NCBI GenBank assembly: GCA_016195095.1
Contig: JACQAE010000035.1
Coordinates: forward strand, 1-46,097
Reading direction: 5' to 3'
Source: Pseudomonadota bacterium
GTDB taxonomy: Bacteria; Pseudomonadota; Alphaproteobacteria; Rhizobiales; Xanthobacteraceae
DNA length: 46,097 bases
Part shown: positions 1 to 46,097 of the stretch, in pieces
How positions within the stretch are numbered: position 1 is the stretch's first letter
How the letters are laid out: the number at the start of each line of letters is the position of its first letter
Position numbers and translations under genes: made by a program
Notes under the pieces: generated by a model
Seen by the model: only the letters and a program-made list of their open reading frames with translations
What the model was told of the DNA's origin: nothing
Databases searched by the model: none

Positions 1-675
1 CACGGCGATCGCATAGCTAAGCGAAGGCAAAGACACATCGACGACTTGCGCGCCCAGGTCCTGAAGCGTTTTCAGGTTTGCGGTGAAGGTGGCGGAGACT
101 TCCGGATCGGGTTGCCCTTGCTCCTGGAATTCCTTCACCAGGCCGATCCGGCGCCCCTTGAGGTCCTCCAGGGATTTGACCGGGAATTTCGTGAATAGCT
201 GATAGGAATCCGACGTCGTCGCGGCGAAATAGACCGCGTTCTGCGTTTCCCATTCCTTCTTGAATGACGCGTTCTTGTCCATCATGCCCTGCATCACCTT
301 CACTGCGACGTCGGGGTCATTATTAGTGAACGGCGTTGCGAACATGATGTTCTGCAATGGCATCTTCGCCGGTTCCCACAGCGTGCCGACCCAGCCGAAA
401 TCGGTGATTCCCTGCTCGATGGCTTCCAGCGTGTTCTCGAAATTGTAGAGCACGCCGCCATAGGCCTCATTCCATTCGATGCGGTATTTCGAATTCTTGG
501 CCTCGAGCGCCTTGTTGGTCTTGGCGACGACCGTATTCTTCATCGCCATCACCCAGGGGATGACCGGGGGGTGGCTCGAACCGATGGTGAGCCGGATGGT
601 TTCGATCTTCTGGGCCGTGGCCGGCGCCGCGCCAAAGAGGACCGCGACGGCCAGGCAGAACACGAGCTTTTTCAT
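1..675 (-). CDS. TRAP transporter substrate-binding protein DctP family, 3' truncated by window edge
   Basis: Reverse-strand frame open from ATG at 675 to window edge (225 codons): MKKLVFCLAVAVLFGAAPATAQKIETIRLTIGSSHPPVIPWV...DLKGRRIGLVKEFQEQGQ...; signal peptide and DctP-like order. Not in the ORF track because no stop lies in the window. Confidence 0.8.
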   Translation of the reverse strand, partial: MKKLVFCLAVAVLFGAAPATAQKIETIRLTIGSSHPPVIPWVMAMKNTVVAKTNKALEAKNSKYRIEWNEAYGGVLYNFENTLEAIEQGITDFGWVGTLWEPAKMPLQNIMFATPFTNNDPDVAVKVMQGMMDKNASFKKEWETQNAVYFAATTSDSYQLFTKFPVKSLEDLKGRRIGLVKEFQEQGQPDPEVSATFTANLKTLQDLGAQVVDVSLPSLSYAIAV

Positions 676-1025
676 TCAAGCTTCCTCCACACGGTTCGAA
701 ATTTCTTGGTCTCTTGCCACCCGATTTGCGAGCGGGCGGTCTCGCCTGATAGGTCATAGCCCGAGCGGAGGCTTTGGCCAAGGCGCGGGCGGCATTTTGC
801 CGGATCCGTTGCAGATTTCATGCAATGCTTGTGCGGCCACGCAACAATGAAATTTCATATGGCGGTGTTTGCGTGCTGGGCGGGCTCCCATGTGGGCAAA
901 TCTTGCGGCATGGCGAGGTCGCGTGGCCCTTGCGCGCGGCGGCGGGACTAACTTGAATGATTTGTCGCAAAGTCGGACGGAAGGCGAGCTTCAGCGTTGG
1001 CCTGACCTCGGGTGGGAAATGCGCC

Positions 1026-2423
1026 ATGGCGGACCTGGCGAGGAAATTCGACGTTCTGGTCGTCGGCGGGGGTAACGCTGGGCTATGCGCCGCCATCAGC
1101 GCGCGCCGCGCCGGAGCATCGGTGCTCGTCGTTGACGCGGCGCCGAAATTCTATCGTGGCGGCAATACACGTCATACGCGCAACGTGCGCTGCGCGCATG
1201 ATGGCGCGAGCGATACGCTAAGTGGTCCTTATCCGCGGGATGAATTCTGGGACGATATAAGGCGCGTGACAGGCGGCGAAACCAACGAGCCGCTTGCGCG
1301 GCGTATGATCGATGAATCCAGCGACCTGCGGCGATGGCTCATCGCCCACGGTGTGCGCTTTCAGCCGCCGCTTGGCGGCACGCTTGGTCTTGGGCGGACG
1401 AATTCGTTCTTTTTGGGCGGCGGGCGCGCAATGCTCAACGCGCTCTATCGAACCGCCGAGGCGCTTGGGGTCGAAATCGTCTATGACGCGGACGTCATCG
1501 ATCTCGACGTCGATGCCGGTGTCTTCAAGTCGGCCAGCGTGAAAATCGACCAGCGTCCATGCGTCGTGCGCGCGGCGACGCTGATCGCGGCCAGCGGCGG
1601 GTTCGAGGCCAATTTCGAATGGCTCAAGGCCTGTTGGGGAGAGGCGGCCGACAATTTCCTCATTCGTGGCACTCCCTACAATCGTGGCACCGTGCTCAAG
1701 ATCCTGCTCGATTGCGGCGTCGGCCAGGTCGGCGACCCAACCCAATGCCATGCCGTGGCCATTGACGCGCGGGCGCCGAAATATGACGGCGGCATCATTA
1801 CACGGCTTGATTGCGTCGTATTCGGCATCGTGGTCAACCGCGATGCGCGGCGATTCCATGACGAGGGCGAGGACGTGTGGCCCAAGCGCTACGCGATTTG
1901 GGGACGCTTGGTGGCCGGCCAGCCGCAGCAGATCGCCTACATCATTTTCGATGCGTCTTCGCTCGAGCTGTTCATGCCCTCGCTGTTTGCGCCACTGTTG
2001 GCCGGCAGCATCGGCGAACTGGCCGGCCGTTGCGACCTTGATCCGACCGCGCTCGAAAAAACCGTGCGCGACTTCAATGCGGCGGTACGTCCGGGGACAT
2101 TCGACCACAGCGTGCTCGACGACTGCCGTACCGAAGGCCTCATCCCGCCCAAGACGCATTGGGCGCGCCGCATCGAGACCGCGCCGTTCTATGCCTATCC
2201 GGTGCGTCCCGGCATCACCTTCACCTATCTCGGCACGCGCGTGGACGCCCAGGCGCGCATGCTCATGGCGGATGGGCGGCCGGCGGCCAATATGTTTGCC
2301 GCGGGCGAGATCATGGCCGGCAACGTGCTCGGGCGCGGCTATGCCGCTGGCGTCGGCATGACCATCGGCGGCGTGTTCGGGCGAATCGCGGGGCAGGAGG
2401 CAGCCAAAGGTGCGCGAAACTAG
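1026..2423 (+). CDS. tcuA: FAD-dependent tricarballylate dehydrogenase
   Basis: MADLARKFDVLVVGGGNAGLCAAISARRAGASVLVVDAAPKFYRGGNTRHTRN; GGGNAG FAD motif, C-terminal AAGEIMAGNVLGRGYAAGVGMTIGGVFGRIAG; followed directly by tcuB. Confidence 0.88.
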   Translation: MADLARKFDVLVVGGGNAGLCAAISARRAGASVLVVDAAPKFYRGGNTRHTRNVRCAHDGASDTLSGPYPRDEFWDDIRRVTGGETNEPLARRMIDESSDLRRWLIAHGVRFQPPLGGTLGLGRTNSFFLGGGRAMLNALYRTAEALGVEIVYDADVIDLDVDAGVFKSASVKIDQRPCVVRAATLIAASGGFEANFEWLKACWGEAADNFLIRGTPYNRGTVLKILLDCGVGQVGDPTQCHAVAIDARAPKYDGGIITRLDCVVFGIVVNRDARRFHDEGEDVWPKRYAIWGRLVAGQPQQIAYIIFDASSLELFMPSLFAPLLAGSIGELAGRCDLDPTALEKTVRDFNAAVRPGTFDHSVLDDCRTEGLIPPKTHWARRIETAPFYAYPVRPGITFTYLGTRVDAQARMLMADGRPAANMFAAGEIMAGNVLGRGYAAGVGMTIGGVFGRIAGQEAAKGARN

Positions 2424-2427
2424 GACG

Positions 2428-3651
2428 ATGTCGGGTGCCACGGAGACGTTTTCGCCGCGCGATCCGTGCGTGGGTCGGATGAGTGGCCACGGTTTGCGAG
2501 ATCACGGGGCTGAGGTGAATTCCGGCGCACTCGCCGAGGCCGAACGGTTGATGACTATCTGCAATTCCTGCCGCTACTGCGAGGGATTGTGCGCGGTGTT
2601 CCCGGCCATGGAGATGCGTCGCGCGTTTTCCGCCGGCGATCTCAACTACCTCGCCAACCTATGTCACGGCTGCGGTGCCTGTTACTATGATTGCCAGTTC
2701 GCGCCGCCACATGCGTTCGACGTCAACGTGCCGCGCAATTTTGCCGCGCTGCGCGCGCAGTCCTATGCGACCTATGCGTGGCCGCGCGCCCTGTCCGGAC
2801 TGTTCGCGCGCAACGGGCTCGCCGTCGCCAGCGTCGCGGCGCTCAGTGTTGCTGCGTTTGTAATCGGATTTGTCGCCGGCAACGACCCCGCCGCGCTTTT
2901 CGCCGTGCAAAGCGGCGCTGGCGCATTCTACCGGTTGATGCCACACGGCGCGATGGCGGCGATTTTCGGCGCGGCCTTCGTCTATGCGATTGTGGCGATC
3001 GGCATGGGCGTGCGCATGTTCTGGTGCGACATCGATCGACGCGGCGCCAAGCCGACCTGGCGCTCCCTTTCGCGGGCAATGACGGATGCCGGGCGGCTGC
3101 GCAACCTCGACGGTGGCGGTGTTGGCTGTTTCAATGAAGACGAGCGCCCCAACGATCGGCGGCGGCTCTATCACCATTTCACATTCTACGGCTTTCTCCT
3201 CTGCCTTGCCGCGACCTCGTTTGCGACCGCCTACCATTACCTTCTCGGCCGCGTGGCGCCCTACGCCTGGTATGACCTGCCCGTTATTCTTGGAACCATC
3301 GGGGGGGTAGGGCTTCTGATCGGCCCGTTTGGGCTATTGGCGGCGAAGTGGCGGCGCGATCGCGCCATTGAGCATCGCGCACGCCTGGGCATGGACATCG
3401 CGTTCCTGGCGATGCTGTTCGCGACCAGTCTGACGGGCCTCGCACTCCTCGCCCTGCGCGAAACGGCGGCGATGGGAATGCTGCTCGCGCTCCATCTCGG
3501 CGTCGTGTTCGGGCTGTTCATGACGCTGCCCTACGGAAATTTCGTGCACGGCGTCTACCGTTTTGCCGCGCTGGTGCGCTACGCGCTGGAGCGCGAGACT
3601 GAGCAGGGGGCTGCGGGCGCCCGCGCGCCGCAAGCCGACGCCGCCGCTTGA
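2428..3651 (+). CDS. tcuB: Tricarballylate utilization 4Fe-4S / membrane protein TcuB (CitB)
   Basis: CNSCRYCEGLCAVFPAME and LCHGCGACYYDCQFAPPHAFDVNVPRNFAALR cysteine clusters followed by TM segments; starts 4 nt after the tcuA stop. Confidence 0.88.
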   Translation: MSGATETFSPRDPCVGRMSGHGLRDHGAEVNSGALAEAERLMTICNSCRYCEGLCAVFPAMEMRRAFSAGDLNYLANLCHGCGACYYDCQFAPPHAFDVNVPRNFAALRAQSYATYAWPRALSGLFARNGLAVASVAALSVAAFVIGFVAGNDPAALFAVQSGAGAFYRLMPHGAMAAIFGAAFVYAIVAIGMGVRMFWCDIDRRGAKPTWRSLSRAMTDAGRLRNLDGGGVGCFNEDERPNDRRRLYHHFTFYGFLLCLAATSFATAYHYLLGRVAPYAWYDLPVILGTIGGVGLLIGPFGLLAAKWRRDRAIEHRARLGMDIAFLAMLFATSLTGLALLALRETAAMGMLLALHLGVVFGLFMTLPYGNFVHGVYRFAALVRYALERETEQGAAGARAPQADAAA

Positions 3652-3684
3652 TACCGCGGTCGCCGCTGGCAACAGCAGCAAGGG

Positions 3685-4659
3685 TTATTCCTGCGGCTTG
3701 ATCCCGGCGTCGCTGGCAATCTTCACCCAGGTCGCGATCTCCTGCGCCTGGTAGGGCCGGAACGCGGCCGGCTCGCGCAGCTCGATGGTGAATCCGAGGC
3801 GCTCGATCTGCTGCGCCACGTTCGCCTTGCGCAGGCTGGCGGCAATTTCCCGCGAGAGCCGCTCGAGAATGGGCGCGGACGTTGCCGCCGGCGCAAAGAA
3901 CGCCGTCCACGAGGACGCATCGGCGCCGTCGACGCCCTGCTCGGTCAGGGTCGGTACCTCCGGCAGGCGTGGATTGCGCTTGGCGCTGCCAATGGCGACT
4001 GCGCGCATCGCGCCACCTTGGATCTGCGCGATCACGCTCGGCAGCGTGCTGTTTGAAATATCGATACGGCCGCCGATCAGGTCGGCAACCAGGGGCGCGG
4101 CGCCGCGATAGGGAATATGCGTCATCGTGATGCCGGTGCGCGTCATGAACAATTCCGTGGAGAGGTGCGATCCCGAACCGATGCCGGTCGAGCCGTAATT
4201 AAGCGTGCCGGGCTTTTCCTTGGCCAGCCGAATGACGTCCTGGATCGACCGCGCCGGCAGCTCGTTACGCACGACGAATACATGTTCGAAGGCACCGGCG
4301 CCGGCGAGCGGCGCGAAATCCTTCACCGCGTCGTATCCCGGTGACTTGAGCATGAACATGTTGTTGCCATGCGTCTGGTTGTTGCCAAACGTAATGGTGT
4401 GGCCGTCGGGGTCGGCTTTCGCGACCGCGCGCGTGCCGATCGAGCCCGAGGCGCCGGACACGTTTTCGACGACGACGTTCTGCCCCAACGCGCTCGCCAT
4501 GTCCGCGGCGACAATACGCGCGATGGCGTCGGTCGGGCCGCCGGCCGGGTAGGCGACGATCAAGCGGATGGCGCGCGAAGGCGCCCAGCCTTGTGCCAGC
4601 GCCGGGCGCAGGAACGTGGCGGCCGCCAGGCCGGACGCAAAAATACGGCGCGTCAACAT
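3685..4659 (-). CDS. Bug family (TctC-like) tripartite tricarboxylate transporter substrate-binding protein
   Basis: MLTRRIFASGLAAATFLRPALAQGWAPSRAIRLIVAYPAGGPTDAIARIVAADMASALGQNVVVENVSGASGSIGTRAVAKADPDGHT: classic Bug/TctC signature. Confidence 0.9.
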   Translation of the reverse strand: MLTRRIFASGLAAATFLRPALAQGWAPSRAIRLIVAYPAGGPTDAIARIVAADMASALGQNVVVENVSGASGSIGTRAVAKADPDGHTITFGNNQTHGNNMFMLKSPGYDAVKDFAPLAGAGAFEHVFVVRNELPARSIQDVIRLAKEKPGTLNYGSTGIGSGSHLSTELFMTRTGITMTHIPYRGAAPLVADLIGGRIDISNSTLPSVIAQIQGGAMRAVAIGSAKRNPRLPEVPTLTEQGVDGADASSWTAFFAPAATSAPILERLSREIAASLRKANVAQQIERLGFTIELREPAAFRPYQAQEIATWVKIASDAGIKPQE

Positions 4660-4927
4660 CGTCGTCCTCCGTCAAGGCGGCTGGTTTGGACCACTCAATC
4701 CCGGCCGCGCGTTGCCGTCGCCGCGCGGTCTCGGACTTAAAGCACTTCCGCGCCGCCTTGAATATCCCCTCCAGCGTCGTTCCACTTGTCCAATGGCGCC
4801 TGCACGGCCGCGCGCCTGCGGCACATTCCGTGGCCGACACGGCGTTGCGATGAACTGGTCAACGGTATGCCAGTCGGATAGGATTTCGCGCAGGCGCGCG
4901 GCGAAGTTCCGCGGGAGGACATCCGCA

Positions 4928-6541
4928 ATGCCGCGATTGCCAATATGGTCGCTCTTGATGCTTGCGCTCCTCGGTGGCGCGAGCCTGGCTGCGCCCACGC
5001 AACGACGCGTCGCGCTGGTGATCGGCAACGCCGAATACAAGTTCGCCTCGCCGCTCGATAATCCAGCGAACGACGCGCAGGCCATGGCGCGGGCGCTGCG
5101 CGGCCTCGACTTCGACGTCACACTGGCGCTCAATGTGGACAAGGCCGCGTTCGAGCAGCGTATCCGCGACTTCGCAAATTCCTTGACCGGCGCAAACGCA
5201 GCGGTATTTTTCTACGCGGGACACGGATTGCAGGTTGATGGGCGCAACTACATGGTGCCTGTCGACGCGCAGGTCGCCGACGAAGCCGACCTGCCATTCG
5301 CCCTCGTGGCCGTTGATATCGTCCTGCACCGGCTCGCGCATCATCGCATCACGAATATCGTCTTTCTCGACGCCTGCCGCGACAATCCTCTGGGCGAGAA
5401 ACTTGCCGGCGCGTTGGGCGCCCGTTCCAAGGCGGTCGGGCAGGGTCTTGCGTCGCTCCATGCGGGCGTCGGAACTCTGATTTCATTTTCGACGCAGCCG
5501 GGCAATGTGGCGCTCGACGGCGACGGCAAAAACAGCCCGTTCGCGCGGGCGCTGCTCGATCATATTTCGACGCCGAACATCGATGTGCTCGGCATGCTCA
5601 AGCGCGTTCGCCGCGACGTGTTCGAGCGCACCAACCAGAGCCAGGTTCCTTGGGACAATTCCTCGCTCATTGACGAATTTTTCTTCCACACGGTCGTGGC
5701 GCGGGAGCGCCAACCACCCTCCCTGCAACCGCTACCGCAGCCACAACCGGACCCCAAGCCTCAGCCCCCCGCGCGCGACCATGATCTTTCCCTGGTGCTG
5801 CCGCCTGAAAACAATACTCGCCCGGTACTGACCGGCCGGCCGCCGGCGCATCCCTGCGATTCGATCGCCGCCAGCGCGACCGATCCCGAGCGCATCGCGC
5901 CCGGCACGACGTTCGGCGACCTCGATGGCACGGCGGGTGTGCGCGCCTGCCGCGCGGCGCTCGCCAAGTATCCCAATACCCCGCGTTTCGAGTTCCAGCT
6001 CGCGCGTTCGTTGCACCAGAGCAAGCAATATGACGAAGCGGCCAGCCTCTATCGCAGCCTCGTCGAGCGCGGCTATCTCGCCGCGCTTACCAATTATGGC
6101 TGGCTGCTCAATTTCGGTCAGGGCGTGGCGCAAAATCAGGTGGCGGCGACGCGCCTGCACCTGCTTGCCGCGCACCAGGGTGATACGTTCGGAATGTTCA
6201 ATGCGGCGATGGCCTATGACAGCGGCAGCGGCCTGCCCTACAATCCGGCGCAGGCGGCGCACTGGATCTATGCCGCGTTGCGGCTTGGGCACGAATATTC
6301 AATCCGGCAGATGAGCGGGGACGCCGCCGGCTGGACGCGTGATTTCCGCGTCGAATTGCAACGCCTGCTGCGGCGTGCGGGCGTTTATGCGGGGCCGGCC
6401 GATGGGGCATTTGGTCCCGACCTGTGGCAAGCGATTCGTCAAGTCCAGACGCTGCCCTTCGCGCCGAACCCGGGTGGCAACGTGCCAACGCATCGCTTCG
6501 ACCCGAAATCGATCCCAGTCAACGCGCCGCCGCCGCGATGA
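4928..6541 (+). CDS. Secreted caspase-family (C14-like) protein with Sel1-like repeats and C-terminal peptidoglycan-binding-like segment
   Basis: Signal peptide MPRLPIWSLLMLALLGGASLA; RRVALVIGNAEY; His motif FFYAGHG; Cys motif FLDACRDNPL; Sel1-like region; LQRLLRRAGVYAGPADGAFGPDLWQAIRQVQ; tail RFDPKSIPVNAPPPR. ORF extends further upstream, but 4928 fits a signal peptide and a GGGAGG RBS. Confidence 0.85.
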   Translation: MPRLPIWSLLMLALLGGASLAAPTQRRVALVIGNAEYKFASPLDNPANDAQAMARALRGLDFDVTLALNVDKAAFEQRIRDFANSLTGANAAVFFYAGHGLQVDGRNYMVPVDAQVADEADLPFALVAVDIVLHRLAHHRITNIVFLDACRDNPLGEKLAGALGARSKAVGQGLASLHAGVGTLISFSTQPGNVALDGDGKNSPFARALLDHISTPNIDVLGMLKRVRRDVFERTNQSQVPWDNSSLIDEFFFHTVVARERQPPSLQPLPQPQPDPKPQPPARDHDLSLVLPPENNTRPVLTGRPPAHPCDSIAASATDPERIAPGTTFGDLDGTAGVRACRAALAKYPNTPRFEFQLARSLHQSKQYDEAASLYRSLVERGYLAALTNYGWLLNFGQGVAQNQVAATRLHLLAAHQGDTFGMFNAAMAYDSGSGLPYNPAQAAHWIYAALRLGHEYSIRQMSGDAAGWTRDFRVELQRLLRRAGVYAGPADGAFGPDLWQAIRQVQTLPFAPNPGGNVPTHRFDPKSIPVNAPPPR

Positions 6542-6671
6542 ATCGCAGGCGCTTGCGCCGTGCCCTAGCCTGTGCCGGCGCGCCCTGTGCCGCCCAGCAC
6601 GATCGGCACGCCGAGGCAATTGATTTGGTCGAATTTTCCGTTATGAACAGCTCCACCTCGCGGCCCAAGCC

Positions 6672-7865
6672 CTATCGCGGCGCCGGTGTATTCGCGGGAA
6701 TGTTCTTTGGGTCGAAGCGCGGCGGCGCCGCGTTGACGGCCGGCACTTCGCGGTTAAAACGCGGCGGCTCCGCGTTGACGGGGATATTCTTGTTGTCGAA
6801 TCGATCGGGACCGGCGCCGGCCGCCACGGCGCAAATTGACTCGCGCGCAACGCATTCGCCACCGCCTTTCTGGCGCCCGCAATAGGCGAGCACGTTTTCC
6901 TCCGCGGAATTCGCCGAATCTCCGATGCTGGTAAAGGCCTGCGTGTAGGTTGTCGTACGCCGCCGTCCGGTCCGTTCGCGGTATCGGGTCGTGGCAATGG
7001 CGATGCAGCGCGGGCTGGCGACGGAGGCGATCTTGAAATCCGCGCGCGAGCGGCGGCGCAGCTTGTCGGCGGCATCCGCCTCGCTGCTGCGCCGGGTCGG
7101 TCCGCTGATGACGCTGTAATTGCCAAAGCCGTCAAAGGCGATTGCCGCCCAGGACGACGGCGCCGGCGTTGCATCGATCTTGAGCACGGTGGCCTTGGTC
7201 AATTGTCCGGTCGCCGGCAATCCGGCCCATTTCTGGAAGTCGGTCAGCGCCTGCGACGTCTCCGGCGTGAGCTCGCCACTGATGCGCGGCACATGCAAGC
7301 CGAAATCGTAAAGCCGATGCTGGATGCGCAACACCAGATCGGGCGAGGGCCGCACGGTCTCGTCGTCGCCGCCGCCATCCGCGCACCAACGCGCCTGCGC
7401 TTTCGCCGCATCCTCCGCGCTCGCCGCGCCGCCTTCGATGCCGCGATAGGTCCACGCGAAAAACGGCTGCTCGCCCTTGGAAGTCTGCGCACGCATGACG
7501 GCGCTGATCTTGGCGAGAGTAACGTTGGTACCGGCGATGTCGCGCTGGTCAAGCTTGCAGCGCAGAATGACAATGTCATCCGCCGCCGGGCGGGTGCAGA
7601 TTTCTGCTTGCAGGCGCGCGGCAAGCTCGAACACGCGCTGCGCCTTGTCCGCGTCGCCGGCGGCGCGTGCTTCGATCGCGCGCGCGAGAACGGCGACGAC
7701 AAGGCCGACGGTCGCTCGGTCCGCGCACAGAAATGGACGATCGTCGCCTTCAAGCGCGGCGTGCAGCCGCAGGGTTGCGGTTTGGGCAAAGAACGGTGTC
7801 GCCATCGTGACGCAAGCGAAACAGGCAACGCCACCAATGATCAACCGGGACAAGCGCACGGACAT
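6672..7865 (-). CDS. Secreted peptidoglycan-binding-domain protein with DUF4189-like domain and C-terminal 14-aa repeats
   Basis: Signal-like N-terminus; LRIQHRLYDFGLHVPRISGELTPETSQALTDFQKWAGLPATGQLTKATVLKI (PG_binding_1-like); SSWAAIAFDGFGNYSVISG...CIAIATTRY (DUF4189-like); tail RFDNKNIPVNAEPP-RFNREVPAVNAAPP-RFDPKNIPANTPAPR. Confidence 0.75.
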   Translation of the reverse strand: MSVRLSRLIIGGVACFACVTMATPFFAQTATLRLHAALEGDDRPFLCADRATVGLVVAVLARAIEARAAGDADKAQRVFELAARLQAEICTRPAADDIVILRCKLDQRDIAGTNVTLAKISAVMRAQTSKGEQPFFAWTYRGIEGGAASAEDAAKAQARWCADGGGDDETVRPSPDLVLRIQHRLYDFGLHVPRISGELTPETSQALTDFQKWAGLPATGQLTKATVLKIDATPAPSSWAAIAFDGFGNYSVISGPTRRSSEADAADKLRRRSRADFKIASVASPRCIAIATTRYRERTGRRRTTTYTQAFTSIGDSANSAEENVLAYCGRQKGGGECVARESICAVAAGAGPDRFDNKNIPVNAEPPRFNREVPAVNAAPPRFDPKNIPANTPAPR

Positions 7866-7931
7866 GATTTTCGGCCCCGCAAGTGAGCGGCCACATTATT
7901 GCTTATCGTATTGCGCGCGGGCACAGAACGC

Positions 7932-8040
7932 TAGAGCATCTTGTGGCGACGTGGGAACCGGTTCGCCGTGGAAAATTCGACAAGGAAAAAATGAAAATCG
8001 GCCGCCTTGCGGTTCAATGGAAGCGGTAGGCGCTGCAAAA
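7932..8040 (+). repeat. Dispersed repeat copy between the PG-binding gene and dcd
   Basis: TAGAGCATCTTGTGGCGACGTGGGAACCGGTTCGCCGTGGAAAATTCGAC...; shares AxAGCATxTTxxGGCGACGTGGxxACCGxxTCGCCGxxGAAAATxCGAC with the 39389 copy. Confidence 0.65.
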
Positions 8041-8129
8041 TTCTCCGACGACTCCGTTCCTAATTCGCCTGCCGGGGGCTCGATGCACCGCCATGCGGGG
8101 TCGCGCAATGGCGCCACCCAAATGTTGGT

Positions 8130-9236
8130 TTAGACGCGGAAATGTTTCGACAGCTTGAGCCCCTGCGCCTGGTAATTCGAACCGACGCCGCTGCCATAAA
8201 GCCGGTCTGGCCGCGCCAGCATTTTCTCGTAGACGAGACGCCCCACAGTCTGCCCATGCTCGAGAATGAACGGCACCTCGCGCGAACGCACTTCGAGCAC
8301 CGCGCGCGCGCCCTTGCCGCCGGCGCCGGCATAGCCAAATCCGGGGTCGAAGAAGCCGGCATAGTGGACGCGAAATTCGCCGACCAGCGGATCAAATGGC
8401 ATCATTTCCGCAGCGTAATCCGGCGGCACCTGCACGGCCTCCTTGGATGCGAGGATGTAGAATTCGTCGGGGTCGAGGATGAGGCTCCTGTCGGCGCGCG
8501 CCGCGATCGGTTCCCAGAATTCCGCCGCTGCGTAACCGCCGCGCCGGTCGATATCGATCAGGCCGGTATGGCGTTTGGCGCGGTAACCGACGAAGCCCTG
8601 CGGCGTCTGCGCCGTCAGGTCGACGCTCACCGCGATCGCGTCGCCGATCTCGGGATCGTCGCAGTCAACAAGCCGCTCGCGCGCGTGCAACGCCGCAAGC
8701 GCGGGCGCATCAAGAATCGCGTGTCCACGACGGAACCGGATTTGCGACAGCCGCGCGCCCTCGCGCACCAGAATGGGGAACGTACGCGGACTGATTTCGG
8801 CGTAGAGCGGTCCCTGGTAACCGGCCGCGATGCTGTCGAAGGCGCGCGCGTTGTCGACGATAACGCGCGTGAACACGTCGAGCCTTCCAGTCGAGCTTTT
8901 TGGATTGGCCGCCGCGGCGATATCCGGCGGCAGCGCCAGGCTCTCCATCAGCGGCACGATATAGACGCAGCCGGTCTCAAGGACCGCGCTATCGCCGAGC
9001 GCGATTTCGTGCAGCTTCAGCGGCTCGATCCGCTCCGCAACCCGTGCCTGCGGACCCGGCAGGAAGCTTGCGCGCACGCGATAGGCGGTCTCACCCAGGC
9101 GCAGATCAAGGCTCGCCGGCTGAATCTGATCCTCGACGAATGCGCAGGCTGGCCGTATCCTGCCCGCCTCGGCGAGCGCGGCGATCGCCCGGTCGGGCAA
9201 GATGCCCTGGTCACTGGCGCGCATAGCCACAGGCAA
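8130..9236 (-). CDS. dcd: 2'-deoxycytidine 5'-triphosphate deaminase (long form)
   Basis: GILPDRAIAALAEAGRI...QIQPASLDLRLGETAYRVRASFLPG...ANPKSSTGRLDVFTRVIVDNARAFDSIAAGYQGPLYAEISPRTFPILVREGARLSQIRF. Confidence 0.9.
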   Translation of the reverse strand: MPVAMRASDQGILPDRAIAALAEAGRIRPACAFVEDQIQPASLDLRLGETAYRVRASFLPGPQARVAERIEPLKLHEIALGDSAVLETGCVYIVPLMESLALPPDIAAAANPKSSTGRLDVFTRVIVDNARAFDSIAAGYQGPLYAEISPRTFPILVREGARLSQIRFRRGHAILDAPALAALHARERLVDCDDPEIGDAIAVSVDLTAQTPQGFVGYRAKRHTGLIDIDRRGGYAAAEFWEPIAARADRSLILDPDEFYILASKEAVQVPPDYAAEMMPFDPLVGEFRVHYAGFFDPGFGYAGAGGKGARAVLEVRSREVPFILEHGQTVGRLVYEKMLARPDRLYGSGVGSNYQAQGLKLSKHFRV

Positions 9237-9344
9237 TGTCCCCCGGGTCGGCGGACCGATCTTTGCTGGGTTACCGGTTTGTGCCGCTCTACCTGATGGC
9301 GGCGCCGGCGCAAAGGTGCGGCGCGCGTGTCGGGCTACTTATCC

Positions 9345-9440
9345 CGAGGTCATTTGAGCCGGTCGGCTTGCGGCAATGCAAGCCCACCCGCTAAAAGGCC
9401 GGAAATATTTGTGACCTCGTCCGGCCGGTCGCCGGCGAGG
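9345..9440 (+). ncRNA. Structured metZ leader, SAM-II-like riboswitch candidate (non-canonical)
   Basis: CGAGGTCA (9345-9352) pairs perfectly with TGACCTCG (9412-9419); inside are CCGGTC (9359-9364)/GGCCGG (9397-9402) and GGCTTGC (9365-9371)/GCAAGCC (9378-9384). SAM-II-like blocks ATTTG, CCGGTCGGCTTGC and GCTAAAAGG present, but the expected SAM-II P1 pairing is not. Downstream hairpin 9415-9440 competes with the outer stem. Confidence 0.5.
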
Positions 9441-9466
9441 ATATGTGTTGGCCTAAGGAGGGCCCG

Positions 9467-10687
9467 ATGTCTGCACCACAGTCTTCCACGCCGAGGCCCT
9501 CTGCGCCTGCTGCCCGGTCCCACCGCATCGAGACGCGGCTTGTGCAGGACGGCATCCTGCGCTCGCCGTTTGGCGAGACTTCCGAAGCGCTCTACCTGAC
9601 GCAGGGCTATGTTTACGACAATTCCGCCCAGGCCGAGGCGCGTTTCAAGGGCGAGGATTGCGGCTATCAATATTCGCGCTTTGCCAACCCCACCGTGTCG
9701 ATGTTCGAAAGCCGCATGGCTTCGCTTGAGGGCGCCGAGGCCGCGCGGGCGACCGCGACCGGAATGGCGGCGGTCACGGTTGCGCTCCTCGGCCAGCTCA
9801 AGGCTGGCGATCATGTTGTCGCGTCAAAGGCGATGTTTGGTTCCTGCCGCTACGTGATCGAGGAGTTCCTGCCGCGTTACGGTATACCATCGACGCTGGT
9901 CGATGGCCGCGATCTCGACCAGTGGCGCCGCGCGGCGCGCCCGACGACAAAGACTTTTTTTCTCGAAAGTCCGACCAATCCGGCGCTGGAGGTGATCGAC
10001 ATCGAAGCCGTGGCCGAAATCGCGCATCAAGCCGGGGCAACGCTGCTGGTCGACAATGTCTTCGCCACGCCGCTATGGCAGAGTCCGCTAACACTGGGCG
10101 CCGACTGCGTCATCTATTCCGCCACGAAGCATATCGATGGCCAGGGCCGCTGCCTGGGCGGCGTCGTGCTCGGCTCGACGAAATTCATTATCGACCATGT
10201 CCACACGCTCATCCGCCAAACCGGACCCTCGATGTCGCCGTTCAACGCCTGGGTTCTGCTCAAGGGTCTTGAAACGCTCGCCGTGCGCGTACGCGGGCAG
10301 ACCGACAACGCGGCGGCATGCGCGGTCGCGCTCGCCGAGCACACGAAGGTGTCGCGCGTGATCTATCCCGGCCGCCCCGACCATCCGCAGGCGGCGATCG
10401 TGCGCAGGCAGATGCGCGGCGGATCGACGCTTGTCGCGTTCGAGATCGATGGCGGCAAGGCGGCGGCGTTCCGCTTCCAGGACGCGCTGCGCCTGGTGCG
10501 CATATCCAACAATCTCGGCGATGCCAAGAGCCTCATCACGCATCCGGCGACGACGACGCATCAGCGGCTCAAGCAGGCGCAGCTCGACGAACTCGGCATC
10601 AGCGACGGCCTGGTGCGGCTGTCGGTCGGGCTCGAGCATCCCGACGATCTCATCGAGGATTTGCTGGCGGCGCTCGCCGTCGTCTGA
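9467..10687 (+). CDS. metZ: O-succinylhomoserine sulfhydrylase
   Basis: ETRLVQDGILRSPFGETSEALYLTQGYVYDNSAQAEARFKGEDCGYQYSRFANPTVSMFESRMASLEGAEAARATATGMAAV...YSATKHIDGQGRCLGG; AAGGAGG at 9455-9461 before ATG 9467. Confidence 0.93.
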   Translation: MSAPQSSTPRPSAPAARSHRIETRLVQDGILRSPFGETSEALYLTQGYVYDNSAQAEARFKGEDCGYQYSRFANPTVSMFESRMASLEGAEAARATATGMAAVTVALLGQLKAGDHVVASKAMFGSCRYVIEEFLPRYGIPSTLVDGRDLDQWRRAARPTTKTFFLESPTNPALEVIDIEAVAEIAHQAGATLLVDNVFATPLWQSPLTLGADCVIYSATKHIDGQGRCLGGVVLGSTKFIIDHVHTLIRQTGPSMSPFNAWVLLKGLETLAVRVRGQTDNAAACAVALAEHTKVSRVIYPGRPDHPQAAIVRRQMRGGSTLVAFEIDGGKAAAFRFQDALRLVRISNNLGDAKSLITHPATTTHQRLKQAQLDELGISDGLVRLSVGLEHPDDLIEDLLAALAVV

Positions 10688-10698
10688 TTGCCGTCGCC

Positions 10699-11493
10699 TC
10701 AACGTTTCGGCCGCGGCGCCACCGATACCTCGGCGGCCGGCCGCGTCGCGGCCTCCGCGATGGCGGCGCCAAGCAGCTTGGCGATGCAGGCGTAGCTCCA
10801 GTCGTTCATGTGCAGATCGTCGGCGCTGAGGAAAAGGTTGAATGCCAGGCCGTCCGTCTCGCGCCAGTGGCGCATGGCGCGAAATCGCCTGAAGACGCCG
10901 ACGCCGCTTTCTTTTGCCGCGGCTTCGATCACGTCAAGCATGTTGTCGACGTCATGCTTGGCGAGGATCTTGGGCGCGAATTGCGGATTGATGAGCACGA
11001 CATCGGCGCCGGCCGCCTGCAGACGCCGCACGCCTTGGCGAATGAGGCCGCCGGCCGCGCCGACCGGTTGCTCGCGCAGCACCGAATTGCTGCCGACCTG
11101 CCAGAGCACAAGGTGCGGCTTTTCCGCGATCACGTCGCTATCAAATCGCGCGACCATGTCGCTCGCGGTGTCGCCATTGACGCCGCGATTGATGACTTCG
11201 ATCGCGTGGCCATGAAAGCGCACGCGCAATTCCGCCTGTAACCGGTTGGGATAATTGGCAAGCGGAGAACTGGCCCCGGCCCCGGCGGTCGAGGAGGAGC
11301 CGATGGCAACGATGCGTAGCGGCTCGCCGGTAGCGAGCTGGCGCGCGGTGTGCACCAGCGCGCGGTCAAGACGGGTCACGTCGGGCGGTGCGCGACATGG
11401 CTTTCCCGACTGGTCTGCGATCGCCGACGCGGGCACGAGCGCCAGCGCGCCCAGCGTCACGATCGTTCGCAGGCGCGATACGCGACGTTTCAT
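10699..11493 (-). CDS. SGNH/GDSL-like hydrolase, catalytic residues apparently intact
   Basis: IVAIGSSSTAGAG (block I), INRGVNGD (block II Gly), LWQVGSNSVL (block III Asn), ADDLHMND (block V DxxH); signal peptide MKRRVSRLRTIVTLGALALVPASAIA; ATGA overlap with the upstream gene. Confidence 0.8.
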   Translation of the reverse strand: MKRRVSRLRTIVTLGALALVPASAIADQSGKPCRAPPDVTRLDRALVHTARQLATGEPLRIVAIGSSSTAGAGASSPLANYPNRLQAELRVRFHGHAIEVINRGVNGDTASDMVARFDSDVIAEKPHLVLWQVGSNSVLREQPVGAAGGLIRQGVRRLQAAGADVVLINPQFAPKILAKHDVDNMLDVIEAAAKESGVGVFRRFRAMRHWRETDGLAFNLFLSADDLHMNDWSYACIAKLLGAAIAEAATRPAAEVSVAPRPKR

Positions 11494-12251
11494 TTTGCGG
11501 GCGCTTCCGCTGGTTTCGCGGCGACGGCGAGTTGCGCGGAATTCTCGATGAGGTCGGCGAGGAGATGGGCGATGCAGTCGTGCACTTTTGCGGCGGTTTC
11601 CATGCGCTTGGTCGGCGAATAGAGATCGAACGTCCCGACTTCGTCCCACAAACGCATGATGGAAAAACGATCGAACACCGGAAGGTCGCGTTCGAGTGCA
11701 ACGAACTTCATGGATTCAAGAAATGGCCAGATCGCGATCATCGATACCGTGCGCGGGCTGAACTGCATATTGACGAAGAGAACATTAGCGCCGCCGGCAA
11801 TGAGCGTGTCGGCCCCGAGATTGAGTGTCGCGCGAAAGACATCCGGGTCGACGCCGCGGATGGCGTCCACCGTTCCGGTCTGCCATATCACCAGGTCGGG
11901 CCGGTCGTCCATCAGCATAAGCGGAAAAGTCTTGACCATGTCTTCCGAAGTCTGGCGCGATTTCGCGTGCGAAATCACGCGCACGGTGACGTTGGGCAGG
12001 TGGTTGGTGAGCACAGCCTCCAGACGCGCAGGATAGGCGGCCCTGGCGCCTTCCGGACCCGGAAGTGTTGACGAGGACGTCCCCGCGACCGAAATCGTCA
12101 GCCGTTTTTTTTGCATTGCAGCATATACGCGCGGCAGCGCGATTTCGGTGTTCGCGAAACTTGCCGCGACCGCGCACGATTCGGCCATGGCGGCCGCTAC
12201 GGTCGTCGAGGCCGCGAGCGTCCAAACCAGCAATGCCGCGACAATCCTCAT
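11490..12251 (-). CDS. SGNH-like paralog, degenerate catalytic blocks
   Basis: Alignable with the downstream gene (TSEDMVKTFPLMLMDDRPDLVIWQTGTVDAIRG; PVFDRFSIMRLW; CIAHLL), but blocks II, III and V lack Gly, Asn and Asp/His. Signal peptide; ATGA overlaps both neighbours. Confidence 0.7.
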   Translation of the reverse strand: MRIVAALLVWTLAASTTVAAAMAESCAVAASFANTEIALPRVYAAMQKKRLTISVAGTSSSTLPGPEGARAAYPARLEAVLTNHLPNVTVRVISHAKSRQTSEDMVKTFPLMLMDDRPDLVIWQTGTVDAIRGVDPDVFRATLNLGADTLIAGGANVLFVNMQFSPRTVSMIAIWPFLESMKFVALERDLPVFDRFSIMRLWDEVGTFDLYSPTKRMETAAKVHDCIAHLLADLIENSAQLAVAAKPAEAPAK

Positions 12252-13411
12252 GCCTCGCCCCCCGCGAGGGTGGATCCCGGTGCTGCCGCCGGGGGACCGC
12301 GATGTGGTCCCTCGATACGCTTATACCATGCAAACAGCCAGGCAACGCCGACCATGATGACTATGCCTAACAAGCTGACAATAATCTGCATGCCGACGCC
12401 GCGTGAAATCTCGACCATCATGAAGTGGCCGACAAAGCTGAGGAACACGCCGAGGCAGAATATCTCCAGGGAATGCTGCCCGCACAGGATCGCGGGATAG
12501 GCCACCGGCGAGCGCAGCCAGAGGCGATCGCGCGACACCAGACGCACCGTGATCGCCGCCAGCGCGAGAAAATGCGCAAAACGCAGCACATCGAGATTGG
12601 TCTTGTCGATCGGGTAGATCCATTCCGCCAGCCAGCGCGGCACATGCTGCGCAAGGCGCGGAAAGTGCCATGTCGCCACGATGGCGATTGCGAAGAGAAT
12701 GTACGCGACAGCGGCGGCGACGGTGAACGGCGAATTGAGGACGCGCGCCATTCGAGCGGCGCCACCAAGTCCACACCACGCGCCGAACACGAACAGCGCC
12801 TGCCATGCAAACGGATTGAACACCCAATGACCGTCGGGGTAGGAGGGGAAATTCCAATGGAAATACCAGGCCAACAGATAAATCAGAACCGACAGCGCCA
12901 GCGCGCCGTTGAGACTGCGCTTGAGCAGCCAGAGCATTGGCGGAAAAACGGCGAGCAGCACGATATAGAGCGGCAACACGTCCATATTTGCCGGTTTGAA
13001 TTTGAGCAGAAGCGCTTGGATCAGCGTCACGTCTGGCTGTTTGAGGAAGTTGAAGACGCCCATTTCCTCGTTGAACAGCGGATTATCGAAACTGGCGGAT
13101 ACGTAAGAGATTTCCGCCATGTAGATGACGAAGAGAAATATATGGGCGACATAAACCTGCCATGCGCGCTTGAGTACGCGCGCGCCGGCGATGATGACCC
13201 CGTGCTCGCTCATGGCGCGGCCGTAGACAAACGCCGCCGTGAAGCCTGAAATGAACACAAAAATCTCGGTCGCGTCGCTGAATCCGTAATTGCGGATAGT
13301 GACCCAGCTCACGATATTGGAGGGGATATGATCAAGAAAAATGAGCCAAAGCGCGAGGCCGCGAAACAGATCAAGACGCAGGTCGCGGCTGGCCGGGACG
13401 ACGGGGGGCAT
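12248..13411 (-). CDS. opgC: OpgC family membrane acyltransferase-like protein
   Basis: MPPVVPASRDLRLDLFRGLALWLIFLDHIPSNIVSWVTIRNYGFSDATEIFVFISGFTAAFVYGRAM; polytopic. Confidence 0.85.
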   Translation of the reverse strand: MPPVVPASRDLRLDLFRGLALWLIFLDHIPSNIVSWVTIRNYGFSDATEIFVFISGFTAAFVYGRAMSEHGVIIAGARVLKRAWQVYVAHIFLFVIYMAEISYVSASFDNPLFNEEMGVFNFLKQPDVTLIQALLLKFKPANMDVLPLYIVLLAVFPPMLWLLKRSLNGALALSVLIYLLAWYFHWNFPSYPDGHWVFNPFAWQALFVFGAWCGLGGAARMARVLNSPFTVAAAVAYILFAIAIVATWHFPRLAQHVPRWLAEWIYPIDKTNLDVLRFAHFLALAAITVRLVSRDRLWLRSPVAYPAILCGQHSLEIFCLGVFLSFVGHFMMVEISRGVGMQIIVSLLGIVIMVGVAWLFAWYKRIEGPHRGPPAAAPGSTLAGGEA

Positions 13412-13690
13412 GGCTACTGCTCGCTCGTTTTGGCTCGGCGCGACGAGTTGTGGCACGGCGCCGGGCGAGCGGCAATCAGGCGGCGTGCCGCGGCCTTGAG
13501 GCCGTCCGCAGCGATCCGACCCCGACATTCAAATCGCAAATGCCAGGGCAAGTCGGCCCGCTCATGTATCCAATCCGTGGGGCGCCTTATCCAAAAAGAT
13601 GCGAACAGCCTGTTTGGGCCGCAGCGCCAGATCACGAAGATTTTGGATCGATTCAATTCAAAATCAAGAACGTGATCGATGCCGGTAGCT

Positions 13691-13744
13691 TAGAGCATAG
13701 TGGTGCCCGAAAACCGCTTCGCATTTTTTGGCTCCATGCTTTAG
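13691..13744 (-). repeat. Dispersed repeat copy upstream of apaG
   Basis: GAGCATAGTGGTGCCCGAAAACCGCTTCGCATTTTTTGGCTCCATGCTTTA resembles the reverse complement of the 22570-type element; GAGCAT/ATGCTT inverted ends. Confidence 0.55.
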
Positions 13745-13852
13745 GTGAAGCAACTTGTTGTATTTTCCATGGCCGCCGGGGGCAAACGGTCCAACTTGTG
13801 TACTGGCTGGGCATTTTTTTTTGGGCGGCGACTGCGCTGGCGCAGCCATGGC

Positions 13853-14242
13853 TTGTGGGCAATCACGCGCAATATCGAGGTCACGGTACGTCCGCGATTC
13901 CTGCCAGAGCGTTCGTCGGCGGAGAAGAGCTACTTTTTCTGGGCCTATACGATCGAGATCACCAATCGTGGCGCCGACATGGTGCAGCTCAAGACGCGCC
14001 ATTGGCGCATCACCGATGCGTATGGACGTCTCCAGGAGGTGCGCGGCGCCGGCGTTGTCGGCGAGGAGCCCGTGCTCGAGCCCGGCCAGTCCTTCGAATA
14101 CACGAGCGGCGTGCCGCTGCCGACGCCGTCCGGATTCATGAGCGGCAGCTACGGTATGATCAGCGCCGCTGGCGAACAATTCGATATTTCCGTACCGACG
14201 TTTTCGCTCGACAGTCCGGGTGAAAAACGCACGGTGAATTGA
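13853..14242 (+). CDS. apaG: ApaG protein (Co2+/Mg2+ efflux-associated)
   Basis: RNIEVTVRPRFLPERSSAEKSYFFWAYTIEITNRGADMVQLKTRHWRITDAYGRLQEVRGAGVVGEEPVLEPGQSFEYTSGVPLPTPSGFMSGSYGM. Start uncertain: TTG 13853 gives the usual ~130-aa length; ATG 13769 is in the same frame upstream. Confidence 0.85.
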   Translation: MWAITRNIEVTVRPRFLPERSSAEKSYFFWAYTIEITNRGADMVQLKTRHWRITDAYGRLQEVRGAGVVGEEPVLEPGQSFEYTSGVPLPTPSGFMSGSYGMISAAGEQFDISVPTFSLDSPGEKRTVN

Positions 14243-14317
14243 AGGCGCCTGCGTCCGGCGTTTTCGTGGGCAGCGCACGACCGCATGTGTTCGCGATCAT
14301 GAACACTGCGTGCCAGG

Positions 14318-15319
14318 TCAAACCTCTGCAGATACGTCCGACGGCGCGAACACATAGGTCGCGTTGCAGAATTCGCAGGTCACCGTGATGGTGCCATTCT
14401 CGATCATGTCGGCTCGGTCCTGCGGTGCGAAGCTTCTGAGCATGTTTTCAACATTGCCGCGCGAGCAGGTGCATTTGGCCGCCACCGCCGCGGCGCGGAA
14501 TACGCGCACGCCGTGTTCGTGAAACAGCCGATAGACGAGGCGTTCGCTGGACAGCGCGGGCTCAACCAACTCGAGGTCGGTGACCGTCGCCATCAGCGAG
14601 CGACCCTCGATCCATGCCGCGTCCTCCTCCACCATATGCGCCGCCGCGCCGGTGGGCGCGTCGCCCGGATCGAAATCGGCGTGGCGGATGCGTTCGCGCT
14701 TTTGCGGAAGGAATTGCAGCAAGATACCGCCGGCGCGCCAGCGACGACGCGCTCCGTCCACGGTCGCGCGCAGTTCCTCGGCAACCGCCAGCCGCACGCT
14801 GGTGGGGATCTGCTCGGAGCGCAGGAAATACTCGTGCGCGGCGTCCTCGAGCGTGCCGCCGGAAAGCGCGACGAGGCCCTGGTAGCGGTTCATGTCGGCG
14901 CCTTGATCAATGGTGAGTGCGAGATGGCCGCGTCCCAGGAGTTGCCCCGCCGACGCCGCGCCTGCGGTAATCGCGGCATCGACTCGGTCGCGGTCGAAAC
15001 TGGCGCATGCACGCACGCTGCCGGGCGTCGTGAAATCGACGACGAGCAGGCGAACGGGGCCGTCGGTCTGTGTTTGCAGGATGAAGCGTCCGTCGAATTT
15101 GAGCGAGGCGGCGCAGAGCACAGCGAGCACGATCGCCTCGCCCAGCAGGCGCGCGACCGGAACGGGAAAGTCATGCCGGCCGAGGATGTCGTCGAGCGCG
15201 GGACCGAGGCGAACGACGCGGCCGCGTAAATCAAGCGTCGCCACCGCGAACGGCAGCACGCTGTCATCAGCCGCATCGTCGGACGGATTGCGGACAGGAA
15301 CGGTGATTTCATTCATCAT
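14318..15319 (-). CDS. hslO: Hsp33 redox-regulated chaperone
   Basis: C-terminal zinc motif [15 protein letters not shown]...[30 protein letters not shown] overlap with argF. Confidence 0.92.
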
Positions 15320-16236
15320 TGCGCCGCGTGCAGGCACCACGCCAGAATACCTTTTTGCGCGTGCAGCCGGTTCTCCGCCTCGTCGAGAACAACCGACTGG
15401 GGACCGTCGATGACGTCATCGGTTACTTCTTCGCCGCGGTGAGCGGGCAGGCAATGCATGAACAACGCGTCCGGCCTCGCCTTCCCCATCAGCGCGGAGT
15501 TGACCTGAAAGCGCTTGAGCAGGCCGCGCCGCCGCTTGCCGTCGCGATCGCCCATCGACACCCAGGTATCGGTGACCACGCAGTCGGCGTTCGCAACCGC
15601 CGCCGCGGCGTCATGCCCGAAGGTGACGTCGGCGCCGCATTGGCGTGCCCAGGCGACCAATTTGCGCTCAGGCGCCAGCGTGCGCGGTGTCGCGACCCGC
15701 AGTCGAAAACCAAACCGGCTTGCGGCATGCACCCAAGACGTGAGCACGTTGTTGGAATCGCCGGTCCAGGCGATCGTGCGGCCGTCGATGCGCCCGCGAT
15801 GCTGCTCGAACGTCATCACGTCGGCCATGACCTGGCAGGGATGCGAGTGTCTGGTCAGGCCATTGATGACCGGGATGCTGGCGTGGCGCGCCAACTCGCT
15901 CACCGCGTCATGGCGCAATATTCGGATCATGATCGCGTCGACGTAACGCGAAAGCACGCGCGCGGTGTCGGCAATCGTTTCGCCGCGCCCGAGCTGCATT
16001 TCCTGGCTGGTCAGCACAATCACGTCGCCGCCGAGCTGGCGCATGGCGATATCAAAGGAAATGCGCGTGCGCGTCGACGGCTTGTCGAAGATCATCGCCA
16101 GTACCCGGCCGGCCAGTGGACCGGCGGCGCCACGGCGGTGCCGCCTGAGGTTGTGGCCGGCGTCGATCATCACGCGCAGGTCTCGCGCCGCTATGTCGCA
16201 AAGATCGATAAAGTGGCGCACATCCGTCGCGCTCAC
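15316..16236 (-). CDS. argF: Ornithine carbamoyltransferase
   Basis: [28 protein letters not shown] (STRTR), [43 protein letters not shown]. Confidence 0.95.
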
Positions 16237-17444
16237 CGGCTCGCTCCGTGTGGCGCGGCCTGTACCGCCAATCGGCCTTCGATGCGCGCCGCGGCGCGGT
16301 CGATGGCGGCGATCGCATGGGCGATCTCCGCTTCGCCGACGATCAATGGCGGCAACAGGCGCACGACGTTGTCGCCCGCCGCCACGGTCAGCAGACGTTC
16401 CGCGCGCAGCGCATCGACGAGTTCGGCGTTCGCCACCGCCGCGCGCAATCCGATCAGCATGCCCTCGCCGCGCACTTCCGCGATGACCGTCGGATAGCGG
16501 TCCTTCAATTGCGCGAGCCGCTGCTTGAATAGCAGCGCATTGTCGCGCACGCGGGCAAGAAACCCCGGTTCGAGCACGATATCGAGCGTAGCGTTGCCGA
16601 CGGCCATGGCCAGGGGATTGCCGCCGAAGGTCGATCCATGGGTACCCGCGACCATGCCATTTGCCGCCTCGGCCGTCGCCAGGCAGGCGCCGATCGGAAA
16701 GCCGGCGCCCAGTGCCTTGGCGATGGCCATCACGTCGGGCGTGACGCCGGTTTGTTCATATGCGAACAGCGTTCCCGTCCGCCCGATCCCGGTCTGCACC
16801 TCGTCGAACAGCAGCAGGAGTCCGTGCTGGTCGCACAGGTCGCGCAGTCCGCGCAGCACCCGCGTCGGCACCACCCGCACGCCGCCCTCGCCCATGATCG
16901 GTTCGATCAGGATCGCCGCTGTTGCCTCGCCGAGTGCGCGTTTGGTGGCCTCAATGTCGGCGAACTCAACCTGATCGAAGCCTTCGACGGGCGGTCCGAA
17001 CCCGTCAAGGTACTTTTTCTGCCCGCCGGCGGCGAGCGCCGCCAGGGTGCGGCCGTGAAAGGCGCCCTCATAGGTGATGATCCGGTAGCGTTCCGGGTGG
17101 CCGGCGACGGCCTGGTACTTGCGCGCGATTTTGATCGCGCATTCCATCGCCTCGGCGCCGGAATTGCAGAAGAACACCTGGTCGGCGAAGCTTTCCGCGC
17201 ACAATCGCGCCGCTAGCCGCTCGCCCCCCGGAATGCGAAAGAGGTTAGAGACATGCCACACCTTGCTCGCTTGCTCGGTGAGCGCCGCGATGAGATGCGG
17301 ATGCGCATGGCCGAGAGCGCTGACCGCCACCCCGCCGGCAAAGTCGAGATAGCGCTCGCCCGTGGTGGCCACCAGCCAAGCGCCCTCGCCCCGTTCGAAG
17401 GCGAGGTCAACGCGTGCGTAGGTGGGAAGAACGTGCGACGTCAC
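16233..17444 (-). CDS. argD: Acetylornithine aminotransferase
   Basis: [95 protein letters not shown] start. Confidence 0.93.
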
Positions 17445-17505
17445 AATTCAGCTCGTCCGGCATGCGCGTTGAACCGCGAACGCGCGAGACAGCGTTAAAT
17501 GAAAT

Positions 17506-17527
17506 GTGCCGCCCCGCCGGGCGGCAC
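17506..17527 (-). other. Perfect 9-bp stem hairpin in the argD 5' leader / argD-gcrA divergent intergenic
   Basis: GTGCCGCCC-CGCC-GGGCGGCAC, about 60 nt upstream of the argD GTG. Confidence 0.5.
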
Positions 17528-17836
17528 CGGGCAATTATCCTCTCGTCGGTCTTGGCCTGTCAACGACGCCAACAGGGTCGCGGCCACAAAATCGTCCAAT
17601 CGTCGCCCCGTACTCAGGAACATGTGGAATCCGGAGTTCGGACTCTTGCGCGGGATTCACGCCATATAGTAGCTTGCCCAGCGTTAGCTACGATATCTCG
17701 TGCGACGGACTGATTTCCGAGTAATTCCGGTGTTCAGGAATGCTTGTCCGGGCGGTCTTGCGGCTGCCCGGCGCACGGAGAGGGATTCGAGCCACTCCGC
17801 TTTCGCTGCAGCGTTACGGTCGCAAAGGAACATCGC

Positions 17837-18343
17837 ATGGATTGGACCGAAGAACGCGTGGAACTGCTCAAGAAGCTGTGGGCCGACGGTCTTTCGGCTA
17901 GCCAGATTGCCGGAGAACTCGGCGGCATCACCCGTAATGCAGTCATCGGCAAGGTTCATCGGCTGGGGCTGTCGGGACGCGCCAAGTCGCCCTCCTCGAC
18001 GGCGCCGCGGCCGCGCAAGCCACGCACATCCTCGCCCATGCTGCGCATGGCGCGGCCAGCCATGCGCGGCAATACGGCGCTGGCTGCGGCCGCCATGTAT
18101 GATTTTGAGCCGGAGCCGGAAGCCGAGTTGATCGAGAACGTCATCCCGATTGGCCAGCGCTGCACGCTGCTCGAGTTGAATGAATCGCGGTGCCGGTGGC
18201 CGATCGGTGACCCAGGGACGCTGGAGTTTTTCTTCTGCGGCGGCCAGCCGCATGGCGCGTTTCCCTATTGCTCCTACCACTCGCGCATCGCCTATCAACC
18301 GATAGCCGACCGCCGCCGCGACCGCCGCCCGGTGCGCGGCTGA
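17837..18343 (+). CDS. gcrA: GcrA family cell-cycle regulator
   Basis: MDWTEERVELLKKLWADGLSASQIAGELGGITRNAVIGKVHRLGLSGRAK; C-terminal CRWPIGDPGTLEFFFCGG...YCSYHSRIAYQP. Confidence 0.93.
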   Translation: MDWTEERVELLKKLWADGLSASQIAGELGGITRNAVIGKVHRLGLSGRAKSPSSTAPRPRKPRTSSPMLRMARPAMRGNTALAAAAMYDFEPEPEAELIENVIPIGQRCTLLELNESRCRWPIGDPGTLEFFFCGGQPHGAFPYCSYHSRIAYQPIADRRRDRRPVRG

Positions 18344-18359
18344 TGCGGTCCCGCGCCGT

Positions 18360-19088
18360 TTAGACCGGTTTGCCGAAACGCTCATCAAGCGCGTACCCTG
18401 CGCCGCGTACGGTGCGCAGCGGGTCGCGGTCATGGCCGCGGTTAAGCGCCTTGCGCAGGCGGCCAACATGCACATCGACGGTGCGTTCATCGATATAGAC
18501 GTCGCGCCCCCATACGCCGTCGAGCAGTTGCTCGCGCGAATAGACGCGGCCGGGGCTCTGCATGAGAAACTCAAGCAAGCGGAATTCAATCGGACCGAGG
18601 TCGACCTCGCGCCCGGCGCGCGCCACGCGTTTGCGTTCACGATCAAGCTCGATATCGCCGGCGTTCAACACCGTCGCGATGCGTTCGGGCCGCGCCCGGC
18701 GCAGCAGCGCACGCACGCGCGCAAGCAGTTCGGGAACGGAAAACGGCTTGACGATGTAATCGTCGGCGCCGCTCGCCAGTCCGCGCACGCGCTCTGCCTC
18801 CTCCCCACGTGCCGTCAGCATGATGATTGGAAGCTCGCGCGTCGCCGCGCGCGCGCGCAGGCGACGCACAAGTTCGATGCCGGACAGGCCAGGCAGCATC
18901 CAGTCGATCACCGCCAGGTCGGGCGGCGCCTCCTGGAGCCGCAATTCGGCCTCGTCACCACGGCTCGCCGCCTCGACATCGTAACCCTCGGCCTCCAAAT
19001 TGTAGCGCAGCAGCAACGTCAGCGGCGCCTCGTCCTCGACGATCAGGACGCGCGCCGGCATGCCCGGCCGACCTGCGTGTCCATTCAT
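18360..19088 (-). CDS. phoB: Phosphate regulon response regulator PhoB
   Basis: RVLIVEDEAPLTLLLRYNLEAEGYDVEAASRGDEAE...VIDWMLPGLSGIELVRRLR; winged-helix output VDLGPIEFRLLEFLMQSPGRVYSREQLLDGVWGRDVYIDERTVDVHVGRLRKAL. Confidence 0.92.
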   Translation of the reverse strand: MNGHAGRPGMPARVLIVEDEAPLTLLLRYNLEAEGYDVEAASRGDEAELRLQEAPPDLAVIDWMLPGLSGIELVRRLRARAATRELPIIMLTARGEEAERVRGLASGADDYIVKPFSVPELLARVRALLRRARPERIATVLNAGDIELDRERKRVARAGREVDLGPIEFRLLEFLMQSPGRVYSREQLLDGVWGRDVYIDERTVDVHVGRLRKALNRGHDRDPLRTVRGAGYALDERFGKPV

Positions 19089-19798
19089 GTTTTCACCGTG
19101 GCGGGCGTATAGCTTGTCGTGTCGCCTTTGGGGCGCTCGTCGGGCGGCATGCGGCCCTCGACCATGTAGTACACGGTCTCGGCAATATTGGTCGCGTGGT
19201 CCCCAATGCGTTCGATGTTTTTGGCGCAGAACAACAGATGGATGCAGGCGGTGATGTTGCGCGGGTCCTCCAGCATGTAGGTCAGCAATTCGCGAAACAG
19301 CGAATTATTCACGGCGTCAACGTCTTCGTCGCTGCGCCACACTGCCATCGCGCGGGCGACGTCGCGCCGCGCGTAGGCGTCGAGCACGTCCTTGATCTGC
19401 GCGAGCACCAGCTCGGTCATGTGCTCGAGGCCGCGCATGAGCCTTTGCGAATCGAACTCGCCTTCGAGCGCGACGACGCGCTTGCCGATGTTCTTGGCAA
19501 GGTCGCCGATGCGCTCGAGATCGTTGGCGACGCGCAACGCAGCCACGATCTCGCGCAGGTCGACCGCCATCGGTTGGCGCCGCGCGATCGTGAGGATCCC
19601 GCGTTCCTCGATGGCGCGTTGCAGGGCATCGATGCGGGCATCCTCGCCGATGATGCGCTGGGCGAAGTGAACGTCGCGCCGCGCCAACGCGTCGAGGGCA
19701 TCGGCGATCTGCTTTTCGGCGAGCCCACCCATCTCCGCGACCATGCGGCCAAGTTCCTGGAGATCGGCGTCGAATGCCTTGGCGGTATGTTCGGTCAT
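19085..19798 (-). CDS. phoU: Phosphate signalling protein PhoU
   Basis: TEHTAKAFDADLQELGRMVAEMGGLAEKQIADAL...ANDLERIGDLAKNIGKR...KNIERIGDHATNIAETVYYMVEG. Confidence 0.94.
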   Translation of the reverse strand: MTEHTAKAFDADLQELGRMVAEMGGLAEKQIADALDALARRDVHFAQRIIGEDARIDALQRAIEERGILTIARRQPMAVDLREIVAALRVANDLERIGDLAKNIGKRVVALEGEFDSQRLMRGLEHMTELVLAQIKDVLDAYARRDVARAMAVWRSDEDVDAVNNSLFRELLTYMLEDPRNITACIHLLFCAKNIERIGDHATNIAETVYYMVEGRMPPDERPKGDTTSYTPATVKT

Positions 19799-19839
19799 CG
19801 TTGACGCTCCTGCTCGAAGGTCCGGACGGGCGCGAAGGG

Positions 19840-20652
19840 TCAGCCAAAGCGGCCGGTGATGTAGTCCTGCGTGCGCTTGTCGCCAGGGGAGGTGAACATC
19901 CGCGAGGTTGCGTCGAACTCCACGAGCTCGCCGAGATACATGAACGCCGTGTAGTCGGAGACGCGCGCCGCCTGCTGCATGTTGTGGGTGACAATCACGA
20001 TGGTGTAGTCCTCCTTGAGCTCATCGATCAATTCCTCGATCTTGGCCGTCGAGATCGGGTCGAGCGCCGAGCACGGTTCATCCAATAAGATCACCTCCGG
20101 GCGCACCGCGATCGAGCGCGCGATGCACAGCCGCTGCTGCTGTCCGCCGGACAGGCTCAGTCCACTGGTGGCGAGCTTGTCCTTGACCTCGTCCCACAGC
20201 GCCGCGCGGCGCAGGGCCTGCTCGACGCGCATGCCGAGATCGGCGGCGGACAAGCGCTCATAGAGCCGCGCCCCGAAGGCGATGTTCTCGTAGATCGACA
20301 TCGGAAATGGCGTCGGTTTCTGGAACACCATGCCGATACGCGAACGCAACAGATTGACGTCCTGGTGTGGCGCAAGAACGTCCACGCCGTCGACCAATAC
20401 CTCGCCTTCGGCGCGCTGATCGGGATAAAGGTCGTACATGCGGTTGAGCACGCGCAACAGCGTTGATTTCCCGCAACCCGACGGTCCGATAAACGCCGTC
20501 ACGTGATGTTCATACAATGGCAGGGAAATGGCGTTCAGCGCGCGGTTGCTAGCGTAGTGGAAACTGAGATTGCGGATCGAAATCTTTTCCCGACGTAAGG
20601 CTCGGTCAATGGCGTCATCGGTCCTGGCGGCGGCGATTGAGGCGATGTTCAT
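19840..20652 (-). CDS. pstB: Phosphate ABC transporter ATP-binding protein
   Basis: [60 protein letters not shown]; start set at MNIAS, as the ORF track begins too far upstream. Confidence 0.95.
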
Positions 20653-21500
20653 GGCATCTTCCGCGGTGCGGCGAGCGCGCGCGCGACGATGGAGAGGGCG
20701 AGCACCGCAACGGTAATGACGAGCGCGCCGGTCCAGGCCAATTTCTGCCAATCCTTGTAAGGGCTGAGCGCGAACTGAAAGATCACCGCCGGCAGGCTGG
20801 CCATCGGGGCATTGAGATCAGTACTGAAGAATTGGTTGTTGAGCGCGGTGAAGAGGAGCGGCGCGGTCTCGCCGCTGATGCGCGCGATCGCCAGCAACAC
20901 GCCGGTGAGCATTCCGGCGCCGGCCGCGCGATAGCAGATACTGCGAATGACGTTGGCGCGCGGAATGCCGAGCGCGGCTGCGGCTTCGCGCATCTGGTCG
21001 GGGACCAGCCGGAGCATGTCCTCGGTGGTGCGCACCACCACCGGGATCACGATGACGGCGAGGGCGACGGCGCCGGCAAGGCCGGAAAAATGGCCCATTG
21101 GCGCCACCATGACCTCGTAGATGAACAGGCCGACCACGATCGAAGGCGCGCTGAGCAGGATGTCGTTGACAAAACGCACGACCGTCGACAGGCGGGAATG
21201 GCGGCCGTATTCGGCCATGTAGGTGCCGGCGAGGATACCGACGGGAGTGCCGATGGCGACAGCCAGCGCGGTGATGATCAGGCTACCGATGATCGGATTG
21301 AGCAGGCCGCCGTCGGCGCCCGGTGGCGGCGTCATTTCGGTGAACACCCGCAGCGACAGGCCGGCGAGGCCTTCCCACACGAGGACGCCAAGAATGAGTA
21401 CCAGCCAGCCGACGCCGACGATCGTGGCGAGGAATGATAGCGTCATCATGATGACGTCGCGGCGTTTGCGCCGGCGATAGAGCGTGCTCATGCCAATCAT
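20649..21500 (-). CDS. pstA: Phosphate ABC transporter permease PstA
   Basis: PtsA/PstA-type permease: [17 protein letters not shown]...[45 protein letters not shown]. Confidence 0.92.
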
Positions 21501-22489
21501 CCGATCCGGCGTTCGATCCGCGCCAACATATATCGCGAGATGGCAAGCACGAAGAAGGTAATCACGAACAGGATAAGGCCGAGCGCGATCAGCGACGCGG
21601 TATAGAGGTCGCCGACCGCCTCGGTGAACTCATTGGCGATGGCGGCGGAAATGGTGGTGCCGGGCGCGAGCAGCGAAGCCGAAATCTTGTGCGCGTTGCC
21701 AATGACAAAGGTAACCGCCATGGTCTCTCCCAGCGCGCGGCCGAGCCCGAGCATGATCCCCCCGATGATGCCGACTCTTGTATAGGGAATGACCACGTTC
21801 CACACGACTTCCCAGGTCGTGCAGCCGATGCCGTAGGCCGCCTCCTTGAGCACGGCCTGAACCTGCTCGAAGACATCGCGCGAAATCGAGGTAATGAAGG
21901 GCAGCACCATGATCGCGAGGATCAGCGACGCCGTCAGTACGCCGATTCCGTAAGGCGGCCCGGCAAACAACGACGACAGCACGGGAACATTGCCGAAAAC
22001 CGTGATCAGGAACGGTTGCAGCGTGCCTTGCAAGAATGGCGCGAACACGAACAGTCCCCAGATGCCGAAGATGATGCTGGGAATGCCGGCCAATAGCTCG
22101 ATGGCGGTGCCGACCGGACGCTTGAGCCACGTTGGGCATAGCTCGGTCAGAAAGACGGAGATCAGGAGCCCAATCGGGACTGCGATCACCATGGCGATGA
22201 GCGCGGTCACCACCGTGCCATAGATCGGCGCCAGCGCGCCGAAATTCTCGGTCACCGGGTTCCAGCGCTCGCTCGCGAGAAAACCAAAACCGAACGCCCG
22301 CCACGCCGGCATCGAGCCGTCGATCAACGCGACGATCACGCCACCGAGTAGAACCAGGACACCGATTGCGGCGCCGCGCGTGACATTGCGGTAGATCGCG
22401 TCGTTGCGTCGCAACCGCTGGAGAATGCGCCCGCGCGTGGGCAGAGCGCGCGTTCGTGCGCCGTTTTTTCGCAGTGTCACATCAATCAC
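21497..22489 (-). CDS. pstC: Phosphate ABC transporter permease PstC
   Basis: [18 protein letters not shown]...[24 protein letters not shown]...[47 protein letters not shown]. Confidence 0.93.
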
Positions 22490-22569
22490 GGGTCGCCTCC
22501 CGTCGGATGGCTTGCCGACCTCCTCCCGTCATGAACGCAGGAGGGCTTACACAAGCGGCCTTGCCGGGT

Positions 22570-22668
22570 AGAGCATGATCTTGAAAAGCGGGAACGGGCT
22601 TTCGGATGAGATCACGCTCAAACAAAGGGTGAGCGCCATCGTCCGGTTCAACCTGAAGCGACAAGGCT
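22570..22668 (+). repeat. Rhizobiales-type dispersed repeat, copy in the pstS-pstC intergenic region
   Basis: AGAGCATGATCTTGAAAAGCGGGAACGGGCTTTCGGATGAGATCACGCTCAAACAAAGGGTGAGCGCC...TTCAACCTGAAGCGAC; imperfect inverted ends GAGCATGATC/GATCACGCTC. Confidence 0.65.
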
Positions 22669-22707
22669 CCCGGCACAAGTCTTGAGTTGACGGACTGTGG
22701 ATATTGC

Positions 22708-22733
22708 GAAAAGGCGCCTTGCGGCGCCTTTTC
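22708..22733 (-). terminator. Intrinsic-terminator-like hairpin downstream of pstS
   Basis: GAAAAGGCGCC-TTGC-GGCGCCTTTTC: perfect 11-bp stem, 18 nt downstream of the pstS stop; short U tract on the minus strand. Confidence 0.75.
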
Positions 22734-22750
22734 CCAGTCAAACGGCATCA

Positions 22751-23800
22751 TCAATGGGACAATGCGAAAATCGGTTTGCCGCCCGCATCTTTTACTTCCA
22801 CCGCCCAAACCTTCTGGATGGCGGCGACGACATTCATTGGCAACGGGACGTAGTCGAGCGCTTCGGCCATCGCGCCGCCCTTGGCGAAGGCCCAGGCGAA
22901 AAATCTCAGCGCCTCGCCCGCCGCCGCCGCATCCTTCGGCTGTTTGTGTATGAGGATGAACGTGGCGCCGGAGATCGGCCATGCGGTTGCGCCGGCTTCG
23001 TTTGTCAGCATCACGCCGAAGCCTGGCGTGCCGGTCCAATTGGCGTTGGCTGCCGATGCCTGGAACGAGATCGCGGTCGGCGCGACGGTCTTTCCCTCCC
23101 GGTTCACCAAGGATGTGAAGGTGAGCTTGTTCTGCTTGGCATAGGCATATTCGACATAGCCGACCGAACCCCTGGTTTGCGCGACATTGTTGGCCACGCC
23201 CTCATTGCCCTTGGCGCCGATGCCGACCGGCCATTCGACCGCGGTGTTGCTGCCAACCTTGGACTTCCATTCCGCGCTTACCTTCGAGAGATAGTTGGTG
23301 AAAATAGCGGTGGTGCCGGATCCGTCGGAGCGGTGGACGACGACGATGGACTGCGCGGGAAGTTTCAATCCCGGATTGAGTGTGGCGATGGCTGCGTCGT
23401 TCCAAGTCTTAACCTCGCCTAGGAAAATGCGCGAGAGCGTCGGGCCATCGAGAATGATGCCGCCCGGCTTGATACCTTCGACGTTGATGACCGCCACGAC
23501 GCCGCCGAGCACGGTCGGGAACTGAATGAGGCCGCCCTTGTCTAAATCGGCGGCCTTGAGCGGCATGTCGGAGGCGCCAAAGGTAACCGTCCTGGCCAAT
23601 ATCTGTTTGATGCCGCCGCCGGAGCCGATTGATTGGTAGTTCAGGCCGATCCCGGTTTCCTTCTTATAAGCATCGGCCCATTTGGCATAAATCGGGAAGG
23701 GGAATGTGGCGCCGGCGCCGGAAATGTCGGCGGCGGTGGTGGGAAGCGTCGCGGCCAGGCCGAACGCGGCAGCCACGAAAATCGATCTCAATAGAGTCAC
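22751..23800 (-). CDS. pstS: Phosphate ABC transporter substrate-binding protein PstS
   Basis: GTG-initiated VTLLRSIFVAAAFGLAATLPTTAADISGAGATFPFPIYAKWADAYKKETGIGLNYQSIGSGGGIKQI; VHRSDGSGTTAIFTNYLSKVS. Confidence 0.94.
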   Translation of the reverse strand: MTLLRSIFVAAAFGLAATLPTTAADISGAGATFPFPIYAKWADAYKKETGIGLNYQSIGSGGGIKQILARTVTFGASDMPLKAADLDKGGLIQFPTVLGGVVAVINVEGIKPGGIILDGPTLSRIFLGEVKTWNDAAIATLNPGLKLPAQSIVVVHRSDGSGTTAIFTNYLSKVSAEWKSKVGSNTAVEWPVGIGAKGNEGVANNVAQTRGSVGYVEYAYAKQNKLTFTSLVNREGKTVAPTAISFQASAANANWTGTPGFGVMLTNEAGATAWPISGATFILIHKQPKDAAAAGEALRFFAWAFAKGGAMAEALDYVPLPMNVVAAIQKVWAVEVKDAGGKPIFALSH

Positions 23801-24002
23801 GGTGCTTCTCCAAGGTTGTGTTGAAAGCGGGCCAATACCGGCAGGCCGCCCGCGGATGAAATCCTGCGGCGCGGTCGTCGATTGGCGTGGCAGGTATGGC
23901 GCTGTCGCCGCGAGGCGGTCGAGCGCGGCGTTGGTTCCTCGATTGCCGCGCAACCCGACTTGCCGTCCGAAGCCGTCCATGCGGGTGTGATACAAACCGA
24001 CG

Positions 24003-24020
24003 ATGACAGCGTGATGACAG
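24003..24020 (-). promoter_or_regulatory. Pho box upstream of pstS
   Basis: Minus strand reads CTGTCAT-CACG-CTGTCAT: two exact 7-nt direct repeats with 11-bp period, matching the PhoB box consensus, about 200 nt upstream of pstS. Confidence 0.88.
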
Positions 24021-24048
24021 TCCAACCAATTGAATTCTTGCAGGTAAA

Positions 24049-25380
24049 CTACTTCAAGGAACTCGGGGCGGGGATCGGGGGATTGCGCGCCAGCGGCAGG
24101 CACACGGTAAACGTCGCGCCTTGGCCCGGCTCGCTTGCGATCGCCAAATGCCCGCGATGTCGCGCCAGGCTATGCTTGACCAGGGCAAGCCCCAGGCCGG
24201 TTCCACCCTGCGCGCGGCTTTCGGCCACGTCCACTCGGTAGAACCGCTCGGTCAGGCGCGGCAGGTGCTCACGCGCAACGCCGGGGCCGTAGTCGCGCAC
24301 CGCCGCCGTCGCTTCGTCGCCGTCGCCGCTGCGGCGGACGCCAAGTAGGACTTCCACGCGCTTTCCGGACGCTCCATATTTCAGCGCGTTCTCGACAAGA
24401 TTTTCAAATACGCGCACGAGTTCGTCGCGGTCGCCCGGCACGACGACGGGCTCCGCCGGCGCCGCGACGCTGATCTCCACACCGCGATCGCGCGCCAGCG
24501 TCTGCAAGCCATCGGCGACCTGGCGCAGCAGCAAGACAAGATCGACGGATGCCTGCGGGCGCATATGAACGTCGCGCTCGATGCGTGAGAGCGAGAGCAG
24601 GTCGTCGATCAACCGTGCCATGCGTGTTGCCTGCTCGTGCATGATGGCGAGGAAGCGTTGGCGCGACCCGGCATCGTCGCGGGCGGCTCCCTGCAACGTC
24701 TCGATAAACCCTGACAGGGATGCGAGCGGCGTGCGCAATTCATGGCTGGCGTTGGCGACGAAATCGGCGCGCATCTCCTCCACGCGCCGCAGTGGCGAGA
24801 GGTCGTGGATCATCAGCACGAGAAGGCCGCCTCGCACGGGCGCCGCCGTGGAAATGGGCGCGATCGGCGCAATAATCGCCTCGCTCCATCGCTCGACCGG
24901 GACGCGCTCAAGGAGCGTAACGCGTCGGGCCTCGCCACCTGCCGTCGCCAGGCGGATCGCTTCCACGATTTCGGGCATGCGAAACGCGATGGACACCGCC
25001 TCGTTCACGCGCAGCGAAGGCGCAAATGCCCTGGCCGCGGCATTGCTGGCCACGACCGATCCATCGCGGTCGAATACGACGAGCGGGTCGGGAATGGCGG
25101 CGATGACCGCACCGATGACGTGATTCGCTATCGCCAGCTCGTCGGCAACGTGCCCGCGTGCCGCCAAGGTCGGCGTTGCCGACGTGGCGTTACTTGTCAG
25201 TGCCGCGGCCGCGATCACGGCCAGGGCGATGAGGGCATATGGCGCCGCCAACGCACCCGTAACCACGAGTACCGCGAAGGCAAGCGTTGCAATGACAATG
25301 GTCGCTCGCGCACGCGCAAGCGCGCCAGCCAGGGAGGAAGCGAGGGAAGCCATGCGGTAGCCGTCGCGGTCAGCGGCCAA
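24049..25380 (-). CDS. phoR: Phosphate regulon sensor histidine kinase PhoR
   Basis: PAS-like region, H-box FVANASHELRTPLASLSGFIETLQGAA, N-box VFENLVENALKYG, G-box GGTGLGLALVKHSLARHRG. Confidence 0.9.
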   Translation of the reverse strand: MAADRDGYRMASLASSLAGALARARATIVIATLAFAVLVVTGALAAPYALIALAVIAAAALTSNATSATPTLAARGHVADELAIANHVIGAVIAAIPDPLVVFDRDGSVVASNAAARAFAPSLRVNEAVSIAFRMPEIVEAIRLATAGGEARRVTLLERVPVERWSEAIIAPIAPISTAAPVRGGLLVLMIHDLSPLRRVEEMRADFVANASHELRTPLASLSGFIETLQGAARDDAGSRQRFLAIMHEQATRMARLIDDLLSLSRIERDVHMRPQASVDLVLLLRQVADGLQTLARDRGVEISVAAPAEPVVVPGDRDELVRVFENLVENALKYGASGKRVEVLLGVRRSGDGDEATAAVRDYGPGVAREHLPRLTERFYRVDVAESRAQGGTGLGLALVKHSLARHRGHLAIASEPGQGATFTVCLPLARNPPIPAPSSLK

Positions 25381-25533
25381 GGGTTTCGTTGGACAATGCG
25401 GGCTGCATCATATGGGAGCGCGCGGTAGGTTGCGACGCCTTAATGCGGGCGCTGGCGAAGGCTGCGGAGTGTGTTCGCCTGCTCGGCGGCGCGGCTGCTG
25501 GCAAGCTCGCGTCAAATCGGCTACGGCAGTGGC

Positions 25534-26898
25534 ATGACCGCCACGCCGCAAGACACTTCCGGGACCGGCCGCGCCTCGTTTGCCTGGACGCTTGCGGTCT
25601 ATCTCAAGCCGCGCGTGCTGATCGTTATGTTCCTTGGGTTTTCTTCAGGGCTACCGCTCGCCCTGTCGGGATCGACGCTCCTTGTTTGGATGCGCGAGAT
25701 GCAGGTCGATCTCGGCACCATCGGATTGTTCGCGCTGGTTGGCACCCCCTACACGCTGAAGTTCCTGTGGGCTCCGGTCGTCGACGCGCTTGACGCGCCC
25801 ATCCTCTCGCCGCTGCTCGGCCGCCGGCGCGGATGGCTCGTGCTCTCGCAGCTCCTCTTGATGGCAGCGATCGTATTGCTGGCGTTTTGCGATCCGGCGA
25901 GCGCGCCCGGGCTCGTGGCGCTCGGCGCGCTCCTGGTTGCCGCCGCCTCGGCCACGCAGGATATCGTCATCGACGCGTTTCGCATCGAGACCCTCGATGC
26001 GAACGAACAGGGCGCCGGCATGGCGAGCTATGTCGCGGCCTACCGGGTTGGCATGCTCGCTTCTACGGTCGGCGCGCTCTATGTCGTCACCGGTTTCGAG
26101 CAGGAGCTTGGTTTCATGCGGCCGGCCGCCTGGACCGTCGGCTATCTGGTCATGGCCGCCCTCGTCGCCGTCGGCATGGTCACTGCGCTCGTGGCAACGG
26201 AGCCGGAAAAGCCCGCCGCCGCCGAGATTGGCGCCAAAGCGCACACCGGCGCGGGCGCGATTGGGCGCGTTACCGGTGCGGCCGCCGGCGCGTTTGGCGA
26301 TTTCCTCGCGCGCGACGCGGCGTTCGTCGTGCTGGCCTTCGTCGTGCTCTACAAGTTTTGCGACGCGTTCGCCGGCACGATGACGGCGCCGTTCGTCATC
26401 GATCTCGGATTTTCGCGCACCGACTACGCCAATATCGTCAAGGGCGTGGGTCTTGCCGCCACCTTGGTCGGTGGCTTTGTCGGCGGCGCGATCGCGCGCG
26501 GCGTGCCGCTGGCGTCATGTCTGTGGTTGGGCGGCATCCTGCAGGCGGTCTCCAACCTGGCGTTCGCCTGGCTCGCGCTCGCTGGCCTCAACTACCCGGC
26601 GCTTATCGCGGCGATCATCGCCGAGAACTTCACCGGGGCCATCGGCACGGTGATCTTCGTCGCCTACCTCTCAGCGCTATGCAAAAACCCGCTGCATACG
26701 GCGACGCAATTCGCACTCTTGACGGCGCTCGCCGCTGTTGGGCGCACCTATCTGTCGTCCGGCGCCGGCTTCCTCGCGCAGGCGACCGGATGGCCGACGT
26801 TCTTCGTGCTCAGCGCGCTGGTCGCGCTGCCGAGCCTCGCGCTCCTGGCCTGGCTACAGGCGCGCGGACATTTCCGCACGCTCGACCGCCCGGCGTGA
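25534..26898 (+). CDS. AmpG-like MFS transporter (muropeptide permease family)
   Basis: LIVMFLGFSSGLPLALSGSTLLVWMREMQVDLGTIGLFALVGTPYTLKFLWAPVVDALDAP...GRRRGWLVLSQLLLMAAIV...ATQDIVIDAFRIE. Confidence 0.85.
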   Translation: MTATPQDTSGTGRASFAWTLAVYLKPRVLIVMFLGFSSGLPLALSGSTLLVWMREMQVDLGTIGLFALVGTPYTLKFLWAPVVDALDAPILSPLLGRRRGWLVLSQLLLMAAIVLLAFCDPASAPGLVALGALLVAAASATQDIVIDAFRIETLDANEQGAGMASYVAAYRVGMLASTVGALYVVTGFEQELGFMRPAAWTVGYLVMAALVAVGMVTALVATEPEKPAAAEIGAKAHTGAGAIGRVTGAAAGAFGDFLARDAAFVVLAFVVLYKFCDAFAGTMTAPFVIDLGFSRTDYANIVKGVGLAATLVGGFVGGAIARGVPLASCLWLGGILQAVSNLAFAWLALAGLNYPALIAAIIAENFTGAIGTVIFVAYLSALCKNPLHTATQFALLTALAAVGRTYLSSGAGFLAQATGWPTFFVLSALVALPSLALLAWLQARGHFRTLDRPA

Positions 26899-26932
26899 GC
26901 GCTTTATTCGCGCCAATGGCCCGCGGCGATCG

Positions 26933-29272
26933 TCATGCGCCTGCCGCCGGCGGCGACGCAAAGGCCGGCGGCGGAATACGGCGTTTCGACGCCGCCTCGT
27001 AGGCCGAAGCGATCCGCAGCAGGACGTCCTCCGCTCCCGGCTCGGCGCGAAACACGAGCGAGAATGGCAGGCCCGGTGGCGCGATCGTCGTCGGATGGTG
27101 CGACGGGGTGGAGACGTAGCGCGTGGCGTCGGCGCTTAGCGAAAAAACCGGATCGTAGACGGTCGTGACATAGCCCGCAGGGATGAGCACTTCCGTCAGC
27201 CCCGCGTTCGGACCGCTTAGCGATTCGGGCGCGAGGTTGCTGGCGATGTCGTATTGGTGCGGCCAGCCGATAAGCCCCGGCGGCCAAGGCGTATGCAGGC
27301 GCACCAGCGCGTCGAGGCGATTTTCCAGGATCACCATCATATCGACCCGGCGCAGCAATTCGCGCAGCATGACGCGCTCATTGACGCCTTGACGGCCGCC
27401 GAGCGGATTGCGCGGGTCGGCGATTTCCTCCCAATTCTTGAACGCCACGCGCTGGTCGTCACCCCAGAATTTCGAGCGTGCGTTGAGCGTCGCGAAATCG
27501 CTCAGCGTTTCGGTGAACCCGCGATGTTTCCAATCCGCTGCACGTCGCATGAGGTACTGCGCGATATGGAACCGAAACGCCATCGCCAGTTCCTGCTGCT
27601 GGATAGTGGCGAGGTCGAGGTTTGCCGGCGGCGCGACGTGTTCTTCCACCATCGCCACCATATAGTCGATGGGTTGCATGGCGCCCGCGCCAAAGACCTT
27701 GCCTGGCATGAATTGCGTCGGCGCGATCGCCGCCGCGAATTCCTTGAACAACGGCTGGCCGTCCGCGCCGAGCCTGAACAAAAGGTCTGGCATGAATATC
27801 GGAACCAGCCGCGCCAGCGCGCGGCGAAAATCGGTGGTCATGGCCTCCACCTCGGGATCGCGCCGCCAGCGCGGGTCGGCGGATTCGACCAGCGTCGCGC
27901 CAAGCCGCCCGGCGAGAACCTCCTTGATCTCGCGCGCCGCCGCCGTGACGATCGGCACTTCGGTCATCGAGCCCGGCGGAAGCGCCATCGATTCGCGGAT
28001 GATTCCGAGGCGGATGCCGCTCAGCGCGCCTTGTGTTCCAGGAGCGCGCGCATGGCTGGCATAGGGCGTGTCCAGCACCGATGAACGCGGTACGGTCGTA
28101 TAGGGATCGCGTTTGTCGTAATAGCCCTCGAGCGGATCCTTGAGCGCGTCGAGCACTATGGCGCAATCGCCAATGGTGCGGGCGTGAATGCCGCTGCGAT
28201 CGCAATAGATGTCGGCGCCGATCGCGCCGCCGTCGAAGCCGAGCATCGCCTTGTGTGGCAGGATCAGCGCCACGGCATTGTGATTGGACGGCCCGCGGCA
28301 CGACGCACGCGTCTCCTCGCCAAGGCTCGCCATCACCAGATTGATGCTCACCGACAGCGCCGACCCGGAACTTGAGCCGAGCGAGGCGGATCGGCGCGTA
28401 TCGTAGGGATTGGTGGGATTGCCGCCCCATGAACTGCGCTGGTAGCCGAGCGTCGAGGGCAACACCTTGGCGGGCTTATGGCGCCCGCCGGGATCGCCGG
28501 CGCGGCCGTTATATTCCGTGCACACGGCCTTGGCGAAGATGATCGCCCCCTTGCGCCGCAGGATTTCAATCAGGAGGTGATCGCGGGCCGGAAAATCGAT
28601 GTCATAGCGCGCGTCGCCGCCGCCGGTGGAGCGCATGTCCATGGTGTCGAAGGAATCCTTGAACGAGAAAACGACGCCATGCATCGGCATCCGACCAAGG
28701 TCGGGATCGCGCCCATAGGTCGCGTCGAGCTCGGCGGCACGCTCAAGTGCGTCCGGCAGCCGGCGCAGATACTCGCATACCGGCGGAGCATCGGGCGGCA
28801 GCGGTCCTTGCGACGGGTGGCGATCGAAATCGCCGCGGCAGGTGACCGAGCGTTCGCCGCGAATATTGAGCGTGGCGAGCGCGTTCACCTGCCCGGCATC
28901 CGCCATCCCGACAATCATTCCGTATTGCTGCTGAACGCTGGCGTCGGATGCCGTCGGTTCCATGCGGCCATATTCGAGCGGCGGGCCGCGATATTTGTCG
29001 AGTTCGGGCAGGATCGTCGCGGCCTTGACGGTCTTTGTTGGAAAGCGCAGCGGCGCCATTGCGCGCACCACACCTTCGGCCGGCGTTACCGGAAGCCCAT
29101 CTTGTGTGACGAGAACGCTGGCGACGCCATTATATGCGCGCACGCGATCGATATATTGCTTAACAACCTCGACGCAGGTCGTGCGCCCCGCCCGGATCGC
29201 CGCGTGCAGTTCCTCGATTGTCGATTCCTCGACGCGGAACGCTCCTTGCTCGGCATCCGGCGCGCCACTCAT
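26933..29272 (-). CDS. Amidase-signature family protein, long (779 aa)
   Basis: Catalytic Lys context HGVVFSFKDSFDT, cis-Ser context SLGSSSGSALSVSINLVMASLG, nucleophile context EETRASCRGPSNHNAVALILP; N-terminal IEELHAAIRAGRTTCVEVVKQYIDRVRAYNG. Confidence 0.82.
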   Translation of the reverse strand: MSGAPDAEQGAFRVEESTIEELHAAIRAGRTTCVEVVKQYIDRVRAYNGVASVLVTQDGLPVTPAEGVVRAMAPLRFPTKTVKAATILPELDKYRGPPLEYGRMEPTASDASVQQQYGMIVGMADAGQVNALATLNIRGERSVTCRGDFDRHPSQGPLPPDAPPVCEYLRRLPDALERAAELDATYGRDPDLGRMPMHGVVFSFKDSFDTMDMRSTGGGDARYDIDFPARDHLLIEILRRKGAIIFAKAVCTEYNGRAGDPGGRHKPAKVLPSTLGYQRSSWGGNPTNPYDTRRSASLGSSSGSALSVSINLVMASLGEETRASCRGPSNHNAVALILPHKAMLGFDGGAIGADIYCDRSGIHARTIGDCAIVLDALKDPLEGYYDKRDPYTTVPRSSVLDTPYASHARAPGTQGALSGIRLGIIRESMALPPGSMTEVPIVTAAAREIKEVLAGRLGATLVESADPRWRRDPEVEAMTTDFRRALARLVPIFMPDLLFRLGADGQPLFKEFAAAIAPTQFMPGKVFGAGAMQPIDYMVAMVEEHVAPPANLDLATIQQQELAMAFRFHIAQYLMRRAADWKHRGFTETLSDFATLNARSKFWGDDQRVAFKNWEEIADPRNPLGGRQGVNERVMLRELLRRVDMMVILENRLDALVRLHTPWPPGLIGWPHQYDIASNLAPESLSGPNAGLTEVLIPAGYVTTVYDPVFSLSADATRYVSTPSHHPTTIAPPGLPFSLVFRAEPGAEDVLLRIASAYEAASKRRIPPPAFASPPAAGA

Positions 29273-29362
29273 GCGAATATCCTTTCCACCACCTTGGACA
29301 ATACCCCCAGCGTGGCGCGGATGGCGCGCACCGAAGCGAGCCCGCCGGCCGGCTTCATGGCC

Positions 29363-30250
29363 TTATGCTTTTTTCGGAATGGGAAGGCCCGCGCGCCGCG
29401 CGACGACGGCATATATGGATGCCACGTCCAAATCGGCGTAGCCGTCGCGCATTGCCTCGGCGTAAATTGCGGCCGCAGCGTCGAGCAGCGGCGTCGGGCA
29501 CCGCGCCTGCTTCCCGGCCGCCGCGATCAGATGAATGTCCTTCGCCAGCATCGCGGTCGAGCCGCGCACGACCTGCCAGTCGCCGTCGGCCATCGACGCG
29601 GCGCGGGCATTGAATTGCAAGGAAGCGCCGGCGCCGTCCTTAAGCGCATCGATCAGCCGATGCGGATCGACCCCGATCTTACTGCCCAATGCCAGCGCCT
29701 CGGCGGCGGCGGCGATGTGCAGCGTGACCAGCAAGTTGGCGCACAATTTCGCTTTCAGCGCATTCCCGAACGGTCCCATGAAGAACACCTTTGCCGACAC
29801 CGCGTCGAGCACGGCGCGGACGGCGGCAAAGGCCTCCTCGTCGCCGCTGACAAAGACGACACCTTGGCGTTCGCGCACCATGCGCGGAATTCCACTGACC
29901 GCGCCGTCGAGCATGCGGCCGCCGCGCGCCTCCAAGGCCCGCGCCTGCGCGCGCTTGAGTTCGGTATCCGCCGTCGTCAGCTCGACCAGGATGCGGCCGT
30001 CGCAGTCGCCGTCCGCAAGTCCGTCCGCGCCGGAGACGACGTCGGCAAGGGCCGTGCCGTCGGTCAGGCAAGACAGGATGATCGGGCAGCGCTCGGCGAC
30101 CTCGCGCGCCGAACGCGCGGCGATGCCGCCGGCTTCGATTAATTCGCGCGGCTCGCGGCGCCGGCGGCCGACAACCTGGTAACCGGCCTTGATCAGGTTT
30201 TGCGCCATGGGCAGTCCGATCTGACCAAGCCCGATTATGCCAATCGGCGT
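29363..30250 (-). CDS. NAD(P)-dependent oxidoreductase, 3-hydroxyisobutyrate dehydrogenase family
   Basis: MTPIGIIGLGQIGLPMAQNLIKAGYQVVG; MLDGAVSGIPRMVRERQGVVFVSGDEEAF; MGPFGNALKAKLCANLL. Confidence 0.88.
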   Translation of the reverse strand, partial: TPIGIIGLGQIGLPMAQNLIKAGYQVVGRRRREPRELIEAGGIAARSAREVAERCPIILSCLTDGTALADVVSGADGLADGDCDGRILVELTTADTELKRAQARALEARGGRMLDGAVSGIPRMVRERQGVVFVSGDEEAFAAVRAVLDAVSAKVFFMGPFGNALKAKLCANLLVTLHIAAAAEALALGSKIGVDPHRLIDALKDGAGASLQFNARAASMADGDWQVVRGSTAMLAKDIHLIAAAGKQARCPTPLLDAAAAIYAEAMRDGYADLDVASIYAVVARRAGLPIPKKA

Positions 30251-30297
30251 CATCGCATCAAACCTCGCTGCCAATGCTCATTGGCGAACAGTTATCC

Positions 30298-30352
30298 TAG
30301 AACATTTTTTCCGCCCGCGTGGACACCGGTGCGCCGGCGGAACGCGAACGCA
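30298..30352 (+). repeat. Dispersed repeat copy
   Basis: AGAACATTTTTTCCGCCCGCGTGGACACCGGTGCGCCGGCGGAACGCGAACGCA, alignable with the 7932 and 39389 copies (GTGGxxACCGGTxCGCCG core). Confidence 0.5.
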
Positions 30353-30395
30353 CCCCTTTTGGGCGGTCGGCTCACGCGGCCACGCGCGCGCGCGG

Positions 30396-31325
30396 TCACG
30401 CATCCGGCACCGCCTCGCGATAATAGGCGAGATCGTCGTATATACGCGCGTCAGCAAGCGCCTTGCGCGGCAGCCCATAGCGGCGGCGCAACTCCAACAC
30501 GGCCGCGATGCCGGGACGATCGAGGCGCGCCTTGCGCTCGAATCCACCCGGTTCACCAACGAGGATCGAACAGGTCGTGCTCGCCAATTCCGTGGAGAGA
30601 TTTTTCACGTTTTCAACCAGCAGCGCGCGGGCTACGGCTTCGTTTCCCCGGTCGTAGAGCCAATCGAGACCCGCGACGTAGGCGCGGATAAAGGCGACGA
30701 GCGTGGGCGCATTCGCCTTCGCCCAAGACCTGCGCGCGACGCCGCAAATGCCCTGGTAGCGCGGTATGATCTCGGCGGCACTTTGCAGCACGCGCAGGCC
30801 GGAATTTTGCGCCAGCAATTCGAACGGCGTGAGCAGCAGCGTGCCGGCGTGCCGCCCCGCGATGAGCGCCGTGAAACGTTGCATGACGCCACCGGCGGGC
30901 TCGAAGCGCATCTCGGCGTCAGGAACACCGTTGCGCGCGAGCATCTCGCGCAGCACAAATGCAAAGCCAGTCGTCAGCGCATCGACCGACAGCGTCGCGC
31001 CGCGAAGCTGTTCATATGAACGGATATCCGGTTGCACGACCAGGCGCAGAAACGCGTTGTCGCCGCCCATGAAGGCAAAAAGATCCGGGGCCTGCGCCAG
31101 CACGGCCTCGCCCTGTCCCTCCTGGTAGGCAACGATATTATCAAAGCCGGTCAGCCCGATCTCCCAATCGCCGCGCGCGAGACCAGCCAGCTGCTGCGCA
31201 GAATTGGTCGTGAAATGCAAATTGACATGCAACCCCTGGCGCGCGAACGCGCCGCACTGCGCGCCCGCCCATAGCGGCAGGTTAAACCCGCCAGGAAACA
31301 CGATGACGTTGAGTTCCTCGGACAT
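30396..31325 (-). CDS. ABC transporter substrate-binding protein, NMT1/THI5-like
   Basis: MSEELNVIVFPGGFNLPLWAGAQCGAFARQGLHVNLHFTTNSAQQLAGLARGDWEIGLTGFDNIVAYQEGQGE; no clear signal peptide. Confidence 0.72.
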   Translation of the reverse strand: MSEELNVIVFPGGFNLPLWAGAQCGAFARQGLHVNLHFTTNSAQQLAGLARGDWEIGLTGFDNIVAYQEGQGEAVLAQAPDLFAFMGGDNAFLRLVVQPDIRSYEQLRGATLSVDALTTGFAFVLREMLARNGVPDAEMRFEPAGGVMQRFTALIAGRHAGTLLLTPFELLAQNSGLRVLQSAAEIIPRYQGICGVARRSWAKANAPTLVAFIRAYVAGLDWLYDRGNEAVARALLVENVKNLSTELASTTCSILVGEPGGFERKARLDRPGIAAVLELRRRYGLPRKALADARIYDDLAYYREAVPDA

Positions 31326-31431
31326 GCCCACCCCTTCCGCGCCATGCGTACCCACGCTGCTTGCCAGACGTCAGATCGCATGGCGCGGCTTGTGCGTCGC
31401 GAATTTCTTGCGGCGTCATTGGCGCGTTGGG

Positions 31432-31647
31432 TCACTCCGCCCCGCCGCTGCCCTGCCCCTGGCGCAGCGCACGCGCGCGCACCAGCGCCTCGCGGCATTC
31501 CTCGGCCGCAAGGTCGATCAGCCCGCCGCACAATGAGCAGGGAATGACGCCGTTCTCGGTGACCTGATCGATCGGCTCCTCGGCGAGCTCGCCGCAATCC
31601 GGGCACGGAATGGCGATCATTTGGACTTTGCGCGCATCGCCCGCCAT
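31432..31647 (-). CDS. Small zinc-ribbon-like protein
   Basis: MAGDARKVQMIAIPCPDCGELAEEPIDQVTENGVIPCSLCGGLIDLAAEECREAL: two CxxC knuckles (CPDC, CSLC). Confidence 0.6.
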   Translation of the reverse strand: MAGDARKVQMIAIPCPDCGELAEEPIDQVTENGVIPCSLCGGLIDLAAEECREALVRARALRQGQGSGGAE

Positions 31648-31885
31648 GGATTGGCTCCTCTCGCCATCAAACTGAGTCCGCTCGCCTGCCAAATGCGCAC
31701 ACTCGGCGCCGCCAAACCTGGCACCGCCAAAGCTCGCGTCGGCGCCACGTGGCAGGCGGATTCAAGGCAGGCCCCCCGGTTGAATTGACTTGGTTAACAG
31801 AGGCCTTAATGATGCGCATCAACGGATGACGCAATGGGATCGCGCCGGGAGGCAAAACCATCCCTGGCCGTGGAGGAAACAAACG

Positions 31886-32851
31886 ATGAATGTCAAACAA
31901 CTTGCGGCTCTCTCGCTCGTCGCGGCAACGATTCCCCTGGCGCCGGCATGCGCGCAGGAAGCGACCTTGCGGGCGGTCACCTCGTTCGCGGAGGGTACGC
32001 AATTCTCACGCAATTTCGAACGCTTCATCGAGCGCGTTAACAGCCAGGGCAAGGGCGTGGTCAAGATCAACTATATCGGAGGTCCGCGCGCGGTGCCGCC
32101 CTTCGAGGTCGGCAACGCGGTGCGCACCCGCGTCGTTGATATCGCCAACGTCACCGGCGCCTTCTATACCAACCTCATGCCCGAGGCCGACGGCTTCAAG
32201 CTGATCGGCAAGCCAATGTCGGAGCAGCGCAAGAACGGCACATGGGATTTCATCAATCAGCTGCACAATCAGAAGCTGAACGCCTGGTACCTGGCGCGGC
32301 AATTCCACAACGTGCCTTTCCACATCTACCTGAATAAGAAGATAGACAAGCTCGATTTCTCCGGCCTCAAGATCCGCGTGACGCCGGTCTATCGCGATAT
32401 CGTGCAGGCGCGTGGCGGGACGCCGGTAACGACGGCGCCGGGGGAGGTCTATACCGCGCTTGAGCGCGGCGTCGTTGACGGTTACGGCTGGCCGATCACG
32501 GGCATTTTTGACCTCGGCTGGGAGAAGGCGACGAAATTCCGCGTCGAGCCCGCGTTCTACAGCGTCGAGGTCAATGTGCTCGTCAATCTCGACGCCTGGA
32601 AGGGCCTCAACGACGCCCAGCGTCGGGTTCTGACCGAGGCGGCGGCCTGGCTCGAGGCGCTGGACGGAGAAAACGTAGCCGCGATCAAGGCGGAACGCGA
32701 ACGCCAGGCCAAGGCTGGAATCGCGGCGCTCGATTTCGGGCCGGCGGAAGCAAAGGCGTTTCTCAAGCAGGCCGATGACGTGGCCTGGAAATCGGTGATC
32801 GCGCGCGCGCCGGAAACCGGGCCGAAATTGCGCCAGCTGTCCGGGAACTAG
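31886..32851 (+). CDS. TRAP transporter substrate-binding protein DctP family
   Basis: MNVKQLAALSLVAATIPLAPACAQEATLRAVTSFAEGTQFSRNFERFIERVNSQGKGVVKINYIGGPRAVPPFEVGNAVRT...KIRVTPVYRDIVQARGGTPVTTAPGEVYTALERGVVDGYGWP. Confidence 0.88.
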   Translation: MNVKQLAALSLVAATIPLAPACAQEATLRAVTSFAEGTQFSRNFERFIERVNSQGKGVVKINYIGGPRAVPPFEVGNAVRTRVVDIANVTGAFYTNLMPEADGFKLIGKPMSEQRKNGTWDFINQLHNQKLNAWYLARQFHNVPFHIYLNKKIDKLDFSGLKIRVTPVYRDIVQARGGTPVTTAPGEVYTALERGVVDGYGWPITGIFDLGWEKATKFRVEPAFYSVEVNVLVNLDAWKGLNDAQRRVLTEAAAWLEALDGENVAAIKAERERQAKAGIAALDFGPAEAKAFLKQADDVAWKSVIARAPETGPKLRQLSGN

Positions 32852-33027
32852 GGCTGCTTGCGGCAGGGCCGGAACCGCTTCTCTAGCGGCGATGCCCGAA
32901 CGGGCGTCAAGGGCGCGGCTCGAGCCGGCCATCCCATGCCGCGAGTCGCTGGTCGGCCCCCGCGCGACCTTGCGGCCATGGCGGCCTGCTTGTACAGGTT
33001 GGCGTTGGCACTTCGAGTGGGGCGCAT

Positions 33028-33318
33028 ATGATCGAATTCCTGGCGTTCGTCTCTTTTCTGTTCACGCTTTATATCTACATCCTGATTGCATCGGCCGTAC
33101 TGAGCTGGCTGGTCGCATTCAATGTGGTCAATTCACGCAATCCGATCGTGGCGACAGTCGGGGAATTTCTCTTTCGGGTCACCGAGCCGCTCCTCGCACC
33201 CATCCGCAATAGGCTGCCTGGCCTGGGCGGTATCGATATATCGCCGGTGATCCTGATCCTGATCATCATCTTCATTCAAAGCGTGGTCATCCCAAATATC
33301 GCCAAGGCACTTATCTGA
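33028..33318 (+). CDS. YggT family membrane protein
   Basis: [82 protein letters not shown]. Confidence 0.9.
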
Positions 33319-33332
33319 AGCGCTCAACGATC

Positions 33333-33692
33333 ATGAGCGCACCAGCAAGGAGCACCCGCGCGCAGCCTCCGGGCAACTATTGCTCGGTAGCGCAAGACGG
33401 CGTGACACTCGCGGTGCGGCTGACGCCGCGCGGGGGGCGCGACTCGCTGGAGGGAGTGCAGGTTTTGGCCGACGGCCGCCGGGTCATCAAGGCGCGGGTG
33501 GCGGCGACTGCAAGCGAGGGGGCGGCGAATGCCGCGCTGATTGCATTATTGGCGCGCGCGTTGGCCGTCGCACCGCGTGATGTCCACATCATCGCGGGTC
33601 AGGCGGCGCGGCAAAAGCGGATCAGGGTCGACGGTGACGGCAAGGCCCTGCACGCACGGTTGACCGCAATCGTTGCGGCGGAGGCAGGATGA
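33333..33692 (+). CDS. DUF167 / YggU family protein
   Basis: [79 protein letters not shown]; between yggT and folD. Confidence 0.88.
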
Positions 33693-34573
33693 GCGCACGC
33701 ATCATCGACGGAAAAGCGATTGCCGCGGAATTACGCGGCAAGGTGACCATGGAGGTGCATCGCCTGCGTCGCGACCGTGGCATCGTGCCCGGATTGGCGG
33801 TTGTGCTGGTCGGCGCCAACCCGGCAAGCGAGGTCTATGTCGGATCGAAGAAGAAGATGACCGTCGATTCCGGCATGCGCTCCTTCGACTATCGGCTCGC
33901 GGACACCGCCGGCGAATCGGAATTGCTGGCGCTCATTCAGCGGCTCAACGGCGACCCGGATGTCAATGGCATCCTCGTTCAATTGCCGCTGCCGGCGCAT
34001 ATCAATTCGCAGAACGTCATCGCCGCCATTGACCCGTCCAAGGACGTTGATGGCTTTCATCCGATGAATGCCGGACGGCTCGCGACCGGCTTGCCGGCGC
34101 TGGTGCCGTGCACGCCGTTCGGCTGCGTGATATTGGCGAAAACCGTCCATGCCTCGCTCGAGGGACTGAACGCGGTCGTCATCGGGCGCTCGAATATCGT
34201 GGGCAAGCCGCTCGCCCAACTGCTGAGCGCCGAGAACGCCACCGTCACGATCGCGCATTCCAGGACGCGCGACCTGCCGGCGGTATGCCGCGGCGCCGAT
34301 CTCCTGTTCGCCGCCATCGGCCGCGCGGAAATGGTCAATGGCGACTACATCAAGCAAGGCGCGACCGTCATCGATGTCGGCATCAATCGCGTGCCGGGAG
34401 AGGGCGGCAAGTCGCGAATCGTCGGCGACGTCATGTTCGCCGACGCGAGCGCCATTGCCGGCGCGATTTCGCCAGTGCCCGGAGGGGTTGGTCCAATGAC
34501 CATCGCCTGCCTGCTCGTCAATACATTGCGCGCTGCCAGCGCGCGGGCCGGCCTGCCGCTACCCGCGATTTAG
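33689..34573 (+). CDS. folD: Bifunctional methylenetetrahydrofolate dehydrogenase/cyclohydrolase
   Basis: [22 protein letters not shown]...[40 protein letters not shown]...[16 protein letters not shown]...[18 protein letters not shown]. Confidence 0.96.
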
Positions 34574-34656
34574 ATTCAAATAGCTGCAACTCTTGCGCAC
34601 GACGTCGCCGCCGATTTCTTGAATATCGCGGCGGCCCCAGCGTGGAGCATGCCACG

Positions 34657-35298
34657 TCAGGCCGGCATGACGGCGCCGCGCTCGATGCGAAAGGCACGCG
34701 CGAGCAGGTCGGCGACATGCGCCTCGTTTGATTCCGCGATCAACACTGAAACGCCCTGCGTCTTGAGATCGGCCAGGACTTCGCCCAGCCGCCGCGCCAG
34801 CGCCGGCGCCAGTCCCTCGAATGGCTCGTCAAGCAGCAAGAGCCGCGTGCCGCCCATCAGCGCGCGCGCAAGCGCTACCATCTTCTGTTGCCCGCCAGAG
34901 AGTTCAAGCGCGCGCCGGGTGCGAAAGCCCGCGACCTCGGGCATGATGGAAAAGATCCACGCGAGCCGTTTTTCCCAGCCTTCGACCGGCACCGACCAAG
35001 TTGGCAGGCACACGTTTTCCTCGACGGTGAATTCGGGAACCAGCCGCCGGTCCTCGGGCATATAGCCGATTCCATGCGCGACCCGCCGGTAGTCGGGCAG
35101 TCGCAGCAGGTCCACGTGGCCGAGCTCCACCCGCCCGGTCGCCGGCAGCGCACCCATCAGCGCGCGTAACAGCGTCGTCTTGCCGGCGCCGTTACGGCCG
35201 ATGAGGCCGCACATCTCGCCCTCGCTGAGATCGAGCGTCGCGTCGCGGATGATGGGCGCCACCCCGATCGTCACATTGAGCTTGTGGATGGCGAGCAT
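34657..35298 (-). CDS. livF: Branched-chain-type ABC transporter ATP-binding protein (LivF-like)
   Basis: GRNGAGKTTLLRALMGALPATGRVELG...YMPEDRRLVPEFTVEENV...LSGGQQKMVALARALMGGTRLLLLDEPFEGLAP. Confidence 0.88.
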   Translation of the reverse strand: MLAIHKLNVTIGVAPIIRDATLDLSEGEMCGLIGRNGAGKTTLLRALMGALPATGRVELGHVDLLRLPDYRRVAHGIGYMPEDRRLVPEFTVEENVCLPTWSVPVEGWEKRLAWIFSIMPEVAGFRTRRALELSGGQQKMVALARALMGGTRLLLLDEPFEGLAPALARRLGEVLADLKTQGVSVLIAESNEAHVADLLARAFRIERGAVMPA

Positions 35299-36083
35299 CA
35301 GCCCGCCCCCGCCACGGCTTCCGGCACCGTTCGCGTGCCGCTGATGAAGGTGCGCACCCGCGTATCGGCGAGCGCCTGCGCCGGCGCGCCGTCGGCGATG
35401 ACGGTGCCGTCATAGAACGCGAGCACGCGGTCGGCGAATCGGCTGACGATTTCCATGTCATGCTCGACGAATAGCACCGTTATATTGCGACTCTTGAGCG
35501 CCGTCATGACGACATCCATCAGCGAGAATTTTTCCTCGATGGAAATGCCGCTTGTGGGCTCATCCAGCAGCAGTAGGCGCGGCCAGCCGACGACGGCCAT
35601 CGCGATATCGAGAAGCTTGCGCACGCCCTGCGGCAGGGTCGCCGCGCGGATATCGCGATAGGCGCCGATCTGGAACAATTCGGCGGCCGCCCGCGCCTCG
35701 CCGACCGTGTCCGCCGAGAGCAGCGGACGCCACGCGTGCGCCAACGCGCCGCGCGGCCCGCGCGCGATCGCCGCCGCCGCGCAAATGTTCTCCATCACCG
35801 TGAGCGAGGAAAATATCTGCGCCACCTGGAACGAACGCGAAATGCCGAGCCGCGTGATCTGGCGCGACGAGCGCCCGGTTATATCGCGATCCTCGAACCA
35901 GATCGTTCCCAGGCTCGGCCGCAGGTAGCCGGTGATCATGTTGATGAATGTCGTCTTGCCGGCGCCGTTCGCCCCGATGATGCCGACGGTCTGTTGCGCG
36001 GGGATATCCAGGGAAATATCGCGCGCCGCGACCACGGAGCCAAACGTCTTTTCCAGCTTGCGCACCGACAGGATCGCCGTCAT
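35298..36083 (-). CDS. livG: Branched-chain-type ABC transporter ATP-binding protein (LivG-like)
   Basis: GANGAGKTTFINMITGYLRPSLGTIWFEDRDITGRSSRQITRLGISRSFQVAQIFSSLTVMENI...LLLDEPTSGISIEEKFSLMD. Confidence 0.88.
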   Translation of the reverse strand: MTAILSVRKLEKTFGSVVAARDISLDIPAQQTVGIIGANGAGKTTFINMITGYLRPSLGTIWFEDRDITGRSSRQITRLGISRSFQVAQIFSSLTVMENICAAAAIARGPRGALAHAWRPLLSADTVGEARAAAELFQIGAYRDIRAATLPQGVRKLLDIAMAVVGWPRLLLLDEPTSGISIEEKFSLMDVVMTALKSRNITVLFVEHDMEIVSRFADRVLAFYDGTVIADGAPAQALADTRVRTFISGTRTVPEAVAGAG

Positions 36084-37030
36084 GGCGCGCCCCGGTCGGG
36101 TGCGCCGCGCAACCGCGCGAAGACCGAACCCAAACCCTCGGGGAGGAACAGGATGGTCAGCAGCAGAACCGAGCCCAGGATCATCTGCCAGAAGCCAGGC
36201 AACAGGTCGACGGCGACCGTGCGGACAATTTCGAATACCAGCGAGCCGACGAAGGCGGCAGCGACCGAACTGGCCCCGGCGAGAATGGTGACGAACACGA
36301 AGCCCCCCGACGTCGTCCAGTAGGACATGTTCGGATCGACATGCCCGATAGACATGGCGGCCAAGGCGCCGCCGAGCCCGCCGACGACGCCGGCGATGAC
36401 CAGCTTGAGGTGAATGAGATCATTGACCGAGAGGCCAAGGAACTCGATGCGAATTTCATTGTCGCGGATCGGGATCGCGAGCGCGCCGGCGGTCGTGCGG
36501 AAATAGGTCGAGACGGCAAAGGCGCAGAGCGCGCCGACGGCCAACACCAGCCAGTAGAGCGCGAGGCCAAGCGCCTCGCGATGCGGCGCGTAGCCGGCGA
36601 AGGTGGGCGTGGCAACGCCGAAGCCATCCGTCGAGCCAAGCGTCTCGGTCTTGACTAGCACGCCATAAAGGATCATCGACAGCGCGAGGCTGAGCATGGC
36701 GAAGAAAATTTCCCGATAGCGCGCGAGCAGGAAGCCAACGACATAGGCCACGAGCCCGGCAATGAGGCCGGAAACGGCCAGCATGACAAATGCGTCGGTA
36801 ATGCCAACCCAGCGCGCCAGCAATGCAACCGTGTAGGCGCCGACACAATAGTAAAGCGCCTGGCCGAACGGTACGAGGCCGGCGCGCCAGAGCACGATCA
36901 GGCCGAGAACAACGAGCGCATTGGCGAAGGCGATCGTCGCCAGCGAGACAAACCACGCTGGCGCCGCGAGCGCGGCGGCGGCGAGGACCACGAACGCCGA
37001 GGCGCCGGCCAGGTTTGTCCGCGCGCTCAT
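36080..37030 (-). CDS. livM: Branched-chain-type ABC transporter permease (LivM-like)
   Basis: Polytopic; LVVLGLIVLWRAGLVPFGQALYYCVGAYTVALLARW...GALAIPIRDNEIRIEFLGLSVNDLIHLKLVIAGVVGGLGGALAAMSIGHVDPN. Confidence 0.88.
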   Translation of the reverse strand: MSARTNLAGASAFVVLAAAALAAPAWFVSLATIAFANALVVLGLIVLWRAGLVPFGQALYYCVGAYTVALLARWVGITDAFVMLAVSGLIAGLVAYVVGFLLARYREIFFAMLSLALSMILYGVLVKTETLGSTDGFGVATPTFAGYAPHREALGLALYWLVLAVGALCAFAVSTYFRTTAGALAIPIRDNEIRIEFLGLSVNDLIHLKLVIAGVVGGLGGALAAMSIGHVDPNMSYWTTSGGFVFVTILAGASSVAAAFVGSLVFEIVRTVAVDLLPGFWQMILGSVLLLTILFLPEGLGSVFARLRGAPDRGAP

Positions 37031-37031
37031 G

Positions 37032-37943
37032 TCAGATCTTCCTCGGCTCGGCACGCGTGAATAGTCCAAAGGGACGGAACGCCAGCACCAGCGCCATGAC
37101 GCCATAAATGATGAACAGCTCGATCTGCGGCATGAGATGGACCGCCGCGGCGCGCGCCAACCCGACGATCAATGCGCCGACGAGCGCGCCCTCGATCGAC
37201 CCCATGCCGCCGATGGCGACGACGGCAAAGGCAAGAACGATGACCTCAACGCCAATGCCGAGCGTGACCGAAATTTTCGGCGCCATGACCGCCCCGCCGA
37301 GCGTGCCGAGCATGGCGCCGATGACGAAGGTCACCGTGTAGACCAGGGTGACGTTGACGCCGAATGCCGCCGCCGTCTCGCGGTCATAGATGACAACGGT
37401 AAGCAGGCGCCCGAAGCGCGTGCGTTTCAACGCCAGGAATGTCGCCAGCGCCAGCGCGGCGGCGATGATGACCAGCCCGATATCGTAATTCGACAGCGTC
37501 AGCCGACCGACGTCGATGCTGCCGGCGGCAACCATCGGCTGATAGGCGCCATAGGAGCGCGGCCCCCAGATCAGCGTGATCACGTCCTCGAGGATAAGGA
37601 ACACCGCATAGGTGACCAGCACGATCACCACCTCGTCCTTGCCGTAGACGAGGCGCAGAATGCCGCGCTCGAGGATGAGCCCGAGGATCAGTCCGATGCC
37701 CATGGCGAACAGAATCATGAACAGGAAGCCCAAGGCATCGGGCAGGCTGCGATCGAAATAGATGCCGGCGGCGGTGGCGGCGCCATAGGCCCCAAACGCA
37801 TAGAACGAGCCATGCGTGACATTGAGGATTTTCATGACGCCGAAGATCAGCGTCAGGCCGACGGCGACGAGAAAAAGATACGCGGCATAGACGAGGCCAT
37901 CGGCAACGATGGCAAAGGCGGTGAGCACGTCGGAACCTGCCAA
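37032..37943 (-). CDS. livH: Branched-chain-type ABC transporter permease (LivH-like)
   Basis: AYLFLVAVGLTLIFGVMKILNVTHGSFYAFGAYGAATAAG...AFAVVAIGGMGSIEGALVGALIVGLARA. Confidence 0.9.
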   Translation of the reverse strand: MAGSDVLTAFAIVADGLVYAAYLFLVAVGLTLIFGVMKILNVTHGSFYAFGAYGAATAAGIYFDRSLPDALGFLFMILFAMGIGLILGLILERGILRLVYGKDEVVIVLVTYAVFLILEDVITLIWGPRSYGAYQPMVAAGSIDVGRLTLSNYDIGLVIIAAALALATFLALKRTRFGRLLTVVIYDRETAAAFGVNVTLVYTVTFVIGAMLGTLGGAVMAPKISVTLGIGVEVIVLAFAVVAIGGMGSIEGALVGALIVGLARAAAVHLMPQIELFIIYGVMALVLAFRPFGLFTRAEPRKI

Positions 37944-38009
37944 TGATGCGGGTAAGCTTGCGGCGGGAGATGTCCCCCGCCGCCATGCGGTGCACTCAGA
38001 TTGGCGCCG

Positions 38010-39329
38010 TCAGCACTTCGCGCCCTTCATGCCGCCCTTGACCCAATCGTCCGAATTGACGTCGGATGGCGGATTGACGCATTCCGCGGGAAAGCGGATG
38101 ACGTCGACGATTTCCGGCGTTTGTTTCTGCTTATTGAATCGATACGTGCCGTAGGCGGTTTCCTGAATGCCCTGGTGCCCCTTGCCGAGCGCCAGCTTCA
38201 CCTTGCCGCTCGGCGCCTCGTACTCGATGCCTTCGAACGCGCTGACGATCTCCTCGGTGGTCGGCGCGCCGCCGCCCTTGGTTTTCTGCGCCTTTTCCCA
38301 AGCGACCTTGAGGCCGAGGATGGCGAGCGCCATCTGGTAGGATGGGTAGGTCGGTGGCGTTCCGTAGCGATCGACGTAAATCCCGTGGAACCACTTGTTC
38401 AACGCGGTGTTGGGCGCCAGCGGGCCATTTGGTCCGCGCCCGCCAATGATCGTCCCGTCGGGCATCTTGTCGCGCATGCGCCAGATCGAGGCCTCGGCGG
38501 TCGTGGCAATGATGGGCATGCGTTTGCTCAATCCGCGCGCCTGGCTCTGATACAGGAAGCCCTCCAGATCGCCGTTCCAGAAGCTCGTATGCACGACTTG
38601 CGATTTTGACGTCAGCAATGTTGAAATTTCCGCGCCGTACTCGCCGGCGAACAATTTCGGAAACAGCTCTTTTTCGGCCTTCGCGCTCGGGGCGAGGATG
38701 TTCATGGCGCTGAGGAAGTCGCGCCAGGAATCTTGTCCCCACGCGTAGTTCTGATTGATGCCGGAAAAGAATTTGACGTCCTTTTTCTTCGACAGCACGT
38801 AGCGTGCCGCGCCGGTATTATCCATCGTCGCATGCGGGGAGGGCCGGAAGACGTATTTGCGCGCCGCCTCCTCGAAAATACGCGGCGTTCCGCAGTCGAA
38901 ATAGACGGTCAGCGCCTTAAGCTCCTCGGCAACCGGCGTCACCGCGAGGCAGCTTCCTGAGGAGATATAGCCGACGACGGCATCGACCTTGTCGCGCTGC
39001 ACGAGGTTGCGGAATTCGGTGACCACGTTGGCGGCGGAACCAGCTTCATCGACATACTTGGCCTCGATCTTGGTGCCGCCAAGACCGACCGTGGCGTATG
39101 GAGCGGGAACCTTGCCGCCGTTGAGCGCCTCGATCATGATTTCGGCGCCGTTGCGCCCAGGGATGCCGAACGGGCTTGCCGCCGGTCCGGTGAGGAAGGA
39201 CACGATACCGAGCCGCACGGGCGCCGGCGCGGCCGCCTGCTGGGCTTGAACGCCAATTGCGGACACGCCCATCAAAACGGTTGTAAGTCCGAGTATCTTG
39301 AAATGTTTAGCGCAAGTGTCGGCTACCAT
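38010..39329 (-). CDS. ABC transporter substrate-binding protein (LivK-like)
   Basis: MVADTCAKHFKILGLTTVLMGVSAIGVQAQQAAAPAPVRLGIVSFLTGPAASPFGIPGRNGAEIMIEALNGG; upstream of LivHMGF on the same strand. Confidence 0.87.
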   Translation of the reverse strand: MVADTCAKHFKILGLTTVLMGVSAIGVQAQQAAAPAPVRLGIVSFLTGPAASPFGIPGRNGAEIMIEALNGGKVPAPYATVGLGGTKIEAKYVDEAGSAANVVTEFRNLVQRDKVDAVVGYISSGSCLAVTPVAEELKALTVYFDCGTPRIFEEAARKYVFRPSPHATMDNTGAARYVLSKKKDVKFFSGINQNYAWGQDSWRDFLSAMNILAPSAKAEKELFPKLFAGEYGAEISTLLTSKSQVVHTSFWNGDLEGFLYQSQARGLSKRMPIIATTAEASIWRMRDKMPDGTIIGGRGPNGPLAPNTALNKWFHGIYVDRYGTPPTYPSYQMALAILGLKVAWEKAQKTKGGGAPTTEEIVSAFEGIEYEAPSGKVKLALGKGHQGIQETAYGTYRFNKQKQTPEIVDVIRFPAECVNPPSDVNSDDWVKGGMKGAKC

Positions 39330-39388
39330 GGACTGCTCCTCCAATAATCCAGAATGACAAGTATTGTTGGCGTTTCTTGTGCGCACAT

Positions 39389-39440
39389 TAAAGCATTTTC
39401 CGGCGACGTGGCCACCGCATCGCCGCAGAAAATGCGACCA
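39389..39440 (+). repeat. Dispersed repeat copy between livK-like gene and DUF1445 gene
   Basis: TAAAGCATTTTCCGGCGACGTGGCCACCGCATCGCCGCAGAAAATGCGACC; GCATTTTC/GAAAATGC inverted ends. Confidence 0.65.
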
Positions 39441-39549
39441 TACGAAACCCGACATATTTCCGCGCCGGCGACAAAGCTTGGCGCGAAAATGCGCTATTAT
39501 GCTGCGCCAAGCGCCGCGGCGCGACGTCGATCGATTGGGATGGGCTTTC

Positions 39550-40365
39550 ATGTCACTGGCGGGCGATGCGTCCACGGCCGCGCGCGACCTGCGCGGCGGC
39601 GAAGAGGCACGCCTCGCGATCCGCCGCGGCGGAATGAGCGGGCCGACCTCGGGCCTGGCGCCTGGCTACGTTCAGGGCAATCTCGCCATTCTGCCGCGCG
39701 ATCTTGCCACCGACTTCATGCGTTTCTGCCATCTCAATGCCAAGCCCTGCCCGCTGCTGGCAGCCGGCGCGCCCGGCGATTGGCGACTGCCGGCGCTCGG
39801 CGCCGATATCGACATTCGCACCGACGTGCCGCGTTACCGCGTTTTCCGCTATGGCGAAATCGTCGATGAACCGGCCGATATTCGCGCATATTGGCGCGAG
39901 GATCTGGTGACTTTCGCCATCGGCTGCTCGCATTCTTTCGAGGAAGCGCTCATCGATAACGGGATCGAACTACGCCATATCGCGCGCGGAACCGCCGTTC
40001 CCATGTTCCGCACATCGATACCGACCATCGCCGCCGGTCCGTTCCACGGACCCATGGTCGTGTCGATGCGGCCGATGAAGCCGGCCAACGCGATCCGCGC
40101 CATCCAGATTACCACGCGCCTTCCCGCGGTGCACGGTGCGCCGGTTCATATCGGCCGGCCGGACCTCATCGGCATCGGCGATCTTGCACGGCCCGACTAT
40201 GGCGATCCGGTTCCGATCCATGACGATGAATTGCCAGTATTCTGGGCGTGCGGGGTGACCCCGCAGGCGGTCGTCGCGGCGGTGCGGCCGGAACTGTGCA
40301 TCACGCACTATCCTGGCAGCATGCTCATCACCGACCGCCGCAATTGCGAATTCGCGATCCTGTGA
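39550..40365 (+). CDS. DUF1445 putative hydro-lyase / D-glutamate cyclase-like family
   Basis: [44 protein letters not shown]...[27 protein letters not shown]...[26 protein letters not shown]. Confidence 0.87.
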
Positions 40366-40370
40366 GGCTG

Positions 40371-40388
40371 GCGCCCGCATGCGGGCGC
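40371..40388. terminator. Candidate bidirectional hairpin between convergent DUF1445 and comC-like genes
   Basis: Perfect 18-nt palindrome GCGCCCGCATGCGGGCGC, 5 nt after the DUF1445 stop; no clear U tract. Confidence 0.4.
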
Positions 40389-40510
40389 GAGGAGCATTTG
40401 CGGCCTGCGCGCATTCGCGTGCCGACCGGCATAAGCGGGAAATTCCGCCGGTACGATATGCGAGTGAATATCGATCGACGTCACGCGGCCGTTCCACCCA
40501 GGTTTCGTGA

Positions 40511-41500
40511 TCAGAGCTTAGCGCATTCCGCGATCAGCGCTTCGCTCACCGCGAGGCCGTCGCGCGCCGCCTTGGCCCTGTTTTCCAGTCGCCGTACTCC
40601 CGGCAATCGCGCGTTGGCCTCCTGGCCGATCATTTGCGCCAACGCGCCAAAGCGCGTGATGGCGTCGGCGCCCCATGCGGACGCGTCCAAAACGATGAGG
40701 AGCTGGCCGGTTCCCGGAGGCGGTCCCTGCGCATCGAGAAACGACGAGGCTTCCGACGCAAAATTTGCCCCCGTGAGACCGGCAGCCAGCAATTCGACCA
40801 TGAGCGCCAGCACCGTGCCCTTTGCGTCGCCGAACGGAACCATGGTCCCCGCGAGCGCGGCACGCGCGTCCGTTGTCTCGCGGCCGGCGCTGTCAAGCGC
40901 CCAGCCCGTCGGAATGGGCTCGCCCTTCTGCTGCGCCATGAGAATATTGCCGCGCGCGACCTTCGACAGGGACAGGTCGACCACGATCGGCGGCGCGTCC
41001 GGCAACGGGCACGCGAAGGCGATCGGATTGGTGCCGAAGAGGCCGCGCGATCCGCCCCAAGGCGCGATCGCCGCCGGCGTGTTGGCAAACATCAGCGCGA
41101 CAAAGCCTGCCGCCGCCAGACGCTCGACGGGATGGCCGGCGACGCCGCAATGGTGCGAGCGGCGAATTGCCGCCGCGGCGACGCCGCATTGCCGCGCCAT
41201 GTCCGGTAGCGCCGCCGCGGCGGCCGCGATCGCGGGATAGGCAAAGCCATGCGCGGCGTCGACCAGCAGCGCGCCAGCGCGTCGCGTCTCGACGTGCGGC
41301 GTCGCCATTCCATCGACCTTGCCAACCTTGGCTTGCGCCGCATAGGTTGGCGCACGCGAAAGGCCGTGCCCCTTGAGCCCGTCCGCCTCCGCCGCCACCA
41401 GTTCATGCGCAACGATGCGCGCATTGGTCTCGCTGGTGCGGCAGCGCATCAACGTCTGCGCCACTAGCGCCTGCGCATCGGCGATGCTCAGGGTCGGCAT
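40511..41500 (-). CDS. comC: Ldh (malate/L-sulfolactate dehydrogenase) family oxidoreductase; probable (R)-sulfolactate dehydrogenase
   Basis: SHHCGVAGHPVERLAAAGFVALMFANTPAAIAPWGGSRGLFGTNPIAFACPLPDAPPIVVDLSLSKVARGNI; role assigned from adjacency to slcC/suyAB. Confidence 0.75.
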   Translation of the reverse strand: MPTLSIADAQALVAQTLMRCRTSETNARIVAHELVAAEADGLKGHGLSRAPTYAAQAKVGKVDGMATPHVETRRAGALLVDAAHGFAYPAIAAAAAALPDMARQCGVAAAAIRRSHHCGVAGHPVERLAAAGFVALMFANTPAAIAPWGGSRGLFGTNPIAFACPLPDAPPIVVDLSLSKVARGNILMAQQKGEPIPTGWALDSAGRETTDARAALAGTMVPFGDAKGTVLALMVELLAAGLTGANFASEASSFLDAQGPPPGTGQLLIVLDASAWGADAITRFGALAQMIGQEANARLPGVRRLENRAKAARDGLAVSEALIAECAKL

Positions 41501-41503
41501 GGC

Positions 41504-42445
41504 TCACGCTCCCGCGAGATGGTCACGAACCCTGGCGGCGACGAGGCGCGACACGCGCAGGTTCGATTCCTGTGTCAAGCCGGCGATATGCGGCGTCAAA
41601 ATGAGGTTTGGACAGCCGGCAAGAATTTGCGCCTGCTCGGCCGCGAGCGGCTCATGCGCGAAAACATCAAGCGCTGCCCCGCCCAGATGCCCGGCCTTGA
41701 GCGCTCTCGCCAACGTGCGTTCATCGATTATTTCACCGCGTGCCGCGTTGATCAGGATGGCGCCGTGCTTCATGGCGCCGATCGCCGCGGCGTCGATCAG
41801 GCCTACCGTCTCCCCGCTCAACGGCACGTGCAACGAGACGATATCGCTTCCCGCCAGGAGTTCCGGCAGCCGCGTCCGTTCGACGCGCCCCCAGCCCGGC
41901 GTCCAGGCGGCATCGCCGGCCGGCACATAGGGATCGCAGGCGACGATACTCATGCCAAACGACGCGGCGCGCTTGGCGACCTCGCGCGCGATCGCGCCAT
42001 AGCCGACGAGGCCGAGCTGCTTGGCGGCGATTTCACGACCGATGAGCGCAGTCCGCGGCCAGGCGCCGGCGATGACATCGGCGCTCGCGTTATAGGCGCC
42101 GCGCGACAACAGCAGCGCGGCCGCCAGCACATAATCGGCGACCGCCACGTCATTGGCGCCGGTCGCCGGATAGACCGCGATGCCGCGCGCGGCGCAGGCG
42201 GGAAGGTCGATATTGTCAAGCCCGACACCGAGACGGCCGACAACGAGGAGATCGCGCGCGGCGGCGAGCACCGCGCCGCGCACTTGCGTGCGATTGCGCA
42301 CGATCAGCGCCTGCGCTTCGGCAAGCGCGGCAAGAAGCGCGTCCGGCCTGTCCACCAGCGCCGGGTCGTAGCAAACGTCGTGATCGCCAAGCGCGTCGCG
42401 GATCACGCCCTCGTCCATGAATTCCGCGATGACGATTGTCGCCAT
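41504..42445 (-). CDS. slcC: D-2-hydroxyacid dehydrogenase family; probable (S)-sulfolactate dehydrogenase
   Basis: MATIVIAEFMDEGVIRDALGDHDVCYDPALVDRPDALLAALAEAQALIVRNRTQVRGAVL...RLGVGLDNIDLPACAARGIAVYPATGANDVAVADYV; recalled SlcC-like sequence plus neighbourhood. Confidence 0.78.
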   Translation of the reverse strand: MATIVIAEFMDEGVIRDALGDHDVCYDPALVDRPDALLAALAEAQALIVRNRTQVRGAVLAAARDLLVVGRLGVGLDNIDLPACAARGIAVYPATGANDVAVADYVLAAALLLSRGAYNASADVIAGAWPRTALIGREIAAKQLGLVGYGAIAREVAKRAASFGMSIVACDPYVPAGDAAWTPGWGRVERTRLPELLAGSDIVSLHVPLSGETVGLIDAAAIGAMKHGAILINAARGEIIDERTLARALKAGHLGGAALDVFAHEPLAAEQAQILAGCPNLILTPHIAGLTQESNLRVSRLVAARVRDHLAGA

Positions 42446-42554
42446 GACCTAGCGCGGACCCGATCCGCCAAAGTCGAAACGGTCTATCGTGGAAATCCGG
42501 TAATCGTGGCCGTACTCCCATCCCAGGAATTTGCACCTTGTCGCGATCACGGCC

Positions 42555-43760
42555 TTAAGCGCTGCGATAGAGCTTGGTGAGGACGAATTCGCGATGGCCG
42601 AGCGCCTCGGCCGCCGTCAGGCGTCCATTGGCGGTGCGCAGGATCATATCGATCAGGGTGTCTCCGGCCTTGTTGATGGTCAGTTCGCGGCGCAGGATTC
42701 CCGACACGTCGAGGTCGACATGCTCCGACATCGTGCGCGCGGTGTGCGGATTGCCGGTGATCTTGATCACCGGCAGGATCGGATTGCCGATGACGTTGCC
42801 TTGTCCGGTCGGGAACGTGTGCACGACATATCCCGCGGCCGCCATCAAGGTCACGCATTCGGCAGCCGCCGAAGACGTGTCCATGTAATAGAGGCCCTTG
42901 CCCTTGCGCGGCGCCTCGGCCGGCTCGAGCACGTCGATATAGCGGCAGTCGCGGCCGATCTTCTCGAGATTGCCGAGCGCCTTTTCCTCGATCGTCGTCA
43001 GCCCGCCGGCGATATTGCCCTTGGTCGGCTGCGATTCCGACAGGTCATCGACCTTGTTGGCCTCGATCACATCGTCCTGATAGGCCTTCCAGACGCGATA
43101 CCATTTGCCGCCGACCTTGGCGTTGATCGCGCGCGCCTTGGCGAGATGCTCGGCGCCGGTGATCTCGGAGGTCTCGCCAAAGACCCCATGGATGCCCTTG
43201 GGGATCAGCTTGTCATACATGTTGCCGACGGTCGGACAGGAGGCCAGGCCGGTCGTCGTGTCGCTCTCGCCGCACTTGGTGGAAATCCAAAGTTGCGAAA
43301 TGTCGCATTCCTCGCGCGCCAGCTCCGTCGCCCATTGCAGATAATCCTTGGCCACCCGCGCCGCCTTGGCGATGGTCATGAGGTCGCCGGTGCCCTCGAT
43401 GCCGAAGCCGGTCACAGGCTTGCCGGTGCGCGCGATGCCGTCAACCACTCGCTTGGTCCAGCCATCCTCGATGCCGATGACGACGCAGGCGGCCACGTTC
43501 GGGTTCGATCCCGTGCCGATCAAGGTACGGAAAAACAGCTCCAAGTCGGCGCCGAATTGCAGGCGGCCATAGGCATGCGGGATCGCCAGCGTGCCCTTGA
43601 TATTGTTGGCCACCGCCTCGGCGGCGGCATTGGAGAGATCGTCGAGCGGGAGAATGATCACGTGGTTGCGCACGCCGACGCGCTTGTTCTCGCGCCGCCA
43701 CCCGTGAAACCGCATCCTGCCAGAGCCGGCGCGTAGCGATCTTGCGTTCTTGCGGGCCAT
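42555..43760 (-). CDS. suyB: UxaA-family large subunit, probable (2R)-sulfolactate sulfo-lyase subunit beta
   Basis: [70 protein letters not shown]...[30 protein letters not shown]...[29 protein letters not shown]. Confidence 0.85.
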
Positions 43761-43765
43761 CGTGC

Positions 43766-44053
43766 TCACCACCGCTTGGTCTTGAGATTATGCACATGCA
43801 CGTGTTCGCCCTTGGCGATATTGGCGACCGCCTTGCCAATGTCGTGGCCGTATTTCCACACCGTATCGCCGGCCTTCACATTAACCAGCGCCACCTTGTG
43901 GCCGATCGGCACGTCCATCTTCGCCTTGAGGCGGAAAGACGAATTGTTGGCCGTGACAATGCATAGCATGCTCGTCGCAGCCTTGAGCCCTTCGACAACA
44001 ACAACCCCAACCGTGTCCTTCTTGTCGTGAACAAGTACGTGTGGTGCGGCCAT
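43766..44053 (-). CDS. suyA: UxaA/SAF-domain small subunit, probable (2R)-sulfolactate sulfo-lyase subunit alpha
   Basis: [33 protein letters not shown]...[49 protein letters not shown]; immediately upstream of suyB. Confidence 0.85.
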
Positions 44054-44119
44054 TTCAACTCCCCCGCGGCATCGGATCATTGTTCGATAAAGCCTTCGCC
44101 GGGTCAGATCAAGGTCACC

Positions 44120-44965
44120 TCAGTCAAGGCAAAAGCCGCGCGCGCGCACGAACGCGCCGAAATCGGGGCGCTGCGGCACCCCGTATTGACGCGCCTTGTC
44201 CTCCGACCAGCCGTAGAACGGCGCGGTCCCCCAGCGCTCCGGCGCGCGCTGACGCGCGTAGGGCCGCGCCGCGGCGCGGCGGTGGTCGTAAGCGTCAAGC
44301 CGCGCCGCGAGGTCGCCCTCGACATATCGGTCCTCGTGCAGCGTGCAGGCAAGGTCGAGCCGCGCGGTAACTCCGCCCGCCTCCGCCGGCCAGCCGACGG
44401 TCATGCCGGCCAGCGGGATCACGCGCGCCGGTAATTCCAGCATGTCGCTGACCTCGGCCGCATGGTCGCGAATGACGCTGATCGGGCATGCGCCGAGGCC
44501 AACCGCGCCCGCCGCCCGCAGGAACGTGGCAAGGACGATCGAGGCGTCGCTCACGGCGTTGAAAAACTGGTCGAGATGGTCATTGGGAAAGTCCTGGCCG
44601 CGTATTTCGAATATTCGGCGCAGGCGCCGGCCATTGGCGAGAAAGACGAGAAAGACCGGTGCTTGCGCGATCCATGGCATGTCCGGGATCAGCGCGGCGA
44701 TCGCTGCGATTTTCGAGCGGTCGCGCAGGATGAGAATATCGGCCTGCTGCAGATCGCTTTTGGACGGCGCCGACAGCGCGCAGGCGCACAGCAAGCGCAC
44801 CAGGTCGGGATCGACGGCGCGCTCGATATATCGTCGGTGCACGCGATGCGCCGCGATGCGTGCGATCTCATCGAGCCCGGCGAGATCGGGATCGACGCGC
44901 ACGCGCTCGCCAAAGCGCAGCGCCAGCGCCGCCTCAATGCGTTTCGCAGATCCGTGATCCGCCAT
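44120..44965 (-). CDS. Nitroreductase family protein
   Basis: HRVHRRYIERAVDPDLVRLLCACALSAPSKSDLQQADILILRDRSKIAAIAAL...FFNAVSDASIVLATFLRAAGAVGLGACPISVIRDHAAEVSDMLELPARVIPLAGMTVGWP. Confidence 0.82.
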   Translation of the reverse strand: MADHGSAKRIEAALALRFGERVRVDPDLAGLDEIARIAAHRVHRRYIERAVDPDLVRLLCACALSAPSKSDLQQADILILRDRSKIAAIAALIPDMPWIAQAPVFLVFLANGRRLRRIFEIRGQDFPNDHLDQFFNAVSDASIVLATFLRAAGAVGLGACPISVIRDHAAEVSDMLELPARVIPLAGMTVGWPAEAGGVTARLDLACTLHEDRYVEGDLAARLDAYDHRRAAARPYARQRAPERWGTAPFYGWSEDKARQYGVPQRPDFGAFVRARGFCLD

Positions 44966-45121
44966 GGCACCACCGTCCCTTTCCGTTCATGCACGCCATG
45001 CCTTGCCGCGGCCGATTGATGCGACTGACCGGCGCATGACGCCTGGCTACCGGGCCAACTTGACTATGCGCGCCTCGCCAATACAGTGCCTGCGATAAGC
45101 ACCCGATGGGAGGACCGTTCC

Positions 45122-46097
45122 GTGACACATCGCCCTTCGATTCACGCCGCCTGGTGGGTTTGCGCGCTTGCCGGCACGACATTTCTCGCGCTTGGTGCAA
45201 ATGCGCAGGCGCAGACCAAGACCGTGCGGCTGGCGAAACAATTCGGCATTTCCTACCTTCCGCTGACGGTCATGCAGCAGAACAAGCTGCTTGAGGAACA
45301 TGCAAAGAAGCTTGGCGTCGATGTAGCCACCGAGTGGGTCAAGTTCACCGGCGGCACACCGATGAACGAGGCGATCATTTCCGGCAATCTCGACTTTGCC
45401 TCGGGCGGCGTCGGGCCGTTGTTGAACATTTGGGGCAAAACCAGGGGCAATCTCGACGTCAAGGGCGTGACGGCGATCAACGCCATGCCGCTGTTTCTCA
45501 ATACGGTCAATCCGGCCGTTCGCAGCATCAAGGATTTCACCGACAAGGACCGCATCGCGCTGCCGGCGGTGAAGGTGTCGATCCAGGCGGTCACGCTGCA
45601 AATGGCGGCTGAAAAGGCTTTTGGCGCCGGCCAGCACGGCAAGCTCGACAACATCACCGTATCGCTCAGCCATCCCGACGGCATGGCGCAATTGTTGAGC
45701 GGCAAATCCGAGATCACCGGGCATTTCACTTCGGCCCCCTTCATGTATCAGGAGCTGGAGGATCGCCGCGTGCACAAGGTGCTCGACAGCTACGACGTCC
45801 TCGGCGGGCCGCACACGTTCAACGTGATTTGGGCGACGGCCAAGTTCCGCGACGAGAATCCGAAGATCTTTCAGGCGTTCCTTTCGGCCCTCGACGAGGC
45901 GATCAAGCAGATCGGCAAGGATCCCGCGGGCGTCGCCGCGCTTTGGGTCAAGGCGGAGAATTCGAAACTTTCTCCAGCCTATATCGAAAAGCTCATTCGC
46001 GCGCCGGAGAATGAATGGACGATGACCCCGAAGAAGGTCATGGCCTATGCCGATTACATGCACCGCGTCGGCATGCTCAAGACGAAGCCGTCGAGTT
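45122..46097 (+). CDS. ABC transporter substrate-binding protein, NitT/TauT (nitrate/sulfonate/bicarbonate) type, 3' truncated
   Basis: GTG start after GGGAGG; VTHRPSIHAAWWVCALAGTTFLALGANAQAQTKTVRLAKQFGISYLPLTVMQQNKLLEEHAKKLGVDVATEWVKFTGGTPMNEAIISGNLDFASGGVGPLL; open to window end. Confidence 0.85.
   Translation, partial: MTHRPSIHAAWWVCALAGTTFLALGANAQAQTKTVRLAKQFGISYLPLTVMQQNKLLEEHAKKLGVDVATEWVKFTGGTPMNEAIISGNLDFASGGVGPLLNIWGKTRGNLDVKGVTAINAMPLFLNTVNPAVRSIKDFTDKDRIALPAVKVSIQAVTLQMAAEKAFGAGQHGKLDNITVSLSHPDGMAQLLSGKSEITGHFTSAPFMYQELEDRRVHKVLDSYDVLGGPHTFNVIWATAKFRDENPKIFQAFLSALDEAIKQIGKDPAGVAALWVKAENSKLSPAYIEKLIRAPENEWTMTPKKVMAYADYMHRVGMLKTKPSS

Follow-up and report, generated by a model that had tools for sequence, protein, structure and literature searches.

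Bacterial orthocaspases are among the closest described relatives of the protease reported here. In the parts consulted of two surveys of these enzymes (Asplund-Samuelsson 2012, PMC3501461; Klemencic 2019, PMC6426788), Sel1 repeats were found in 6% and putative peptidoglycan-binding domains in 1.6% of sequences, N-terminal signal-like helices were noted, and neither a convergent dedicated partner nor a C-terminal peptide common to an orthocaspase and its neighbour was described. Little is known of what orthocaspases cut in bacteria or of what controls them, though alphaproteobacterial genomes hold many of these enzymes. MALT1, a eukaryotic and cytosolic paracaspase with Ig domains, is another relative of the C14 type. 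Its specificity for Arg at P1 has been credited to three acidic residues, D365, D462 and E500, and its structure was solved with Z-VRPR-FMK, an inhibitor that likewise carries Pro-Arg (PMC4357240). More generally, characterised non-caspase C14 enzymes prefer or require Arg or Lys at P1 (PMC5756287).

The window analysed here is a stretch of 46,097 nucleotides from an alphaproteobacterium of the family Xanthobacteraceae. ORF listing placed a C14 caspase gene on the forward strand (4928-6541) and a PG_binding_1/DUF4189 gene on the reverse strand (6672-7865) as convergent neighbours, at the positions and with the signal-peptide-like N-termini reported in an initial annotation of this DNA; both signal peptides were judged by eye from the sequence. 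In the 537-residue caspase, the signal-peptide-like segment (residues 1-22, 4928-4993, with GGAGGA upstream) is followed by a p20 domain (5003-5683) recognised both by Pfam and by alignment to MALT1, the Peptidase_C14 match covering residues 26-252 with an E-value of 1.4e-42 and 146 bits against a cut-off of 21.4. Inspection of individual residues confirmed the two catalytic motifs that had been pointed out, the dyad consisting of H99 in YAGHG (5222-5224) and C150 in DACRD (5375-5377). Pfam detected no p10 domain in the caspase, and after residue 252 matched only a TPR/Sel1 solenoid region (residues 337-455, 5936-6292) and a PG_binding_1-like domain (residues 472-507, 6341-6448, E 3e-7). With a p20 domain and His-Cys dyad, no p10 and other domains after p20, the protease is by its predicted architecture a C14 enzyme of the orthocaspase type, like those of the surveys cited above in so far as they were consulted. 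The peptidoglycan-binding segment claimed for both proteins was borne out, PG_binding_1 scoring 30.9 and 39.6 bits across the caspase and its partner against a cut-off of 23. Elsewhere in the window, a 413-aa frame beside a gene for an FAD enzyme (2410-3651) had no Pfam match and may be spurious.

The partner, an exported-looking protein of 397 residues, opens with a signal-peptide-like segment (residues 1-28, by eye) and a helical/beta N-terminal region that extends to residue 170 in a low-confidence model (together 7356-7865), and Pfam matched no family in the approximately 140 N-terminal residues before PG_binding_1. The PG_binding_1 domain itself (residues 176-227, 7185-7340, E 5.9e-10) was seen by Pfam, in the structure model and, below threshold, by fold search. 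It is followed by DUF4189 (residues 239-345, 6831-7151), assigned from Pfam, alignment and model, with a predicted bbab-bbab fold and conserved Cys at 287, 329, 338 and 345. For DUF4189 the score was 25.3 bits, the cut-off being 25; the orthologs described below scored 35.6, above it (G098), and 24.3, slightly below it (G016). An AlphaFold2 model from three sequences, weak at a mean pLDDT of about 51, ran from PG-binding helices through a bbab-bbab DUF4189 domain to a disordered tail with pLDDT of about 25-31. A fold search returned nothing at E below 0.001, SleB and Slt enzymes being sub-threshold neighbours of the PG-binding domain. For the DUF4189 protein Rv1813c of Mycobacterium tuberculosis, two bbab lobes, four Cys and a WACN motif have been described (PMC10269737). 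On the low-confidence model the partner resembles this exported protein in its two predicted bbab lobes and four conserved Cys, with no WACN motif seen; it differs from Rv1813c in carrying PG_binding_1 and a tandem tail besides DUF4189, and in being paired with a caspase.

True orthologs of the partner were present in two of 101 related genomes, G016, from another genus of the window's GTDB family, and G098, from a different family of the order. In both, the caspase ortholog adjoins the partner, and the two genes meet at their 3' ends just as they do in the window. The caspase orthologs (L056:5042-6640 in G016 and L057:7750-9345 in G098) are 68% and 54% identical to the window protein, and the partner orthologs (L056:6677-7816 and L057:6280-7566) 53% and 38%. 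When all open frames of the three loci were compared with one another, the caspase and the partner, with shadow frames thereof, were the common genes, and the one other cross-locus match was weak (34% over 105 aa) and joined unlinked frames. The gene neighbourhood was thus conserved, as a convergent pair in three genomes whose surroundings are otherwise unrelated. A wider search with a partner profile, through overlapping sets of 398 genomes of the order, 399 of the family and 385 of the class, gave no new full-length ortholog, and the only match among named genomes was the MAG Hyphomicrobiales bacterium D3_Bin_17. No partner relative was found in plasmids, phages or viral contigs, and carriage of the pair by mobile elements was rejected on this ground. 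As far as these comparisons indicate, the pair is very rare (about three genomes in two GTDB families) but behaves as a unit. A general linkage of DUF4189 to caspases was also rejected, as there was no caspase-domain match around the DUF4189 hits tested. A Sel1-type match was next to a DUF4189 relative at one further locus, L114.

The two proteins of the window end alike. The caspase finishes in one copy of a 15-residue tail, RFDPKSIPVNAPPPR (residues 523-537, 6494-6538), then the stop codon, and the partner in three tandem copies, RFDNKNIPVNAEPP-RFNREVPAVNAAPP-RFDPKNIPANTPAPR-stop. These copies are 14-residue units with a boundary Arg in common between neighbours: unit 1, RFDNKNIPVNAEPPR (residues 355-369, 6759-6803); unit 2, RFNREVPAVNAAPPR (residues 369-383, 6717-6761); and unit 3, RFDPKNIPANTPAPR (residues 383-397, 6675-6719), which the stop codon follows. 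Their identity to the caspase tail is 12/15, 8/15 and 11/15, respectively, so that the description of the same 15-aa motif at both ends holds for copies 1 and 3, copy 2 being looser. This tail pair was the top-scoring ungapped 15-mer match between the two proteins, and in 200,000 shuffles of that 15-mer its best score, 65, was never reached.

We looked for the motif in about 440 genome scans, which covered two overlapping sets. A degenerate DNA pattern gave four matches within the pair (G000, the window's own genome, and G016) and two elsewhere among the 101 relatives, and the same four together with four stray matches among 339 family genomes. The stray matches (G050, G010, G432 and G578) were rejected as short or internal spurious frames; the one in G578 lies next to a stop codon, and its surroundings hold no relative of the caspase or of the partner. 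When the C-termini of every open frame in the retrieved loci were scanned under relaxed criteria, no tails beyond the known ones came up. Together these scans restrict the motif to the C-termini of the two proteins. The initial annotation had allowed that the motif might prove common in unrelated proteins, or the two genes not be neighbours in relatives; we found a motif with C-terminal bias and genes that neighbour each other in relatives, and the convergent pairing in three genomes and the pair-restricted motif support the two-protein exported module it had proposed.

The tail is known from just two pairs. In G016 the caspase tail, RWDPASIPVNAPPPR, is identical to that of the window caspase at 13/15 positions. 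The G016 partner carries RYDRDAIPANSPAPQ...RFDPKNIPLNSAPPRG, with a first unit of 21 residues that has an internal YDR and reaches its Pro-Arg end after an extension, and a last unit, RFDPKNIPLNSAPPR, identical to window unit 3 at 11/15 positions. In G098 the tail is absent from both caspase and partner. Its joint presence or absence on the two proteins is suggestive, with three pairs compared, and is not proof of a link. The G098 pair also speaks against a mandatory role for the tail: the pairing either predates the tail or does not depend on it, and the pair can work without it. The tail-less G098 partner ends in two copies of GRHLPGDQ (L057:7450-7566), so that the partner may generally carry tandem C-terminal peptides, even where it lacks the RFDP motif.

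The best solved relative of the protease domain was MALT1 (E 2e-10). In an alignment that ends before E500, and with the register counted by hand from H415 and C464, D49 (5072-5074) and D148 (5369-5371) of the window caspase correspond to MALT1 D365 and D462, the S1-type Asp residues whose roles are described in PMC4357240. MALT1 differs from the window caspase in having neither a secretion signal nor a PG-binding domain; like MALT1, which works on peptides ending in Pro-Arg, the caspase has this Asp pair, and the tail units all end in Pro-Arg, the dipeptide of the MALT1 inhibitor VRPR. The expectation of a basic P1 residue thus finds a match in the predicted S1 pocket, and the caspase could plausibly read the tails. 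The related claim, that every copy ends in Pro-Pro-Arg or Ala-Pro-Arg, is correct for this window, but the terminal Arg cannot be a cleavage site, because the protein ends there; cleavage could then take place only between units (PPR|F) or at the terminal PPR|G of G016. Moreover, about 15 conserved positions exceed what P4-P1 would need, which favours docking over cutting, and conservation of the whole 15-residue motif, including its N-terminal half, suggests that something docks on the tail rather than merely cuts it.

The shared tail probably reflects a real connection of the protease with its partner. Tentatively, we favour a reading in which an exported, wall-associated orthocaspase has a dedicated partner and binds or cleaves the tail as a recognition peptide. 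The PG-binding domains of both proteins would hold them on the wall, and the caspase would recognise the tail, R-[FWY]-[DN]-x3-[IV]-P-x-N-x2-[PA]-P-R. The tandem Pro-Arg units of the partner would then be substrates or competing ligands, cut after Arg either where two units join (PPR|F) or, in G016, ahead of the final Gly (PPR|G). The single tail of the caspase, with its free Pro-Pro-Arg carboxylate, might occupy the same site as a product-like plug or serve as an intermolecular dock. In the envelope, the partner would thus recruit the caspase, activate it or be processed by it. A built-in plug of this kind has a clan CD precedent in gingipain R, where Arg126 of the prodomain plugs S1 (PMC4357240); that plug is an N-terminal prodomain, unlike the C-terminal tail of the window caspase, for which Arg in S1 is conjecture. 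A fully developed switch, in which the envelope caspase is restrained by its own Pro-Pro-Arg tail and switched by a wall-bound partner with tandem copies, seems to us decidedly unlikely.

The conservation that speaks for docking does not by itself identify the caspase as the docking protein. The tail could instead be a shared address tag read on both proteins by a third envelope protein (an anchor, sorting factor or receptor), the caspase playing no part. We regard this as possible, if on balance improbable. It would account for conservation of the RFDPxxIPxN half, which protease subsites do not need, for the position of the tail at the extreme C-terminus in three of the four proteins, and for the repeats in the partner, as often seen in multivalent tags. 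However, the three loci have no third gene in common, and the tag was on no other protein in the scanned genomes. Nor does the tail resemble known sorting signals of the PEP-CTERM/LPXTG type: it ends at the stop codon without a hydrophobic stretch, and lacks the membrane helix and the basic cluster of PEP-CTERM-type signals, a reading we rejected for this reason.

A second alternative is that the tail moved between the convergent 3' ends by neutral or recent inverted copying of DNA and that its presence on both proteins is without function. Inverted repeats do exist between the two 3' ends, one of 46 nt at 76% and one of 20 nt at 95% that links the caspase tail with partner unit 2, and an origin by inverted copying is plausible. 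Against lack of function, the sharing is also found in another genus, in proteins with no more than 68 and 53% identity. The caspase tails of G000 and G016 are 87% identical, while p20 and the TPR/Sel1/PG-binding part both stand at 72% and the linker between domains at 25%; the last unit of the partner is 73% identical, compared with 52-63% in folded regions. Conservation falls on codon positions 1 and 2, third positions of the tails being about 40-47% identical, and from this difference between peptide and third positions we infer selection on the tail peptide. By rank the tails fall in the top 12-21% of all 15-aa windows and are not the single most conserved. In addition, tails of the same protein are closer across genomes (13/15 and 11/15) than the caspase and partner tails within G016 (9/15), which indicates that the tail was shared before the lineages split. 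No similarity was seen to extend past the stop codons in the sequences inspected, and the RNA fold of the inverted repeat is not unusual (z -1.45). With arms 222 nt apart and terminator-like sites no more frequent than in shuffles, we also rejected an RNA or terminator role for this repeat. Functionless copying is therefore unlikely; the 20-nt arms leave room for some later DNA copying and may indicate the route of the tail's first transfer. On present sequence comparisons, the tail has persisted as a peptide ever since G000 and G016 split, and an exported-looking pair with a selected tail is well supported.

The partner could also be a peptide precursor from which cleavage at Arg frees 14-residue signal peptides (FDPKSIPVNAPPPR and kin). 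The units of the window are exactly 14 residues, with Arg before each and Pro-Arg at the end, and cuts at the boundary Args would give FDNKNIPVNAEPPR, FNREVPAVNAAPPR and FDPKNIPANTPAPR. However, unit 2 has an internal Arg (FNR), the first unit of G016 departs from the pattern in both its length of 21 residues and its internal YDR, and no receptor or exporter gene is linked, which together make such a precursor very improbable. That these are ordinary adjacent cell-wall proteins whose Pro-rich C-termini are alike by composition has next to no probability: Pro-rich ends are common and other caspases in the genome have low-complexity tails, but the composition-preserving shuffles and the absence of the motif outside the pair in approximately 440 genome scans refute composition alone.

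Two known caspase-containing systems were considered and rejected. PADLOC gave a weak match of the caspase to the caspase model of an anti-phage system (4.7e-13) and none for the partner, so that no recognised defence partner is present. In polymorphic toxins with a releasing caspase, the caspase domain lies ahead of a C-terminal toxin domain (PMC3482391), and Pfam found no toxin domain in the caspase or the partner. The kinds of protein encoded by the pair are known, and the literature searched describes no orthocaspase tied to a dedicated partner by a shared C-terminal peptide under selection. A protease beside a protein that repeats the protease's own tail offers a concrete candidate for a substrate or regulator, and short C-terminal motifs common to neighbouring genes may expose enzyme-partner pairs that domain searches miss.

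Other caspase arrangements were seen among the relatives. In G097 (L119; G097:C349), a caspase gene (3579-5288) overlaps a separate secreted gene (5189-6904) with two Sel1-PG-binding-like modules, 33-40% identical to the C-terminal half of the window caspase; unlike the window, this locus has neither a nearby DUF4189 partner nor the tail. By sequence similarity, L119:3579-6904 is a split form of the window caspase architecture. The window's own genome holds 16 C14 domains, including three tandem C14 caspase genes with long low-complexity C-termini (G000:C210:2462-6801), and a 701-aa frame (L062:2314-4419; G000:C268) that joins a caspase match to a TctC-like solute-receptor end, an apparent caspase-TctC fusion.
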